A program made the translations under genes and the position numbers. 64,000 bases of DNA, taken from contig NZ_CP097349.1 in assembly GCF_023516215.1 (NCBI RefSeq), forward strand, positions 4,554,001 through 4,618,000, in the 5' to 3' direction. Shown here one piece after another: positions 1 to 64,000 of this stretch. The DNA comes from Cytobacillus pseudoceanisediminis. Lineage in GTDB: Bacteria > Bacillota > Bacilli > Bacillales > Cytobacillaceae. The notes beneath the pieces were generated by a model that saw nothing but the letters and a program-made list of their open reading frames with translations, ran no database searches and was not told the origin of the DNA. Each line of letters starts with the position of its first letter. Position 1 is the stretch's first letter.

Positions 1-1
1 A

Positions 2-982
2 AGAGCGGAGCTGCCTATTGAGGTTACAGGCTATACAGTTCACCGCCAATGCGGATCCGGTCTTCAGGCCATCAATAATGCGGATATGCAAATCAGGCTC
101 GGCTATTCTGATGTAGTCGTGGCCGGAGGAGCTGAAAGCATGAGCACAGCGCCATACTATATCCGGAACGCCCGTTATGGCTTCCAGGCCGGAAATGCAC
201 AAATTCTGGATCCGAATACCGAAAGCCAGCCTTGTTCCCAGCCAATCAAAAAATATGGGAATCTGACAATGGGATTAACCGCTGAAAACCTGGCTGAGAA
301 ATATACTATTTCAAGGGAAGAACAGGATGAATTTGCGCTTCGCAGCCAGGAGCTTGCGCATGCTGCCATTGAATCTGGCCGTTTCGAAAAGGAAATCATC
401 CCGGTTGAATATAAGCAAAAAAGAGAAACAAAGCTTTTTAGTGTGGATGAGCATCCGCGCAGTACAAATATTGAGAAGCTCTCGAAGCTTAAGGCGGTAT
501 TTAAGGAAAATGGAACCGTGACAGCAGGCAATGCCAGCGGCCGCAATGACGGTGCTTCCGTCATTTTGATGATGAATGAAACAAAGGTCAATGAATATGG
601 CTTAAAACCAAAGGCGAAAGTCATTGCCCAGGCTGTGAGCGGAGTATCTCCTGAGATTATGGGGATTGGTCCTGTCACCTCGACATTTAAAGCGCTAAAG
701 CAATGTGGTTTATCGATGGATGACATTGGATTGATTGAGCTGAATGAAGCATTTGCAGCTCAGGCACTTTCGGTCATTCGTGAATCCGGAATGGATATGA
801 ATAAGGTGAATGTTAATGGCGGTGCCATTGCTTTAGGCCATCCGATAGGGGCTACAGGAGCGATTTTGATGACAAAGCTGCTGCACGAGATGGAACGAAG
901 AGGCGAAAAATATGGACTGGTCACTCTATGTATTGGCGGCGGACAGGGAATTACCACCATAATCGAAAACCTTCAAGTTTAA
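2..982 (+). CDS. Thiolase (acetyl-CoA acetyltransferase family), 5' partial
   Basis: The reading frame is open from base 2, so the gene begins upstream of the window; a start at the first visible ATG (86) would remove the active site. The nucleophilic Cys lies in an RQCGSG motif with its codon at 50-52. NEAFAAQ follows near 740-765, the GHPIGATGA histidine motif near 836-862, and a C-terminal CIGGGQG motif carries the second catalytic Cys near 930. Thiolases either condense two acetyl-CoA or cleave 3-oxoacyl-CoA; the direction cannot be decided here. Roughly the first 70 residues of a usual ~390-residue thiolase are missing. It heads the visible part of a tightly packed catabolic operon, which favours a degradative role. 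Confidence 0.93.
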   Translation, partial: RAELPIEVTGYTVHRQCGSGLQAINNADMQIRLGYSDVVVAGGAESMSTAPYYIRNARYGFQAGNAQILDPNTESQPCSQPIKKYGNLTMGLTAENLAEKYTISREEQDEFALRSQELAHAAIESGRFEKEIIPVEYKQKRETKLFSVDEHPRSTNIEKLSKLKAVFKENGTVTAGNASGRNDGASVILMMNETKVNEYGLKPKAKVIAQAVSGVSPEIMGIGPVTSTFKALKQCGLSMDDIGLIELNEAFAAQALSVIRESGMDMNKVNVNGGAIALGHPIGATGAILMTKLLHEMERRGEKYGLVTLCIGGGQGITTIIENLQV

Positions 983-1007
983 GAATATTCATGAAGGAAG
1001 TGTTGTG

Positions 1008-2018
1008 ATGAACAGGCCACATATTGTTCAGATTCTCCCCATGTATCATGCGGATGGGGAGAATCTGCTGAACAAACATGCTGATGTGAAGAAGTTTACC
1101 GAATTTAACGAACAGGAGATATGTGATTACCTCCAGATTCATCATGTCGACGGAATCATCCTTCGGGCTCCGGCAAGGATCACACCTGCCATTCTGGACT
1201 GCTGCCGGCAGGTAAAAGCCATTTCGGGTGCGGGAGTCGGACTTGATAATATTGATGTCGGATATGCGACGAAAAAGGGAATACCCGTTTTGCATGCACC
1301 AAAGCTCAACAGTACCGCCACGGCAGAACATGCAGTGAGCCTGCTTTTAGCGGTGATGAAAAAAACGGCTTATTTTAACAGGGAAACCAGGAGTGGGAAC
1401 TTTCAGTCAAGGGATGGGGATTTTACACTTGAATTGGAAGGAAAGCAGCTGGGGCTTGTTGGCTTTGGGAGTATAGCGCAAAAAGCGGCCAGGATTTTAG
1501 TCCATGGCTTCGGCATGAAAGCTGTGGCGTATGTCAGAACAGTCAATGCAGAAAAACAGCAAGCGGCTGACCGAATAGGAGTGGAACTAACTACGTCTAT
1601 AGAAAATGTTTTTACTAAAAGTGATGTTGTAAGCTTACATATTCCATTAACCATAGAAACAGACAAACTAGTAGATTATCAATTACTGTCGCTTATGAAA
1701 GAAACGGCTGTACTGATAAACACTGCCAGGGGCGGCGTGATCAACGAGGAAGATTTGGCAGAAGCATTGAAACAGAATCGAATTCTGGGTGCAGGGATCG
1801 ATGTTTTTGCAGATGAGCCGCCGCCTTCTGATCACCCGTTTTTTCAGCTTAAACAAGTAACCGTGAGTCCGCACATTGGCGGAATCAGTCTTGAGGCGGC
1901 AAGGAAAACCTCCATGCTGATTGCAGAGAACTTAATTCGTGCCATTCAAGGTCAAAACCTTTCTGTAATAGTCAATCGAGCTGAACTGACCGAAGCAGGG
2001 AAGGGGTTATTTTCATGA
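1008..2018 (+). CDS. D-isomer-specific 2-hydroxyacid dehydrogenase
   Basis: A 336-residue protein of the phosphoglycerate/lactate dehydrogenase type that interconverts 2-hydroxy and 2-keto acids with NAD(P). It has the Rossmann motif GLVGFGSIAQ near residue 145, the substrate-binding Arg in NTARGGVI near 237, the catalytic Glu in DVFADEPPP near 268 and the His in SPHIGGIS near 287. GTG at 1005 and ATG at 1008 are both possible; GAAGGAAG at 993-1000 gives better spacing to ATG 1008. At about 336 residues it lacks the ACT domain of long SerA enzymes. The stop overlaps the next start (ATGA). The substrate is not readable from sequence. Confidence 0.9.
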   Translation: MNRPHIVQILPMYHADGENLLNKHADVKKFTEFNEQEICDYLQIHHVDGIILRAPARITPAILDCCRQVKAISGAGVGLDNIDVGYATKKGIPVLHAPKLNSTATAEHAVSLLLAVMKKTAYFNRETRSGNFQSRDGDFTLELEGKQLGLVGFGSIAQKAARILVHGFGMKAVAYVRTVNAEKQQAADRIGVELTTSIENVFTKSDVVSLHIPLTIETDKLVDYQLLSLMKETAVLINTARGGVINEEDLAEALKQNRILGAGIDVFADEPPPSDHPFFQLKQVTVSPHIGGISLEAARKTSMLIAENLIRAIQGQNLSVIVNRAELTEAGKGLFS

Positions 2019-2428
2019 CACCAGAACATTTGAAGAAAGTCATAACAGATTTTGAAAGCAGCCCATTCTGGAACTTTATCGGATTGGAATTAAGGGAATT
2101 AAGAGAAGGGCATGTTCTATTAGCCCTTCCCCTCCAGAAGGAGTTCATAAATGTAAGAAATTCTGTCCACGGCGGCATCTATGCATCCATACTGGATACA
2201 GCAATGGGCATGGCAGGCAGGTCTCTGGGATATGATGAGGTTGCGACACTCCATCTAAACATTCAATATCTTAAGTCTGTGATGGACGGTACGGTTTACT
2301 CCGAGGCAGAGATTGTTCATCAAAATCGCAGCACGGTATTGATTGAAGGCAGGCTAAAGAATGAAGACGGTGAACTGATTGGACATTGCACCGGAACCTT
2401 TAAGCTATCAAAAGGTGAAAAGGGATGA
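2015..2428 (+). CDS. PaaI-type hotdog-fold acyl-CoA thioesterase
   Basis: A 137-residue single hotdog domain. The diagnostic stretch NSVHGGIYASILDTAMG (about residues 46-62) carries the HGG motif and the following acidic residue that serve thioester hydrolysis in PaaI/YbgC-like enzymes. It probably releases CoA from a hydroxylated or aromatic acyl-CoA made by the operon. Overlaps of 4 bp at both ends indicate translational coupling with the dehydrogenase upstream and the nitronate monooxygenase downstream. Substrate is inference only. Confidence 0.85.
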   Translation: MTPEHLKKVITDFESSPFWNFIGLELRELREGHVLLALPLQKEFINVRNSVHGGIYASILDTAMGMAGRSLGYDEVATLHLNIQYLKSVMDGTVYSEAEIVHQNRSTVLIEGRLKNEDGELIGHCTGTFKLSKGEKG

Positions 2429-3387
2429 TGCACACAGCTATTACAGAGATGTTTAACATCCGCTATCCCATTATCCAGGGAGGGCTTCAAGGACTTGGAA
2501 CATCCCCGCTTGTGTCCGCCGTATCGAATGCAGGCGGACTCGGCCTGATAACAGCTGGAAGCTTTTCGTCCAAGGAAGAAATGCTGGAGGATATTGAGTC
2601 GGCAAGAAAGCTCACCTCCAAACCATTTGGTGTAAATATCGCTCTTGGAATCCGCAAGCCAATGGATGAATATGTGGAAGGGGCAATCGAAGCCCGTGTT
2701 CCCGTTGTTTTCACCTCAGGAAATAACCCCGAGAAGTATATGGAGAGCCTTAAAGCAAACGGAATAAAAGTCGTTCATGTCGTGCCTTCAGTAAGATTTG
2801 CCAAAAAAGCAGAATCGATTGGCTGCGACGCAGTGGTCGTGGTTGGATATGAGTGCGGGGGCCATCCGGGCAAAGAGGATGTAACCAGCCTTACCTTGAT
2901 TCAAAAGGCTGTAAAGGAGCTTTCGATACCTGTCATTGCAGCAGGAGGGTTTTCAACAGGAAAATCTGCTCTTGCTGCTTTTGCTTTAGGGGCACAAGGT
3001 GTGCAGATGGGAACAAGGTTTTTGGCTTCCAGGGAAACAGCACTCCATGAGTCGATCAAAGACAAATTGATAAAGCTTCAGGAAACAGATACCGTGCTTG
3101 TGAAAAAATCAATCGGGAAAGCCATGAGAGTGATGAAAACAGACCGTGCGCTGGAGCTGCTGAAAAAGGAAGAAGACGGAGCAGTTTTAGAGGAGATCTT
3201 TCCATTTATAAGCGGTGAATCCTATATGGAATTAATTAAAAATGGCAATGAACATTCCGGTGTCATCTCATTAGGGCAGACCATCGGATTAATAGATGAA
3301 ATAAAAAAGACAGAAGAGATTATCAAGGATATTGTGCAGGAATACGAACAGCAGCTTGAATGTTTGTACAGGAATTTGAATAGATAG
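2425..3387 (+). CDS. Nitronate monooxygenase family protein (FMN TIM barrel)
   Basis: A 320-residue protein of the 2-nitropropane dioxygenase/NMO family. The N-terminal part has QGGLQGLGTSPLVSAVSNAG, the usual flavin-binding start of the barrel. GYECGGHPG (about residues 141-149) matches the phosphate/active-site loop, AAGGFSTG and GAQGVQMGTRFLAS (about 172-203) complete the FMN phosphate site. The family includes true nitronate oxidases and enoyl reductase FabK; without a nitro-compound pathway in view I leave the substrate open. Two in-frame ATGs (2425, 2428) overlap the thioesterase stop. Confidence 0.88.
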   Translation: MMHTAITEMFNIRYPIIQGGLQGLGTSPLVSAVSNAGGLGLITAGSFSSKEEMLEDIESARKLTSKPFGVNIALGIRKPMDEYVEGAIEARVPVVFTSGNNPEKYMESLKANGIKVVHVVPSVRFAKKAESIGCDAVVVVGYECGGHPGKEDVTSLTLIQKAVKELSIPVIAAGGFSTGKSALAAFALGAQGVQMGTRFLASRETALHESIKDKLIKLQETDTVLVKKSIGKAMRVMKTDRALELLKKEEDGAVLEEIFPFISGESYMELIKNGNEHSGVISLGQTIGLIDEIKKTEEIIKDIVQEYEQQLECLYRNLNR

Positions 3388-3398
3388 GAGCGAAGTCA

Positions 3399-4157
3399 TT
3401 GTTTAATCAAGAAAACCAGGTGGCTGTTGTTACTGGCGCAAGCAGGGGATAGGAAAGGAAATATCCAGAAGACTGGCCTCGGAAGGTGCATATGTCTATT
3501 TAGTCGACATTAATGAAGAAGCCTTAGCTGATACCCGACATGAACTGCTGGAAAAAGGCTTTGCTGCAGAAATGCTCAAGGCTGATATCACCAATGAACA
3601 GGAAGTGGAAAGGTTTTTTCCTATATAGAGGAAAGGCATGGAAGGGCGGACATTTTAGTCAATAATGCCGGGATCATCCGGGATAACCTGTTATTTAAGA
3701 TGAATGCCGATGATTGGGACAGTGTCATGAATGTTCACTTGAAGGGAACTTTCCTCTGCAGTAAATATGCCCAGAAATTAATGGTTCAGAACAAATATGG
3801 AAGAATCATCAATCTATCTTCCGTATCAGCTCTGGGAAGCAGGGGCAGGCCAATTACGCAGCGGCAAAAGCAGGGATCCAGGGATTTACGAAAACACTGG
3901 CTATTGAACTGGGAAAATACAATATTACCGTTAATGCCATTGCACCTGGGTTTATTAAGACAGAAATGACAAAAGCAGTCGCAGAACGGCTTGGCATTTC
4001 CTTTCAGGAATTAATTGAATCCAAAGTAAAGCAAATTCCGGTAAATAGAGCAGGCACTCCAGAGGATATCGCACAGGCGGCAAGCTTTTTTGCCAGTCCC
4101 GCATCCTCATTTATTAGCGGTCAGGTCTTATATGTTGCCGGAGGCCCAAAAGCATAG
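3399..4157 (+). CDS. SDR-family oxidoreductase (FabG-like), three frame breaks
   Basis: A short-chain dehydrogenase in three frames. Start is TTG 3399 behind TAGGAG at 3385-3390. Pieces join as [19 protein letters not shown], then [14 protein letters not shown], the YAAAKAG catalytic Tyr/Lys block and a C-terminal [10 protein letters not shown]. Each break is one base short in a run: G4 at 3445-3448, T6 at 3614-3619, G4 at 3842-3845. Adding one base at each restores a ~253-residue enzyme of normal length. It likely oxidises or reduces a 3-hydroxyacyl or alcohol intermediate. Real decay is possible, but the pattern matches read errors elsewhere in the window. Confidence 0.85.
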
Positions 4158-4168
4158 GAGGTTATGAT

Positions 4169-5275
4169 ATGAAGCATTGGAATATTGCACTGATCCCTGG
4201 AGATGGAATAGGCCCGGAGGTGGTGGCAGAAGGAGTAAAAGTATTAAAAAAAATAGAGGAACTTGATCTCGGTTTATCCTTTTCTTTTACAGAGTTCCCA
4301 TGGGGCTGCCAATATTATTTGGATAAAGGAAAGATGATGGCTGATGATGGAATCGAACAATTAAAGGAATTCGATGCCATCTATTTGGGGGCAGTAGGCT
4401 ATCCTGGTGTGCCTGACCATATTTCACTGTGGGACCTGCTCCTGAAGATCCGGAAGGAATTTGATCAGTATGTAAACATTCGCCCAATTAAACTTCTGCA
4501 TCCGGAGCTGACACCGCTAAAAAACAAAGGGGAAAAAGAGATCGACTTTTTGGTTATCAGGGAGAATAGTGAAGGTGAGTATGCTGGAGCAGGGGATTGG
4601 CTCTTCAAAGGAAAGCCTGAGGAGGTAGTCCTGCAGACCGGTGTGTTTTCAAGGAAAGGAACAGAACGCATTATTCGCTATGCATATGAAGAAGCCCGCA
4701 AACAGAAAAAGACATTAACAAGCATCAGTAAAGCAAATGCACTGAATTACTCCATGGTGTTCTGGGATGAGGTATTTGATGAAGTGGGGAAAGAATATCC
4801 GGATGTCAAAACTTACTCCTATTTGGTGGATGCTGCAAGTCTCTACTTTGTTCTGCAGCCGGAAAGATTTGAGATTGTCGTTACCTCCAATTTATTCGGG
4901 GACATTCTAACCGATCTGGGGGCTGCGATTACAGGGGGACTCGGGCTGGCTGCGGGAGCGAATATCAATCCTGAAAGGGAGTTTCCATCCATGTTCGAGC
5001 CTATTCACGGATCCGCACCGGACATTGCCGGGAAAGGTCTTGCCAACCCGCTGGCTGCCATCTGGTCCGTCAGCCAGATGATGGATCATTTTGGAGAACC
5101 GGCCTGGGGAAGCGCCATCCTGAAAACGATGAAAGACCTGCTTCAGCATAAGAGTTCACTAACTCCGGATCTGGGCGGAAAAGCTTCAACGGATCAGCTT
5201 GGCAATGAGTTTATGGAGCTTTTAAGCAGTTATGCTCCGGCTAAGGTTAAAAGTCCTTCCAGTGGAGTTAAATAA
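4169..5275 (+). CDS. Tartrate/D-malate dehydrogenase (isopropylmalate dehydrogenase family)
   Basis: A 368-residue metal- and NAD-dependent beta-decarboxylating dehydrogenase. IPGDGIGPEV is at the N-terminus. The substrate loop VPDHISLWDLLLKIRKEFD is of the TDH/DmlA type rather than the LeuB type, followed by the conserved NIRPIKLL and RENSEGEYAG. The metal-binding Asp block is SNLFGDILTDLGAA (about residues 236-249) and EPIHGSAPDIAGKG follows. It oxidises tartrate, D-malate or a related 2-hydroxy diacid. Ribosome site AGGAGG lies just before ATG 4169. Its position in a catabolic operon without leucine genes supports the tartrate/malate reading. Confidence 0.88.
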   Translation: MKHWNIALIPGDGIGPEVVAEGVKVLKKIEELDLGLSFSFTEFPWGCQYYLDKGKMMADDGIEQLKEFDAIYLGAVGYPGVPDHISLWDLLLKIRKEFDQYVNIRPIKLLHPELTPLKNKGEKEIDFLVIRENSEGEYAGAGDWLFKGKPEEVVLQTGVFSRKGTERIIRYAYEEARKQKKTLTSISKANALNYSMVFWDEVFDEVGKEYPDVKTYSYLVDAASLYFVLQPERFEIVVTSNLFGDILTDLGAAITGGLGLAAGANINPEREFPSMFEPIHGSAPDIAGKGLANPLAAIWSVSQMMDHFGEPAWGSAILKTMKDLLQHKSSLTPDLGGKASTDQLGNEFMELLSSYAPAKVKSPSSGVK

Positions 5276-5292
5276 TAGAGAGAAGGGTTCCT

Positions 5293-6638
5293 ATGATACG
5301 GTTTTCTCTCGTATTAAGCATGTGTTTTCTTTATATTCTTGAGGCATTTGTGCCGAATATGTACATTAGCTTTATTTTTAATATGGCGGCTGCAGCGGTC
5401 TTTTTCACCATGGTGCCGTTATTGGATAGGAAGGGCAGGATATTTACACTGGGCCTATTCTCTGCGGGGATTTTCATTCATTATGCAGTCGGGGATAGGG
5501 GCCTGCTGCTGATTGAGGGCATCACTCAGAATATGGCCCTGCTGGCCATTCTCATTCTGGCTCCGCTTCTGTCCATTCCCTTAAGAAGGGAAGGAATTAT
5601 TGACACAGTTATAACGTATTTAAATGAACTGAAAAACAGCCCTGCCCATACTTTTTATGGCATAAGCTCATTTATGCTGACTCTGGCTCCCATTTTGAAC
5701 ATGGGGGCCTTAAGGATTGTACACGGCTTTGTGGAAAACATCAAAATTCCATCCAAGTTATTATCAAGGTCGTACTATGTAGGGTTTACACCGGCTGTTA
5801 TTTGGTCGCCATTCTTTGCTTCAGTAGGAATTGTTTTGTTTTATTTAGAGATCACGTATCTTTCTTATGTAGCGTTTGGTGTGGTTTTTGCCATATTGCA
5901 GATGGCAGCAGGAATGATTCTGTTCCGACCGGCTGGAGCTGTGGAGACGGCAGCTGCACTTGAGGAGGAAACTGGAGACGCGGCAGCTGATAAAGGCAGA
6001 AAAAAGGATTTGTACACGCTGGCCGGCTTTGTACTTGGCCTGGTGCTCCTCTTGATTGTCATGGAGCATGTTTCCCACAAATCAATGCTATTGCTGGTAA
6101 GCATGGTCTGCTTCATTGTGCCGGCAGGCTGGATGGTCCTGCGGAAGCAAAAAAGGCCGTAAAGGAAGAAGTTTCCCTCTATAAGAGCAAGATACTGGCA
6201 CAGAGGATGGAAATTTGCCTTTTTCTAAGCGCGGGTCTTTTTGGCAACGCTGTTTCACACACACCTGTAAAACAGCTGCTGGAGAAGTCCATGCAATGGT
6301 CAGCACAGCAGTCTATCGGAACTTTGTTCTCGTTCATCATCCTGTTTGTTACGTTAATGGCCTTTATTGGAGTCCATCAAATTATCGTCATTCCGCTGAT
6401 CCTAACCTCGCTGAACTTTGCCGAAATGCCTGGTATTACGGTAGTCAGTGTGGCATTTATGTGCATTTTCACCTGGATGCTTTCTTCTTCCATTTCACCA
6501 CTTAACGCCCTGAATATCATCATCAGCCAATGTGTTCAAAAAAACGGGCTGACCGTTGCATTCAGATGGAATGGTGTATACTTTATCTCTGTTACAGGGA
6601 TGGCCTTTTTGTATGTTTATATACTGAATTGGTTTTAA
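5293..6638 (+). CDS. Polytopic membrane transporter of the catabolic operon, frame break
   Basis: A hydrophobic protein of about 448 residues with roughly ten to twelve predicted membrane segments and a charged cytoplasmic loop near residues 216-240 rich in Glu/Lys. The frame breaks at the A6 run 6149-6154; one more A joins the first 290 residues to the C-terminal part that begins AVKEEVSLYKSK. The overall look (two halves around a central loop, proline-containing hairpins such as NMGALRIVHGF) recalls ion-transporter-superfamily carboxylate permeases, but I recognise no diagnostic motif. As last gene before a terminator it probably imports the substrate of the operon. Confidence 0.7.
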
Positions 6639-6670
6639 CAGGGGCGTGGCGTGCGGAGCCGGACATAAGC

Positions 6671-6706
6671 AGGCACCTTTCGTATTCCATACAAAGGTGC
6701 CTTTTT
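6671..6706 (+). terminator. Rho-independent terminator of the catabolic operon
   Basis: AGGCACCTTT at 6671-6680 pairs with AAAGGTGCCT, followed by a T run at 6702-6706. It lies 32 bases after the transporter stop. Confidence 0.85.
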
Positions 6707-6745
6707 AACTGCTATTTATTAATAAATGACTGAAACCCATAAGAC

Positions 6746-6852
6746 TTATGACTTCTTCTTCGTTCTAGATTGAAAAAAGCTGACAGCTTCCAAAATAAAT
6801 AACTTCTCCTGCTCACTCAGCATTCTCCAGTTTCCAGCTTTTATTTTCATTA
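6746..6852 (-). CDS. Possible small protein, about 35 residues, frame break
   Basis: On the minus strand an ATG at 6852 follows GAGGAGGGC by a good distance. As written the frame closes after ten codons, but adding one base to the T6 run 6839-6844 gives a continuous ~35-residue basic peptide containing GNWRMLSEQEKLFILEAV, ending in three lysines and a serine. I do not recognise it. Only the ribosome site and the helical, gene-like composition support it. The rest of the stretch up to 7140 shows only a TATAAT-like box near 6980. Confidence 0.3.
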
Positions 6853-7140
6853 GTAAGCCCTCCTCGATTTTTCATTCTCTAGTGACAAGGACATGGTTGT
6901 AAAATTCTTACTTATCTATACCGCCATTCTATTAATCTGAAACAACAAAAGTTTTTGCAAATTCCGACACTTGTTTTTGTATAATAAGGACTAACCATCA
7001 GGAAAAATGTGCTCTTGAAGGTCTTTTGCTATAATTTGAGCCTTTCTTGGACCTATTTCTCCACAATTCTACCTATTTCCCAATATTTTGATTTTAAGTT
7101 AAAATGAAAGAATAATAGATAATTTTTTGGGGGATACTTT

Positions 7141-7803
7141 ATGGGCTATCGGGTACCGCTGCTTAGAGGGTTAAAGGAACCTTATTTGATTTCACATCAG
7201 CTGAGGAAAGAGGAGAGACTGTCAGGTTTATGGAAGCAGGTTCTGCTGGTCATGTTGCTGAGCGCGCTAGTGTACGGGCTAAGTGCCTACTTCGGCATTG
7301 GGAGCGAGCAGACATCAAGAAGCTTGACGGATATGTCCAGAAGCGAGTATGAGCTGTACAAGCTGTTCTTTGGCGGCGGACAAATCGTTTTTGGCGTTAT
7401 TTATGCTGCCATGATCATTTTCGTGCCCTCGCTGCTTTTTTGGACGCTAGTTGATGTTGAATACCGAAAGCTGATCAGCATTCAGCTGATGGTGATGCTG
7501 ATTCTCTTAATGGAAAAAGCAATAAACATTCCACTTTTTCTTATTCTGGGGTTAAACAGTGAATCATCGCTATTTTCACTCGGCATCATCGCTCAGGCGG
7601 CCTCATTTCCGGAGCTTTTAATCTATACCTTTTCCGTGATTACGCTCTTTAAAATATGGACATTTGTCCTGCAATATAAGTACTTAAAAGTCGTTTCCGA
7701 AAGAAGCCCTCGCTTCCTGATATTCATGCTGATCGGAACGCATCTGTTTTTTGTGATTGTCTCGGCTTTACTCTCATCCATTCAATTGGAAAAGCTAATT
7801 TAA
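7141..7803 (+). CDS. Yip1-like integral membrane protein (YknW-like)
   Basis: A 220-residue protein with five hydrophobic segments after a ~30-residue cytoplasmic N-terminus, matching the Yip1-domain proteins such as B. subtilis YknW, which helps assemble the YknXYZ exporter. The next gene encodes an HlyD-type adaptor, as in yknW-yknX, which is the main reason for this call. No ATPase or permease (YknY/YknZ) follows here, so the module is incomplete or its partners are elsewhere. Ribosome site GGGGGAT precedes ATG 7141. Confidence 0.65.
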   Translation: MGYRVPLLRGLKEPYLISHQLRKEERLSGLWKQVLLVMLLSALVYGLSAYFGIGSEQTSRSLTDMSRSEYELYKLFFGGGQIVFGVIYAAMIIFVPSLLFWTLVDVEYRKLISIQLMVMLILLMEKAINIPLFLILGLNSESSLFSLGIIAQAASFPELLIYTFSVITLFKIWTFVLQYKYLKVVSERSPRFLIFMLIGTHLFFVIVSALLSSIQLEKLI

Positions 7804-7818
7804 GTGAGGGATTCTTCT

Positions 7819-9032
7819 ATGACGTGGAAATTGAGATTGCTGCTTATCGGTGTGACGCTGCTCCTGGCTTGCAATATTGCCCTGATTTTCTTAAAAAGCG
7901 ATAAGATCAGCAGAACCTACTATATTGATGAATGGACGGCTGTGAAAAAACAGGACCTCCTTGAGACCATGCCGGCAAAGGGTGTCCTGGCTCCAAAGGA
8001 AGAGCATCACCTATACTATGAGAATACAACCGGCACATTCAAGGGCTTCCTTGTAGAAAAAGGGGATGAAGTTCAGCCGGGTACAGGCTTATTCGAATAC
8101 TCACCGGATGATATAGCCCTGACGAAGGAGAATTTCCAAATAGAAAAAGAAAAACTGGAACGTGAACAAACCAGCATAGAAAGTCATATCAGAGATTTGG
8201 AAAGCATGCAGAGAACACTTGCCCTCACACCTGCAGAAGAAGATGAACCAAATCCAAATGCATATATGATTCAAACGGTTGAACGGGATATTGCTGAAAA
8301 GGAGCTGCAGGTCAGCAGGCTTGAAAGTGAAATCCAAAAGTACGAGGATTTGATGGATGCTGCGGACGAAAGCCTGTCTAATCTGACTGTGGAAAGTGAA
8401 GTAGAGGGAACGGTCAAAAGCATTAAGAATGACCTTACCAATCCAGTTGTAACCATCATTTCGAATGAGCAAAAGGTCGAGGGGTTTTTACAGAGCAGGA
8501 AATTCATAAAGCGGCAGAAGGAATGAAGGTATTCATCATTCCAAAAGGCAGCAACAAAAAAATAGACGGAACCCTTGAAAAAGTCTTAAAGTATCCAACA
8601 TCAGAACCACACGCGGAAACAGAAAGCCGCTTTGAATTTACGATTGCTATGAACGAAGCACCTGAGTTTGAAAGTTTCCATGGAGAGCATGTCGATTTGC
8701 GTATTGTTACGAATGAAGTGGAAGATACCCTGACTGTTCCTGCTGAAGCGGTGAAGAAGGTGAAAAAGGGCTCGTATACATATGCAATCCAGCAAAACGG
8801 CAGGCTTGAACGAAAGACAATTGAAACAGGGCTGAAAATCGGAAAGACCCAGGAAGTGAAGGAAGGGGTGGAGACGGGGGAACTCGTGCTTCTCGAACGG
8901 CCGCCATTTCTCAAAACGGGCTTTCCATTTATCACACCATTAGAAGTGGCAAAGCTTAAAAAGAAAGACTTAAAGGATTTAAGAAAGAAAGATATGCTGA
9001 AATATGCAGCCAGAGGACTTCTTTCCAGATAG
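7819..9032 (+). CDS. HlyD/RND-type efflux adaptor (YknX-like), frame break
   Basis: A membrane-fusion protein of about 405 residues. It has one N-terminal membrane anchor, a lipoyl/barrel-sandwich half (TTGTFKGFLVEKGDEVQPG), a central coiled coil with heptads of Glu/Lys/Leu (about residues 100-190), the returning lipoyl half (VESEVEGTVKSI) and a beta-barrel plus C-terminal domain. The frame breaks in T5 8485-8489; one more T joins both parts. ATG 7819 is preferred to GTG 7804 because GTGAGGGA lies seven bases before it. It would bridge an ABC exporter to the cell wall. Its Yip1-like neighbour supports the YknX comparison. Confidence 0.8.
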
Positions 9033-9037
9033 AGAAA

Positions 9038-9066
9038 ACCAGCAGCCATATATGCTGCTGGTTCTT
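9038..9066. terminator. Terminator between convergent genes
   Basis: Perfect 9-bp stem ACCAGCAGC (9038-9046) with GCTGCTGGT (9054-9062), T-rich on the plus strand and followed by TTTTCTC on the minus strand. It probably serves both flanking genes. Confidence 0.8.
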
Positions 9067-9072
9067 TTATGC

Positions 9073-9372
9073 CTAATAATAAGGATCTTCGTTACCAGAT
9101 CGGGATCTGAACAGGATGCCGATAAACATAATCACGGCTGTAATCAGCCATACAATCATAAAGGCTGAGCCAAGTGAAAAAGAGTTACTCGCATAGTTCA
9201 TGCTTTGCTCAGTATAGACGATATACACAAGGGGTACTGCATTCAAAAGGAAAAAAACAATAATGGCAGCCAGCTTTATTGGCGTCTGATGCTGAAGCTT
9301 GGAATAAATTAAAAGAAGACTCGTTAATAATAAAGATAAGGACCAAAATGTAATAATGCCTACGATGTTCAT
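9073..9372 (-). CDS. Small three-helix membrane protein, unknown function
   Basis: A 99-residue protein with three strongly hydrophobic segments (about residues 4-22, 35-52, 68-87) and a short charged tail RSRSGNEDPYY. ATG 9372 follows AGGAGGAG at good distance, so the gene is probably real. I do not recognise a family. It stands alone between the terminator of the efflux adaptor and the 3' end of the endopeptidase gene. Confidence 0.6.
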   Translation of the reverse strand: MNIVGIITFWSLSLLLTSLLLIYSKLQHQTPIKLAAIIVFFLLNAVPLVYIVYTEQSMNYASNSFSLGSAFMIVWLITAVIMFIGILFRSRSGNEDPYY

Positions 9373-9443
9373 CTGATCTCCTCCTTTAGACCCCGCTATC
9401 TATATCATTCTTCAAAATATATGTATACTCCTTCCAAAATATG

Positions 9444-9469
9444 AAAAAAGACACCTGTAAAAAGGTGTC
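9444..9469 (-). terminator. Terminator of the LysM endopeptidase gene
   Basis: On the minus strand GACACCT and AGGTGTC form a 7-bp stem directly behind the TAG stop, followed by six Ts (9449-9444). Confidence 0.8.
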
Positions 9470-10531
9470 CTAGTAAAAACGTTTAAATCCATCAAAATGG
9501 CTCTTCCAATACGAATTATCCAGACTGGAAACTTCAACGCCTGATGAGCCAGCGTGGATAAATTTATTATTTCCTACATAGAAACCTAAGTGAGAAATGC
9601 CTTTCTTATATGTATTCTCGAAAAATACTAAATCGCCAGGCTGAGGCGTATTCACATAAAAAGAGCGGCTGTAGTAGCCTTCTGAAGAGTAGCGTCCCAT
9701 TTTGGAGCCTGTCTGTTTTAGGACATAATAGATGAATCCGCTGCAGTCAAAGCCTGAAGGTGTTTGGCCGCCCCATTGGTATGGAACACCTACATGCTTT
9801 TGGGCTTCGGCAAGAACCGATGCTGCTGCTCCGCTTGTCTGCTCATTATTTCCTGGCTTCCCGCTGGAAACAGATTCATTTGAATCCTTGTCTGCACTTA
9901 AGTTTAGCTTTTGTCCGATCAGAATTAAATCAGAACTTAGTTTATTCCACGCTTTAATCTGTTGAACAGTAGTTTTATACCTAGCAGCAATGCCGCCTAG
10001 AGTATCCCCTTTTTTAACTACATATACCTCAGAACTGCCGCCATTTGCAGGGCTTGACGGTGCAGGTGCTGAACCTGTCTGCCCTTGGGAATCTCCTGAA
10101 GTGTTACCAGCAGACTTTGAAACCTTAAAGACTTGTCCTGGGTAGATTAAGTGTGTGCTAAGGCCATTCCAGCTCATTAAATCTTTTAGACTAATATTAT
10201 GATTTAAGGCAATTTTAGATAGAGTATCCCCGCTTTTAACGGTATAGCTTTTGGCTGTATTAGCTGGTGCAGGTGCTGTGTTTCCGCCTGATGGCTGATT
10301 GGATTCAGGCTTCTCTGCTGCCCCTGGTATTTCGAGTTTTTGATTGATTGATAGAAAATCAGAACTTAAGTTATTGGCTTTTTTAATATCCGTAACAGTC
10401 GTTTTGTATTTAATAGCCAGATGATACAGGGTATCTCCTTTTTTAACTGTGTATGTATCGGCGGAAGCCTGAGAGGCAAAGGCAGAAGAAAGCATTGCTG
10501 CAGCAGCAATTGAAACCATCTGTTTTTTCAC
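9470..10531 (-). CDS. lytE: LysM-NlpC/P60 D,L-endopeptidase (LytE-like)
   Basis: A secreted peptidoglycan hydrolase of 353 residues. A signal peptide ends near ASQASA, then three LysM modules begin with YTVKKGDTLYHLA, YTVKSGDTLSKIA and YVVKKGDTLGGIA, separated by Ser/Pro/Gly linkers. The C-terminal NlpC/P60 domain has the catalytic Cys in FDCSGFIYYVL and His in GISHLGFYVG. Such enzymes cut the gamma-D-Glu-mDAP bond. Three LysM modules and this length fit B. subtilis LytE better than LytF or CwlS. The start is GTG 10531 behind AAGGAGTG. Confidence 0.92.
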   Translation of the reverse strand: MKKQMVSIAAAAMLSSAFASQASADTYTVKKGDTLYHLAIKYKTTVTDIKKANNLSSDFLSINQKLEIPGAAEKPESNQPSGGNTAPAPANTAKSYTVKSGDTLSKIALNHNISLKDLMSWNGLSTHLIYPGQVFKVSKSAGNTSGDSQGQTGSAPAPSSPANGGSSEVYVVKKGDTLGGIAARYKTTVQQIKAWNKLSSDLILIGQKLNLSADKDSNESVSSGKPGNNEQTSGAAASVLAEAQKHVGVPYQWGGQTPSGFDCSGFIYYVLKQTGSKMGRYSSEGYYSRSFYVNTPQPGDLVFFENTYKKGISHLGFYVGNNKFIHAGSSGVEVSSLDNSYWKSHFDGFKRFY

Positions 10532-10672
10532 TTTTCCGAATCACTCCTTGGACATATTTTGGTACCATTTTATCACATATATCGTCCAAAAAGATCATAT
10601 TTTTACATGATTATACAAAAAACTAACTATTATTTTACAATAATAAAGGACTGTCGACTTATGTCGTGCTTC

Positions 10673-11552
10673 CTACTGAATATTTCTGTCGAAAATTGCC
10701 ACTTTTCCAAGTATAAAGTCATTATATCGTTCATCTCTTTGAAGGCGAAAGATATCAAGAGCCTGCTCCATATATTTTTTTGCCAAAACAAGCTGTTCTT
10801 GGAGTTCATAATTAAATCCAATATGATAATGAAGATGCCCTAATAGAAATAGCTGATCCTTCTCTAAGCAGCTTTCAATAGCCTCATTGCAAAGCTTGGT
10901 AGAGCGATCAAAATCCTTTAAGTCTGTATAGGTTTTGGCCGTATTATAAAGAAGCCTGCTTCGGACGGTTTCATCATTTAAATATAGGATTCCTTCTAAA
11001 TGATACATTGCTTGAAGATAGATAGAAAGGGCCTCTGTGTATCTCCCTGCTTCATATAAAAATATTCCTTTGCTATTGAGAATCTCGATTTCCCTTTCAC
11101 TCCACACTTTCTCGAATGTCAAATCGATGGCTCTATCGATGAATAGAAGTGCTTCTTCTAACTGGTGATCGACATGGTATTTGTAAATCCCTTTATGCCA
11201 GAGAAGAATCTGGAAATTTCTCTTGTTGGATGTAAAGAGGGGATTCCTTTCTTCTGATTCCACAATCCCTTTTATGAGGGGGTAATCAAGGTTGCGCCTG
11301 GCTATTCTAAGCTGGTTATTAACCTCCTGAACATAATCAAGCCTAGGGGTCGTTCCGTGCTCAAAGAAATAATTGATATCTACACCCAGCCTCTGTGAAA
11401 TGAAATATAAAGTGGATGCCAAAGGAAGGACATCGCCTTTTTCAATTTTGCTGATTTGCGCCTGTGTACATATATCCTTTGCCAGGTCTTTTGGGAAAGC
11501 CCTGCTGCTTTTCTTAACTCTTTGATTTTTTTCCAATCGCAGAAAAGTCCAA
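10673..11552 (-). CDS. PlcR-like HTH-TPR regulator (RNPP family), two frame breaks near 5' end
   Basis: A cytoplasmic transcription regulator of about 293 residues. The N-terminal HTH_3 domain reads IGKKIKELRKAAGLSQKDLA with ICTQAQISKIEKG as recognition helix; the rest is TPR-type helices (for example the GIFLYEAGRYTEALSIYLQA repeat). This is the size and layout of PlcR, shorter than NprR. The start is TTG 11552, seven bases after AGGAGG. The T7 run 11527-11533 (plus strand) and the T4 run 11489-11492 are each one base short. It is divergent from the second regulator at 12387. No propeptide gene follows it; the next gene downstream is the endopeptidase. Its peptide partner is unknown. Confidence 0.82.
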
Positions 11553-11879
11553 ACAATACCCTCCTAAAAATATTCTTATAGTTATATTTACTATTGAAAA
11601 TCCATATAAACAAGAGGTATCTCCCTGAAACCCATAAAAAATGAGTAATTATCAATGATACATGAATTGCATATTAATGTTTTAATAAAAATGTGAATTG
11701 CTTTTAGGAGGAAATCCTAACTGCAACTGAAGGAACATCCTTTTAAATCTCCAATTTTAGCCGGTTCCACAAGAGGAAGCGGTTCTTTTTATGTTTTTAA
11801 TTGGAAAAATATTGTCAAATAACCAAAAAAGAAATAGAATGTTGTCATAGATTGCTAGGAAAATAGGAGGAGCAAAAAG

Positions 11880-12034
11880 GTGCTGGAAAATAATGAGGAT
11901 CACAAAACGATAAATGAGCTTTTTTCGAGATGCTTACAAAAGTATATGAAATCGGAGTTGGGGAAAAGGAAATGAGCGTAAACCAGCTTCTTTCAGAGAT
12001 TGAAAATGACCTGAGAAAAATAGTGGGGAATTAA
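11880..12034 (+). CDS. Small hypothetical protein, about 51 residues, frame break
   Basis: GTG 11880 follows AATAGGAGG at ideal distance. The frame closes early unless one T is added to the T6 run 11920-11925; then a 51-residue acidic helical peptide results, with NEDHKTINELFFEML and MSVNQLLSEIENDLRKIVGN. It lacks a signal peptide, so it is a poor candidate for a pheromone precursor despite lying between two peptide-sensing regulators. A terminator follows 38 bases later. Function unknown. Confidence 0.5.
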
Positions 12035-12071
12035 CGATATCAACTGGGACATAGAATATGGATGCATACTT

Positions 12072-12100
12072 AACCCTCTTTATAGAAGGGTTTTTATTTT
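12072..12100 (+). terminator. Terminator of the small gene at 11880
   Basis: AACCCTCT pairs with AGAAGGGTT (one bulge), followed by TTTATTTT. The rest of 11553-12386 holds one weaker hairpin near 11758-11791 and no further supported gene. Confidence 0.75.
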
Positions 12101-12329
12101 GTATTAAAAAGTGAATAAAGCTTCCATCACTTTGAAGGCAGTCATTTATAAAATTTTTAATTAATGAAAGGATATTTGCAGGGAATATCGAATAATATTA
12201 TAGTGGGGCTAATTTTAAATAAGCTGCGAAGAGTTTTTCTCCATATCAGTTCATCTTTAAAGCATGCACTCCACAAACAGCATATAGACTGATGCAGTTT
12301 CTGAACACACCTGAATCTATATTAAACGA

Positions 12330-12356
12330 TATTATACCTTTTGTGGTAAAATAATA
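12330..12356 (+). promoter_or_regulatory. Inverted repeat upstream of the second PlcR-like regulator
   Basis: TATTATACC (12330-12338) and GGTAAAATAATA (12345-12356) form an imperfect inverted repeat with a single extra A. Its right edge is 30 bases before ATG 12387. It has the geometry of a dimer operator and could serve autoregulation, but it does not match the B. cereus PlcR box, and I found no second copy by eye. Confidence 0.35.
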
Positions 12357-12386
12357 CTATTAATCATACTAAGTGAGGGAAAGCTG

Positions 12387-13274
12387 ATGAATTTAAGTGA
12401 GTATTTAATTGGCGACAGCTTACAATCTTTTCGTCAGTATAAAGGGTTAAGTGTTAAGGAGCTTGCAGAGGGAATATGTTCAGAGGAAGAACTTATTTCT
12501 TTTGAGAGAGAGAAAGCGTATCCAAGTCTGGAAACGCTGAATCAATTAGCAAATAAAATGAATATTGATCTTACGTACTTCTTTAATATTGCCTCGAAGT
12601 CTACCATAAATTATTCTACAGCTGTTATGCAAATTATTAATAAGCACAAGCGGAATTGGAATTATCAGGCCATCTATGAAATTGTGCAAAAGGAACTGGA
12701 TAATCCCATTTTTCAGCCTGTCATGCTGAAGCAATTCCTAGTCTGGCATCAGGGGATCTGTGTTTTTTATCTTGAAAATGATTTTGATAAAGCGATCCAA
12801 ATATTGCATGGCGCTTTAGATCTTACAAATGAAAAAAGGGTCAACTTAACGGAAAGAGAAGTCGAAATACTAGCAAGCATCGCTATTTTATATAAAGATA
12901 TGAATCATTATAAGGAAGCCATATCGTTGTTCAAAAAGGCACTTAATGATTTGGAAAAGCTGCCGCATATCCTTGAGAGCAGAGGGAAAGTCAGGATTCT
13001 ATTCGGCTTATCCCAGGCCTTGACAGAGGTCCGTGAATTCCAGGAATCGCTGGTGTATTGCCAAAAGGGAATTGATATTTGCATACATGAAGAAATCCAA
13101 TATTTGTTTGCCAACCTGCACTATCAAAGCGGAGAGAATCATATAAAACTTGGCAATAAAGAAAAGGGAATTGAGTTTCTTCAAAAAGCTATTTATATCC
13201 TGCAGCTGCAGAAAAATGATAAATTCATCCAAATTGTTGAATCGGAAATGGAAAAATTACTCAATAGATGTTAA
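12387..13274 (+). CDS. PlcR-like HTH-TPR quorum-sensing regulator (RNPP family)
   Basis: An intact 295-residue cytoplasmic regulator. The HTH_3 domain covers about residues 8-65 (IGDSLQSFRQYKGLSVKELA, then the recognition region GICSEEELISFE). Helical TPR units fill the remainder, for example ILYKDMNHYKEAISLFKKAL and SGENHIKLGNKEKGIEFLQK. Length and domain order match PlcR (about 285 residues) rather than the longer NprR or the HTH-less Rap proteins. ATG 12387 follows GAGGG. A short secreted propeptide gene starts 46 bases downstream on the same strand, the same order as plcR-papR. The expected mode is binding of a re-imported peptide by the TPR groove to control DNA binding. Confidence 0.88.
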   Translation: MNLSEYLIGDSLQSFRQYKGLSVKELAEGICSEEELISFEREKAYPSLETLNQLANKMNIDLTYFFNIASKSTINYSTAVMQIINKHKRNWNYQAIYEIVQKELDNPIFQPVMLKQFLVWHQGICVFYLENDFDKAIQILHGALDLTNEKRVNLTEREVEILASIAILYKDMNHYKEAISLFKKALNDLEKLPHILESRGKVRILFGLSQALTEVREFQESLVYCQKGIDICIHEEIQYLFANLHYQSGENHIKLGNKEKGIEFLQKAIYILQLQKNDKFIQIVESEMEKLLNRC

Positions 13275-13320
13275 TATATAAATAATTCAATAAATTATGA
13301 AAAAGAGAGGAGTCAATGTC

Positions 13321-13551
13321 GTGAAAAAATTAATTTTAGCAGGAGCATTGGCATTAGGTGTAATTGGGGTTGGAGCTTCCTTCGCGGGGAACCAGGAGGC
13401 AGGCATTCCATCAGAGCATAGTGTTGTCAAACCGGTAGAGTTAGCCGGCATTCCATCAGAACATAGTGTTGGCAAAACTTTCGAACTAGCTGGTATTCCT
13501 TCAGAACACAGTCCGGCATTTTCAACATACGGGATTCCATCAGAGCATTAA
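13321..13551 (+). CDS. Secreted pro-pheromone with four GIPSEH copies (PapR/Phr-like)
   Basis: A 76-residue precursor. GTG 13321 is chosen because AGAGGAG (13306-13312) lies eight bases upstream; the in-frame ATG 13297 would precede this site. The signal peptide is KKLILAGALALGVIGVGASFA with a cleavage site around SFA-GN. The exported part contains four identical hexapeptides Gly-Ile-Pro-Ser-Glu-His spaced 15, 15 and 13 residues, preceded by Ala in copies 1-3 and Tyr in copy 4. The last copy ends the protein, as mature PapR does. Known PapR types end in [LMV]PFE[FYH], and IPSEH has the same hydrophobic-Pro-x-Glu-aromatic/His form. The active peptide is probably 6-8 residues. Confidence 0.85.
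   Translation: MKKLILAGALALGVIGVGASFAGNQEAGIPSEHSVVKPVELAGIPSEHSVGKTFELAGIPSEHSPAFSTYGIPSEH
13402..13548 (+). repeat. Four in-frame copies encoding GIPSEH
   Basis: Copies lie at 13402-13419, 13447-13464, 13492-13509 and 13531-13548. The first two full units are 45 bases each and share the 15-residue form GIPSEHSVxKxxELA. The six codons differ only at third positions (Gly ggc/ggc/ggt/ggg; Pro cca/cca/cct/cca; Glu gag/gaa/gaa/gag; His cat/cat/cac/cat), with no amino-acid change. Confidence 0.95.
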
Positions 13552-13569
13552 TATATCAGTCTTCTATTA

Positions 13570-13596
13570 AAAACGGGAATTTTCCCGTTTTTTTAT
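13570..13596 (+). terminator. Terminator of the regulator-propeptide unit
   Basis: AAACGGGAA pairs with TTCCCGTTT across a two-base loop and is followed by a seven-T run. It lies 20 bases behind the propeptide stop and closes the two-gene unit. Confidence 0.85.
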
Positions 13597-13746
13597 TTTG
13601 GCTAAAGGATTGCCAGATACCCTATATTAAATAGATATTGAGAAAGTAAGTGTTCGCGGTCCTATCTTAAGTAATAGACACGAAAATCCTATATGAGGAA
13701 GTGCCATGAAGTTTCGAAGTAGTGGTTCTGTTAATCCTGGAAAAAG

Positions 13747-13770
13747 AGCCGCCCAATCAATCGGACGGCT
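13747..13770 (-). terminator. Terminator of the PP2C-like gene
   Basis: AGCCG-CC and GG-CGGCT pair (8 bp with one mismatch, loop AATCAATC); on the minus strand CTTTTT follows, just after the PP2C-like stop. Confidence 0.7.
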
Positions 13771-13774
13771 TTGT

Positions 13775-14670
13775 TTACAACTCTATCAATATGCCTGATT
13801 TATCATCGTGCTGTTTTAACCTTGGATAAAATAAGCAGGCAGGATCGGATTCTTCCAGCTGCAGAATATACTTCTCCAATTCATCCAGCCCTTTTTCAAA
13901 GGCCATCTTTGCTGTTGTAAGCCAGGTTTCCTCCTGGTCCGAACCTCGGCGGGAATGCAGCTTTAAACCATCAGACAGCAAAAGGATCTTATTTACAGCT
14001 ATAAGCGGAATATGCCCATATTCCAGAAAATCTGCAGCTTCATGGGAACCGTCAATAATCCCATAGCCCTCAGGGGTGTTCAGCTTATTCCGGTTCGCCT
14101 GGAGCAATTCCTGAACATTCTTCCTAAAAAGTTGGTGCTTCCTCTTCAGCTCCTCTATTGAAACATCCTCTATTGTGGAAATACCATTTAAATAATTGTC
14201 CCATTCTTTTTGCATGAGCATGATCGCTTCATTGTCGAGCCGGTCGATATGGTCGAAGGTGACCTGCCGGATGGATTGATCCTTAAACTGCAGGAAAAGC
14301 ATGCAATCGCCAGCTGATGCCCAATCCATTGAAGCGGCTGTTCCATCTTCATTTTTATGAATCTGAATGGCAGCCAGACCGCAAGAGCTTCTTTCGTGCT
14401 TAGGGATTTGCTCTAGGAGATGCTGCTCTTTATTTGAGCTCTCCGTTGTCTCCCTCAGATCTGTATTGCCTTCAATGATCTTATCCCTTAGCGGTGAGAA
14501 TGCTTCTTTTTCCAAAGCTTTTTTATCAGCCCGGATGCCAGTGAGCCTGGCAGACCGCCAAGGCCGGTTGCCCCGTCAATTACCGCAAAAATGTTCTGTT
14601 GAGGATCAACAACAATTGCGTCTTCGTTAATATCTCTATCTCCTATTGTGAAAACCGTCTTGATTTGCAT
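13775..14670 (-). CDS. PP2C-like protein phosphatase, frame break
   Basis: About 299 residues after correcting one missing base in the T6 run 14519-14524 (plus strand). The N-terminal part reads DRDINEDAIVV and FAVIDGATGLGG, the two metal-binding Asp motifs of PPM/PP2C phosphatases; the central DWASAGDCMLF resembles the conserved GDSR-type strand, and ILLLSDGLKLHS the later SDG motif. It should dephosphorylate Ser/Thr residues, or be a divergent relative. ATG 14670 follows AGGTGG. It starts 12 bases after the TPR membrane protein, so the two are probably cotranscribed. Confidence 0.75.
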
Positions 14671-14681
14671 ATGAAAACCAC

Positions 14682-15729
14682 CTATTTTATAAAGTAATAA
14701 GCGATAAGAGAACCGATAATAACCAATGCTGATGTTAAGCTTATAGACACCGTTCTCCAGGGGTGCTGTATTTTCGTTTGAAAAAGCAATCCGAATCCAA
14801 CGAAAGCTAAAACGAGTGAACCTGAAAGAATTAATATAAGCAAGGCGCTCTCGAGGAAGTCCCGATTGCCAAGAATATTTAAAGAGCCGATGGTAAAGCT
14901 GATGATGGCAGTGAAAAAGCCAAGCATTTGCAGGTTTTCCGATTTTAACTTAGAAATGGATTGATCGATTTCCTGCTTAGCTACATCAAAACTCTTTTCA
15001 GTGATGGCAATTTTGTCAGAGAAGACCTGAGAGAATTCGTTTGTCTGAACCTTATTTAGATGGAATAGGTAGTCATTAATCCGAATGGCATAATCTTTTT
15101 TCGGATTCCTCCATATCTATGGCTCTTCGGATCGCTTCCTTTGCTTCGCTGAACCTTCCCATCGCAGCAAGTATTCTTCCTCTTGTACAATAGAACTTGG
15201 CATATCGTGGCGTTAAATGAATAACACGATTGATGATTTGTCCTGCATCCTGTAATTCTTCCTCGGTAATCATCATTCCGTTCTCTCTCGCATGAATAAT
15301 GGCCTCAGCATAATTATGAAGGACGCCTACCTGATTCGGCAACTTTTGTGAGGCTTCTTTGGCAAAAGTCACAGCCTGTTCGATCGCTTCAGCGGTTCCG
15401 ATTTCCTTATATAAAAGGGAAAGAATATGCGGGTATAAAGGATACTCAATAAATCTTTCGCCAAACCTGTCGACGATTTCCTTAAAGTGGCTTATGTTTT
15501 TCATTCTTCGTGCATATGTAGATAAAACGACAAATATGGAAAAAAGTATGGAGGGATTCTGCTCCGAGTTCATGCTGTTTTCAAGATATAAAGTCCATTC
15601 ATTGTATTCGGTTTCACTCAATGTTTCAGCCACCTTTGTGAGCTTAAGTTCATACTCCCTTGTTGTATGGGGAGGAAGACCGGTAAATCGCTCGGCAAAA
15701 GTGGGCTGGATGAGAGCATTTGCTTCCAT
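14682..15729 (-). CDS. TPR-type protein with C-terminal membrane anchor, frame break
   Basis: About 350 residues in two frames. The N-terminal two-thirds are helical TPR-like units (PRYAKFYCTRGRILAAMGRFSEAKEA is the clearest). Then come a charged helical linker (FSDKIAITEKSFDVAKQEID) and two to three membrane segments ending SLIAYYFIK. The break is in the T6 run 15096-15101 (plus strand). Unlike most others it needs one base fewer or two more. ATG 15729 behind AAAGGGTG is preferred to GTG 15738. With the PP2C-like gene downstream it may form a membrane-bound signalling pair. I do not know a named homologue. Confidence 0.7.
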
Positions 15730-15738
15730 TTTTGTCAC

Positions 15739-16157
15739 CCTTTAGTTAACTTTTTAGACACAGACACTAGTATTATATTATGCTGGGAAAGGCAAGATAG
15801 ATGCTGATAACTATTACAAGCATAAAATGGCTAACGTTTAATATTTCCTAAAACTATTTTACTATATGCATTATGTATCTACTATAAATATAAAAATAGC
15901 GCAATCAAATACTTTTTGAGGAAAGCTATCAAAATGCCACTCTTGAAATTGAAAAGAAATTCGAAGAGTAGTTTAAGTTAATAAATGAATACTTGAACCA
16001 CCGATGTGCGATATAAGGGAGGTAGGCATCTGCGCTATCTCCTTTTTATTTTCGGATTGCGTATAAGAAGCATAAGATGTTCAAAAGGTTCTCTAATTTT
16101 ACACAAACAAGAGTTTATACAATGATATCAGGAGTAATTATATTACTGAGGTGATAA
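15739..16157. other. Intergenic stretch with possible gene remnant and a hairpin
   Basis: Around 15916-15971 a frame encodes EESYQNATLEIEKKFEE and stops at TAG, with further gene-like residues after it; it lacks a convincing start and may be a remnant. GGAG-GTAG and CTAT-CTCC at about 16020-16042 form a stem followed by TTTTTA, probably a plus-strand terminator. Nothing else is supported. Confidence 0.4.
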
Positions 16158-16274
16158 ATGATGATAAGAAATATAATAAATGTTACTTCACCAAATATGA
16201 CAGAGAACCAAGAAGACGAATATGAAGAGTATGATTACAAAGAAGAAATTGAGGACAGACATTATTTTTACTAA
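16158..16274 (+). CDS. Small acidic protein, 38 residues
   Basis: ATG 16158 (or 16161) follows GAGGTGATAA. The peptide is intact and very acidic in its second half (DEYEEYDYKEEIEDRHYFY) with an uncharged N-terminal part. No signal peptide or membrane segment. Not recognised; supported only by its ribosome site and composition. Confidence 0.4.
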   Translation: MMIRNIINVTSPNMTENQEDEYEEYDYKEEIEDRHYFY

Positions 16275-16474
16275 AAGTCCTTTGAGACTAATTTGCTTTT
16301 TTTTATAGGGGCCTAGAATTTTGAAATCGTTGGATAAAAGGAATTGATGTTACTCTATGCACCCTTTACTATGGATCAAAATATATATATATATACCCCA
16401 TAATTTACATTCACTTAATGAAGACTTAATAATCCTTTGTTAAGCTGGAGGAAAGTTAATAAGGAGTGATGAAA

Positions 16475-16621
16475 ATGGTCAAGAAATTAAAGATTAAATG
16501 GCATAAGTTTTGGTTCCTTGCTTATAACACGATCTTAGGCGCAACTTCATCTTCAACCCTTTTTATTAACCTCTATAGAAAATCAAAATATCACCATACA
16601 AAATTAATACAATACCTTTGA
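16475..16621 (+). CDS. Small basic protein, 48 residues
   Basis: ATG 16475 is eight bases behind AAGGAG (16461-16466). The peptide begins MVKKLKIKWHKFWFLAYN and ends LYRKSKYHHTKLIQYL: basic, aromatic-rich, with a short uncharged centre. A terminator follows directly, so it has a full transcription-unit layout. I believe it is a real gene but do not know its function. Confidence 0.55.
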   Translation: MVKKLKIKWHKFWFLAYNTILGATSSSTLFINLYRKSKYHHTKLIQYL

Positions 16622-16631
16622 GAAAATTCGG

Positions 16632-16652
16632 GAGCCTATTAGGCTCTTTTTT
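16632..16652 (+). terminator. Terminator of the 48-residue gene
   Basis: GAGCC and GGCTC around TATTA, followed by seven Ts (16646-16652). Confidence 0.75.
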
Positions 16653-16847
16653 ATTTGGCAGTGAACAGTGTGGGATAATCAGGTGGCTTTGCTGTTCAGA
16701 ATAATCTCTTATGCATTTATACGACTATCTTAGAATCGTATGCCTGATAAACCCTTTCAGATGAAAAATTCTGAAAATTATAGTTTGATTATGCAGTAGG
16801 GGGAAATGGCTTAATAAGCGGGAAATAAAATAAAAGAGGAAACTTGT

Positions 16848-17069
16848 TTGAGCCCATTATTTGGAACTATTGAATATTATGAACAAAAGATTGAAAATTA
16901 TATATCTTGTAAGCAAATTATAAGAAGGAAAGATGAGCACCTTTCAATAATCGTTTCACAACTGGAAGCAGAAATCCGCAATGACTTTACTTGCCATGAT
17001 CGCATCAAAAAAGAATGCCTCGAAAACCTCTATAAAGTTTCCAATAAAGCATCATCAGCACTACATTAA
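16848..17069 (+). CDS. Small hypothetical protein, 73 residues
   Basis: TTG 16848 lies behind AGAGGAAAC. The product is helical, with a possible coiled coil IEYYEQKIENYISCKQIIRR and a second helix from KDEHLSIIVSQLEAEIR; it has three Cys. It lacks the SQELD motif of Spo0E-like peptides, which its size first suggests. No neighbour is close enough to suggest a role. Confidence 0.45.
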   Translation: MSPLFGTIEYYEQKIENYISCKQIIRRKDEHLSIIVSQLEAEIRNDFTCHDRIKKECLENLYKVSNKASSALH

Positions 17070-17379
17070 TCATATAAAAACTCGGTAATTTAATAAGCAC
17101 ATAAAGGATTCCTTAAAAAATTTCTATTCTGTTCTGTTTCGCCGCGATTTTACACTTTCCTCAATGAAATGATAGTCTGCCAAGATTATGTGGCGGTTCA
17201 GAACAATTCTTATTATATAAAAACTAGTGCCTCATAAATGTTTACCCCAAATCTCGAAAAGCTTCTTATCCAGCCATAAATATTTTGATTAAATAAATTG
17301 CTTGCAACCTGAAAATTTAAGGGATTCTAATGGAATCGCTCCCAATATAAATGGTAAAATGTAGGAAGGAGGGATTTCC
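17070..17379. other. Intergenic region upstream of pbpC
   Basis: No ORF with a ribosome site was seen. A TTGCAA at 17311-17316 and AT-rich boxes near 17344-17357 could form the pbpC promoter, but spacing is not convincing. Confidence 0.3.
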
Positions 17380-19391
17380 ATGAAAAGATGGTTGGTTTTA
17401 CTTATTTCTATTCTATTCCTGGCATTGCTGAGCGGCTGCAATAAAGATGTTAAGCCTCAAGACCGTTTTGCCCAGTATGTTGAGCATTGGAATAAGCAAG
17501 AGTTCGATAAAATGTATGAGTTTCTGTCAAAAAGCGCTAAAGAGTCTATCAGCAAGAAGGACTTTGTAAACCGCTATGAGAAGGTATATAAAGATTTAGA
17601 GATTAGCAAGTTGAAAGTTACATATAAACCAGATATGGAAAAAGAATATAAGAAGGAAGAAAAGGCTGCTCTTCCATTTTCAGCTTCCATGGATAGCGCA
17701 GCAGGAAAAATTGAATTCACTCATGACGCCAGCCTGGTGAAGGAAGAAAAAGAGGATGAGAAGAGCTGGTTTGTTGCTTGGGATACAACTTATATTTTCC
17801 CGGAGCTTGGACCTGAGGATAAAATCAGCTACAGCACCGTTCCGGCACAGCGGGGGATATAGTAGACCGCACAGGTGACCCGCTGGCTTTAAACGGAACT
17901 TTATATGAAATTGGTGTTGTTCCTGAGCAGATGGAAGGCCAAAAGGAGCAGACAATTAAAGGTCTCTCATCCGCCTTGGGCATCTCAGAAGAGCAAATCA
18001 ACAAGAGCCTGAATGCAGACTGGGTACAGCCAGGATACTTTGTTCCAATTAAAAAAGTCTCCCCGGATGACAAGGCAACACTAGATAAAGCGTTTGCTCT
18101 GAAAGGTGTTGTGAAACAGGATATAAAAGGAAGAATCTATCCTTTCGGTGAGGCATCAGCTCATTTGGTTGGCTATGTAGGCCCCATTACAGCTGATGAA
18201 CTAAAGAAGAATGAAGGGAAAGGATATTCCTCCACTGATATCATTGGAAAAAGAGGACTGGAACAAGTACTTGAAGAACGGCTGAAGGGAACAAACGGTG
18301 TCAAAATTGGCATCACAAAGAAAGATGGTTCTGAGGTTGTGTTATCAGAAAAACCTGTGGAAAATGGCGAAACAATTGAGCTGACAATCGACATCACTCT
18401 CCAGAAGCATCTATATGAAGAACTGAAGGGAAGTCCGGGAACTTCTGCTGCAATTGATCCGGTTACAGGTGATACGCTTGCTTTAGTCAGCAGTCCAAGT
18501 TTCGACCCGAATGAGGCTTCGCTGGGCTTTACCGCTGAGGAGTGGAAGCAGCTTGAAGAGAACAAGGATATGCCACTCATGAACCGATTCAAGCAAACCT
18601 ATGCTCCAGGTTCTGTGATGAAGCCAATCACAGGAGCTGTTGGACTATCCGAAGGGACACTGACACTTGATGAAACCATTCAAGTGAAAGGACTTAAATG
18701 GCAAAAGAGCAAATCATGGGGCAGCTATCAGGTAACACGTGTTAAGGATCCGAACGGGCCTGTTGATTTTGAAAAAGCCATGATGTACTCAGATAACATC
18801 TATTTCGCTAAAGAGGCACTTGATCTTGGAAAAGAGAAATTCTCTGCGGGCTTAAAGAAGTTTGGCTTTGAAGAAGAGGTTCCTTTCCCATTCCCGATCG
18901 AACAATCCCAGATTGGCGGTCTGGACAGTGAAATCAAACTGGCAGATTCAGGCTATGGACAGGGAGAAGTGGAGATGAGCATCCTTCATCTGGCAGCATC
19001 CTATACGCCTATTGTCAATAAAGGCTCTCTCATAAAGCCGGTATTAATGGGAGAGGAAGAAAAGAATCAGGTGTGGAAAGAAAATATTATCAGTGAGGAA
19101 ACAGCCAATACTGTAGAAACGGCCATCACCAAAGTGGTTCAGGAGCCTTCCGGAACAGCTCACTCTGCGAATATGAAGGATTACCCGCTTGCCGGAAAAA
19201 CAGGCACAGCCGAGCTGAAAAGAAGTGCAGAGGAAAAAGGACAGGAAAACGGCCTGTTTGTTGCCTATAATCCAGGGGCACCTAAACTGCTGATTGCAAT
19301 GATGATAGAAGGCGTTGAAGATAAAGGCGGTTCAAAGGTTGTTGTGGAAAAGGTAAAGAAGGTATTTGAAAAAAATAAAGATCGATTTTAA
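17380..19391 (+). CDS. pbpC: Class B penicillin-binding protein (PBP3/PbpC type), frame break
   Basis: A lipoprotein transpeptidase of about 670 residues, the length of B. subtilis PbpC. The lipobox is LLSGC at about residues 16-20. An NTF2-like MecA_N domain (residues ~25-155) precedes the PBP dimerisation region. The transpeptidase domain has SVMK (SxxK) in YAPGSVMKPIT, SDN (SxN) in YSDNIYFA and KTG in AGKTGTAEL. It crosslinks peptidoglycan at the membrane outer face; this architecture often has low beta-lactam affinity. The break is at the G5 run 17852-17856, where six Gs restore RGDIVDR. AAGGAGGG precedes ATG 17380. Confidence 0.92.
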
Positions 19392-19397
19392 ATAGAA

Positions 19398-19428
19398 AAG
19401 GGAGGCAGATGGCTGCTTCCCTTTTTTG
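19398..19428 (+). terminator. Terminator of pbpC
   Basis: AAGGGAGGCAG (19398-19408) pairs with CTGCTTCCCTT with one bulge, then a T run. Confidence 0.8.
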
Positions 19429-19434
19429 ATTCAG

Positions 19435-19701
19435 TTATCTTTCACAGGCAATTTTGTCCTTGTCCCTGTCTTTTGACTTGTTCGCATCATAGAGTTTAGC
19501 GGATACATATGGTTTATATTTGGTTTTTCCGCCTTTATTCTTAATGCCGGCTGATCGTGCTACTCCTCCTTTATAGTCTTTATTAAGCTCTGTGCAGTTT
19601 TTATATGTTTTGATTTTGGCAGTTTTTGCGGAAGCTGCCGGGCTAAAAGACAATGAGGCTAAAAGGCATAGGGTAATGATGGCTGAAAGCAATTTTCTCA
19701 A
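19435..19701 (-). CDS. Secreted Excalibur-domain protein
   Basis: TTG 19701 is chosen because AGGAGG is at 19708-19713; the longer frame to 19746 has no such site. The 88-residue product has a signal peptide ending SPAASA and one Excalibur calcium-binding domain: YKNCTELNKDYKGGVARS, then the DxDxDGxxCE-like end DANKSKDRDKDKIACER. In this copy the Asp loop is lysine-rich. Such domains are extracellular in Bacilli; the precise role is unknown. It is convergent with pbpC. Confidence 0.82.
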   Translation of the reverse strand: MRKLLSAIITLCLLASLSFSPAASAKTAKIKTYKNCTELNKDYKGGVARSAGIKNKGGKTKYKPYVSAKLYDANKSKDRDKDKIACER

Positions 19702-19845
19702 AATAACTCCTCCTATTTTCCTAAATATGTAATAAATATAATTCATCTTCTATAACAGATCAATGATAATTTAAATCTCTTAAATTGTTTATTGTAAAAA
19801 ATAGGAACAGGAAATATAATATAGAAGTATTGAAAAAATGGTGAA

Positions 19846-20886
19846 ATGAGGAAGATTATGAGGAAATTAGGCGTTGTTCTATCAGTTTTAGTCTTAATTT
19901 TCAGTTTGTTCAGCCCTGCCGCTTCAGCTCAGAGTCCGGAATTTGAGGAAGAATTTAAGCAGTATTTAAGTGACATTAGCGCAATCAGGGGTTTTGAAGT
20001 TACGAAGGAAGACATTGAAATGGTTCTTTCCATGTATGATGAAACTATTGAAGATTATGATTCTGTACAAGAGCTTAGTGAGTCCCTTGGTGAAGTAATT
20101 AAAGCTGATTTAAGCAACATTCAATATATCTATGATGATTATGAGTTGAATGAGGAGTCTTTAAGAAGCTTGCTTGCAGAATTTGGTGAAGAACTGGAGG
20201 ATTACATTTTTGTCGGTGATCTTGAGGAGAGCGTATTTTTTTATACTAAAGATGAGATTGTCGATGAAGATATGATTCTGGAACTATTAGAGGTGTTTAA
20301 AGCTGAATTTGATTTAACAGATGAAGAGATTGAGAGATTGAAGAATCATCTCATTTCGATAGAGGATGACCTTTTGAGCCCTGAAACCATGGCCCGGATG
20401 GAGGAATTATCTTATCGGATGATGGCTATTGGAGAGTTCGATGAGACAGGGGAACTGAGTTCAGAACAAGTAGAGGAATTGCTGTCAATTTTTGATGAAC
20501 TGCTTTCCATTTATCAGGTAAAAGCAGAGTATACTCTTATCACTAAAGGTACTGAAAAGAACCTGACTCTTCTTGAATTAGTAAATATGAAGGAATTGAT
20601 CAATGCCAAGCTGAAAATCAGTATTTATAATCTGGCAGGCGATTTCCTGGCAGATATCATCATCACAGGTGAAATGTTTGATTCAGATTTAATTAAAGAA
20701 ACAGGCAAGGATATTACAAATGCAGCGGAAAAAGTGGAAAAGGTGAAAAAGCCTTCCTCTGAAAATAAAACAGTAAAAGGCGGAAAGCTCCCAAATACAG
20801 CTTCCAACAATCTTATATATGGGGTTCTTGGACTGCTCGGGATTATGGTCGGCATGACATTATTCCGCAGAGTAAGGGAAAGATAA
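19846..20886 (+). CDS. Processed acidic surface protein with LPxTA sorting signal
   Basis: A 346-residue, strongly acidic protein: signal peptide ending PAASA, about 250 residues rich in Glu/Asp (for example DEEIERLKNHLISIEDDLL), a lysine-rich spacer, then LPNTAS, a hydrophobic segment NLIYGVLGLLGIMVGMTLF and RRVRER. This is a class D sortase substrate with LPxTA rather than LPxTG, of the processed acidic surface protein family. The sortase gene follows after one base, which supports a dedicated pair. ATG 19846 and 19858 are both possible starts. It should end up covalently attached to the cell wall. Confidence 0.88.
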   Translation: MRKIMRKLGVVLSVLVLIFSLFSPAASAQSPEFEEEFKQYLSDISAIRGFEVTKEDIEMVLSMYDETIEDYDSVQELSESLGEVIKADLSNIQYIYDDYELNEESLRSLLAEFGEELEDYIFVGDLEESVFFYTKDEIVDEDMILELLEVFKAEFDLTDEEIERLKNHLISIEDDLLSPETMARMEELSYRMMAIGEFDETGELSSEQVEELLSIFDELLSIYQVKAEYTLITKGTEKNLTLLELVNMKELINAKLKISIYNLAGDFLADIIITGEMFDSDLIKETGKDITNAAEKVEKVKKPSSENKTVKGGKLPNTASNNLIYGVLGLLGIMVGMTLFRRVRER

Positions 20887-20887
20887 T

Positions 20888-21541
20888 ATGAGGCAAGAGA
20901 AAAGCCGAAGGAATAGAGAAGTCAGCCACAGAAAGCGGCTGCTTCTTCTTTTCTTTAGTTTAAGCTTAATTGTGCTGGGGCTTTGGTTTACTACGACAAG
21001 CGTCTATAAAGTTGGAAAAGGGTATATCTCTTATAAGATGAATGCGCCTGAAAGAGAAATGGAGCTAAAGAAAGAAGTCTCTGCAGCAGGAAAAGTGGAA
21101 GAGGAAGAAGAAAAGGAAGTTTTATACCCGGATAAGCCGGAAGTAGGCGAGGAAATCGGTGAGCTGTACATCCCGAAAATCAAATCCGTGCTGCCGATTA
21201 TCCATGGAACAGATGAAGATGAGCTTGAAAAAGGCGTAGGGCATTATGCCGGCAGTGTAATGCCGGGGGAAAAAGATAACTCTGTCCTTTCCGGTCATAG
21301 AGATACGGTCTTCAGAAGGCTGGGTGAAGTAGGCGAAGGAGATATTCTGGAAGTAACGACAAAGGCCGGAACCTTTGAGTACCGTGTCAATAAAGTGCGG
21401 ATTGTGGATGCGGACGACAGGACGGTAATTGTCCCTAAACCGCGTGCTATGCTGACGGTTACAACCTGCTACCCATTTGATTTTATTGGTGATGCACCAC
21501 AAAGATACATTCTGGTTGCCCATCTCATATCCAAAAAGTAA
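20888..21541 (+). CDS. Class D sortase
   Basis: A 217-residue membrane-anchored transpeptidase with an N-terminal basic stretch, one membrane segment (about 19-38) and an acidic juxtamembrane helix. The catalytic triad is visible: His in VLSGHRDT, Cys in TVTTCYPFDF, Arg in APQRYILVAHL. The short form and the paired LPxTA substrate fit class D. It should cut the neighbouring protein between Thr and Ala and join it to peptidoglycan. The gene starts one base after the substrate stop, so expression is coupled. Confidence 0.92.
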   Translation: MRQEKSRRNREVSHRKRLLLLFFSLSLIVLGLWFTTTSVYKVGKGYISYKMNAPEREMELKKEVSAAGKVEEEEEKEVLYPDKPEVGEEIGELYIPKIKSVLPIIHGTDEDELEKGVGHYAGSVMPGEKDNSVLSGHRDTVFRRLGEVGEGDILEVTTKAGTFEYRVNKVRIVDADDRTVIVPKPRAMLTVTTCYPFDFIGDAPQRYILVAHLISKK

Positions 21542-21548
21542 AGAGATT

Positions 21549-21583
21549 AACAGAGTCTCCTTAATAAGGGGGACTTTTTTTTA
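21549..21583 (+). terminator. Terminator of the sortase operon
   Basis: AGTCTCCTT (21554-21562) pairs with AAGGGGGACT, followed by eight Ts. Confidence 0.8.
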
Positions 21584-21607
21584 TAGAAAAAAATTTTTGT
21601 ATTCCTA

Positions 21608-21617
21608 TTTTCGACAA
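21608..21617 (-). promoter_or_regulatory. Candidate Spo0A box upstream of the secreted protease
   Basis: The minus strand reads TTGTCGAAAA, 8 of 9 to TTTGTCGAA. It is about 90 bases before ATG 21709, a plausible distance for a promoter-proximal site. Short motif, so chance is possible. Confidence 0.35.
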
Positions 21618-21708
21618 CCATTAGATAAATATCCCTATATAATATACATATTCTACTAATTTCAAAAGTGAGTAGAGTGATAGGAATTTGAATAGCGGAG
21701 GAAAAGAG

Positions 21709-24700
21709 ATGAGTCAGTTCAAAAGGGTAATATGCTTGTTTCTGGTATTGCTTCTTGCAGTCCAGCCCATCACAGTTTTGGGAGTGGAGAAAGAGAATAC
21801 GGCCAAAGCCAGCCGTCTGAAGGAAACCATCCATAAGGAGGGGCTCCCAAAAAGGTTAAAGAGGCCACAAAAGATATTAGGACTGTAACTAAAGATGACT
21901 TTCCTTTAATGGAACCTGGTGATTTTGCTGGTACATTACTGGATAGCTGGAATTCATATCATCATATATGGTTTGAAGATGTTTTGGAATATACCGATTC
22001 CAGAATGATGCTTGAATTCTATTATCAATCATCTGCGTATTATTCAAAAGATTCCATTGTCTCCCTTGAATTTTATGAAGAGGAAAATGACAGCTTTGCG
22101 TTCCTGGGGTCTGTGGACTATGATTTGTACGGTATCCAGAGCGCTTATTTGGAGTCATATATTGATAAATCCTATTTTGCAGAACAGCCATACATTTATA
22201 TGCGTCTGGGTGTTTCAAAAAGTATTTATTCAGAATATTATTCAGATGCCTTCTTGTTAAAAGTGAAAAATCCTTTTTATAAAGGTGAAGAGGAAGGACC
22301 ATCGAACAAATATACCCTCATCAGCAATGAATCCGTTTTAGGGGATTCCTTTCAAACCACTGGGCAGTTCTCAATCAATAATGAGAAATATGCTTCCAAT
22401 AAAAAGCTGAAGCAGGATGCGTACAGACTAGATGTTAAGAAGCCCTTTGATGTAAGGAAGAATAAAGGGAAGCAGCTGGGAAGCTATAAAAGCAAAAGAT
22501 CTGCTTATCAGCTGGGACAATCAAAGTATTTCTGGGTGTACGATTTTTACTCCAATGCGGATTATCAGATAAATGCAACCCTGCTTTATTCCGGGTCAAA
22601 AGCGAATGTGTGGGTAAATAACAGCCAGCTGACACAGAAGCAGGCTGAAGATCTTGGCAAAGAGTTTGATGCAGGCATTCATCCGATTATTACAAACCAT
22701 TTCGCTAATGAATCGGATGTGGATGGTGACGGAAAAGTTAATATTCTTGCTTATGATATCCAGGATGGATTTAATGGGAGCGGAGGTTATATAGCCGGGT
22801 ATTTCTATCCGGGGGACCTGTATAATATTCAGTATTCAAACCAATCAGAGATCTTCTATGTGGATACCTATCCGCTAATGGGGACCGGTGCAGCAAAAGA
22901 TCCTTCAGCATCCTATGAAACGCTGGCTCACGAATTTCAGCATATGGTCAACTTCAACCAGAATGTCTTTATTGAAGGTGATGAAGACGGCATGGATATC
23001 TGGCTTGATGAAGCCTTGGCCATGGCGGCAGAACAAGTGTACACAGGGCAGCCGTTGACTGACAGAATCGATTATTACAATTATTCCAATTCAATTGCCA
23101 GAGGACACTCACTTCTTTATTGGGACAATAATGGAGATACACTTGCCAATTACTCTTTATCCTATTTATTCGGGCAATATGTGAAGCTTCAGGCGAACAA
23201 AGGCAATGCTATTTTTAAAGAAATCCTGAAGGATTCCAATAATGACTATAGGGCAGTAGAAAATGTCATGAAGAAGTATGTGGATCCGTCACTTACATTT
23301 GGGAAGACGATGACAAATTTCCGTGGAGCACTTTTGTTGAAGCAGCACGACGGGCAATATGGATTTAAAGGTGAGCAGGCTTTTAATGCTCTGCAGCCGA
23401 GACTATATACAGGAGCATCCACCAATTTAAGGGGCGGAGGTGCCATTGTTACCCAGGCATCAAATGAGATTCCAGTGGACAAAGGGGCGGATATTACATA
23501 TACCTTTGTTGGTGAGGAAGAGGATGCAACTCCCCTGCTGCTCCAACAGTTAATCCGGTCAGTGACCAGGATAGCACTGTAACAGGAAAAGCAGAAGAAG
23601 GCAGTAAAATAACAGTGAAAGCTGGAAATACTCTGCTGAGTACTGCAACTGCTGACAGCAGCGGGAATTTCAGTGCTGCAATAGCAAAGCAAAAGGCAGG
23701 AACAGTTTTATCGGTGACGGCGGAAGATAGCTCCGGAAATAAAAGTCCTGAGACCGAGGTTACGGTACTAGATAAAACTGCTCCTGCAGCACCTAAAGCA
23801 GATCCTGTAAGAGACTATGATAAAAAGGTAACAGGCCAGGCAGAAGCGGGCTCTACAGTGACAGTGAAAAAAGGCTCGTCTGTTCTTGGCACGGCTGCAG
23901 CAGGAACAGACGGAAAGTTTAGTGTAGCATTAAAGGCTGCTGAAAAAGCAGGAACGGTCTTAACGATTACCGCCACTGATAAGGCTGGGAATGTAAGTAA
24001 AGTAACTAATGTTACGGTAATAGACAAAACTGCTCCTGCATCGCCAAAGGCTGACCCTGTAAAAGATTATGATAAAAAGGTAACGGGGCAGGCAGAAGCG
24101 GGGTCACAAGTGACAGTCAAGAAAGGAAGCAGTACACTCGGTTCGGCTACTGCTGATAAGTATGGGAAGTTCACTATAAGCTTGAAATCTGCACAAAAAG
24201 CCGGCACTGTACTGAGTTTGACAGCGGCAGATAAAGCCGGCAATGTAAGCAAAATGGCTAAAGTAACAGTAATAGATAAAACAGCTCCGGCCGCACCAAA
24301 AGTAAATTCGATGAAAGACACTGATAAAAAAATTACAGGAACAGCAGAAGCCGGGTCCAGAGTTACTGTGAAAAGAGGAAGCACAATACTCGGTACAGCT
24401 ACAGCAGCTAAAGATGGAAAGTTCACTGTCACAATCAAATCAGCTCAAAATGCTGGCACCGTTTTATATGTAACGGCAAAGGATAAGTCAGGCAATACAA
24501 GCAAGGCAGCAAAAATCACGGTGAAGGACAAAACGCCGCCTAAAACGCCTTCCGTTAACAAGGTGACATCCTCATCAACAAAAGTAACCGGAAAAGCTGA
24601 AGCTTATTCCACGGTATATGTAAAAGCTGGCACTAAGGTAATTGGGTCTGCTAAAGCCGCCAAATCAGGCAGTTTTTCAGTAAAGATAGCCAAACAGAAA

Positions 24701-24784
24701 ACAGGAAAAATCCTTTATGTTTATGCCAAAGATAAGGCAGGCAATACCGGGAAGTCGGCAAAAATAACTGTGAAGAAGCGTTAA
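21709..24784 (+). CDS. Secreted HExxH metalloprotease (M30-like) with Ig-like repeats, two frame breaks
   Basis: About 1,026 residues after joining three pieces. Signal peptide FLVLLLAVQPITVLG, then a propeptide-like region. The protease domain has HEFQHM (zinc motif, near residue 408) followed by IWLDEALAMAAEQ, which supplies the downstream Glu, as in hyicolysin-type M30 enzymes. The C-terminal third is five ~84-residue bacterial Ig-like (Big_6-type) units. Breaks are at A5 21849-21853 and C4 23532-23535, each one base short. ATG 21709 is set by CGGAGG at 21696-21701. It probably acts outside the cell, with the Ig-like stalk placing the protease beyond the wall. No LPxTG signal is present. 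Confidence 0.82.
23519..24781 (+). repeat. Five tandem 252-bp units encoding Ig-like domains
   Basis: Unit starts marked by the codons for DKTAPAAPKADPV fall at 23771, 24023, 24275 and 24527, exactly 252 bases apart; a first unit precedes 23771 and contains the frame break. The shared core is KVTGQAEAGSTVTVKKG and KAGNVSK. The last unit has DKTPPKTPSVNKV and is more diverged. Confidence 0.9.
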
Positions 24785-24793
24785 TAAATTGAA

Positions 24794-24826
24794 GGGGAAA
24801 GGCTGCGGCCTTTTCTCTTTTTTTAT
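24794..24826 (+). terminator. Terminator of the protease gene
   Basis: GGAAAGGC pairs with GCCTTTTC, then CTTTTTTT. Confidence 0.75.
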
Positions 24827-25030
24827 GACACATTGATAGGGAAATCCCTGAAAGAGGTTTCCGGTACGACTCTTTGTGAATAATGATAACAGCAATGAAA
24901 CATCCTATTTACAAACATTTGCTATAAATTAACAGAATCTTTACAGCTGTCCATCAGGCACATTGTTAGAATAAAAATATATGCCCCAAAACAGTCTTAT
25001 GGACAATTACTTGTAAAGAAAGGATTTAAT

Positions 25031-26769
25031 ATGATGTCGAAACAAAAGCTAGTACTCTCTGTTGTGACTGCGTTTTTCCTTATCTGCCTATTTGGAATCA
25101 TCATTATAGAGCCTGCTGAAATCTGGAATAGAATTAAACATAACAGTGAAAAAATGAATGTTGTTGGGTATTCTGACAATGTTGTTTATGACGGAAATCA
25201 TTATAAATTACTTCATCCTATTGGTGAAAAGAATGGTTCGCTCTATATATCCCTGCCTGATTTAAAAGCCATCACGTTAGTGGAAACAGAGGAAAATGAA
25301 GATAAGCTAACGATTAGTTATAAAGATAGAAGTGTTACTTATAACAATGGATTAATTCAAAATTGCAATTTGGCTAAGGATGAAATGTGCGGATATGAAA
25401 TAATAGACGGTATTATCTATGTCCCCGATCAGTCTGTTGAAAAATACTTGGGGTTTCAAATGGACTTCTTTTATGATAAGCAAACGAACACTGTCTCTAT
25501 TAAAAGTCCTGAGGAGCAGACCAAAAAGCCTTATGATCAGGAACTAGGCTCTACGATTTTTGTACATAAGGAAAATGTTCCGGGTGAAAAATATGAACCG
25601 AGAAGCGGCATATACCTGGGTGGTTATGTTTTGCAGGATGAATATATAAATACGAGCATGAACACATTCAACAAGCTTACTGGAAAAACACATGCCTCCT
25701 ATTTCAGATACGTCGGGTATGGAAAGCCATTTCCGAAGGAGTGGGCTGAAGAAGTCATCGCGGCAGGCGGCTTCCCGCAGGTAGCATGGGAGCCGAATAA
25801 TGGACTGGATGAAGTGAAGGATGATGAGTATTTGAGGCAATTCGCAAAGGATGCTGGTGAATTAAAGGTCCCGATCCTTTTACGCTACGCAAGTGAAATG
25901 AACGGAACCTGGACCTTTTATTCGGGTCATTCCGAGCAATACATCGAGAAATGGAAATTGGTGCATGAAGTGATGGAGGAAGAAGCCCCTAACGTCATGA
26001 TGCTCTGGAATGTCTTTACGATGCCGGAATCAACGATTGATGAATTCTATCCCGGTGATGAATATGTCGACTATGTTGGCGTCAATATTTATAACGTTTT
26101 CTATCATAATGATAATATCGAAGCAAAATCGGATTTTGAAGATCCGCTGCGTTTATTGGACTATGTATATAACACTTACAGCCATAAAAAACCTATTGTC
26201 ATTGGTGAATTCGGGGCAACCAATTACACCGTGACAGATGGGAAGCATCATGACGACTTCGCTGTTGAAAAGATAACCCGGATGTATAAATACCTTCCTG
26301 AACTATATCCGCGTGTTAAATTTATTTACTACTTTGATGTGAATAATCTTGTTAATGCGCCGGAAGGAAGGAAAATCAATAATTACGCCATTACAGAGAA
26401 AAAAGCATTCTCAATGCATACTCAAACAATATAAAAACAAATCGTTATTTATCAAAAGTAGAGGAGAGTCCAGCTAAGAATGAGACTTATTCGTACAGAG
26501 ATTTCTTCTTTTATTATGGTGGACAATTATACGTTGATTTTCAGTTTGTACGGGATTATCTGGACATGAATGTAAAAGAAAAAAGTAAACAAACATATGA
26601 AGTAGCCAACAAAGGAAAAAGCCTAAAAGTAAAGCAGGAGACTTTGAAGATAGACAAAGCTGCCTTTTTTGAAAAAAGAGAAATAACAGGCCTTCCACTT
26701 ATGGAAATCCTAAAGGGTTTTGATATGAAGTATGAATTTAAAGATGGAAATTTGCATCTTTATTATTGA
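25031..26769 (+). CDS. GH26-like glycosidase with copper-amine-oxidase-like domains, frame break
   Basis: About 579 residues. An N-terminal signal anchor (FFLICLFGIIII) is followed by a stalk-like domain resembling the copper amine oxidase N-terminal fold (YISLPDLKAITLVETEEN ... IYVPDQSVEKYLGF). The central TIM barrel resembles GH26: a catalytic acid Glu in YASEMNGTWTFY and nucleophile Glu in VIGEFGA. The A6 run 26399-26404 is one base short; with seven As the frame continues into a second copper-amine-oxidase-like segment (FFYYGGQLYVDFQFVRDYL). Substrate is probably a beta-linked polysaccharide, possibly the exopolysaccharide, but that is inference. Confidence 0.75.
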
Positions 26770-26808
26770 GTCTTAGTTTATATAACTCGCCTAGCCCATA
26801 ATTGAATA

Positions 26809-26843
26809 AAAAGAGAAGAGGCAAATGCCTTTTCTCTTTTTTT
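26809..26843 (+). terminator. Terminator of the GH26-like gene
   Basis: AAAGAGAAGAGGC pairs with GCCTTTTCTCTTT (one G-T pair) around AAAT, followed by a T run. Confidence 0.8.
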
Positions 26844-26950
26844 GTTTCTCACAATATAGTAAAAAAGTTCTGGTTAAATGGAAATAAAATATATCCAAAA
26901 TAAGTAATTTGGGATAAAATATTCTTAATTTTATTAAAGGAGAGATACAC

Positions 26951-28975
26951 TTGATAGCAACTAAAACGATGAAAAGTTTCCTCTTTGCACTTCTTGCATG
27001 TTGTGCATTTTTAATGTGGGGGACAGAAAAGGCGGCTGCATCCATTTCAGATGCGAAGGCTATTAATCTTAATCAGACCTATAAAGGTGTACTTAAAGAT
27101 TATGACCAGAAGGATTTCTATAAATTTACCATTTCGGCACCAGGGAATATCACTGGCAATAAAACAAAAACACAATTCTACTTGGGATGGAGAGATTATG
27201 AACAGTTCAGGCCAGGTGTTTGAGTCGTTCATAACGGATGACAGTGAAATGGTGAGCGGAGATGCATCAAGAGCTGTTGGCCTGCCGGCGGGCACCTACT
27301 ACATAAAAATTGAAAACTACTCCGGTGCAATAGGAGTGAATTATGAATTTAAGGTTCAATATACACAATCCAATTATTATGAAAAAGAGTTCAATGATTC
27401 TCTTACAGCAGCAAATGCGATAGAGTTAAATAAGGTTTATGCTGGAATGCTTAGAAGATATGATGATAAAGATTTTTACATTTACTCTAACAAAGCCAGG
27501 AAACATTAAGCTTTTGATTGGGAATCAGCCTGATGTCACAGGATACAAAAGGAAATGTCTATGATTATATGTATACAGACGATAGTGAGATGGTTACAGG
27601 GTATTCAGCTGCAGAGGTAGGGCTTCCGGCAGGCACCTATTACGTAAAGATTGAAAATTATTCGGATGGTTTTGAAACAGCTTACCAAATGAAAGTTCAA
27701 TATACAGCAACAGATTATTATGAAAAGGAGTTTAATAATTCCATTACAACTGCAAACGGATTAACCCTCAATAAAATCTATAAGGGAAACCTGCAGAATT
27801 CGGATGATAAGGATTTCTTTAAATTTACCCTTACAAAGCCAGGAAATGTCGCATTATCTATAAAGCAAAGTCCGGGAACCATATGGTATGCCCATATACA
27901 GGATACTAAGGGGAACATATACACAAAAATTTACACAGGTGACAGTGAAATGATCGAAGGTAATGTGGCAAGGGAAGTTGGATTACCAAAAGGAACTTAC
28001 TATGTTTTAATAAGTAATTATTCATATGGAATAGATAAACCTTACGAGTTTCAGGTGAAATATACATCAAGTAATTATTATGAACAGGAATTTAATAATA
28101 ATTTAACAAACGCAACAGCGGTTAACTTAAACCAAACCTACAAAGGGAATCTTCAAGATTATAACGATATCGACTTCTATAAGTTTTCAGTACCAAAGGA
28201 TGGTCTGGTAAATCTGCAGATTCCTCAGAAGGCTGGAATGGAGTTATATGCACATATCCAGAACAGCTCCGGCAAGGTTATAAAGACCTATACACAAATG
28301 GAAGTGAAGCTGTTAAGGGCAATGCAGCACTGCAGGTTTCCCTGAAAAAGGAACTTATTATCTGCAGATCAAGAATTATTATGGCAGTATTGATATCCCT
28401 TATTCCTTTAAGCTTTATATGCAAGCCCCAGGACTCGCTTCAAGTAAAGTAACAGTAACCAATAATAAAGGAAAGAAAGATTCCATTCGCATCTCCGGCA
28501 TTAAAAAGGGGGATGTGATCAAGGTATACAATGCTTCAGCAAAAGGAAAGCTGATTGCCCAAAAAACGAGCACAGGATCCGCTGATACCATCAGTGTGAA
28601 TCAGATTGGTGAAAAAGCAGGGAAGATCTACGTCACTGTTACCTCGCCAAGTATGACGGAAAGTAAAAGGACAGCTGTATCTTTCACTGGTGAGCAGGCG
28701 AATCCAGTGAAATCAAGCCAGGTGAAATTACAAACAATAAATCAAAAAAAGATGTCATTACCGTAAGCAAGCTTAAAAAAGGGGATGTTGTCAAAGTTTA
28801 TAATGCTTCCAAAGGCGGCAAACTTTTGGCTAAGTCAGGAAAAGTGACTAAAACATCTGCTGGTATCAGCATCAGCCAGCTTGGCAAAAAAGCAGGCAGT
28901 GTTTATATAACGGTACAAAGTGAAGGTATGAAGGAAAGCGCCGGTGTGAAGGTAAGTTATAAAGGGGAGAAGTAA
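26951..28975 (+). CDS. Secreted PPC-repeat protein, several frame breaks
   Basis: One gene in at least five pieces. TTG 26951 follows AAAGGAG; a signal peptide ends near AAAS. Four pre-peptidase-C-terminal (PPC-like) units repeat the pattern NLNQTYKGxLxDYDxKDFYKF, then DSEMVxGxxxxxVGLPxGTYYxxIxNYS. Two C-terminal modules share IKKGDVIKVYNASAKGKLIA and LKKGDVVKVYNASKGGKLLA. Breaks lie near 27163 (possibly a lost AT), 27483-27515 (complex, with about six residues missing against the other units), 28290-28300, 28348-28354 and 28726-28730. A restored protein would be about 675 residues and extracellular. No enzyme domain is visible, so it may be structural. Confidence 0.7.
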
Positions 28976-28984
28976 GGAAATCAG

Positions 28985-29023
28985 AAAAAATGCAAACCGG
29001 CTGGGCTGGTTTGCATTTTTTTA
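28985..29023. terminator. Bidirectional terminator between convergent genes
   Basis: AAATGCAAACC and GGTTTGCATTT form an 11-bp stem flanked by A and T runs on both sides, suitable for both strands. Confidence 0.85.
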
Positions 29024-29821
29024 TTTGCTAATAAAAAAGTCAGTTACATATTTACTCCACAGTTCATGACCCTTCTCACTAGGAGCTTCATTCTCTTTGT
29101 TCAGATACGGTATGATTTCCTCTGAATCTGTAGAGGGCCATGCAGACCAGTGGTTAAGATAAGGAATATCGTTTGTTTCAGCGAATTTCTCTAATTCTTC
29201 AATCTGGACAAGGTAATAGTTTGCATCATAAATTGGATTTGGAGGCTGAAGAATGAACACGGTGTCAGGATTTTTTTCTTTTACTGCTGAAATCCAATTA
29301 GTAATATGAGCATGGGAGTCTTCAATCCGAACGAAACTGTTATCCTGCAAAGTGAACGGCTCTAAAACGATAAGATCTGCTTCTGCATCAATCATATCGG
29401 AAACTTTATCCTGATCGCTGAACTCCATTGAAGTGCCGTCAAAGACTTGAATGTCTACCTCGATGGAGCCCTCCCCGAAGGTCTCTTCAAGCTTTTTCTT
29501 TGCTGAGGACGCCCATCCATCTTCATTACTGCCTAAAGCTGTAGATCCTGCAAGAAGGATTTTATAAGGGATGCCTTCTAAGAGTGTTTGTTCAAATCTT
29601 CTTTTGGCTTCGGCAGGCCAGTTAACTGATATCTTTTGAAATTCCTCAATATCTATTCTTTTGTCAATCTCTTCCGCAACTTCGGCGGGTTCCGCAGTTT
29701 TCTTTGTCTCTTGACTAGTTGCATCTGTAGAAAGGACAGTTCTTTCCTTCCAATGGGAATTGCCCCAGTATAGGACCACCCCACAGGAGATGGCCAGCAA
29801 TAGAATATAAAACTTCTTCAT
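29021..29821 (-). CDS. Membrane-anchored SGNH/GDSL-type hydrolase
   Basis: A 266-residue protein; ATG 29821 is set by GGAGG seven bases upstream (the frame extends further to 29929 without a ribosome site). An N-terminal membrane segment (FYILLLAISCGVVLYW) is followed by a Glu-rich linker. The catalytic domain starts LLAGSTALGSNEDGW, in the position of the GDS block, and ends with NKENEAPSEKGHELW, giving the usual DxxH-like His. It is divergent from epsA and could deacetylate or otherwise edit the exported polysaccharide. Motif match is partial. Confidence 0.72.
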   Translation of the reverse strand: MKKFYILLLAISCGVVLYWGNSHWKERTVLSTDATSQETKKTAEPAEVAEEIDKRIDIEEFQKISVNWPAEAKRRFEQTLLEGIPYKILLAGSTALGSNEDGWASSAKKKLEETFGEGSIEVDIQVFDGTSMEFSDQDKVSDMIDAEADLIVLEPFTLQDNSFVRIEDSHAHITNWISAVKEKNPDTVFILQPPNPIYDANYYLVQIEELEKFAETNDIPYLNHWSAWPSTDSEEIIPYLNKENEAPSEKGHELWSKYVTDFFISK

Positions 29822-29986
29822 AATTACCTCCAACAAAGGATTTAATTTTATAAATGTAAAATTTCCCAATTTAAAATTTCGCCTATCAAAAAATGTCATT
29901 TTATAGTTAAATAGGAATAGTAATAACAAAATGGTTACATTTTCATTAAAATTATGACAAAAAATAACAAAAATGGCAACTTGATA

Positions 29987-29995
29987 TGATATAAT
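29987..29995 (+). promoter_or_regulatory. Extended -10 promoter element of the eps operon
   Basis: TGATATAAT combines TGN with a consensus TATAAT 40 bases before ATG 30036. No good -35 box is seen at 17 bases, as allowed for extended -10 promoters. Confidence 0.55.
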
Positions 29996-30035
29996 ATTTT
30001 GAGTTTTGTTATTTATTTTTCCTTAGGAGGATATC

Positions 30036-30776
30036 ATGGAAGAAACGATTAGTCTAAAAGAACTATTCCATACGCTGAAAAAAAGAGTGACTCTTATCCT
30101 GTCCATTACGATTCTGGCAGTCATGATCAGCGGAATAGTCAGTTACTTTTTTCTAACACCAATATATCAATCTTCTACGCAGATTCTGGTGAATCAGGCA
30201 AAAGATGAACAAAGTGTATATAGTGCGGGTGAAGTTCAAACCAACCTGCAGCTGATCAATACATATAATGTCATTATTAAGAGTGCTGCCATTCTTGAAT
30301 TAGTAAAGGAAGAGCTCAAGCTTGATATGACAACAGGTGAGTTGAATCAGAAAATTACCGTTCAGAGTGAACAAAACTCTCAGGTGGTAACTATTTCTGT
30401 TCAGGATGAAGATCGAAAAAGAGCAGCTGATATCGCCAATACCACAGCAGAAGTGTTTCAGAAAGAAATCGTGGAAATTATGAACGTAAATAATGTAACC
30501 ATTCTAGCGAAGGCGGAAGTAGGAGAAAATCAGGCTCCAGTTAAACCGCAGCCTCTTTTAAATATCGCCATTGCTTTAGTTGTTGGCTTAATGGCTGGTG
30601 TAGGATTGGCGTTCCTGCTTGAATATTTTGATAATACAATTAAGAACGAAGAAGATATTGAAAAAACGATTGGGCTTCCAGTCCTCGGTGTGATTGCTCA
30701 AATGGATGACACTGCTGAAAACGGGAGCCGTTCCGACCGCAAAACTAGGTTAAGAGGTGAGACTGTTGGTTCTTAA
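30036..30776 (+). CDS. epsA: Wzz-type chain-length regulator and kinase activator (EpsA/CapA)
   Basis: A 246-residue membrane protein with the Wzz domain: N-terminal segment TLILSITILAVMISGIVSYFF, an extracellular part with PIYQSSTQILVNQ, and a second membrane segment near 175-197 preceded by the conserved proline region APVKPQPLLNIAIAL. It is the transmembrane modulator of the following bacterial tyrosine kinase and helps set polymer length. AGGAGG precedes ATG 30036. The C-terminal tail is cytoplasmic and contacts the kinase in related systems. Confidence 0.9.
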   Translation: MEETISLKELFHTLKKRVTLILSITILAVMISGIVSYFFLTPIYQSSTQILVNQAKDEQSVYSAGEVQTNLQLINTYNVIIKSAAILELVKEELKLDMTTGELNQKITVQSEQNSQVVTISVQDEDRKRAADIANTTAEVFQKEIVEIMNVNNVTILAKAEVGENQAPVKPQPLLNIAIALVVGLMAGVGLAFLLEYFDNTIKNEEDIEKTIGLPVLGVIAQMDDTAENGSRSDRKTRLRGETVGS

Positions 30777-31470
30777 AAAGGGAGAAAAGAAGAAAGTGAT
30801 GGAGCACAAGCGAAAGCTTGTTACAAAGAACGATCCAAAGTCTCCAATTTCTGAGCAGTACCGGACCATCCGGACAAATATTCAATTTTCATCAGTGGAT
30901 GAAGAGATTCGCACTATTATGGTTACTTCATCAGGTCCGGGAGAAGGAAAGTCAACTACAACTGCCAATCTCGCAGTAGTCTTTGCCCAGCAAGGCAAAA
31001 GGGTGCTCCTGGTAGATGCTGATCTGCGGAAACCGACAGTGCATTATACGTTTAACCTTATGAATACGAGCGGATTAACGAGTGTGCTCACAAACCAGAT
31101 GACGCTTATGGAATCTGTTAAGGCTATTGATATGAAAAACCTATTCATCCTTCCAAGCGGTCCGATTCCTCCTAATCCATCTGAATTGCTGGGATCAAAG
31201 GCAATGGATTACTTTATGAAGGCAGCCCTGGAGGAATTCGACATTATCTTATTTGATACTCCGCCAGTATTAGCGGTAACAGATGCCCAAATTCTTTCGA
31301 ATAAATGTCAGGGTACCATTCTTGTAGCGGGCAGCGGGAAAGCGGAAAAAGACCAATTGGTGAAAACGAAGGAGCTGTTAGTAGCAGCGCAAGGGAAGCT
31401 ATTAGGAGTTGTATTAAACAACAAGAAAATGAAAGAATCACAGCATTACTATTATTACGGTACGAATTAA
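30766..31470 (+). CDS. epsB: BY-kinase, capsular/exopolysaccharide tyrosine kinase (EpsB/CapB)
   Basis: About 234 residues. Walker A is SGPGEGKSTT, Walker A' LLVDADLRKP and Walker B ILFDTPPVL; the C-terminal tyrosine cluster is QHYYYYG, the autophosphorylation site. TTG 30766 is the likely start (AGAGGTG nine bases upstream) and overlaps the epsA end by 11 bases. The kinase acts with EpsA at the membrane to control polymerisation and export, and is reversed by the PHP phosphatase downstream. Confidence 0.93.
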   Translation: MVLKKGEKKKVMEHKRKLVTKNDPKSPISEQYRTIRTNIQFSSVDEEIRTIMVTSSGPGEGKSTTTANLAVVFAQQGKRVLLVDADLRKPTVHYTFNLMNTSGLTSVLTNQMTLMESVKAIDMKNLFILPSGPIPPNPSELLGSKAMDYFMKAALEEFDIILFDTPPVLAVTDAQILSNKCQGTILVAGSGKAEKDQLVKTKELLVAAQGKLLGVVLNNKKMKESQHYYYYGTN

Positions 31471-31475
31471 CAAAA

Positions 31476-31484
31476 TTCGACAAA
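31476..31484 (-). promoter_or_regulatory. Candidate Spo0A box inside the eps operon
   Basis: The minus strand reads TTTGTCGAA, an exact match to the 0A-box consensus, six bases after the kinase stop and about 85 bases before the phosphatase start. Confidence 0.4.
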
Positions 31485-31567
31485 TTACACCCTTTACCGT
31501 ATTGAAGTTAAAATGTTAACATGACAGAAGAAGGACTTTTTGTCATATATTGAAAGGAGTGGAAGGG

Positions 31568-32329
31568 ATGATTGACATACATTGTCATATCTTGCCGGGG
31601 ATAGATGATGGTGCCCAAACAATAGAAGACAGTTTGGACATGGCGAAAGAAGCGGTTAGAGAGGGGATCTCCTCCATCATTGCCACTCCTCATCATAATC
31701 AATCCTATCGAAATACAAAAGATGAAATCATTGATGCTGTAATTGATTTAAATAATAGTTTGAAAGAGGCATCAATCCCACTGGAAATCCTTCCTGGCCA
31801 GGAAGTTCGGATTTATGGGGAAATAGTAGAAGGTTTAAGTAATGGAGAGATTCTTTCTCTTAGTCAATCACAGTATATGTTTATTGAATTTCCTTCTAAC
31901 CATGTACCGAGATATGCTGAAAAACTCCTGTTTGATATTCAGCTGCAGGGATTGATTCCAATTATTGTTCATCCCGAGCGGAATAAGCAGTTAATGGAAC
32001 AGCCGGATTTGTTATATCAATTTGTTGAAAAAGGCGCGTTAACCCAGGTGACGGCATCCAGTCTTTGCGGGTATTTCGGAAAGAATATAAAAAAGTTCTC
32101 TGAGCAATTGATAGGGTTTAACTTAACCCATTTTATCGCCTCAGATGCTCATAATGTGAAGAACCGCACGTTTAAAATGGCTGAAGCAATGGATTTAGTC
32201 GATTCTAAATACGGACCTGATATGGTTTATCTTTTTAAAGAGAATGCAGAGCTCCTAGTTGAGAACAGCAATATAATGAAAGAACTGCCTGAGAGAATTA
32301 AACGCAAAAAGTTTCTTGGCATTTTTTAA
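31568..32329 (+). CDS. PHP-domain protein-tyrosine phosphatase (CpsB/YwqE type)
   Basis: A 253-residue metal-dependent phosphatase. Metal ligands are visible in MIDIHCHILPGIDDG (start), IIATPHHNQ, PIIVHPERN and FIASDAHN. ATG 31568 is taken since GAAAGGAG is nine bases upstream; the ORF extends to 31550 without support. It removes phosphate from the BY-kinase tyrosine cluster and so allows cycling needed for polymer synthesis. It follows the kinase by about 97 bases. Confidence 0.92.
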   Translation: MIDIHCHILPGIDDGAQTIEDSLDMAKEAVREGISSIIATPHHNQSYRNTKDEIIDAVIDLNNSLKEASIPLEILPGQEVRIYGEIVEGLSNGEILSLSQSQYMFIEFPSNHVPRYAEKLLFDIQLQGLIPIIVHPERNKQLMEQPDLLYQFVEKGALTQVTASSLCGYFGKNIKKFSEQLIGFNLTHFIASDAHNVKNRTFKMAEAMDLVDSKYGPDMVYLFKENAELLVENSNIMKELPERIKRKKFLGIF

Positions 32330-32340
32330 CCATTCCATGT

Positions 32341-32470
32341 TGTATATAACTAGGCGATGCCTCCTGGCCTTTATCAATGGAGGCACTCGGCCATGCTGTG
32401 GGTGAGTAAAATCACCTTAGACACACAGTTGTCAGTAGCATGGTGTGAGGAGGGGTTAAATGCCCCAATC
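32341..32470 (+). ncRNA. EAR-like (eps-associated) antitermination RNA
   Basis: A structured leader between the kinase/phosphatase genes and epsC, the place where B. subtilis carries the EAR element. Nested helices: CCATG 32391-32395 with CATGG 32439-32443; CTGTG 32396-32400 with CACAG 32424-32428; GGTGA 32401-32405 with TCACC 32412-32416. Upstream GCCTCC 32359-32364 pairs with GGAGGC 32379-32384, while GGCC 32366-32369 inside that loop can pair with GGCC 32389-32392, a possible pseudoknot. An intrinsic terminator lies just downstream, as expected for a processive antiterminator. Made from position and hand folding, not a covariance search. Confidence 0.65.
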
Positions 32471-32531
32471 TAAATATTTAAAATAACCATATACGAATCC
32501 GCTTACATTATATTGTTAGATAATGTCCTAG

Positions 32532-32585
32532 ATATCTAATGAAAGTACAGGACCATTCCTGTGTTCCCATTAGATATTTATTTTT
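32532..32585 (+). terminator. Intra-operon terminator downstream of the EAR-like RNA
   Basis: ATATCTAATG (32532-32541) pairs with CATTAGATAT (32568-32577), with inner ACAGG/CCTGT, followed by TTATTTTT. It would stop transcription before epsC unless read through. Confidence 0.75.
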
Positions 32586-32654
32586 GCCTTAAAACGGACA
32601 ATAATGGATTTGAAATAGGTAATATGAACTATATTTAAGAAGGAGGCTATTTAT

Positions 32655-34475
32655 TTGACGTACCAAAAGCGGCTGACACTGTTGGTTTTATTGGACTCAT
32701 TAATTGTTTTATCAGCTATATATGTGAGTGTTTTGACGCTTCACCCAACGCTGGCATGGATTAAATCCGAAACATTGCTTGTTAGCTCTATTACGCTGCT
32801 GCTTAGCCATCATTTCTTTGCATCTGCTTACAGGCTTTATAACAAGGCATGGGAATACGCGAGTGTTGGAGAACTCGTGGCGATTGTAAAGGCAGTATCA
32901 CTATCTATCATGACGACAGGAGTAATGCAGCAGCTGTTAATAGGGGATGTTTATTTCCGGGCTTTAATGCTTGCCTGGATGATGCACGTTCTATTAATAG
33001 GAGGTTCACGTTTCTCCTGGCGTGTCTACCGGGATCGATATATTAAATCAACTATAGAACAAAAGCGTGCTTTAATAGTAGGAGCCGGTGCTGCCGGAAC
33101 AATGCTTGCAAGGCAGCTCCTCAAAAATCAAGACACTGAAATTAAACCGGTTGCATTTATCGATGATGACCCAAAAAAGTATAGATTACACATACATGGT
33201 TTACCTGTGGTTGGAGGTTCCAAACATATCTCGAAGACAGTGGAAACTCTGAATATTGATAAAATTGTCATTGCCATCCCTTCTCTTAATAAAAAAGAGA
33301 TGCAAAGAATATTTGAAGAGTGTGCCGGAACAAAAGCCAAGACAGTCATCATGCCAATGATTGAAGATGTAATGCTTGGGAAGGTGTCTGTTAATCAATT
33401 CAGGGATGTGCAGGTAGAAGATCTGCTGGGACGAGAGCCAGTCAAGCTGGATATTGACAGTATCTCTGAAAAGTTGACTGGAAAGACCGTTTTAGTAACA
33501 GGTGCAGGCGGGTCAATAGGATCGGAAATCTGCCGCCAGGTATGCAAATTTAAACCAGAGAAGATTCTACTTTTGGGACATGGAGAGAACTCCATTTACC
33601 TGATTGATATGGAGTTAAGGAATAAGTATAAAGGCGAAATGGAAATTGTGCCGGTTATTGCGGACATTCAGGACAGGGATCGGATATTTGAAGTAATGGA
33701 AATGCATAAACCGGATGTTGTATATCATGCGGCTGCTCATAAGCATGTGCCTTTGATGGAGTACAATCCCAAGGAAGCTGTAAAAAATAATGTGATTGGA
33801 ACGAAGAATGTTGCTGAAGCTGCAGATACCTTTGGTGTTGGGACATTTGTTTTGGTGTCTTCGGATAAGGCTGTTAATCCTACGAATGTGATGGGGTCAA
33901 CAAAGCGGATTGCGGAGATGGTGATTCAGGAGCTGGATAAGCATAGTACTACCAAGTTTGTGGCTGTTCGATTTGGGAATGTGCTTGGTAGCCGTGGCAG
34001 TGTTATTCCGCTGTTTAAGAAGCAGATTCAGGCTGGCGGACCGGTGACGGTTACACATGCGGATATGACGAGGTATTTTATGACGATACCTGAGGCTTCT
34101 AGGCTTGTGATGCAAGCGGGTGCGTTGGCTCGCGGTGGTGAGATCTTTGTGCTTGATATGGGTGAGCCGGTTAAGATTGTGGATTTGGCTCGTAACCTAA
34201 TCACTCTTTCTGGTTATAAAGAAGAAGAAATTGGAATTAGATTCTCTGGCGTTCGTCCTGGGGAGAAGATGTATGAGGAGCTTCTTAATGAAAAAGAAGT
34301 TCATAAGGAAACGGTTTTTCCGAAGATTTTTATTGGGAAAGCTGTGCTTGAACAGGAAGATGAGGTTCATTTTTTAGTTGAACAGTTCGATCGCATGTCA
34401 GCTGGTGAGATTAGTGAATATGTATTGAATTTGGCCAATAAGAGAAAAAACAACATTCTATTGATGGCTGAATAA
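32655..34475 (+). CDS. epsC: Membrane nucleoside-diphosphate-sugar 4,6-dehydratase (EpsC/CapD)
   Basis: A 606-residue protein with four N-terminal membrane segments, a first Rossmann-like domain (LIVGAGAAGTMLARQLL) and a C-terminal SDR domain starting VLVTGAGGSIGSEICRQ near residue 278. Its active site has SSDKAVNPTNVMGSTKR (Ser and the Met-Lys pair of the MxxxK type typical for this group). It makes a 4-keto-6-deoxy sugar from UDP-GlcNAc, the first step toward the initiating bacillosamine-type sugar. TTG 32655 follows AGGAGG by eight bases. B. subtilis EpsC is almost the same length. Confidence 0.92.
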   Translation: MTYQKRLTLLVLLDSLIVLSAIYVSVLTLHPTLAWIKSETLLVSSITLLLSHHFFASAYRLYNKAWEYASVGELVAIVKAVSLSIMTTGVMQQLLIGDVYFRALMLAWMMHVLLIGGSRFSWRVYRDRYIKSTIEQKRALIVGAGAAGTMLARQLLKNQDTEIKPVAFIDDDPKKYRLHIHGLPVVGGSKHISKTVETLNIDKIVIAIPSLNKKEMQRIFEECAGTKAKTVIMPMIEDVMLGKVSVNQFRDVQVEDLLGREPVKLDIDSISEKLTGKTVLVTGAGGSIGSEICRQVCKFKPEKILLLGHGENSIYLIDMELRNKYKGEMEIVPVIADIQDRDRIFEVMEMHKPDVVYHAAAHKHVPLMEYNPKEAVKNNVIGTKNVAEAADTFGVGTFVLVSSDKAVNPTNVMGSTKRIAEMVIQELDKHSTTKFVAVRFGNVLGSRGSVIPLFKKQIQAGGPVTVTHADMTRYFMTIPEASRLVMQAGALARGGEIFVLDMGEPVKIVDLARNLITLSGYKEEEIGIRFSGVRPGEKMYEELLNEKEVHKETVFPKIFIGKAVLEQEDEVHFLVEQFDRMSAGEISEYVLNLANKRKNNILLMAE

Positions 34476-34488
34476 GGGGGAGAATTAA

Positions 34489-35367
34489 ATGAAAAAAGTA
34501 CGGAAAGCCATTATTCCTGCAGCGGGATTAGGTACAAGATTTCTGCCAGCAACAAAGGCAATGCCAAAAGAAATGTTACCAATAGTTGATAAACCCACTA
34601 TTCAATATATTGTTGAAGAAGCAGTGGCATCAGGGATTGAAGATATTATTATTGTTACTGGTAAAGGGAAACGTGCGATTGAGGATCATTTTGATAATTC
34701 TTTTGAGCTAGAAGATAACCTAATTCAAAAACAAAAGTTTGATCTTCTTGAAAAGGTAAAAGAACCTTCGAAAGTTGACATTCATTATATCAGGCAAAAA
34801 GAGCCTAAAGGACTTGGGCATGCGGTATGGTGTGCACGGAAGTTTATAGGAGATGAGCCGTTTGCGGTACTGCTCGGAGATGATATTGTTCAATCCGAAA
34901 AACCATGCTTGCGTCAGTTAATGGATGAATATGAGTCCACCCTTTCGTCCGTAATTGGGGTGCAAACTGTACCTAATGATGAAACACATCGCTATGGAAT
35001 TATTGATCCTGCAGGTCAGTTAGGGCGTCGTTACCAAGTAAATAATTTTGTTGAAAAGCCAAAGCTAGGAACAGCACCATCAAACTTAGCTATCATGGGA
35101 CGCTATATTTTAAACCCCGAAATATTCATGTTTCTAGAACAGCAGGAATTAGGTGCAGGTGGGGAAATTCAACTTACTGATGCTATTCAAAAGCTTAACC
35201 AAATACAGCGTGTGTTTGCTTATGACTTTGAAGGTGTCCGGTATGATGTTGGAGAGAAGTTTGGTTTTATTAAGACTACCATTGAAATGGCATTGCAAAA
35301 TGATAGCTTGAGATCTGATTTGCTTAATTACCTTGAAGAGGTTATAGATACAAGAACGGTTAAGTAA
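34489..35367 (+). CDS. galU: UTP-glucose-1-phosphate uridylyltransferase
   Basis: A 292-residue nucleotidyltransferase (GalU/GtaB). N-terminal [20 protein letters not shown], then [28 protein letters not shown] carries the metal-binding Asp and [17 protein letters not shown] follows. It makes UDP-glucose for the Ugd enzyme at the far end of the cluster and for teichoic acid and galactose metabolism. GGGGGAG precedes ATG 34489, 13 bases after epsC. Confidence 0.95.
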
Positions 35368-35558
35368 AAAAGTGAAATTTTGGACCCTGTTCATAAATTT
35401 AAATTGTGGGCGGGGCTCTCTTTTGTATGGGTTAAATAACGATATTTTTAATGAATGAAATTAGTAGGTTAGTAGTTGGTTGGATTATTGAATGATGCAC
35501 TGAAATAATCCAGTCAAGTCCTAAGATACTAAATTAAACTCTCAAGGAGTGGACCAAG

Positions 35559-36188
35559 ATGTATTTGAAAATAAAAAGGTTGATTGATATCGTTCTATCT
35601 TTAGTTGGACTAATTGTTTTATCGCCAATTTTTATCTTACTAATTGTAGTAATAAAACTAGAATCACAGGGGCCAATACTTTTTAAACAGAAACGTGTAG
35701 GGATCAATAAGACTCATTTTAATATTTTGAAATTCCGGACCATGAGAATTGATACTCCTCAGGATACACCAACTCACTTATTGAAAAATCCAGAACAATA
35801 TATTACTAATGTCGGAAAATTTTTGAGAAAAACAAGTTTAGATGAACTACCTCAAATTTGGAATATATTTGTTGGACAGATGAGCATTATAGGGCCGAGG
35901 CCAGCTCTTTGGAATCAGTATGATTTAATTTTAGAACGTGATAAGTACAATGCTAATAATGTACCTCCTGGACTTACAGGTTGGGCGCAGATTAATGGAA
36001 GAGATGAACTACCTATTGAAGTGAAAGCCAAATTGGATGGAGAGTATGTAGAAAAAATAGGTTTTTTGATGGATGTTAAGTGTTTTTTCTTAACAATCGT
36101 GAGTGTTGTTAAGAGTGAAGGGGTTGTAGAAGGTGGAACTGGTTCTAAGAAAGAAGTTGCAAGTGCTAAGGAGCGCAATTCATTATGA
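35559..36188 (+). CDS. epsL: Undecaprenyl-phosphate sugar phosphotransferase (EpsL-like)
   Basis: A 209-residue initiating transferase with one N-terminal membrane segment (IDIVLSLVGLIVLSPIFILLIVVI). It shows the family features KQKRVGINKTHFNILKFRTMR, the catalytic region KTSLDELPQIWNI, and GPRPALWNQY, then PPGLTGWAQINGRDELP. It transfers a sugar-1-phosphate to undecaprenyl phosphate, starting repeat-unit assembly. A ~190-base gap separates it from galU; AAGGAG precedes ATG 35559. Its last four bases overlap the next gene. Base composition becomes visibly AT-rich from here on. Confidence 0.92.
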   Translation: MYLKIKRLIDIVLSLVGLIVLSPIFILLIVVIKLESQGPILFKQKRVGINKTHFNILKFRTMRIDTPQDTPTHLLKNPEQYITNVGKFLRKTSLDELPQIWNIFVGQMSIIGPRPALWNQYDLILERDKYNANNVPPGLTGWAQINGRDELPIEVKAKLDGEYVEKIGFLMDVKCFFLTIVSVVKSEGVVEGGTGSKKEVASAKERNSL

Positions 36189-37027
36189 AAAGAATACTAA
36201 TAACAGGAGAAAACAGCTACGTAGGTATAAGTATAGATAAGTGGTTGAGGAATTATCCTGAGAAATATCTAATAGATTCAATTAGTTTAAGAAATGATTC
36301 ATGGAAGGAAAAAGATTTCTCGAAGTATGATGTTGTCCTTCATGTAGCTGGAATAGCTCACATTAAAGAAACAAAAGACAATGCTGAGAGTTATTACAAG
36401 GTAAACCGGGATTTAGCTTATGAAGTTGCCCAAATGGCAAAAGGTGAAGGTGTTAAACAGTTTATATTTCTAAGTTCAATGAGTGTTTATGGAATTGAAA
36501 GTGGTGTAATAGATAAAAATTCTCCCCTTAAACCTAAAAGTAATTATGGGAATTCTAAACTTCAAGCTGAGAAATTAATAGAGTCTTTAAGTGATGAGGT
36601 ATTTAGAGTTTCGATCATACGTCCCCCAATGATTTATGGTAAAGGATGTAAAGGAAATTATTCTAGATTAGCTAAGCTTGCTTTAAAAATCCCCGTTTTT
36701 CCAGATATAAAGAATAAACGAAGTATGATTTATATAGATAACTTGTGTGAATTTGTAAGATTATTAATTGAGGATTATTGTGAAGGATTATTTTTCCCGC
36801 AAAATGATGAGTATGTTTGTACATCTGAAATGGTGAAGTTGATCGCTAGGATAAACGGGACTCATGTCCAAATGACAAAAGTTTTTAATTCTTTTTTAAG
36901 GTTAGTGAGGCATGATACAGTCAATAAGGTATTTGGTGACTTAGTTTATGATAAGTCTATGTCCGAGTATAAACATAGATATACAGTATGTGACTTTGAA
37001 ACTTCAATAAAATTAACGGAGAAATAA
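36185..37027 (+). CDS. NAD-dependent sugar epimerase/reductase
   Basis: A 280-residue extended SDR protein: N-terminal RILITGENSYVGISIDKWL in place of the GxxGxxG motif, VLHVAGIAHI, the FLSSMSVYG block and catalytic YGNSKLQAEK. It lacks the long C-terminal part of GalE. Family members reduce or epimerise 4-keto sugars, so it may act on the EpsC product. Starts inside the EpsL stop (ATGA). Confidence 0.85.
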   Translation: MKRILITGENSYVGISIDKWLRNYPEKYLIDSISLRNDSWKEKDFSKYDVVLHVAGIAHIKETKDNAESYYKVNRDLAYEVAQMAKGEGVKQFIFLSSMSVYGIESGVIDKNSPLKPKSNYGNSKLQAEKLIESLSDEVFRVSIIRPPMIYGKGCKGNYSRLAKLALKIPVFPDIKNKRSMIYIDNLCEFVRLLIEDYCEGLFFPQNDEYVCTSEMVKLIARINGTHVQMTKVFNSFLRLVRHDTVNKVFGDLVYDKSMSEYKHRYTVCDFETSIKLTEK

Positions 37028-37029
37028 AT

Positions 37030-38169
37030 ATGAAAAAAGTATTATTTGTCGCTACAGTAGTAAAAGCACATATTATGGTATTTCATATTCCGTATTTAAA
37101 GTGGTTTAAAGAAAATGGATTTGAGACATATGTTTGTGCAAAAAATGATTATGAAGATAATGAAAAATGTGAAATACCCTATTGTGATAATTACTATGAT
37201 ATCCCATTTGAGAGGGCTCCTTTAAAATTAAAAAACATCAAGGCATACAAACAATTAAAAGAATTAATAGAGAATAATGAATTTGATATAATTCATTGCC
37301 ATACTCCAATAGGTGGGGCTTTATCGAGACTAGCTGCCCGGGATGCAAGAAAAAATGGGACAACTGTCATTTATACAGCTCATGGTTTTCATTTTTATAA
37401 AGGTGCACCTTTTATAAATTGGTTGTTATACTACCCTGTTGAAAGATTATTAGCGGGATATACTGACGTACTTATAACCATTAATAAGGAAGATTATAAT
37501 AGAGCTAAAAAGTTTAAAGCAAAGAAAATTGAATATGTGCCTGGTGTTGGTATAGATACTATGAAGTATAGTGAAATATCTGTCAATAAAAAAGATAAAC
37601 CTAGTCTTATAGGGATACCCCAGGATAGTTTAATTGTTGTTTCGGTAGGAGAGTTGAATAAGAACAAAAACCATGAAGTGATTATAAAAGCATTAGCAAA
37701 TTTAAATAATAAAAAAATTTACTATGTAATTTGTGGTCAGGGACCTTTAAATAAACATTTAAAAGAACTAGCAAAGGAGCTAGGTGTAAAAGAACAAGTG
37801 AAATTATTAGGATTTCGGAAAGACATAATTGAGATATGCAAAGCTGCAGATATTTTTGCTTTTCCTTCATATAGAGAAGGTCTTTCAGTATCTCTAATGG
37901 AAGCAATGGCATCAGGTTTGCCTGTAGTGTGTTCTGATATTAGAGGTAATTATGATTTAATTGAAGAAGAAAAAGGGGGATATTTAGTTAAAGCTAGTGA
38001 TATTGAGGGGTTTACTAGTAGAATCAACATTTTAAAGGAAGATTCTTTCTTGAGAAATCAATTTGGTGAATTCAATAAAAATAGAGTTAAGCAATATGGA
38101 AAAGAGAATGTCATGAAAATAATGGCGGAAATATACAATGAGGGATCTACTAATGCAGGTAACAAATAG
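37030..38169 (+). CDS. epsD: Family-4 glycosyltransferase (EpsD-like)
   Basis: A 379-residue GT4 (GT-B fold) enzyme. The N-terminal half has KVLFVATVVKAHIMVFHIPYL and FDIIHCHTPIGGALSRLAAR, typical of EpsD; the C-terminal half has the retaining-type donor site with VVSVGELNKNKNHE and the EX7E block FPSYREGLSVSLMEAMASGLP. B. subtilis EpsD is practically the same length. It starts two bases after the preceding stop. It should add the second sugar to the lipid-linked acceptor. Confidence 0.88.
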   Translation: MKKVLFVATVVKAHIMVFHIPYLKWFKENGFETYVCAKNDYEDNEKCEIPYCDNYYDIPFERAPLKLKNIKAYKQLKELIENNEFDIIHCHTPIGGALSRLAARDARKNGTTVIYTAHGFHFYKGAPFINWLLYYPVERLLAGYTDVLITINKEDYNRAKKFKAKKIEYVPGVGIDTMKYSEISVNKKDKPSLIGIPQDSLIVVSVGELNKNKNHEVIIKALANLNNKKIYYVICGQGPLNKHLKELAKELGVKEQVKLLGFRKDIIEICKAADIFAFPSYREGLSVSLMEAMASGLPVVCSDIRGNYDLIEEEKGGYLVKASDIEGFTSRINILKEDSFLRNQFGEFNKNRVKQYGKENVMKIMAEIYNEGSTNAGNK

Positions 38170-39224
38170 TTCTAATCGAATAGCATTCATTATTGGTAGT
38201 ATGGGAAAAGGTGGGGCAGAAAGAGTAATATCTATTCTAGCGAATAGATATGCTAGCAAAGGTTGGGAAGTCGATATTTTAATGTTATTAGACGATAAAT
38301 GTGATTATTCTTTAAGTAATAGCATTAATTTAATACCAATAATTAAAAAAGGAAAATCCAGGTTTTCACAGTTGCCTAATTGGCTATCAAGTATTAGGAA
38401 GTATGTAAAAAACTATAAACCAAATAGAATAGTTTCATTCGTAGCAAGAATTAACCTAATAACATTACTAGCGTGTCTAGGATTGAATCAAAGAATTCTA
38501 ATATCAGAGAGGAATGATCCAGCAGCTGATGGTAGGTCGGTGTTTGTAAGATTATCTACCTATGTACTTTATTCTTATAGCAAAGCAATTGTATTTCAAA
38601 CCAAATGGGCTCAATCCTGTTTTCCAAAAAAATTCAAAAAAAGGTATCATTATACCGAACCCTATTAATGTTGCTACTGGAGCTTCAAAAAATAAAAAGA
38701 AAAAGCTTGTTTCAGTAGGACGGTTATCAGAACAAAAAAATCAGGCAATGTTAATAGATGCTTTTGCAAAAGTCAATGAAGAACATCCTGAGTATCAATT
38801 GTTTATATATGGGGAGGGCCACTTAAGAGATTTATTAAGTCAGCAAATAAATGAATTACATCTAAACGATAAAGTTTTCTTACCTGGAACCGTCACAAAT
38901 ATTCATGAAGTGATTTCAGATGCTGAGATTTTTGTACTTTCATCTAATTATGAAGGTTTATCTAATGCTTTACTCGAGGCGATGATGATGGGGCTACCAT
39001 GCATATCAACTAATTGTGCTGGATCAAATGAAATTATAAAAGATGAAGTGAATGGTCTATTAATTCCTATTGGGGACACAGAAAGACTTACTGATACCAT
39101 TAATAAACTAATAACTAATAAAGATTTTTCATCCCAACTCGGTAATGAAGCGAAGACGACAGCAAAGATGTTTGATAGTAAAATTGTTATTAATAAATGG
39201 GAAAACGTAATCGAACAGCAATAA
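38153..39224 (+). CDS. Family-4 glycosyltransferase, frame break
   Basis: About 357 residues. The N-terminal acceptor half includes IIGSMGKGGAERVISILA, and the C-terminal half has KKLVSVGRLSEQKNQAMLI and the EX7E region LSSNYEGLSNALLEAMMMG. The A7 run 38626-38632 is one base short; eight As give PKKIQKKGIIIPNPI, a normal hinge. ATG 38153 with GAGGG before it is preferred; it overlaps epsD by 17 bases. It adds a sugar in repeat-unit synthesis; the sugar is not readable. Confidence 0.85.
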
Positions 39225-39242
39225 AATTAGAGGATGTTTAAG

Positions 39243-40321
39243 ATGAAAAGAATATTATTTGTGATTCCTTTTTTATCTAGTGGCGGTGCAGAAAGAGTCG
39301 TTTCCATATGGTCCAGTGAGTTGGCGAAATTAGGTAGCGATGTTCACTTGCTTGTATTTTATAGAGTGGATAATGAATACCCAGTCGAACGAAAAGTGAA
39401 TTTTCATACAATTTCAGAGGGTAAGTCTGAGTATGTTGCGATGTCCCAAGTACAAAAATTATTTAACCTGAGAAGAAAGTTTAAAGAAATTAACCCAGAC
39501 TTTGTTTTACCTTTCATATCTCATGTTGGAATAATGGCTACAATTGCCAGTTTATCACTGCCTCTGAAAATAATTGAAACTATTCGTATTGATCCTAGAT
39601 ATAGCCCACAAAAAAAGTGCTACGAATTCTTAGAAATGTATCAGTCTTTTTTTCAAAAAGGTGTATAGTCCAAAATGAAAAACAAAAAAAGTATTTTCCA
39701 TTATGGTTACAAAAGCATATTGTTGTCTTCCCAAATCCTATAGCAAACGAATTTATTCAAAATAAAAAGGTTTTTACGAACAAGGAAATTAGAAACATCG
39801 TTGCAGTTGGAAGATTAGAGAAGCAGAAAAACTATCCTATGTTAATTCGCGCATTTTCAAAAATTGCACAAGAAAACAACCAAATTATATTGAGAATATA
39901 TGGAGAAGGCTCTTTATATAACGATTTATACGATTATATAAATAAGCTTAAGCTGAATGATAGGATCATTTTATGTGGCCGAACAAGAAATATTAATCAA
40001 ATTCTGCAAGAATCGGATATGTATATTCTTTCCTCTGATGCAGAAGGTATGCCAAATTCATTAATGGAAGCAATGGCCATAGGGTTACCTTGTATATCTA
40101 CTGATTGTCCGACAGGCCCTGCTGATTTAATTGAAAATGGTATGAATGGGTATTTGATTCCAATCCAAGATGAGGATGCCCTTATACAGTCGATGAAAAA
40201 AATGATTGGAAACATTGATAATGCCATCGAAATGGGAAAAAGAGCGAGAGTGACAATAGCAACTAGATATACTTCAAATGTAAGTGCAAGCAATTTATTG
40301 AAGTTTTTAGAATCATTATAA
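39243..40321 (+). CDS. Family-4 glycosyltransferase, frame break
   Basis: About 360 residues, related to the previous gene: SGGAERVVSIWSSELAKLG at the N-terminus, NIVAVGRLEKQKNYPMLI and LSSDAEGMPNSLMEAMAIGLP in the donor half. T7 at 39647-39653 must be eight Ts to join FFSKRCIVQNEKQKKYF to the first part. ATG 39243 follows AGAGGATG. Two adjacent related GT4 genes probably add consecutive sugars. Confidence 0.85.
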
Positions 40322-40361
40322 TAAATGTCAAGTGTTAATAAAATCTATAAGGAGTATTTAA

Positions 40362-41252
40362 ATGAAGCGCCCAAAATTGATACAAGCAGCATTTAATATA
40401 ATCAGATATTCAGCTTTTAAAATATGGCCTGAATCTACTCTTAAAATGGAGTTTAAACGTCATGCAGGATATAAACTAAATCTTAAGAATCCCCAAACCT
40501 TCAATGAAAAGTTACAGTGGTTAAAATTAAATTGGTTTGATCCAAAGGCTACCATATGCGCTGATAAATATTCCGTTAGGGAATATGTCAAAGACAAAGG
40601 ATTAGATCACATACTTAATGAATTGTATGGCGTATATGATAACGTTGAGGATATTGATTTAGATCAGTTACCTGATGAATTTGTAATGAAGGTAACTCAC
40701 GGTTGTGGACAAAACCTGATTTGTACTGATAAATCACGAATAAACTGGAATTTAGAAAAGAAAAAGTTTAAAAGTTGGCTCAAGACCAGCCACTACTTTG
40801 ACTCGCTTGAGTGGGTCTATAAAGATATTAAACCAAGAATAGTTGTTGAGAAGTTAATAAAAACTGATGATGGAAAACCACCAAAGGATTATAAAGTTTT
40901 TTGTTTTAATGGAGAGCCAAAATGCCTGTTTGTCGCTACAGATAGAGGAGAACATACCACTAAATTTGATTTTTATGATTTAGATTGGAATCATATACCT
41001 GTGAAAAACCATTATCCGAATAGTGGAAATATATTGCCTCGTCCAAAAGAGTTAGACGATATACTTGAGTATTCAAGAATTCTATCGGGAGGGTTTCCAC
41101 ATATGAGAGTAGATTTTTATATAGAAAGTAACAAAGTAATATTTGGAGAATGTACGTTCTTCCATTTCTCGGGCAGTGAACCGTTTGAACCAATAGAGTA
41201 TGATTATAAAATGGGTGATTTTCTAAATATATCTTTAATAAAAAAAGCCTAA
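40362..41252 (+). CDS. TupA-like ATP-grasp protein, copy 1
   Basis: A 296-residue protein of the ATPgrasp_TupA family seen in polysaccharide clusters. Diagnostic segments: PQTFNEKLQWLKLNWFDPKAT, CADKYSVREYVKDKG, FVMKVTHGCGQNLIC (ATP site), DYKVFCFNGEPKCLFVATDRG and HMRVDFYIESNKVIFGECTFFH. TupA of B. subtilis joins teichuronopeptide material, so this member may attach an amino acid or peptide-like group to uronic acid residues, which the later ugd gene would supply. AAGGAG precedes ATG 40362. Confidence 0.85.
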   Translation: MKRPKLIQAAFNIIRYSAFKIWPESTLKMEFKRHAGYKLNLKNPQTFNEKLQWLKLNWFDPKATICADKYSVREYVKDKGLDHILNELYGVYDNVEDIDLDQLPDEFVMKVTHGCGQNLICTDKSRINWNLEKKKFKSWLKTSHYFDSLEWVYKDIKPRIVVEKLIKTDDGKPPKDYKVFCFNGEPKCLFVATDRGEHTTKFDFYDLDWNHIPVKNHYPNSGNILPRPKELDDILEYSRILSGGFPHMRVDFYIESNKVIFGECTFFHFSGSEPFEPIEYDYKMGDFLNISLIKKA

Positions 41253-41379
41253 TTTTTTATACTCGAAAAATTAAATCAATAACTAGGATATCTCTACAAA
41301 GACAAGCAAATAAAATAGTAATGTCTATCGGCCTTAGGGCAGAATCATATATTTGCAATGATATTTTAAGGAGAATAAA

Positions 41380-42714
41380 ATGGTTCAAATCATAGCTATT
41401 ATATTAGGCTTTTTATTTAGCGGTTTATGTATTTTTATAAATCTCTTGTTATATAAGAGGACAAAGAAAATAAGTTTGATAAATATTTTTATTTTTATGT
41501 TAATTATCTTTAATGGTATACTTCCTGTTTTTTTAATTAATAATGCTCTAAATAACGCCTTTAGTAAATCATTAACTATAATAGAAGATTATACAATTTC
41601 CGGTGTTTTTTTATATTATTCTCAGAATTTAATATTGCTTATTAGTACAACTTTTGGATGGTTACTAGTAAAAAAAGGTTCGTATAATAATATTACTACT
41701 AAGGATATATCCAGAGTAAATAATTTAAATTATATTTCAATAAAGAGGATTTCAATTTTTTCATTAATTTTAGCTATGGTTTCTTACTATTTATATAGTA
41801 GGGCATATGGAGGTTATTTAGGGTTATTGGATTATACTACGGCAATTAGGAGCGGGTTAATGACGGTAAATAATCCTTTTTCCTTTCTTGAGAAATTTGG
41901 TGGTTTTTCATTATTTTCAACATTATTGCTTAGTGGTTTAATTTTAGACAAAAACCATTCAAAAAAAGACTTAATATGGTTAATTGCGTCAATTAGCTTT
42001 TCCATATATTACTTGTATTCTCTTGGTGGACGTGCTTCACTTGTTAACTTTTTTGCAGCATTGATGATCGGAATTATTTTCTATAAATATCACGGTAAAA
42101 TCACTTTAAATTTGGCATTTAAGGTAGGAGGAATAGTTCTTGGAGCTATTCTTGGGCTCTACTATGTTACAAATATTTTTGCAAGAGGAAGTGGCAGTCT
42201 TTCAATATATGATTTCTTTATTCAGGAACTCTCATTTCCTTTTGCATCATTTAATATGGTATTAGACTATCCGGGTATGTTCTTATTTAAACATGTTATT
42301 CTCACTCCTTTATATTTTTTACCATCTTCCATTTGGATCAATATGGGATTTGATACAGCTTCTTCCTTCAACACACTTCTCTTTATGGGGGCAAGAAAAG
42401 GAGAAAGTGGTGTAACAGGTAGCGTACCTCTTGATCTGTTGTCGTTTAGTTGGCTGCAAGGAGGCTTTATTGGATCACTAGTCATAGGTATATTATTTGG
42501 ATTATTGCTTGCGGTACTCCAAAGAATGATTAATTGTATTCTAAATAAGGGTGTAAAATCATTTGTATTTTCATATGTTGCTGTAGAATTTGCCATTATG
42601 ATAATAATTTATGGGGATACAGTTCATGTTATCCAGGGGAATTTCTCATTTATAGTTGGTTTTTGCCTACTTTTATCTTTGCTAAAAAGAAACACCAAAT
42701 TTGTATCATTGTAG
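41380..42714 (+). CDS. Wzy-type repeat-unit polymerase
   Basis: A 444-residue protein with about ten to twelve membrane segments, almost only hydrophobic. It has a long extracellular loop between residues ~270 and 350 containing FFIQELSFPFASFNMVLDYPG and SVPLDLLSFSWLQGGFIGS, as in O-antigen polymerases. It joins lipid-linked repeat units outside the membrane. Locally very AT-rich (8 G/C of 60 in 41461-41520). It lies between the two TupA-like genes. AAGGAG precedes ATG 41380. Confidence 0.82.
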   Translation: MVQIIAIILGFLFSGLCIFINLLLYKRTKKISLINIFIFMLIIFNGILPVFLINNALNNAFSKSLTIIEDYTISGVFLYYSQNLILLISTTFGWLLVKKGSYNNITTKDISRVNNLNYISIKRISIFSLILAMVSYYLYSRAYGGYLGLLDYTTAIRSGLMTVNNPFSFLEKFGGFSLFSTLLLSGLILDKNHSKKDLIWLIASISFSIYYLYSLGGRASLVNFFAALMIGIIFYKYHGKITLNLAFKVGGIVLGAILGLYYVTNIFARGSGSLSIYDFFIQELSFPFASFNMVLDYPGMFLFKHVILTPLYFLPSSIWINMGFDTASSFNTLLFMGARKGESGVTGSVPLDLLSFSWLQGGFIGSLVIGILFGLLLAVLQRMINCILNKGVKSFVFSYVAVEFAIMIIIYGDTVHVIQGNFSFIVGFCLLLSLLKRNTKFVSL

Positions 42715-42884
42715 ATATTATGTATTATTCACGATTACAACAAAAAGGAATTATCGAGTAAATAAAGGTTTTTATGATTATATTATTAGTGAATATTATA
42801 TTAAAATTAAATATTATTTAAAATATATATTAAAAATGTCTTGATGTAAATAAATTCCATTTGTATAAGGTAAGGAGAATACAA

Positions 42885-43790
42885 TTGAAGAAATCTATTA
42901 GGAGCGTTTTAAGGGAAAATCAATTTATAGTTAGTGTATACGATACCCTAAAGCAATATTATTATAGAAGTTTATCAGATGAAACATTTATAAAAAAGAG
43001 AATAAAAAAATTAAATAGAGAAGTTAATCTGGAAAGTCCTACCAAATATAACGACAAGCTCCAATGGTTAAAACTAAATTGGATTGATAGAGATGCGACT
43101 AAATGCGCCGATAAATATGAAGTGAGAGAGTTTGTAAAAGAAAGAATTGGAGAGAAGTACTTAAATGAATTATATGACGTATATCATTCCATCGATGATA
43201 TAGATATAGATAAATTACCTAATTCATTTGTATTAAAAGGCACTCACGGATCGGGATATAATATTGTTTGTAAAGATAAAACAACCATGGATTGGAATAA
43301 AGAGTTTAAAAAAATGAGAAGATGGATGAGGAAAAATTATTATTGGGAAAACAGAGAATGGGTTTACAAGGATATAGTACCTAAAGTAATATGCGAAAAA
43401 TATATTGAACAGGATGATGGTGAAGAACTTAGGGACTATCGCTTTTTTTGTTTTAATGGTGAACCTAAATTTATAACGGTTGATTTTAGTATAAATAATA
43501 AAAAGAACACAAGAAGAAACTTGTATGATTTAGAGTGGAACTTAATGGAACAAGAAATATCCTATCCTAGAGAACTTACACTTAAAGTTAATAAACCTGA
43601 TAAATTGGATGAAATGATTAAGTTTAGTAAAATGCTTTCTTCAAGTTTTCCTCATGCTAGAATTGACTTTTATTATATAAAACAAGAAATAATATTTGGT
43701 GAAATTACATTTTTTCATCAAAGTGGCATGGGAAAAGTTAAGCCTTTAGAATTTGAAGAAGAGATGGGAAATTGGATACAACTACCTTAA
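42885..43790 (+). CDS. TupA-like ATP-grasp protein, copy 2
   Basis: A 301-residue paralogue of the gene at 40362. TTG 42885 follows TAAGGAG by seven bases. It shares YNDKLQWLKLNWIDRDATKCADKYEVREFVKE, SFVLKGTHGSGYNIVC, DYRFFCFNGEPKFITVDFS and HARIDFYYIKQEIIFGEITFFH. Sequence differences are spread along the whole length, so duplication is old or the genes arrived separately. Having two suggests two acceptor positions or donors. Confidence 0.85.
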   Translation: MKKSIRSVLRENQFIVSVYDTLKQYYYRSLSDETFIKKRIKKLNREVNLESPTKYNDKLQWLKLNWIDRDATKCADKYEVREFVKERIGEKYLNELYDVYHSIDDIDIDKLPNSFVLKGTHGSGYNIVCKDKTTMDWNKEFKKMRRWMRKNYYWENREWVYKDIVPKVICEKYIEQDDGEELRDYRFFCFNGEPKFITVDFSINNKKNTRRNLYDLEWNLMEQEISYPRELTLKVNKPDKLDEMIKFSKMLSSSFPHARIDFYYIKQEIIFGEITFFHQSGMGKVKPLEFEEEMGNWIQLP

Positions 43791-43838
43791 GTTATAATTG
43801 AATAATAGCCATTCTTCATTATTTAAGGAGTAAATAAT

Positions 43839-45310
43839 TTGAAAGAAAATGAACTAAGGAATAAAATTTTCAATGCAACAAAATGGTCATCTCTTGCAGA
43901 AGTAGCAGCAAAAATAGTAAGTCCACTCACTAATATGGTTTTAGCTAGAATTATTGCTCCGGAAGCCTTTGGGGTCGTTGCGACTGTAACTATGATTACG
44001 AGTTTCGCGGATATGTTTACGGATGCCGGATTTCAAAAATATTTAGTACAACACGAGTTTAAAAATGAAGAGGAAAAGTTTAAAAATGCTAATGTAGCAT
44101 TTATAACAAACTTTGTAATATCTATTTTTTTATGGGGAATTATTACTCTATTTAGCGAGCAAATTGCAGTATTAGTGGGGAACCCAGGTTTAGGAAGTGT
44201 TGTAGCGATTGCTTGTATTCAATTACCACTGACAGCTTTTTCGAGTATACAAATGGCTCTTTATAGACGTGATTTTGATTTTAAAACACTTTTTTGGATT
44301 AGAATGATTTCGATTTTCATTCCAGTAGTGGTAACTATACCACTTGCTCTATTGGGATTAAGTTATTGGTCATTGATTATTGGTACCCTCTTTATGCAGT
44401 TTTCAAATGCCATATTGCTTACTATGAAATCAAAGTGGAAACCAAAATTATTTTTTAGTATAGCAACACTAAAAGAAATGCTATCTTTTAGCTTATGGTC
44501 GTTAATTGAAGCGGTCTCTATCTGGTTAACAACGTGGGTTGACGCCTTTATTATCGGAAGTATTCTAAGTGAGTATTTTTAGGAATATATAAAACTTCTA
44601 CTACTATGGTTAATTCACTAATGGCCTTAATTACTGCTTCGACAGTTCCTGTATTGTTCTCAGCTCTTTCGCGATTACAAAATGACAGTGAACAATTTAA
44701 TCGCACTTATTTTAATATGCAAAGGATTGTATCAATTCTTATTTTTCCAATAGGTATAGGTGTGTATCTCTATAGTGATATGGCAACGCAAATACTATTA
44801 GGTGATCAGTGGAGTGAAGCCAGTCAGGTAATTGGCATTTGGGCGTTAACAAGTTCAATAATGATAGTATTTGGTCATTTTTCTAGTGAAGTATATCGAG
44901 CAAAAGGAAGACCTAAATTATCTTTTTTTGCTCAATTGCTACATTTGATAGTTTTAATTCCAGCTTGCATAATTAGTTCAAAGTTTGGTTTTTGGGCTTT
45001 AGTCTATACTCGTTCATGGATACGAATGGAATTTGTTCTTGTGCATTTAATTTTTATGAAAATAGCTATTGGAATACCAATTTTTAAAACATTAAAAAAT
45101 GTCTATCCGACAGCGATCGCAGCTGTTGCAATGGGGCTTTTAGGATATATTTTGCAAAAATATAACGGAGGAACTACTTGGGTTTTTATTTCAATATTTA
45201 TTTGTGTCTTGTTCTATTTTGGGGTTTTATTCCTATTTCCCCGTTTACGAAAAGAAATAAGCTTACTAACCAAGAGATTATTGCCTAAAAAGGTTAAAAA
45301 GGTAATCTGA
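43839..45310 (+). CDS. Wzx-type polysaccharide flippase, frame break
   Basis: About 490 residues with twelve or more membrane segments. The N-terminal part [39 protein letters not shown] is typical of Wzx/TuaB transporters. T5 at 44576-44580 lacks one T; six Ts give [17 protein letters not shown], joining the halves. TTG 43839 is behind AAGGAG. It moves lipid-linked repeat units across the membrane to the Wzy polymerase. Confidence 0.88.
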
Positions 45311-45377
45311 TTTATTAAAGGAAGAATTTATTTTAGCTGAGTTTTTATATCAAATTAAAATTAGGAGGATAAATGAC

Positions 45378-46752
45378 ATGTACAAAATAGCAGTAGCAGG
45401 AACAGGCTATGTTGGCTTAGTAGCGGGCGTTTGTTTTGCCGAAGTTGGCCATCAAGTAACCTGTGTTGATATTGATGAAAAAAGTTGATTTAATGAAGTC
45501 TGGCGTTTCTCCAATCTATGAGACAGGATTGGAAGAGTTAATGCAGAAAAATTATGCAGCAGGAAGAATTAATTATACCACCGATTATAAATCAGCTTAT
45601 AAAGATGCGGATGCAATTTTTATAGGTGTTGGTACACCAGAGCAGCCAGATGGTTCTGCTAATCTTTCCTATATCGCAACAGTTGTAAGGCAAATTGCTG
45701 AGACAATTGAAAAAGATTGCCTTGTAGTCGTAAAATCTACGGTCCCAGTTGGTACAAATGATAAAGTGGAGCAATTTATATATGACTTTTTAGTCAATGA
45801 TGTAAAGGTAGAAGTAGCTTCCAACCCCGAATTCCTGGCACAGGGTTCTGCAGTGCATGATACGTTGCATGCAGAAAGAATTATTATTGGCACAGAAAGT
45901 AAATGGGCTGAAGAAAGACTTATGAATATTTATGAGCCATTTAACTTGCCTATTGTATCAGTAAATAGAAGATCTGCAGAGATGATTAAGTATGCATCAA
46001 ATGACTTCCTAGCCCTAAAAATATCCTATATGAATGACATTGCTAACCTTTGTGAGTTGGTTGGTGCGGATATTCAGGATGTTGCAAAGGGAATGAGCTT
46101 TGATGAGAGAATCGGCAGCAAGTTCTTAAATGCTGGTATTGGTTTCGGAGGGTCTTGTTTTCCGAAAGATACCAAAGCTTTAGAGTATATAGCTAAACAG
46201 AATGGTTATGAGCTTAAGACTGTTAAGGCAGCCATTGATGTGAATAAAGAGCAAAAGACAAAGTTATATAAAAAAGCAAGCAAAAGACTTATTACATTTA
46301 ATGGTCTTAAGGTAGCTGTGCTCGGATTAACTTTCAAACCAGGTACGGATGATTTAAGAGAAGCTGCCTCCCTTGAGAATGTACCTTTGTTGTTAGAGCA
46401 AGGTGCAGATATTTATGCATATGACCCTGTGGGAGCGGAGAATTTTGCCAAGGTTCTTCCTGAAGGTAAAAGTGGAAAAGGTAGTATCACATATGTATCA
46501 AATATAGAGTATGCTCTAAAAGATGCAAATGTTTGTTTTATTTTTACTGAATGGGGAGAAGTAAAAGCAGTAACACCTGAAAGTTATAAGGCTTTAATGA
46601 GAACTCCTTTAGTATATGATGGTAGGAATATATACAATATTGAAGAGATGCAAGAAGCTGGGGTTGAGTATCACTCTATTGGCAGAACATCAACAAAAAG
46701 AGATAGTAAAAAGGAGTCGAAGAGACTTGAACTTAAAATCACTAGATACTAA
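45378..46752 (+). CDS. ugd: UDP-glucose 6-dehydrogenase, frame break
   Basis: About 458 residues. Start ATG 45378 follows AGGAGG (45363-45368); N-terminus [24 protein letters not shown] binds NAD. The A6 run 45478-45483 breaks the frame; eight As restore [21 protein letters not shown] at the family length. Catalytic Cys lies in [13 protein letters not shown], and [16 protein letters not shown] marks the UDP-binding domain. It oxidises UDP-glucose to UDP-glucuronate, feeding the epimerase that overlaps its end. TuaD of B. subtilis is the nearest comparison. Confidence 0.93.
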
Positions 46753-47755
46753 TAAAGTATACTTAATTACTGGGGCAGCCGGTTTTATTGGATATAACCT
46801 ATCTAGAAAACTACTTGGACAGGGATGTAGAGTGGTAGGGATTGATAATCTCAATGACTACTACGATGTAAATCTTAAACATTCCCGTTTAAAACTGCTT
46901 GAACCCTATCAAAATTTTACCTTTATCCAAGCTGATATTTCAGATAAATTATTAATTACTCATATCTTTGAAGAGTATAAGCCGAATGTTGTGGTGAACC
47001 TAGCTGCTCAAGCTGGTGTACGGTATTCAATAGAAAATCCAGATGTTTATATTCAAACCAACATAATTGGTTTTTATAACATCCTTGAAGCCTGCAGATA
47101 CAATCCAGTTGACCACCTTGTATACGCTTCATCTAGTTCTGTCTATGGGGCGAATAAAAAGGTTCCATTTGAAGAAACAGACTTTGTAGATAATCCTGTT
47201 TCGTTATATGCCTCAACTAAAAAATCAAATGAACTAATGGCTCATACCTACAGCCACTTATATAAAATTCCGACAACTGGATTGCGTTTCTTTACCGTTT
47301 ATGGCCCAATGGGAAGGCCAGACATGGCGTACTTTGGATTTACCAACAAATACTTTTCTGGTGAGCCAATCAAAATCTTTAACAATGGCGACTTTGAAAA
47401 TGACCTTTATAGGGATTTCACGTATATAGATGATATTGTGGAAGGGATTGAGCGCCTTTTAAGTAATCCTCCAGAAGGGGATGATTCTGTTCCTCATAAG
47501 GTGTTTAACATTGGGAATAACAGTCCTGAGAAGTTAATGGTATTTATAAGATCCCTCGAAAAAGCATTAAGTAATGCTTTAGGGAAAGAAGTAGTATTTG
47601 AGAAAGATTTCGAACCAATCAAGCCAGGTGATGTACCTGCTACTTATGCATCTACTAATCAATTGCAGGAAGCTGTAGGCTTTAAGCCTGAAACACCGAT
47701 TGAGGAAGGGTTGCAGAAGTTTGCGGAATGGTATGTCCAGTATTATAACAAATAA
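46727..47755 (+). CDS. UDP-glucuronate 4-epimerase family protein
   Basis: A 342-residue extended SDR enzyme. TTG 46727, ten bases behind AAAAGGAG, is preferred and makes a 26-base overlap with ugd. Motifs: YLITGAAGFIGYNLSRKLL, NLAAQAGVRYSIENP, SSSSVYGANKKVPF, catalytic YASTKKSNELMAH and RFFTVYGPMGRPDMA, the last two typical of the GalA/GlcA epimerase branch. It should turn UDP-glucuronate into UDP-galacturonate for the polymer. It is the last gene of the cluster. Confidence 0.9.
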   Translation: MNLKSLDTNKVYLITGAAGFIGYNLSRKLLGQGCRVVGIDNLNDYYDVNLKHSRLKLLEPYQNFTFIQADISDKLLITHIFEEYKPNVVVNLAAQAGVRYSIENPDVYIQTNIIGFYNILEACRYNPVDHLVYASSSSVYGANKKVPFEETDFVDNPVSLYASTKKSNELMAHTYSHLYKIPTTGLRFFTVYGPMGRPDMAYFGFTNKYFSGEPIKIFNNGDFENDLYRDFTYIDDIVEGIERLLSNPPEGDDSVPHKVFNIGNNSPEKLMVFIRSLEKALSNALGKEVVFEKDFEPIKPGDVPATYASTNQLQEAVGFKPETPIEEGLQKFAEWYVQYYNK

Positions 47756-47777
47756 CCAATAAAACTCAGACAATGAG

Positions 47778-47812
47778 AGCCGGCTATAAATAAGTTTAAG
47801 GTCGGCTTTTAA
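47778..47812 (+). terminator. Terminator at the end of the eps cluster
   Basis: AGCCGGC (47778-47784) pairs with GTCGGCT (47801-47807) with one G-T pair, followed by TTTTAATT. Confidence 0.65.
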
Positions 47813-48018
47813 TTATAAGAACTTTAAATATAATATAAATTAATTAATGTTTATACAAAAATTGGGATTAATCTAATCTCTTATTTAAGGGATATAAAAA
47901 TTTGTTAAATAATTATAAGAAAACACAAAGCTAGATATTAAAAGGAGAAAAAGGAATTAAGGAAAGACTTTAGAAAAAAAGCGGCATAGGCAAAAAATGA
48001 AATTAAGAAAAAAATTAA

Positions 48019-48246
48019 GAGACTAGAAACTTCTTTACCAAGGTTAAGAAAGTTTATTTAAAATCTCTCGAGATACGAAGACAGTTGGAAAACCTTAAGA
48101 AACAACATGAAGAAAAAGAGAGAGCGAAACTAATAGAGAAAGATCTAGAGTACAGAAGACTGAGAAAAATCTTATTCGTTCGTAATACAAAAGAGATAGA
48201 AAAACAATTCAAATGTAATCTTACCTTCTTGTGGAGAAGTGGTTAA
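48019..48246 (+). other. Lys/Glu-rich open frame without a start, possible remnant
   Basis: An open frame of 75 codons with strong coiled-coil composition (RRQLENLKKQHEEKERAKLI) but no ATG or ribosome site; only an internal TTG at 48085 could start it. The flanks 47816-48018 and 48247-48371 show AAAAGGAG near 47940 without a usable start. It may be a decayed gene or contain uncorrected indels. Confidence 0.25.
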
Positions 48247-48371
48247 GTGGAAGCAGTTGAAAGTTCTATATTCATGAATTATTTGCTAATATGGTAGGTT
48301 GATATAGGACAGGAGGATTTTTATTGGATAGCAAGATATCATGAACTCTATATTTCTTTTTGGCCGGTTTC

Positions 48372-48689
48372 CTAAAAGGCTGCATTTAGTCTTTTAATAT
48401 GAGTTTGCCCCTTTGATAACCTAATGCAATTTCTGCAAGGAGCTTTTCCGAGTTTAATTACCTGGTTCTCCATCATTCTCCTTTCAATGTAATCTTTAAA
48501 AAAATCAAGTTTACCATTTCTTTTTCTTTTCTTTCCGGTGTGTACCGTGTCTGAACTTATGTATTTTTTTACTGTCTTCCGGTCCATTTTCAGCTCTCTT
48601 GCGATACTGAAATTCTTATACCTTTTTTTACATGTCCTTAATGTTAAAAAATACCCATCTAAAATAAAACCATAGCTCCTCTCAATCAC
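48372..48689 (-). pseudogene. IS21-family transposase (IstA) N-terminal remnant
   Basis: The 105-residue frame contains FSIARELKMDRKTVKKYISS, the HTH of IstA, then KLDFFKDYIERRMME. The frame then shifts; the alternative frame gives KLLAEIALGYQRGKLILKD, which is the next IstA segment. The remaining two-thirds of IstA and all of IstB are absent, so this is a dead fragment. It separates the exopolysaccharide cluster from the cell-wall region. Confidence 0.7.
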
Positions 48690-48710
48690 TATGGTTTTAT
48701 TTTAGATGGG
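48654..48710. repeat. Perfect 22-bp inverted repeat, 13-base loop
   Basis: Arm 48654-48675 (starts CCCATCTAAAATAAAACC) is the exact reverse complement of 48689-48710, separated by 13 bases. It spans the start of the IS21 fragment. On the minus strand it is followed by ATTTTTT, so it could terminate transcription. Confidence 0.9.
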
Positions 48711-48832
48711 GAATTTTATTAAGGCTATAAGGGGGATTTTAGCATCGGCTTAAACAACTCGTAACTGTCCGTCATTATATCTTTAACAACTGGTCACTTC
48801 TTTTTACTTGAATATATATTTTTGCCTACGCA

Positions 48833-48881
48833 AAAACACCTCCGAATCAACACATAGAGTAAATTCGGGGGTGTTTTATAG
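48833..48881. terminator. Strong bidirectional terminator
   Basis: A 15-bp stem, AAAACACCTCCGAAT (48833-48847) with ATTCGGGGGTGTTTT (48863-48877), with A/T tracts on both sides. It lies between the IS remnant and the LCP gene, which ends toward it. Confidence 0.85.
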
Positions 48882-48923
48882 TGTCTCATTTATTTAGGCT
48901 AGGTCTAGACAATCTTTCCTTTT

Positions 48924-49853
48924 TTATTTCAGATTAAGATGTGCCTTCAATTCATTTTGAACTCGTTGCTGCTCATCGCTTGAAATAATCAGATACCAAA
49001 TCTTATTTAATGTCTGCCCATTACCGGACATGGTCATCTGTTCAATATTTCCCGCAGCATCTCTATAATTTTTCTGAATATCCTTCATCTCAGCAAAAGT
49101 CATATTTGTACGCACATTCTTCCCGAGTGCTCCAAAAATATCGTCAAAGTTTGTCAGGGAGTTAACACTTATTCCCTTTTTAATAACACCTTGGATAATT
49201 TGGCGCTGACGGTCCTGTCGCCCAAAGTCTCCTTTAGGATCCTGTTTTCTCATCTGGACATACGCTAAAGCAGCATCACCATCAAGATTATTGCTTCCTT
49301 CAGTAAACTGATAGGCGCCTTGATTAAATGAAAGGGAGCTATTAACCGTAATACCACCTACTGCATCTACTATATCCTTAAACCCTTCCATATTCACTTT
49401 AATATAGTAATCAAGAGGGATATCCAGGAAATTCTCGACAGTTGCCATGGACATTTCTTCATTTCCAAATGCATAGGCATGGTTAATTTTATCCTCGAAT
49501 CCTTTTCCTACAATCTCCGTTCTCGTATCACGGGGAATGCTGAGCATCTTAATGGACTTATCATTCGGATTAACGGTGAGGACAATCATAGTATCAGAAC
49601 GGCCTTTGTCACCTGAGCGCTCATCCACACCCAGCATCAAAACAGAAAATGGCTCCTTTTTAGCCAGTGTAATTTTTTCAGTCCGTTTATCTGATTTCTC
49701 CCGGTCAATCGGCTGGTGCATGGTTTCCACAGCATCTGTCAGAGATTTATATACCATAAAGGCATAACCGCCTCCGCCAATCAGTAAAACCAAAAATAAT
49801 ATTCCGATCACTTTCAGCCATTTCGGCTTTTTCTTTCTTTTTTCGGCTCTCAT
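48924..49853 (-). CDS. LytR-CpsA-Psr (LCP) family glycopolymer ligase
   Basis: A 309-residue membrane protein: basic N-terminus, one membrane segment (VIGILFLVLLIGGGGYAF), then the LCP domain with FSVLMLGVDERSGDKGRSDTM, the Arg/Asp-rich IPRDTRTEI, HAYAFGNEEMSMATVE and the later QMRKQDPKGDFGRQDRQRQ. LCP proteins move teichoic acid or polysaccharide from undecaprenyl carrier to peptidoglycan. Placed between eps and tag clusters, it could serve either polymer. It is divergent from the amidase gene. Confidence 0.92.
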   Translation of the reverse strand: MRAEKRKKKPKWLKVIGILFLVLLIGGGGYAFMVYKSLTDAVETMHQPIDREKSDKRTEKITLAKKEPFSVLMLGVDERSGDKGRSDTMIVLTVNPNDKSIKMLSIPRDTRTEIVGKGFEDKINHAYAFGNEEMSMATVENFLDIPLDYYIKVNMEGFKDIVDAVGGITVNSSLSFNQGAYQFTEGSNNLDGDAALAYVQMRKQDPKGDFGRQDRQRQIIQGVIKKGISVNSLTNFDDIFGALGKNVRTNMTFAEMKDIQKNYRDAAGNIEQMTMSGNGQTLNKIWYLIISSDEQQRVQNELKAHLNLK

Positions 49854-50089
49854 CTATTAAATCCTCCACGTTTTTACAAGTTTTGTAATCCTATCTTATA
49901 GAATATCAAAATTCATGCAAAATGGATATAGAAATTTAGAATGATTGCCCTATTATTTGCCAGAAAGGAATGTGTGTGGTAGGCCTAATGTAATAAAAAT
50001 CCGATCATAAAATAAATAATTAGTAAAAAAGACCCTGATTATTTCCTTTTTCATGTATTATAGTTTAATAGATGAGTTTTTGGTAAATA

Positions 50090-50098
50090 TTCGACAAA
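50090..50098 (-). promoter_or_regulatory. Candidate Spo0A box upstream of the amidase
   Basis: The minus strand reads TTTGTCGAA, a perfect 0A-box, ending 15 bases before GTG 50114. A TATTATAGT box lies at about 50057-50065, so a protein bound here would sit just downstream of the promoter and could repress. Confidence 0.4.
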
Positions 50099-50113
50099 AA
50101 AGGTGGGTAATGA

Positions 50114-51562
50114 GTGAAGTCATCATTGGTAAAAGTCTTCTGTGTTTTGGTCTTATTGTTTCATTTTGTTCCTCAGTTTACTCAGTCAGTTCATGCTGCA
50201 TATTCTTTTGAGGGAAAGGCAACTGCCACCATTCTGAATGTCCGTGCTAAGGCCACAGTTTCTTCCACTGTTATAGGAAAGCTGAAAAAAGGCCAGGTCG
50301 TTACGATAAGTGCACAGCAAAAAGGTTGGTCCAAAATTACAACTGGCAAAACGACTGGTTGGGTTTCTTCAGCTTATCTCTCGCCTGTTACTTGGACCGG
50401 TTACGTAACAGCCACCAGCTTAAACGTCAGAAAGCTCCCTAATGCAAATGGTTCCATCGTAACAAAAGTACCTATAAATACTGCAGTAACGGTAGAGGGG
50501 AAGGATGGAAGCTGGCTCAAAGTGTATATCCCAAGCCAAAAGAGTGGGGGATGGGTATCAGCTTCCTATGTGTCAAAAAAGAAGCCGGCTGTTCCTCCTA
50601 AAACCTTAGGTGCATTTTATGTTACTGCTGATATATTAAATGTCCGTGCCAGCGCAGCAGCTTCTTCTAAAGTTGTGGGTAAGGTTTCAAAAGGAGCAGC
50701 AGTTGAAGTACATAGCCAGAAAGGAAATTGGTCTTCAATAACAGCAGCTAAAGGGTTAAAGGGATGGGTTTCTTCTTCTTATATTGATAAAAAAAGGCCG
50801 GTAGATGAAGAGGAAGCTGTCACAATTAAAGAAACAAGAATTATCCTAAAGGAGAACAGCAATATCCGAAAAGGCCCGGGCACAAACTTTGGGGTTATCG
50901 CTTTGGAAAAGGCCGGCACTTCTCTTGTCAAAACAGGAGAGAGCAAGGGCTGGATCAAAGTAAAAACAAGTAAAGGCAAAGAAGGCTGGATTGCCGGCTG
51001 GCTAGTGACATCTCCCAATTCAGGTCTGAAAGGAAAGGTTATTGCCATTGATGCGGGGCATGGTGGTTTTGATAATGGAACGAGCGGAAAAATCCACAAA
51101 GAAAAAACTCTCAACCTAAAGACAGCCCAGGAGTTAAAAACGCTGCTCCAAAAGTCAGGTGCTAAAGTGGTTATGACTCGTTCTAATGATCAACAATATT
51201 TAAGTCTCAATCAGCGGGTGAATATTAGCCATGTACAGAAAGCAGATGCTTTTATCAGTATCCATTACAATGCCTATTCAAGCACCAGTTCCGGAATAAT
51301 GACCTTTTACTATAATAACTCCAAAGATGGACGCCTTGCTCAATCCATTCATAATGGCTTACTGGTTCAGACAGGCATGAGAAATCTAGGTGTGAAATAT
51401 GGGAATTACCATGTGTTAAGGACAAACAAGCAGCCATCTGTATTGCTTGAATTAGGTTTCCTTTCCAATCCCAATGAGGAAAAACATGTAGCAACAGCTG
51501 ATTATCAGCGAAAAGCTGCAATGGGAATTTATGATGGCCTTAATCAGTATTTCCTTAAGTAA
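50114..51562 (+). CDS. N-acetylmuramoyl-L-alanine amidase with four SH3b domains
   Basis: A 482-residue secreted autolysin. Signal peptide ends SVHAA; four bacterial SH3 domains follow (about 33-85, 94-152, 162-215, 230-295), each with the xxLNVRxxxxxxSxVxGxxxKG pattern. The Amidase_3 domain (about 304-481) has IAIDAGHGGFDNG (zinc His), the Glu of KEKTLNLKTAQ, ISIHYNAYSS (second zinc His) and LLELGFLSNPNE (catalytic Glu). It cuts the bond between muramic acid and L-Ala. GTG 50114 follows AAGGTGG. Similar in activity to LytC but with SH3b instead of CW-binding repeats. Confidence 0.92.
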   Translation: MKSSLVKVFCVLVLLFHFVPQFTQSVHAAYSFEGKATATILNVRAKATVSSTVIGKLKKGQVVTISAQQKGWSKITTGKTTGWVSSAYLSPVTWTGYVTATSLNVRKLPNANGSIVTKVPINTAVTVEGKDGSWLKVYIPSQKSGGWVSASYVSKKKPAVPPKTLGAFYVTADILNVRASAAASSKVVGKVSKGAAVEVHSQKGNWSSITAAKGLKGWVSSSYIDKKRPVDEEEAVTIKETRIILKENSNIRKGPGTNFGVIALEKAGTSLVKTGESKGWIKVKTSKGKEGWIAGWLVTSPNSGLKGKVIAIDAGHGGFDNGTSGKIHKEKTLNLKTAQELKTLLQKSGAKVVMTRSNDQQYLSLNQRVNISHVQKADAFISIHYNAYSSTSSGIMTFYYNNSKDGRLAQSIHNGLLVQTGMRNLGVKYGNYHVLRTNKQPSVLLELGFLSNPNEEKHVATADYQRKAAMGIYDGLNQYFLK

Positions 51563-51850
51563 TAGAAATAAAATGGATATTAGAGGTTGTTCCTTCTCTG
51601 GGACGCCTTTTTTTATGGAGCAATTGTCTAATTCTTTTCCGCGTAAAGGTATAAAATTAATCTATCTTCTTCTGAACCTCTACATTCAATTCATTAATAC
51701 TGAAGCAATGGTTATTTCTTATAGAAGGAGACTTGTAAACCCTCCTGTCATTTGTGGTTCGTTTTTTGTGACAATAATCAAAAAATACGGAAAACCTTGT
51801 TAAGAAGAAGGTACTCTGAGCATTTTACTTGGTCTCTTTTGTAATAATTC

Positions 51851-52063
51851 TTATTTTATATAGACGAGCCAGACTCCCAATTCCTCGTCAAAAAACGGCT
51901 CGGATGTGGCATGAAGGACATGCTGATCATCGGAGTCTATAAAAGGGGTTCCGTCCGGATGAAACATGCGAAATCTGTCACCTATTTGAATAGTGTGATA
52001 TCCTGTTTCCTCCCAAATTCCATCTTTATGCACTTCGATTTTGTGAAGCTCCATTTCCTCCAT
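51851..52063 (-). CDS. Small hypothetical protein, 70 residues
   Basis: ATG 52063 is the better start; the frame runs to 52093 without a ribosome site, and TTGGTGGTG precedes 52063 weakly. The product is soluble and acidic with QIGDRFRMFHPDGTPFIDSDD and a C-terminal ELGVWLVYIK, looking like a small beta-rich fold. I do not recognise a family. The stretch 51563-51850 before it shows only a weak hairpin near 51586 and no gene. Confidence 0.55.
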   Translation of the reverse strand: MEEMELHKIEVHKDGIWEETGYHTIQIGDRFRMFHPDGTPFIDSDDQHVLHATSEPFFDEELGVWLVYIK

Positions 52064-52301
52064 TATCAACACCACCAAGTTCAGTTTTCTCATTCAATTA
52101 AAGGGTATCCAGAATTATACATTCCCATTCGTTTTTGGACTGAGTTTTAAATTCTCTTAACATCGTTTTGACAAAAATTAAAAATATATTTCTATTAGTA
52201 TATTTTTCTGCAATTTTCGCATTGTGAATTGTAAGATTTATAGATAAAATAAGTAATGGTGTCAAATTATGTAATGAATAAGAGAGATGGGGGATAATTA
52301 G

Positions 52302-55300
52302 TTGAATGCTAGAAAGTGGATGATTCTGGTTTCTGTTTTGGTGTTGATCTTGTCAGTTTCAATTTTTCCTGGTAAATCTGAAGCATTTACAGATTTATCA
52401 ATTTATAAAGTGGAAACAGGGAAATTTGGAAGTGAAAGCGAGGCAAATGCAGCCTTAGAACAGCTTAGAAAGGACACAGGATGGAACGGAGTATATCAGC
52501 AGACTAGTAATTATCAAATTACAAGTGGCTATTTTCCAGGTGAATCTAAAGTAAAAGAAGTCCTTAAGCAAATGGAATCCTCGACAGGCATAACAGGTAC
52601 ATATGAAGGCTGGGGAGAACCACAGGAATATCAGGAGGTCATCAGCGGTTATTATAGCAGTGAATCTGCAGCTCAGGATGTATTACGGCAGTTTGAAAGC
52701 TCTACGGGTTTTCAAGGCAGATACGAGCAATGGCTTGATCCGCTTAGTAAATACAAAGTTACTAGCGGATATTATAATGGAGAGTCGACTGTAAAGGGGA
52801 TTCTAAAAAAGCTTGAAGAACAAACCGGTGTAACCGGTAAATACCAAGGCTCAGGTGAACCTCAGGATTATTATAAGCTTGTTAGCGGCTACTATAATGG
52901 TGAAGCGGCTGTAAAGGATGTCATTCAAAAATTCGAAGCTTCAACAGGCATGAAAGGGAGCTATGAAGGCTGGGGCAATCCGGAGAAGTTCTATCAAATT
53001 ACAAGCGGCTATTATAATGGAGAGTCATCCGTTAAGAATGCCCTCAGCCAAATGGAAACAGCTACGGGTGTAAAAGGAAGCTATAGAGGCTGGGGGAACC
53101 CGGAAAACTATTATCAGCTTACAAGCGGCTATTATAATGGTGAAGCAGCCGTTACTAATATTCTAAACCAGCTTAAATCTGCTACTGGGATAAATGGTAC
53201 ATATAAAGGCTGGGGCAATCCCGAAAAATATTATGTGCTAAAAAGTGCCTATTACAGCAGCGAATCTTCTGCCCGGAATGTCATACAGCAATTAACTTCT
53301 TCTACAGGAATTAAAGCAAGTTATGAAGGCTGGGGAGAAGCAGAGAGCTATTACCAGCTTACAAGCGGCTACTATAATGGAGAAGCGACAGTCAAGAGTG
53401 TGGTGCAGCAGTTTAAGTCTGCCACTGGAATCAATGCAGGATACGAGTCTATCGGAAGCGGGAGATACCAGCTTAAATCAGTTCCTGTACTTGGAATGGA
53501 GACGGTTAATCGCGGACTGGAATTTTTCAAGAAAAAGAATTTGAGTGCCCAATATCAGGCAACAGGTGAAAAGGGCTATACAAAATTCCAGATTATTTCC
53601 CAGCCGGTTTTGGGTGATGCAAATCTGAATAAGGCTTTAAATTTCTTTAACCAAAAAAGCCTAAAAGCGGAGTATCAGGCAACAGGGGAAACAGGCTATA
53701 ACAAGTTTCAACTAGTAACTGAACCTGTGCTGGGAATAGGCAAAGTAAATGAAGCTCTTGCGTTCTTTGGACAAAAGAAGCTGAAAGCTGAGTATCAATC
53801 GAACGGCAAAACAGGGTATACCAAGTTTGAACTGGTTTCTGAGCCTGTATTGGGTGATTCCAAGTTAAATGCGGTTCTTTCATACTTTAAGCAGAAGAAC
53901 CTTAAAGCGAATCATCAGGCTACGGGAGAGACTGGATTTACCAAGTTCCAGTTCGTTTCAGAGCCTATTCTGGAGGTTTCAAAGCTTAAAACAGGGCAGG
54001 CATTCTTCGCAGGAAGAAACTGGAAGGTAGAAACTCTGCCAACAGGAGAAAAGGGATATACGAAATTTGATATAGTTCTTGATTCTGTATTAGGATCAAA
54101 GCTTAATGATGTTCTTGCATTCTTTAAACGGAATAATTGGTCCGCAGACTATCAGCCTGTTGGAACAGTGCAGGAAACGAATCGATACCAGATTGTTTCA
54201 GAACCCCTTATAGGAACAAGTAATATCAACAAAGCTCTTAATTTCTTTACAAGCAGAAATTTAAAGGCATTCAATCAGTCTACTGGCGAAAGAGGATATG
54301 ATAAGTTTTATATTAAATCTGCTCCGATAGCCGGCACGGTTTTACTCAATAAGGGGCTGGATTTCTTTAAATCCAATAATTGGTCAGCTACCCATACTGT
54401 AATCGGTGTGCCGCATTATCAGATTGTAACCCAGGAGTTTACTGGCTATGACACAGCGGCAGACGTTATTGGGAAGCTGAAGACTTTGTATGGATGGACT
54501 TCTTATGCTGTCAAGGTTAAAAATGGACCGCAGTTGATGTATACGAATTATGGCCTTTCTCTTAACCAAATGCTGGATATCCAAATGACTAGAAGCCCAC
54601 AGACCGATAAGTATCGGAATGAGCCAAGGTTCATCCATGCTGATTATGTGGATACAAGTAAAGGTATTGTAACCGGTGATAACGTTAATGTACGAACAGC
54701 GCCGTCTTTGACTGGGACAATTACTCAGAAAGTGAATTCTGGAACTCAAGTGCTAGTGATTCGCAAAACAGGGGATTGGATCGAAGTTCGTATGACTTGG
54801 CAGGATGCTAAGTCAGCAGATGTAAGTGAATATTTAAATCCTAATAACTTTAGCATGGACAGCAAGTATTATTTCCAATTTCTCAAATTGTCCAAGCCGG
54901 CATATATTGATGCAGCGGAGGTAAACAGCAAAATCCTTAATAATAAAGGTATTCTGACGGGCAAGGCACAAGCCTTCATATCCGCTGCACAAATGTACAG
55001 CATTAATGAGCTATATCTGATTTCTCACGCTCTATTAGAGACAGGAAACGGAAGTTCGAAGCTTGCTAACGGTGTAACGTATAATGGCAAAACAGTTTAT
55101 AATATGTATGGTTATGGGGCATATGATTCCTGCCCGCTTGAATGTGGCGCTAAAACTGCCTATGAAAATGGCTGGTTCACACCTGAACAGGCTATCATTG
55201 GCGGTGCAAGACTTATCAGCAGCGGCTATATTTATAACACAACGTTCCAGCAGGATACGTTGTACAAGATGAGATGGAATCCTGTGCAGCCTTCACATCA

Positions 55301-55409
55301 ATATGCTACAGATATTGGCTGGGCATACAAGCAGGTTGGCAGCATCTATAACTTATATCAATTGCTTGATAACTATACCCTATACTATGATGTGCCAAAA
55401 TATAATTAG
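52302..55409 (+). CDS. Giant secreted glucosaminidase with two SPOR-like repeat arrays
   Basis: A 1,035-residue secreted protein. Signal peptide ends near GKSEA. Two arrays of ~40-residue units follow (nine of one type, eight of another), then a further SPOR-like unit, an SH3b domain (GDNVNVRTAPSLTGTITQKV, about 788-830) and a C-terminal GH73-type N-acetylglucosaminidase with catalytic Glu in LISHALLETGNGSSKLANG and YNMYGYGAYDSCP. It cuts the glycan backbone, as LytD does, with a different targeting part. TTG 52302 follows GGGGGAT and an in-frame stop. Terminator directly downstream; apparently a single-gene unit. Confidence 0.9.
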   Translation: MNARKWMILVSVLVLILSVSIFPGKSEAFTDLSIYKVETGKFGSESEANAALEQLRKDTGWNGVYQQTSNYQITSGYFPGESKVKEVLKQMESSTGITGTYEGWGEPQEYQEVISGYYSSESAAQDVLRQFESSTGFQGRYEQWLDPLSKYKVTSGYYNGESTVKGILKKLEEQTGVTGKYQGSGEPQDYYKLVSGYYNGEAAVKDVIQKFEASTGMKGSYEGWGNPEKFYQITSGYYNGESSVKNALSQMETATGVKGSYRGWGNPENYYQLTSGYYNGEAAVTNILNQLKSATGINGTYKGWGNPEKYYVLKSAYYSSESSARNVIQQLTSSTGIKASYEGWGEAESYYQLTSGYYNGEATVKSVVQQFKSATGINAGYESIGSGRYQLKSVPVLGMETVNRGLEFFKKKNLSAQYQATGEKGYTKFQIISQPVLGDANLNKALNFFNQKSLKAEYQATGETGYNKFQLVTEPVLGIGKVNEALAFFGQKKLKAEYQSNGKTGYTKFELVSEPVLGDSKLNAVLSYFKQKNLKANHQATGETGFTKFQFVSEPILEVSKLKTGQAFFAGRNWKVETLPTGEKGYTKFDIVLDSVLGSKLNDVLAFFKRNNWSADYQPVGTVQETNRYQIVSEPLIGTSNINKALNFFTSRNLKAFNQSTGERGYDKFYIKSAPIAGTVLLNKGLDFFKSNNWSATHTVIGVPHYQIVTQEFTGYDTAADVIGKLKTLYGWTSYAVKVKNGPQLMYTNYGLSLNQMLDIQMTRSPQTDKYRNEPRFIHADYVDTSKGIVTGDNVNVRTAPSLTGTITQKVNSGTQVLVIRKTGDWIEVRMTWQDAKSADVSEYLNPNNFSMDSKYYFQFLKLSKPAYIDAAEVNSKILNNKGILTGKAQAFISAAQMYSINELYLISHALLETGNGSSKLANGVTYNGKTVYNMYGYGAYDSCPLECGAKTAYENGWFTPEQAIIGGARLISSGYIYNTTFQQDTLYKMRWNPVQPSHQYATDIGWAYKQVGSIYNLYQLLDNYTLYYDVPKYN
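52386..53477 (+). repeat. Array A: nine ~40-residue units
   Basis: Unit pattern SGYYNGEAAVKxxLxQxxSxTGIxGxYxGWGxPExYYQLT; the first unit (KVETGKFGSESEANAALEQL) is the most diverged. Unit length stays at 38-40 residues. The pattern resembles SPOR peptidoglycan-binding repeats. Confidence 0.85.
53478..54428 (+). repeat. Array B: eight ~40-residue units
   Basis: Unit pattern SEPVLGxxKLNxALxFFxQKNLKAEYQATGETGYTKFQLV, clearly different from array A but of the same length. Conservation is highest in the first four units and lower toward the C-terminal end. Confidence 0.85.
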
Positions 55410-55415
55410 AAAGAG

Positions 55416-55448
55416 AAAGCTGGTCCAAGTAATTGGGCCAGCTTTTTT
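55416..55448 (+). terminator. Terminator of the glucosaminidase gene
   Basis: AAAGCTGGTCC (55416-55426) pairs with GGGCCAGCTTT around AAGTAATT, then a T run. Confidence 0.85.
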
Positions 55449-55536
55449 CTGCGATCTTGCCTGCCAGATGAATGGAAATGAAAAAACTATATTTCTAACT
55501 GCAAATCAGGTATAATTATGAAAGTGTTTTTAATCA

Positions 55537-55545
55537 ATCGACAAA
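55537..55545 (-). promoter_or_regulatory. Weak Spo0A box candidate upstream of galE
   Basis: The minus strand reads TTTGTCGAT, 8 of 9 to consensus, about 113 bases before ATG 55658. A TTGACA -35-like box is at 55559-55564. Confidence 0.25.
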
Positions 55546-55657
55546 AATCTGTATGACTTGACAAAAAGTTTCATGTGCTATTTGTGGATGAGGCTTGAGA
55601 ATACCGCAAACATTTTGGTATCTTTTCTATAAATTCTTTTTGAAAGAGGGATTTAAT

Positions 55658-56671
55658 ATGACAGTTTTAGTCACAGGGGGCGCTGGATATATTGGAAGCC
55701 ATGCTGCCGTAGAGTTGCTTAATAATGGATATGAAATTGTAGTTCTTGATAATTTATCAAACAGCCAAATGGAATCAATCAGGCGTGTGAAAGAGTTAAC
55801 AGGCAAGGAGTTTCCTTTTTATTCATATGACTTATTAGAAAAGGAAGCGCTGGACCAGCTCTTTAGCAACTATCAATTTGATTCTGTTATGCATTTTGCA
55901 GGTTTAAAAGCAGTAGGTGAATCTGTGGAAATTCCATTAACGTATTATCATAATAATATTACCGGAACGTTGAACCTTTGTGAGGTCATGGCCAAATATG
56001 ATGTGAAGAAGCTGGTTTTCAGCTCTTCTGCCACCGTATACGGCAACCCGGATCGTGTGCCGATTGATGAATCATTCCCTCTATCAGCCACTAACCCTTA
56101 TGGCCGCACAAAATTAATGATTGAGGAAATCTTAAGAGACTTATACGTTTCGGATTCATCTTGGAGAATTGCGCTGTTAAGATACTTTAATCCAATCGGT
56201 GCACATGAAAGCGGACGAATCGGAGAAAATCCTAATGGTATTCCAAATAACCTGATGCCATATATCACTCAAGTTGCTATTGGCAAACGAGAAAAACTAT
56301 CAGTATTCGGCAATGATTATGATACACATGATGGCACAGGTGTACGTGATTTTATCCATGTAGTCGATTTGGTGAAAGGCCATTTAAAAGCCCTTGAATA
56401 TTTGGATGGAAATCAGGGAGTAGAAACGTTTAACCTGGGAACGGGAACAGGATACAGTGTACTTGATTTGGTCAATGCCTTGAGCTCTGTCAGTTCGAAG
56501 GAAATCCCATATGAGTTCACGGAACGCCGTCAGGGAGATATCGGCGTTTGCTATGCAAACCCTGAAAAAGCAGCCAAATTATTGGGGTGGCGTGCTGAAA
56601 AGGGGCTTCAAGAGATGTGCCAGGATTCCTGGAAGTGGCAATCAACTAATCCAAACGGATTTGAAGAATAA
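55658..56671 (+). CDS. galE: UDP-glucose 4-epimerase
   Basis: A 337-residue extended SDR enzyme: VLVTGGAGYIGSHAAVELL, MHFAGLKAVGESVEIP, SSSATVYGNPD, catalytic YGRTKLMIEEIL and YFNPIGAHESGRIGE, all classical GalE. ATG 55658 follows AAAGAGGG; the frame opens earlier at 55595 without support. It makes UDP-galactose (or UDP-GalNAc), probably for decoration of the teichoic acid built by the following genes, 41 bases ahead of tagG. Confidence 0.95.
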   Translation: MTVLVTGGAGYIGSHAAVELLNNGYEIVVLDNLSNSQMESIRRVKELTGKEFPFYSYDLLEKEALDQLFSNYQFDSVMHFAGLKAVGESVEIPLTYYHNNITGTLNLCEVMAKYDVKKLVFSSSATVYGNPDRVPIDESFPLSATNPYGRTKLMIEEILRDLYVSDSSWRIALLRYFNPIGAHESGRIGENPNGIPNNLMPYITQVAIGKREKLSVFGNDYDTHDGTGVRDFIHVVDLVKGHLKALEYLDGNQGVETFNLGTGTGYSVLDLVNALSSVSSKEIPYEFTERRQGDIGVCYANPEKAAKLLGWRAEKGLQEMCQDSWKWQSTNPNGFEE

Positions 56672-56712
56672 GGTTACGAATCTTAAGAGTCAGGAATCAA
56701 AGGAGTAATTTT

Positions 56713-57509
56713 ATGTTTGATATATACAAGGAAATGTGGGAACGCCGCAGAATGGTTCATGCATTGTCCTTAAATGAGATAAAAAGAGAATATGCGGGTA
56801 CTTTATTTGGTTTATTTGGGGACTTATAAATCCGCTAATGAGGATAGCTGTTTTTTGGTTCGTTTTCAGTGTCGGTGCCCGGGCGGGAGGGCCGGTGAAT
56901 GGTGCTCCTTTTATGGCGTGGCTCGCAATCGGAATGGTGGCGTGGTTTTTAATCAATGACGGATTTAAACTGGCGCAGAAATCCTTTCGGAGCAAAAGGG
57001 GTATCATAAAAAATACTCCTTTCCCGATCGCCATATTGCCGGCGGTACAGATTTTGTTTTCCTACTATACTCATTTGATATTATTGGCCGTTATGCTGGT
57101 GGTTATTGGCATATCTATTAAGAGCATTTCATTCTACTGGTTCCAGCTTCTATATTATGATTTTGCCGCCTTAATGCTTCTATTGGGTCTCGGTTCGGTT
57201 ACGGCTCCGCTGGTAGCCATCAGTAAAGATTTCGGTCGTTTCTTGGACACCACTCTTGTATTCCTGTTTTGGATGACGCCTATTTTCTGGTCTATCGATA
57301 ATTTGGGTCTTGGTGCCTTGGAAACGGTGATTAAACTAAACCCATTTCATTATATTGTCCAAGGCTATCGTGATTCCTTCCTGTTTGATACGGGTTTTTG
57401 GGAGTATCCACTGTATACGCTATATTTCTGGGCATTGGTATTCTTATTATTTGTTTTAGGAAATTACTTATATAAACGTATGAAACCTATTTTTCTTGAT
57501 ATATTGTAA
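56713..57509 (+). CDS. tagG: Teichoic acid ABC exporter permease (TagG), frame break
   Basis: About 265 residues, close to known TagG. ATG 56713 follows AGGAG (56701-56705). The N-terminal amphipathic part RRRMVHALSLNEIKREYAGT is typical for ABC-2 polysaccharide exporters. The T3 at 56815-56817 needs one more T to give GLFWGLINPLMRIAVFWFVF. Six membrane segments follow, with LDTTLVFLFWMTPIFWSI and LNPFHYIVQGYRDSFL, the conserved export-family block. It forms the channel for teichoic acid with TagH. Confidence 0.9.
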
Positions 57510-57535
57510 CTTTCACTTGTGAAAGGCGGATCATT

Positions 57536-59188
57536 ATGGAGATTGCAGTCAGTGTGAAGAATCTGACAAAAAAATATAAGCTATATGATGACAAATGGGG
57601 ACCTATTAAAGAGGTTCTTACCCATAAAAAGCTCCACAAAGAGTTCCTGGCCCTTAATGATGTTTCAATAGACTTCCCTAAAGGGGAGTCTATTGGCGTT
57701 TTAGGTAAAAATGGTTCAGGAAAATCAACTCTGCTCAAAATTATTACAGGCATTGCGGATCCTACCGCCGGAGATGTACGGGTGGATGGGTCTCTTGTAT
57801 TTTTGGATGTCAGCTCCGGTATTGATGCTGAATTAAGCGGATATGAGAATATCTTTATGAAAGGAATTCTGCTGGGCTATTCAAAAGAGGAAATGATGGA
57901 AAAGGTTGAGGATATCATCGAGTTTTCGGAACTGGGAGAGTTCATCCATCAGCCTGTGAAAAATTATTCTTCTGGTATGAGGTCTAAGCTGGGTTTTGCG
58001 ATATCGGTGAATGTGGATCCTGACATCCTTATTGTCGATGAAGCCTTGGCGGTTGGAGACTCTCTATTCAGAGAAAAATGTATGAATAAGATGAATGAAT
58101 TCAAGGAGAAGGGTAAAACCATTATATTCGTCAGCCATGACAAGCATGCTGTCGAATCCTTTTGCTCCAAGGCAGCCTGGATTCACCAGGGGAATCTGAT
58201 CAGTTATGGAGACTCCAAATTTGTTGGCTCTATTTATAATGATTTTATGAGCGGCAGGAAAACGCTTGAAGCGATTAAGTCAGAAATACAATTTCATCAT
58301 TCTATCGAAAAAGTGGTATATAACACGACTTCAGAGGGGATTTCCTTGGATTTGGAAGGTTATTTATACAGTGACAATGAAACGGCTGCAAAAGATTTTG
58401 AAGCAGTTCTGCGGGACTCCCGAACAGGGGAATATCTATCCAAGCCAATAATAAGGAAAGCACTAAAGAATCATTCCATGGTTCCGGCAAGTCAAAAGGA
58501 TCAGGCTGGATTTTCAGTGCAATTTTCTGAAGCTCAACTAGCTGCCTTCGTGAAGCCCGGAAAATATGATGTTGGCATCAGGTATAAGGGCGAAAAGGAA
58601 GAGTGGACAGAATTCCCTTTATGGGCAGGACAGGCAGAGGTTATGGAAGATAATTCGGTCCAAGGTCCGTATAAATATCATTTAAAACAAGAAAGCAATA
58701 AACTTTTTATGACCGTTGATAACCACGAAAAGGTTCAGGAACAGATCAACAAGATCTGGTTTGATGAAAATTCCTTGAAAATAGAAGGGGTTGCTTTTGT
58801 CAGAGGGTATGAAACTGATTCGGAAGATGATGTAAGAATGGAATTCCATTTAATTAACATGGAAACGTTTGAAGAAAGAGTTTATCCAGCTGAAGTGAGC
58901 GAAACGGAGGAAATAACAGAGAATGTCTCCTTCAATCCTCAAGGGAAAAAGTATAATTATTCACAATTTCATGTGGATTTGGATATTGCAAATATTCCTG
59001 TCGGCAGATACGAGTGCAAATTAAGATACGAAATGAAAAATCCGCCGCATCATAAAATGCTGGTCCTGGCATGGGCATCTAAACATGACCAATATCCATC
59101 TGTTCCTTATAAAATAGAAAACAAAGAGATAGACGTACAAACTGGTTCCAAATATCTCTTAATCGAGGTAAAGGGCAGCCTATCATAA
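57536..59188 (+). CDS. tagH: Teichoic acid ABC exporter ATPase (TagH)
   Basis: A 550-residue protein. ABC domain in the first ~235 residues: Walker A GVLGKNGSGKST, signature NYSSGMRSKLGFA, Walker B DILIVDEALAVGD and the H-loop IIFVSHDKHA. The ~300-residue C-terminal extension is rich in beta-strand-like sequence with repeats of DNETAAKDFEAVLR and WTEFPLWAGQAEV style; TagH and Wzt proteins carry comparable extensions for polymer recognition or wall contact. It follows tagG by 26 bases. Confidence 0.92.
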   Translation: MEIAVSVKNLTKKYKLYDDKWGPIKEVLTHKKLHKEFLALNDVSIDFPKGESIGVLGKNGSGKSTLLKIITGIADPTAGDVRVDGSLVFLDVSSGIDAELSGYENIFMKGILLGYSKEEMMEKVEDIIEFSELGEFIHQPVKNYSSGMRSKLGFAISVNVDPDILIVDEALAVGDSLFREKCMNKMNEFKEKGKTIIFVSHDKHAVESFCSKAAWIHQGNLISYGDSKFVGSIYNDFMSGRKTLEAIKSEIQFHHSIEKVVYNTTSEGISLDLEGYLYSDNETAAKDFEAVLRDSRTGEYLSKPIIRKALKNHSMVPASQKDQAGFSVQFSEAQLAAFVKPGKYDVGIRYKGEKEEWTEFPLWAGQAEVMEDNSVQGPYKYHLKQESNKLFMTVDNHEKVQEQINKIWFDENSLKIEGVAFVRGYETDSEDDVRMEFHLINMETFEERVYPAEVSETEEITENVSFNPQGKKYNYSQFHVDLDIANIPVGRYECKLRYEMKNPPHHKMLVLAWASKHDQYPSVPYKIENKEIDVQTGSKYLLIEVKGSLS

Positions 59189-59282
59189 AAGCTCTAAAAC
59201 TTGGGCAGATTATACTTATTCTTGAAGAAGTACGGACCTGGGAAAGAGGTTTTTTATATTAGGGAATATGAGGAGTTATAAA

Positions 59283-60458
59283 ATGAAATCGAAGAATATT
59301 GTGTTTGTTTTAAATGAATATAATGGCCATGGCGGCGCACAGAGGGTTGCTTCCATTCTGGCGGATGATTTCCTCAAAGATGGACATAACGTTGCCGTTT
59401 TAAGTATAAATGAGCAGGAAAATGAGCCAAGCTATTTTTCTGCTGACATACCTGTTCATATAGTACACAAGAATGGATACCGCGCACCGATTGCCAAGGA
59501 AATCTCTTCAAACCTGAAGGCTTTGCGATTCAATAAGGTTGCATCGGAAGTCAAGAGGAGGATCGAGCTCGTTAAAAGAAGGAAAGAAGTGCAAAGATTC
59601 TTTGACAAATATGGTGATGAAGATGTGTATGTCATTATCATCCAAGTTTGGGGAATGCAATGGATTCAGCCTGTTCTGTATAGGAAAAATGTGAAGATCA
59701 TCGGACAAAGCCATGAAAGCGTTGCGGCTGCGAAAAATTCCCATCGCTATAAAAGGCTTCTCCGATATTATCGTCAAGTATCGAAGTTTTTATTATTGAC
59801 CCAAAAAGACTCCGAATACTTTGCAAATCTGGGTTTTACAAATGCCGGGGTCATGTATAATCCATCGCCGTTCAGATCTGCCAACGAAGCTTTGAAGTTA
59901 TATTCAAACAAAACGATTGTTTCGACAGGAAGACTTATTGAGGACAAAGGGTTTGATGTGCTGATTGAATCCTTTTCCAGGGTGGCGGAAGATATACCAG
60001 GATGGAAGCTTGAAATTTACGGTGAAGGGCCTGCGAAAAAGTCACTCCAAAGCCTGATTAATGTTCTTGACATGAATGATCGGATTCATTTAAAGGGTCA
60101 AACAGGAAATGTTCAGGAAGTATTAGAAAGTGCCAGCTTCTTTGTACTGTCTTCCAAAGCTGAAGGGCTGCCCATGTCTTTAATAGAAGCACAATCCTGT
60201 GGCCTTCCGTGCATCTCCACGGACTGTGCCCCTGGTATACGGGAGATCATTGATGAATATGAAAATGGGTATTTAGCACCGGTTGGAGATGTGCCTGTAC
60301 TGTCGCGGCATATTAGGCGCCTTGCGCAAAATGAGGATTTATTTGCTGAATTTAGCGAGAAGTCTTTTAGTAAAAGTGAGAAATTCGAAAAATCTGTAAT
60401 CAAACAGCAATGGTATGACTTATTTGATGAATTGGGAGGTGGGCATGGTGTTAACTAA
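59283..60458 (+). CDS. Family-4 glycosyltransferase of the teichoic acid cluster
   Basis: A 391-residue GT4 enzyme with NEYNGHGGAQRVASILADDFL at the start, a lysine-rich central region (KVASEVKRRIELVKRRKEVQ), KTIVSTGRLIEDKGFDVLIESF and the EX7E donor block SSKAEGLPMSLIEAQSCGLPC. ATG 59283 behind GAGGAGTT is preferred to ATG 59268. Lying between tagH and tagF, it may glycosylate poly(glycerol phosphate), the job of TagE, but it is not a clear TagE by motifs. Its end overlaps the next start by 14 bases. Confidence 0.85.
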   Translation: MKSKNIVFVLNEYNGHGGAQRVASILADDFLKDGHNVAVLSINEQENEPSYFSADIPVHIVHKNGYRAPIAKEISSNLKALRFNKVASEVKRRIELVKRRKEVQRFFDKYGDEDVYVIIIQVWGMQWIQPVLYRKNVKIIGQSHESVAAAKNSHRYKRLLRYYRQVSKFLLLTQKDSEYFANLGFTNAGVMYNPSPFRSANEALKLYSNKTIVSTGRLIEDKGFDVLIESFSRVAEDIPGWKLEIYGEGPAKKSLQSLINVLDMNDRIHLKGQTGNVQEVLESASFFVLSSKAEGLPMSLIEAQSCGLPCISTDCAPGIREIIDEYENGYLAPVGDVPVLSRHIRRLAQNEDLFAEFSEKSFSKSEKFEKSVIKQQWYDLFDELGGGHGVN

Positions 60459-63114
60459 ATTAAATACTCAGCATAAGCCGCCTAAGCTATCTGTCGTTGT
60501 CATTGCTTTCAATAACGAATTATATATTGAAGAATGTTTGGAGTCCCTCCATGAACAAACATATAAGGATTTCGAAGTAGTTGTCGTAAATGATTATTCT
60601 AAAGACAAAACCGGAGAAATCATCGATGACTTTATTAAAGATAAACCAAATTTTAAATCCATTCATCTTCAGGAAAACAGTGGAGGCTGCAGCACACCCC
60701 GGAATACAGGGATTGAAAACACAACTGGAGAGTATATCATGTTCCTGGATGGTGACGATTGGTATACGGTGGATGCGTGCGAGAAAATGGTCGCTGCCAT
60801 TGAAAGGACAGGCTCAGACTTTGTGGCAGGACAAGCAATTCGCACAAATAATTATCACATCTGGTATCATAACCAAATTTATAACATTGAACGGACTAAT
60901 ATAAATATCCGGGATTTTAAAGTGCTTCTTTTTGACAGCGTTTCTACAAATAAGATCTATAAGCGTTCTTTTTTGGACAAACATCATTTACGTTTTCCTG
61001 AAGGCATTCATTATGAAGATGTTGTTTTTACAGGTAAAGCATATTTCCTTGCAGAAAGTGTAAGTATTATTCCGGAACCGATTTACTATTGGCGGGTAGT
61101 CGAAAATGCTGCAGTAAAATCCATATCCAACAGAAGATTTGAATTTGAAAACTTTGAGAACCGAATTATATCCCATCGATATTATGATAAGTTCTTGAGA
61201 GAAAACAGAGATCTCCTCTACCAGGAACATAAGAATAACCGTTTTCTGCGCCATGATTTAAAATTATATATAAATGATTACCTGGAATTTGACGAAGAAT
61301 ATAAAGAAAAATTCCATGCCCTGATTTATGAATATATGCACGAGGTTATGGACGAATATGCATTTACGAATCTTGCCGAAAAAGACCGTATTCTATACTA
61401 CTTGCTCTATTTAGGTGACAAAGAGGCATTTCAGGATTATATTGCCTATATTAATGGACTGCCTACGAAGGCAAATAGAATTTACGCTGTTGCTGATCAA
61501 TATTATTTCCGTCCTTCTATTCAAAAATATAATGAAAAGTTCCTTCGGATCAGCAGTTTAAGAGTAGATTTCAATCTACATGATATGAAATTAAATCATG
61601 ATAAGCTCGTTTTTCAGGCAAATATCAATTCAGAATCAATTAATGATGAAGAAATTGATTTGTATTGGGTGCTTCGAAATAACCTGACAAAAGAAATGCT
61701 TGTTTCTGATAGCGAGGGTGGAAACAGGTATAGTATTGATCTGAAGAATATGGAGCCTGGAAACTATTATTTATCCTTAGTTATTAGTCATCAGGGCAAC
61801 CTTCATAAGCGTCTAGTTAAGAAGACGGATATTCATGACTTCAGTAATAAACTGGTTAAGAACAATGGATTATCAAAAGCATTCTTTATTAATCACAAAA
61901 ATTCCTTTGCCATACAAGTGCTTCCATTAAGAAGAATGGACCAGGTTAAATGGATGTTTTCCAAAAGGAGAAAACCAAAACAGCATAAGAAACCGGGAGT
62001 TCTTCAAAACGCCCTTACTAATTTTATCAAGGGCCGAATTAAAAAGCTCCCTGTTAAATCGAACTGGGTGGTCTTCGAAGCCCATATGGGAAAACAGTAC
62101 AGTGACAGTCCTAAGTATATTTATGAAGAACTGCTGAAGGGAAATAACAAATATAAATATATCTGGTCCTTTGAAGATCCGGAAGCTGTCGAGGTGCCTG
62201 GAAATCCTGTTAAAGTTAAAAAAAATAGCCTCAAATATTATTATTATCTTAACCGATCCAAGTATTGGGTAGATAACCAGGGAATTGCACATTTAGTCCC
62301 TAAGAAGAAAGATCAGGTGTATCTGCAAACCTGGCATGGAACACCTCTTAAGAGAATGGGCTATGACCAAAAAAAGCTTCCTAGTGAAACGGAGCTGTCA
62401 CGACTTCGGGTTCAGACAGATGCTTGGGATTTCTTCATTTCTCCAAACTCCTACAGCTCCAAAATATTTACGCGCGGGTTCCGGTATGGGGGAGAGATTC
62501 TTGAGACAGGTTACCCAAGAAATGATATTCTGATTAACAAGCCAAGGGAGATTGCGGAAAAGGTTCGGAATGAAACAGGGATTTCTGAAGGCAAAAAGGT
62601 CATTCTTTTTGCTCCTACATTCCGGGATTGGGATCCCAACTCATTCCAAAAAACACTCGCAGATATCCAGCAGCTTAGCAAAAGTGTTGACCAAAACACT
62701 ATTATCCTGCTCCGGCTGCATTACTTGTTATCTGCAAAGATCTCTCATATGAGAATGCCTGAGAATGTCATAAATGCATCAGGCTATCAGGATATACAGG
62801 AATTATATTTGGTGTCGGATGTATTGATAAGTGATTATTCATCTGTCATGTTTGACTTTGCATTATTAAAGAGGCCGATTATTTTATACTGCTATGACTT
62901 GGAAGAATATTTGGCCCGCCGGGGAACCTACTTTGATCTGGTTGAAAAGGCTCCTGGTCCGATATGCAGAAAGATAGATGAAGTCAATTCCTTCTTGAAT
63001 CATCCTGCCCGATTAAACGAGTATGAGCAATTACTGGACCGTTTTGTTGCTGAATTTGGCAGTATAGAAGATGGCAATGCTTCTAAAAGAGTTGTAAACA
63101 GGGTTTTTCATTAA
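60445..63114 (+). CDS. tagF: TagF-like CDP-glycerol glycerophosphotransferase with N-terminal GT2 domain
   Basis: An 889-residue two-domain protein. ATG 60445 is behind GGGAGG. The N-terminal GT-A domain (about 12-250) has LSVVVIAFNNELYIEECLES and a DGDDW metal motif, with HYEDVVFTGKAY. The C-terminal CDP-glycerol glycerophosphotransferase domain (about 530-885) has WVVFEAHMGKQYSDSPKYIYE, the catalytic QTWHGTPLKRMGYD and VSDVLISDYSSVMFDFALLKRP, known to bind CDP-glycerol. It polymerises glycerol phosphate on the lipid-linked linkage unit. The extra GT2 domain is longer than in the shorter TagF proteins and may add a sugar. Confidence 0.9.
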   Translation: MVLTKLNTQHKPPKLSVVVIAFNNELYIEECLESLHEQTYKDFEVVVVNDYSKDKTGEIIDDFIKDKPNFKSIHLQENSGGCSTPRNTGIENTTGEYIMFLDGDDWYTVDACEKMVAAIERTGSDFVAGQAIRTNNYHIWYHNQIYNIERTNINIRDFKVLLFDSVSTNKIYKRSFLDKHHLRFPEGIHYEDVVFTGKAYFLAESVSIIPEPIYYWRVVENAAVKSISNRRFEFENFENRIISHRYYDKFLRENRDLLYQEHKNNRFLRHDLKLYINDYLEFDEEYKEKFHALIYEYMHEVMDEYAFTNLAEKDRILYYLLYLGDKEAFQDYIAYINGLPTKANRIYAVADQYYFRPSIQKYNEKFLRISSLRVDFNLHDMKLNHDKLVFQANINSESINDEEIDLYWVLRNNLTKEMLVSDSEGGNRYSIDLKNMEPGNYYLSLVISHQGNLHKRLVKKTDIHDFSNKLVKNNGLSKAFFINHKNSFAIQVLPLRRMDQVKWMFSKRRKPKQHKKPGVLQNALTNFIKGRIKKLPVKSNWVVFEAHMGKQYSDSPKYIYEELLKGNNKYKYIWSFEDPEAVEVPGNPVKVKKNSLKYYYYLNRSKYWVDNQGIAHLVPKKKDQVYLQTWHGTPLKRMGYDQKKLPSETELSRLRVQTDAWDFFISPNSYSSKIFTRGFRYGGEILETGYPRNDILINKPREIAEKVRNETGISEGKKVILFAPTFRDWDPNSFQKTLADIQQLSKSVDQNTIILLRLHYLLSAKISHMRMPENVINASGYQDIQELYLVSDVLISDYSSVMFDFALLKRPIILYCYDLEEYLARRGTYFDLVEKAPGPICRKIDEVNSFLNHPARLNEYEQLLDRFVAEFGSIEDGNASKRVVNRVFH

Positions 63115-63120
63115 CTAAAT

Positions 63121-63151
63121 AAAAAGAGTTGCTTTTTGCAGCTCTTTTTAT
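63121..63151 (+). terminator. Terminator of the tag operon
   Basis: AAAAAGAGTTGC and GCAGCTCTTTTT pair with one G-T pair around TTTTT, ending in a T run. Confidence 0.8.
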
Positions 63152-63185
63152 TATTTTGGCATTTGTAAATGTAGAGGTGAGAAAT

Positions 63186-64000
63186 GTGTCTGCACTTGTA
63201 TCCATTGTAATTCCAGTATATAATGCTGCTCCTTATCTTGACGAATGTTTGAAATCTGTCATAGATCAAAGCTATCAGGCTTTAGAAGTCATTATTATTA
63301 ATGATGGTTCGACTGACCAAAGCGAAGAGATCATTAATCGGTATGTTAATCAGGATAGCCGAATAACATTAATCAACCAGCAGAACCACGGGTTAGGCTA
63401 TACCAGGAATAAAGGTATTTCATTAAGCAATGGAACATACATTTTCTTTTTGGATTCTGATGACCGCATACCGGCTCATGCCATCCAATCCTTAGTGAAA
63501 GCAGCTGTAAAGGGTGACGCCGATTATGCAGCCGGGAAAGTTATTCGTTTTAATGAAGAGAGAAAATATATCCCCATCAGGCATCTGGAATTTAATTTAT
63601 ACAAAAAGAATGAGATCACTGCACTTTTGGATCAACCAGAATTGCTCCAGGATAGTATTGCCTGCAATAAGCTATGGAAGAAGGATTTTGTGAAAAGAAA
63701 CAATCTTCATTTTACAGAAGGAAAGTATTATGAAGATCTTGCTTTTACAATGAAAGGAGCCGTACTTGCAGGCAAGATAGCCATTGTTAATAGTTTTGTA
63801 TATGAATGGCGGGTTAGGGAAGGAGAAGATAAGCCTTCCATCACACAGCAGCAAATGAAACTGCAGAACACTCTGGATCGAATTAGTGCCTTATCTTCAA
63901 ACAGACAGTGGCTGAAAGCTAACCAAATACCTGTGAAAATCATTCAGGAGCATGATTTAAAAAGCTTATTGGATCTCTTGAGGCTACATGTCATTAAATA
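63186..64000 (+). CDS. Family-2 glycosyltransferase, 3' partial
   Basis: The frame is open to the window end. GTG 63186 follows GAGGTGA. The 271 visible residues have the GT2 start LVSIVIPVYNAAPYLDECLKS, NDGSTDQSEEIINRYV and FFLDSDDRIPAHAI (metal motif), with YYEDLAFTMKGAVL, the region that also appears in the GT2 domain of the TagF-like protein. It may be the N-terminal half of a second TagF-like fusion or a separate enzyme; the rest is outside the window. Confidence 0.88.
   Translation, partial: MSALVSIVIPVYNAAPYLDECLKSVIDQSYQALEVIIINDGSTDQSEEIINRYVNQDSRITLINQQNHGLGYTRNKGISLSNGTYIFFLDSDDRIPAHAIQSLVKAAVKGDADYAAGKVIRFNEERKYIPIRHLEFNLYKKNEITALLDQPELLQDSIACNKLWKKDFVKRNNLHFTEGKYYEDLAFTMKGAVLAGKIAIVNSFVYEWRVREGEDKPSITQQQMKLQNTLDRISALSSNRQWLKANQIPVKIIQEHDLKSLLDLLRLHVIK

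Follow-up and report, generated by a model that had tools for sequence, protein, structure and literature searches.

Background

The closest described system to the locus reported here is PlcR-PapR of the Bacillus cereus group. Proline 4 and glutamate 6 are critical in PapR7 (PMC6568020), PapR peptides of class IV end in LPFEH (PMC5007282), and K197 of PlcR lies at the end of the groove where the C-terminus of PapR is held (PMC5007282). Multi-copy propeptides are reported in the AimR, NprR, PlcR and Rap subfamilies, with up to six copies, and repeats occur in 3 of 15 long propeptides of the PlcR subfamily (PMC9765709); the accessible part of that survey text contains no PlcR-type propeptide sequences.

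The locus was analysed within a 64,000-nucleotide stretch of Cytobacillus DNA (the window), and its nearest named receptor is that of C. oceanisediminis 13_TX (98% identical). It is considered, with a probability of roughly 0.87, as a peptide quorum-sensing pair composed of a PlcR-type receptor and an amplified precursor. The computed support consists of the pairing of receptor and precursor, purifying selection on the repeat copies, confinement to one clade, and co-variation between receptor and precursor.

Organization of the locus

An initial sequence-only reading had described an intact 295-residue HTH-TPR regulator of PlcR size, followed in the plcR-papR order by a small secreted precursor repeating GIPSEH four times, the last at the C-terminus. 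The regulator frame, the gene order and the four cores were all confirmed (Table 1); GTG 13321 is separated from the receptor stop by 46 bases, and the signal peptide was judged by eye. The N-terminal HTH of the receptor matches HTH_3 with 27.8 bits (cut-off 23), and the C-terminal TPR peptide-binding domain is present. Its nearest solved relative is PlcR (E-value 1.7e-18 for the sequence alone, 3.9e-32 as a profile); the next RRNPPA entry, 5w4m (Rgg2), comes at 3.3e-9 and ranks below two engineered TPR proteins. In fold and in sequence, the receptor is nearest to PlcR.

Table 1 Features of the receptor-precursor locus and its surroundings (positions in the window)
Feature	Position	Strand	Evidence or remark
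PlcR-type receptor, 295 aa, intact	12387..13274	+	N-terminal HTH and TPR domain (RNPP_C)
Secreted multi-copy pheromone precursor, 76 aa from GTG	13321..13551	+	frame open from ATG 13297
Ribosome-binding site GAGAGGAG	13305..13312	+	sequence and alignment
Sec signal peptide MKKLILAGALALGVIGVGASFA, probable	13321..13386	+	sequence, read by eye
Core copy 1, (EA)GIPSEH	13402..13419	+	
Core copy 2, (LA)GIPSEH	13447..13464	+	
Core copy 3, (LA)GIPSEH	13492..13509	+	
Core copy 4, (TY)GIPSEH, C-terminal	13531..13548	+	
Intrinsic-terminator-like hairpin 3' of precursor	13569..13592	+	one found, 1.0 expected in shuffles
Best conserved block 5' of receptor, probable promoter	12341..12386	+	alignment of 12 loci
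Recognition-helix segment SEEELISFEREKA, residues 32-44, acidic, non-canonical	12480..12518	+	model helix 33-40
Codon of K201, co-varying with precursor architecture	12987..12989	+	LR 22.2, rank 1 of 190 columns scored
Orphan PlcR-type paralogue, divergent, no precursor seen	10673..11536	-	canonical helix TQAQISKIEKG
LysM-NlpC/P60 endopeptidase and 99-aa membrane-like ORF	9073-9372 and 9470-10531	-	next to locus

The likely start of the precursor is GTG 13321 (76 aa) rather than ATG 13297 (84 aa), because the candidate ribosome-binding site is spaced for the GTG and because an ATG occupies its place in relatives (e.g. L010-L012, L038, L039 and L041). In relatives, the precursor has a hydrophobic N-terminus that starts with lysine. 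Each of the four GIPSEH copies is written with different codons, the differences being silent only. Searching the whole genome with a GIPSEH-like DNA pattern gave one further match, which runs through a TGA codon. When the mature region was shuffled, any 4-mer was seen at least three times in 14 of 200,000 shuffles, a much weaker condition than a 6-mer present four times. Fourteen homologues of the precursor were collected, of which five bear an NCBI name, "hypothetical protein".

Distribution and phylogeny

A receptor of at least 45% identity was found in 23 of the 34 other genomes of the genus searched. Directly 3' of it, a repeated precursor was present in all 24 close relatives read (the 23 best hits and one more from the same family, G036); among more distant receptors (32-36% identity), it was present in none of the five read. 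The working set comprised 88 loci (80 from a scan of named genomes, 7 from other genomes, and the window), 49 of which encode precursors with at least two cores, at 2-16 copies per precursor. The sequence-only reading had proposed a search of other Bacillaceae for adjoining GIPSEH-like precursors and would have been refuted by orthologues consistently devoid of one; this was not the case among the close relatives read. Cores follow the form x-[ILYF]-P-x-x-H in 27 variants (e.g. GIPSEH, DLPSQH, GYPVQH, DYPSQH, GLPTQH and EIPTRH).

L040, L045 and L075 were dropped as duplicates or near-duplicates, which reduced the 49 multi-copy loci to 46 rows for the tree, co-variation and precursor-end analyses; they remain among the 49 in the copy counts and the helix comparison. 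Rows L086, L087 and L100 were dropped as false precursor calls and L059 and L067 for contig ends, and L054 (Ns) was left out of the tree tests. In the tree of 85 receptors, all 46 multi-copy rows fall in one clade of 49 rows (support 100/96), the other three being L054, with a precursor cut by Ns, and L059 and L067, with repeats that reach the contig end. The label "multi" takes four changes on the tree as given, because these three rows carry other labels. Outside the clade lie L086, L087 and L091 (no precursor found), L095, and the single-copy Priestia rows.

Repeats with a conserved histidine can serve other roles, and the repeat protein might be a secreted product foreign to signalling (e.g. 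antimicrobial, metal-binding or wall-bound) placed beside the regulator by chance. Such a coincidence is highly improbable: the single-copy form, found in Priestia, Metabacillus and a few others (11 loci and L095), is a PapR-like precursor of 39-49 aa ending in LPNQH, LPSQH, LPAQH, LPEQH or LPDQH; the precursor was found beside this one receptor clade; and receptor residue 201 tracks precursor architecture, as detailed below.

Two systems with different cores coexist in each of three strains: C. horneckiae 1P01SC (GLPTQH and EIPTRH), FJAT-29937 (DYPVQH and GIPTHH) and S/N-304-OC-R1 (DYPVQH and DLPSIH). C. oceanisediminis YPW-V2 has a copy on a 281-kb plasmid (L118, 7995-9069), with GYPTQH twice in a C-terminal arrangement and K at residue 201. 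In phages, only matches of 22-23% identity were obtained. Multi-copy systems may be under-counted, because precursors longer than 100 aa (16 of 49) fall outside the default propeptide range of RRNPP_detector, 10-100 aa (PMC10075063). Two database labels, or the assemblies behind them, may be wrong: a record labelled Chryseobacterium sp. ISL-80 (L055) has a Mesobacillus-like locus, and Bacillus methanolicus DE0196 is a close match to Robertmurraya siralis (L045/L111).

Selection on the repeat copies

Copies after the first were compared within each gene for 37 precursors with at least three cores, core sites being restricted to the free positions 1, 2, 4 and 5. Core codons gave pS 0.54, pN 0.013 and pN/pS 0.025 (bootstrap 0.010-0.043). 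Flanking codons gave pS 0.46, pN 0.37 and pN/pS 0.79 (bootstrap 0.61-0.99), a ratio raised somewhat because, in C-terminal types, the last copy sits in a context unlike that of the others. An earlier run (core 0.02, flank 0.77) had used a core whose definition includes P and H, so that its pN was necessarily lowered. Neither run took in copies lacking the final His; near-core hexamers of this kind, not counted as copies, occur in five precursors, one of them only cut by Ns. Silent sites are much changed and the copies are therefore old; their residues are nearly frozen, under purifying selection.

Selection bears on the possibility that only the C-terminal copy is a pheromone, the internal copies being unprocessed passengers of repeat expansion. 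The mature peptide of PapR is C-terminal (PMC6568020), and the upstream context of the last core is unlike that of the internal ones in most of the 27 core-ended precursors. However, the low pN/pS extends over all copies after the first, which argues that internal copies are selected too; in 19 precursors no core lies at the C-terminus, and the duplicated Phr3T and Phr105 yield several mature pheromones (PMC11343458). Confinement of the signal to the last copy is accordingly held to be unlikely.

Receptor residues and precursor layout

Among the 46 rows with at least two cores, the precursor ends exactly on a core in 27 (C-terminal type) and runs past it in 19 (run-on type). Lysine at residue 201 was present in all 27 receptors of the C-terminal type versus 2 of 19 of the run-on type. 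Exceptions to the rule are L019 and L051, where an internal type keeps K, and L089, L097 and L095, which are C-terminal single-copy rows outside the clade without K; L095, with Y201 and a C-terminal core, was classed as single-copy only after the tests. On the tree (57 rows), a dependent model outperformed an independent one (LR 22.2, 4 df, p 1.9e-4). In a scan of columns having 8 or more minority rows (190 scored; some may be missing), residue 201 came first and the next column reached 10.5. This position had been listed on account of published work on K197, ahead of its scoring. Six greedily chosen independent contrasts between residue 201 and architecture were all concordant, two of which become neutral with other tips (L019 or L051; L089 or L097).

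In the profile alignment, K201 stands opposite PlcR K197. Read by the TPR register (Pfam matches), R203 would be the K197 equivalent and K201 would lie two residues before it, and the single-sequence alignment agrees with this register. By either alignment, residue 201 is predicted to sit at that end of the groove which receives the PapR C-terminus in PlcR. Signal and sensor appear, from these sequence comparisons, to have changed together, and this co-variation of precursor layout with a receptor residue looks new.

For the run-on precursors, to which the window's does not belong, the signal could be the whole repeat unit (e.g. a 14-mer ending in LA), K201 having been lost accordingly. This is a real possibility, if somewhat short of an even chance, and it is compatible with the pheromone-pair reading preferred here. 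Consistent with it, the last two residues fit [LIVFM][AVS] in 16 of 19 run-on proteins and closely resemble what precedes most cores, repeat units measure 11-17 residues in 17 of 19 run-on precursors, and the distribution of K201 between the two types is as given above. Against it, the C-terminus could still be trimmed back to His, conservation is much higher in the core than in the residues ahead of it, the ends of L056, L068 and L078 do not fit the pattern, and the cores of L077 are preceded by IS.

At residue 91, the place of PlcR K89 (read from the profile alignment), all 14 receptors whose core ends in -SEH carry W, and the remaining 32 of the 46 multi-copy receptors carry R; W91 follows a single branch and may reflect one event. 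Mutual information linking core residues to receptor columns is confounded by ancestry, and residue 201 was the only column followed with tree-based tests.

The recognition helix

The (S/T)QAQIS motif was found in none of the 49 multi-copy receptors and in 11 single-copy receptors. The window receptor has SEEELISFE in place of (S/T)QAQISK(I/L)E, a canonical helix that is typical of the PlcR subfamily but does not define it. The recognition segment is acidic in 49 of 49 multi-copy receptors; their mean HTH charge is -4.1, compared with 0.0 in 12 rows scored as single-copy (including L054, which is cut by Ns and lies inside the multi-copy clade). The turn glycine is kept in 5 of 49. HTH_3 scores were 52.3 and 49.0 bits for two canonical receptors, 31.3 for L095, and 27.8, 19.5 and 32.3 for three multi-copy ones, the score of 19.5 (L064) being under the cut-off of 23. 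The helix change probably came before the repeats, because the single-copy L095 (EPQDLEKIEKG) and L086, L087 and L091 are altered too. Presence of this rewritten acidic helix in all 49 multi-copy receptors looks new, and it raises the question whether the receptor still works on DNA.

Because the recognition helix is rewritten, the receptor is most likely still a transcription factor, one predicted to read a DNA site other than that of PlcR. By eye, no common DNA site was seen upstream of the receptors in four groups, namely the window group and three further groups of 10, 5 and 4 loci, whose alignments contained no common palindrome. A regulon could not be drawn from a motif: a 23-base pattern taken from the promoter block, even when up to 3 mismatches are allowed, has a single occurrence in the genome.

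A rather unlikely, if still arguable, reading is that the receptor senses the peptide and no longer reads DNA, its acidic former HTH having become a protein-binding face (DNA mimic or anti-activator); this may represent a further origin of a Rap-like receptor, separate from that of Rap itself, with the orphan paralogue or other regulators as targets. The missing canonical motif, the negative charge, the low HTH_3 scores and the rarely kept turn glycine would all fit, as would the intact canonical paralogue adjoining the receptor in the window's branch, and RapF blocks a response regulator by DNA mimicry (PMC3246441). On the other hand, the window HTH passes the Pfam cut-off and was modelled as a regular HTH, acidic residues are able to make contacts with DNA, and the orphan neighbour is not seen beside most clade members and has a broken frame in this strain.

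A bolder version, which is doubtful, holds that the clade turned its HTH into an acidic non-DNA module at about the time when the pheromone gene was amplified, independently of Rap, and that the hold on the signal's end and the precursor layout were exchanged together. The two layouts would then correspond to a signal ending at a free C-terminus and to a signal made of the whole repeat unit. If true, this would be a second route from a transcription factor to a pheromone-controlled protein-binding switch.

Neighbouring genes

The divergent orphan paralogue is broken within its HTH in this strain and intact in relatives L037-L042. With flanks of about 4 kb a side for most loci, the window's branch (L008-L012, L017, L037-L042) and L057, L069 and L071 have an adjoining orphan. 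An obligate canonical orphan partner for every altered-HTH receptor was therefore rejected, no orphan being found within these flanks beside the other multi-copy loci. In 11 loci, window included, a LysM-type protein is encoded close to the pair (in the window, one with LysM and NlpC/P60 domains), and in 10, counting the window, a homologue of the 99-aa membrane-like ORF. Neighbours differ between branches, and no target was inferred from them.

Several other arrangements were recorded. In the DLPSQH branch, a GerAC-like spore-germination gene lies 5' of the receptor on the same strand in 11 loci (L048, L052-L055, L058, L059, L061, L063-L065; L061 checked in Pfam). In L034 and L035, orphan-type receptors stand just before a membrane protein resembling, by eye, that of window positions 7141-7803, for which no Pfam match was obtained. 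Downstream of the pair, at window positions 17380-19391 (+), what is presumably one penicillin-binding-protein-like gene appears as two ORFs (17380-17862 and 17931-19391). Positions 19846-21541 (+) encode a protein ending in an LPNTA-like motif, then another ORF; presumably these are a surface protein with an LPNTA-like sorting motif and a sortase-like protein.

Proposed functioning of the pair

The quorum-sensing interpretation put forward in the sequence-only reading is supported by the core pN/pS of 0.025, the single clade (100/96) and the tracking of precursor layout by residue 201. Within this framework we infer how the peptide is exported, cut, imported and bound, as well as the yield gain and the direction of the response. 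The precursor would be exported by Sec and cut, outside the cell or at the membrane, into several short GIPSEH-based peptides. The probable products are GIPSEH or AGIPSEH where EA or LA stands in front of the core, and YGIPSEH or GIPSEH at the C-terminal copy. In the family, 164 of 252 cores directly follow an A; in the window, TY stands before the last core and EA or LA before the others, and two cutting routes may be envisaged. The peptides would re-enter through an oligopeptide permease (the genome has twelve matches to SBP_bac_5, of the oligopeptide-binding type) and bind the TPR groove of the adjoining receptor as PapR binds PlcR, which would switch receptor activity. An amplified precursor would give more signal per message.

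With 27 core variants, 2-16 copies, one clade and one layout-following residue, the family constitutes a natural experiment on how signal and sensor change. It makes two questions testable: why some precursors carry many pheromone copies, and by what means the end of a signal is recognised by its receptor.

Comparison with known systems

Yeast alpha-factor is made from a single secreted precursor in which the pheromone is repeated in tandem. The window precursor differs in having no KR or RR (Kex2-type dibasic sites) between its copies, and the two are not homologous. Phr105 reportedly has two pheromone copies. The phage systems Phr3T and Phr105 resemble the present one in their duplicated pheromones, matured there by distinct processes (PMC11343458), but they are phage-borne and act with Rap receptors that lack an HTH.

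PlcRa-PapRa (CSIPYEY) shares a PlcR paralogue as receptor, Ile-Pro at the same place and an internal peptide, whereas papRa lies upstream, one peptide is named and its end is aromatic (PMC3519770). In the open-access literature, no paper was found with these cores or this clade. The view that no PlcR-type system with this peptide had been described holds in part: the cores were not found there, but multi-copy PlcR-type propeptides have already been noted (PMC9765709).

PlcR-PapR is like the present pair in receptor size, HTH and TPR domains, nearest fold and sequence, order of receptor then precursor, and secretion of the precursor. In line with the resemblance in shape claimed at the outset between IPSEH and PapR pheromones, AGIPSEH and ADLPFEF match at Pro 4 and Glu 6. 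The pair is unlike PlcR-PapR in having 2-16 cores instead of one, those counted here ending in His, an acidic, non-canonical helix, and W or R in the clade at the place of PlcR K89. With the multi-copy RRNPPA propeptides it shares the presence of several pheromone copies per propeptide, four exact ones in the window; it is set apart from them by belonging to a defined clade, by copy numbers of up to 16, by its two architectures and by the co-variation of the receptor.
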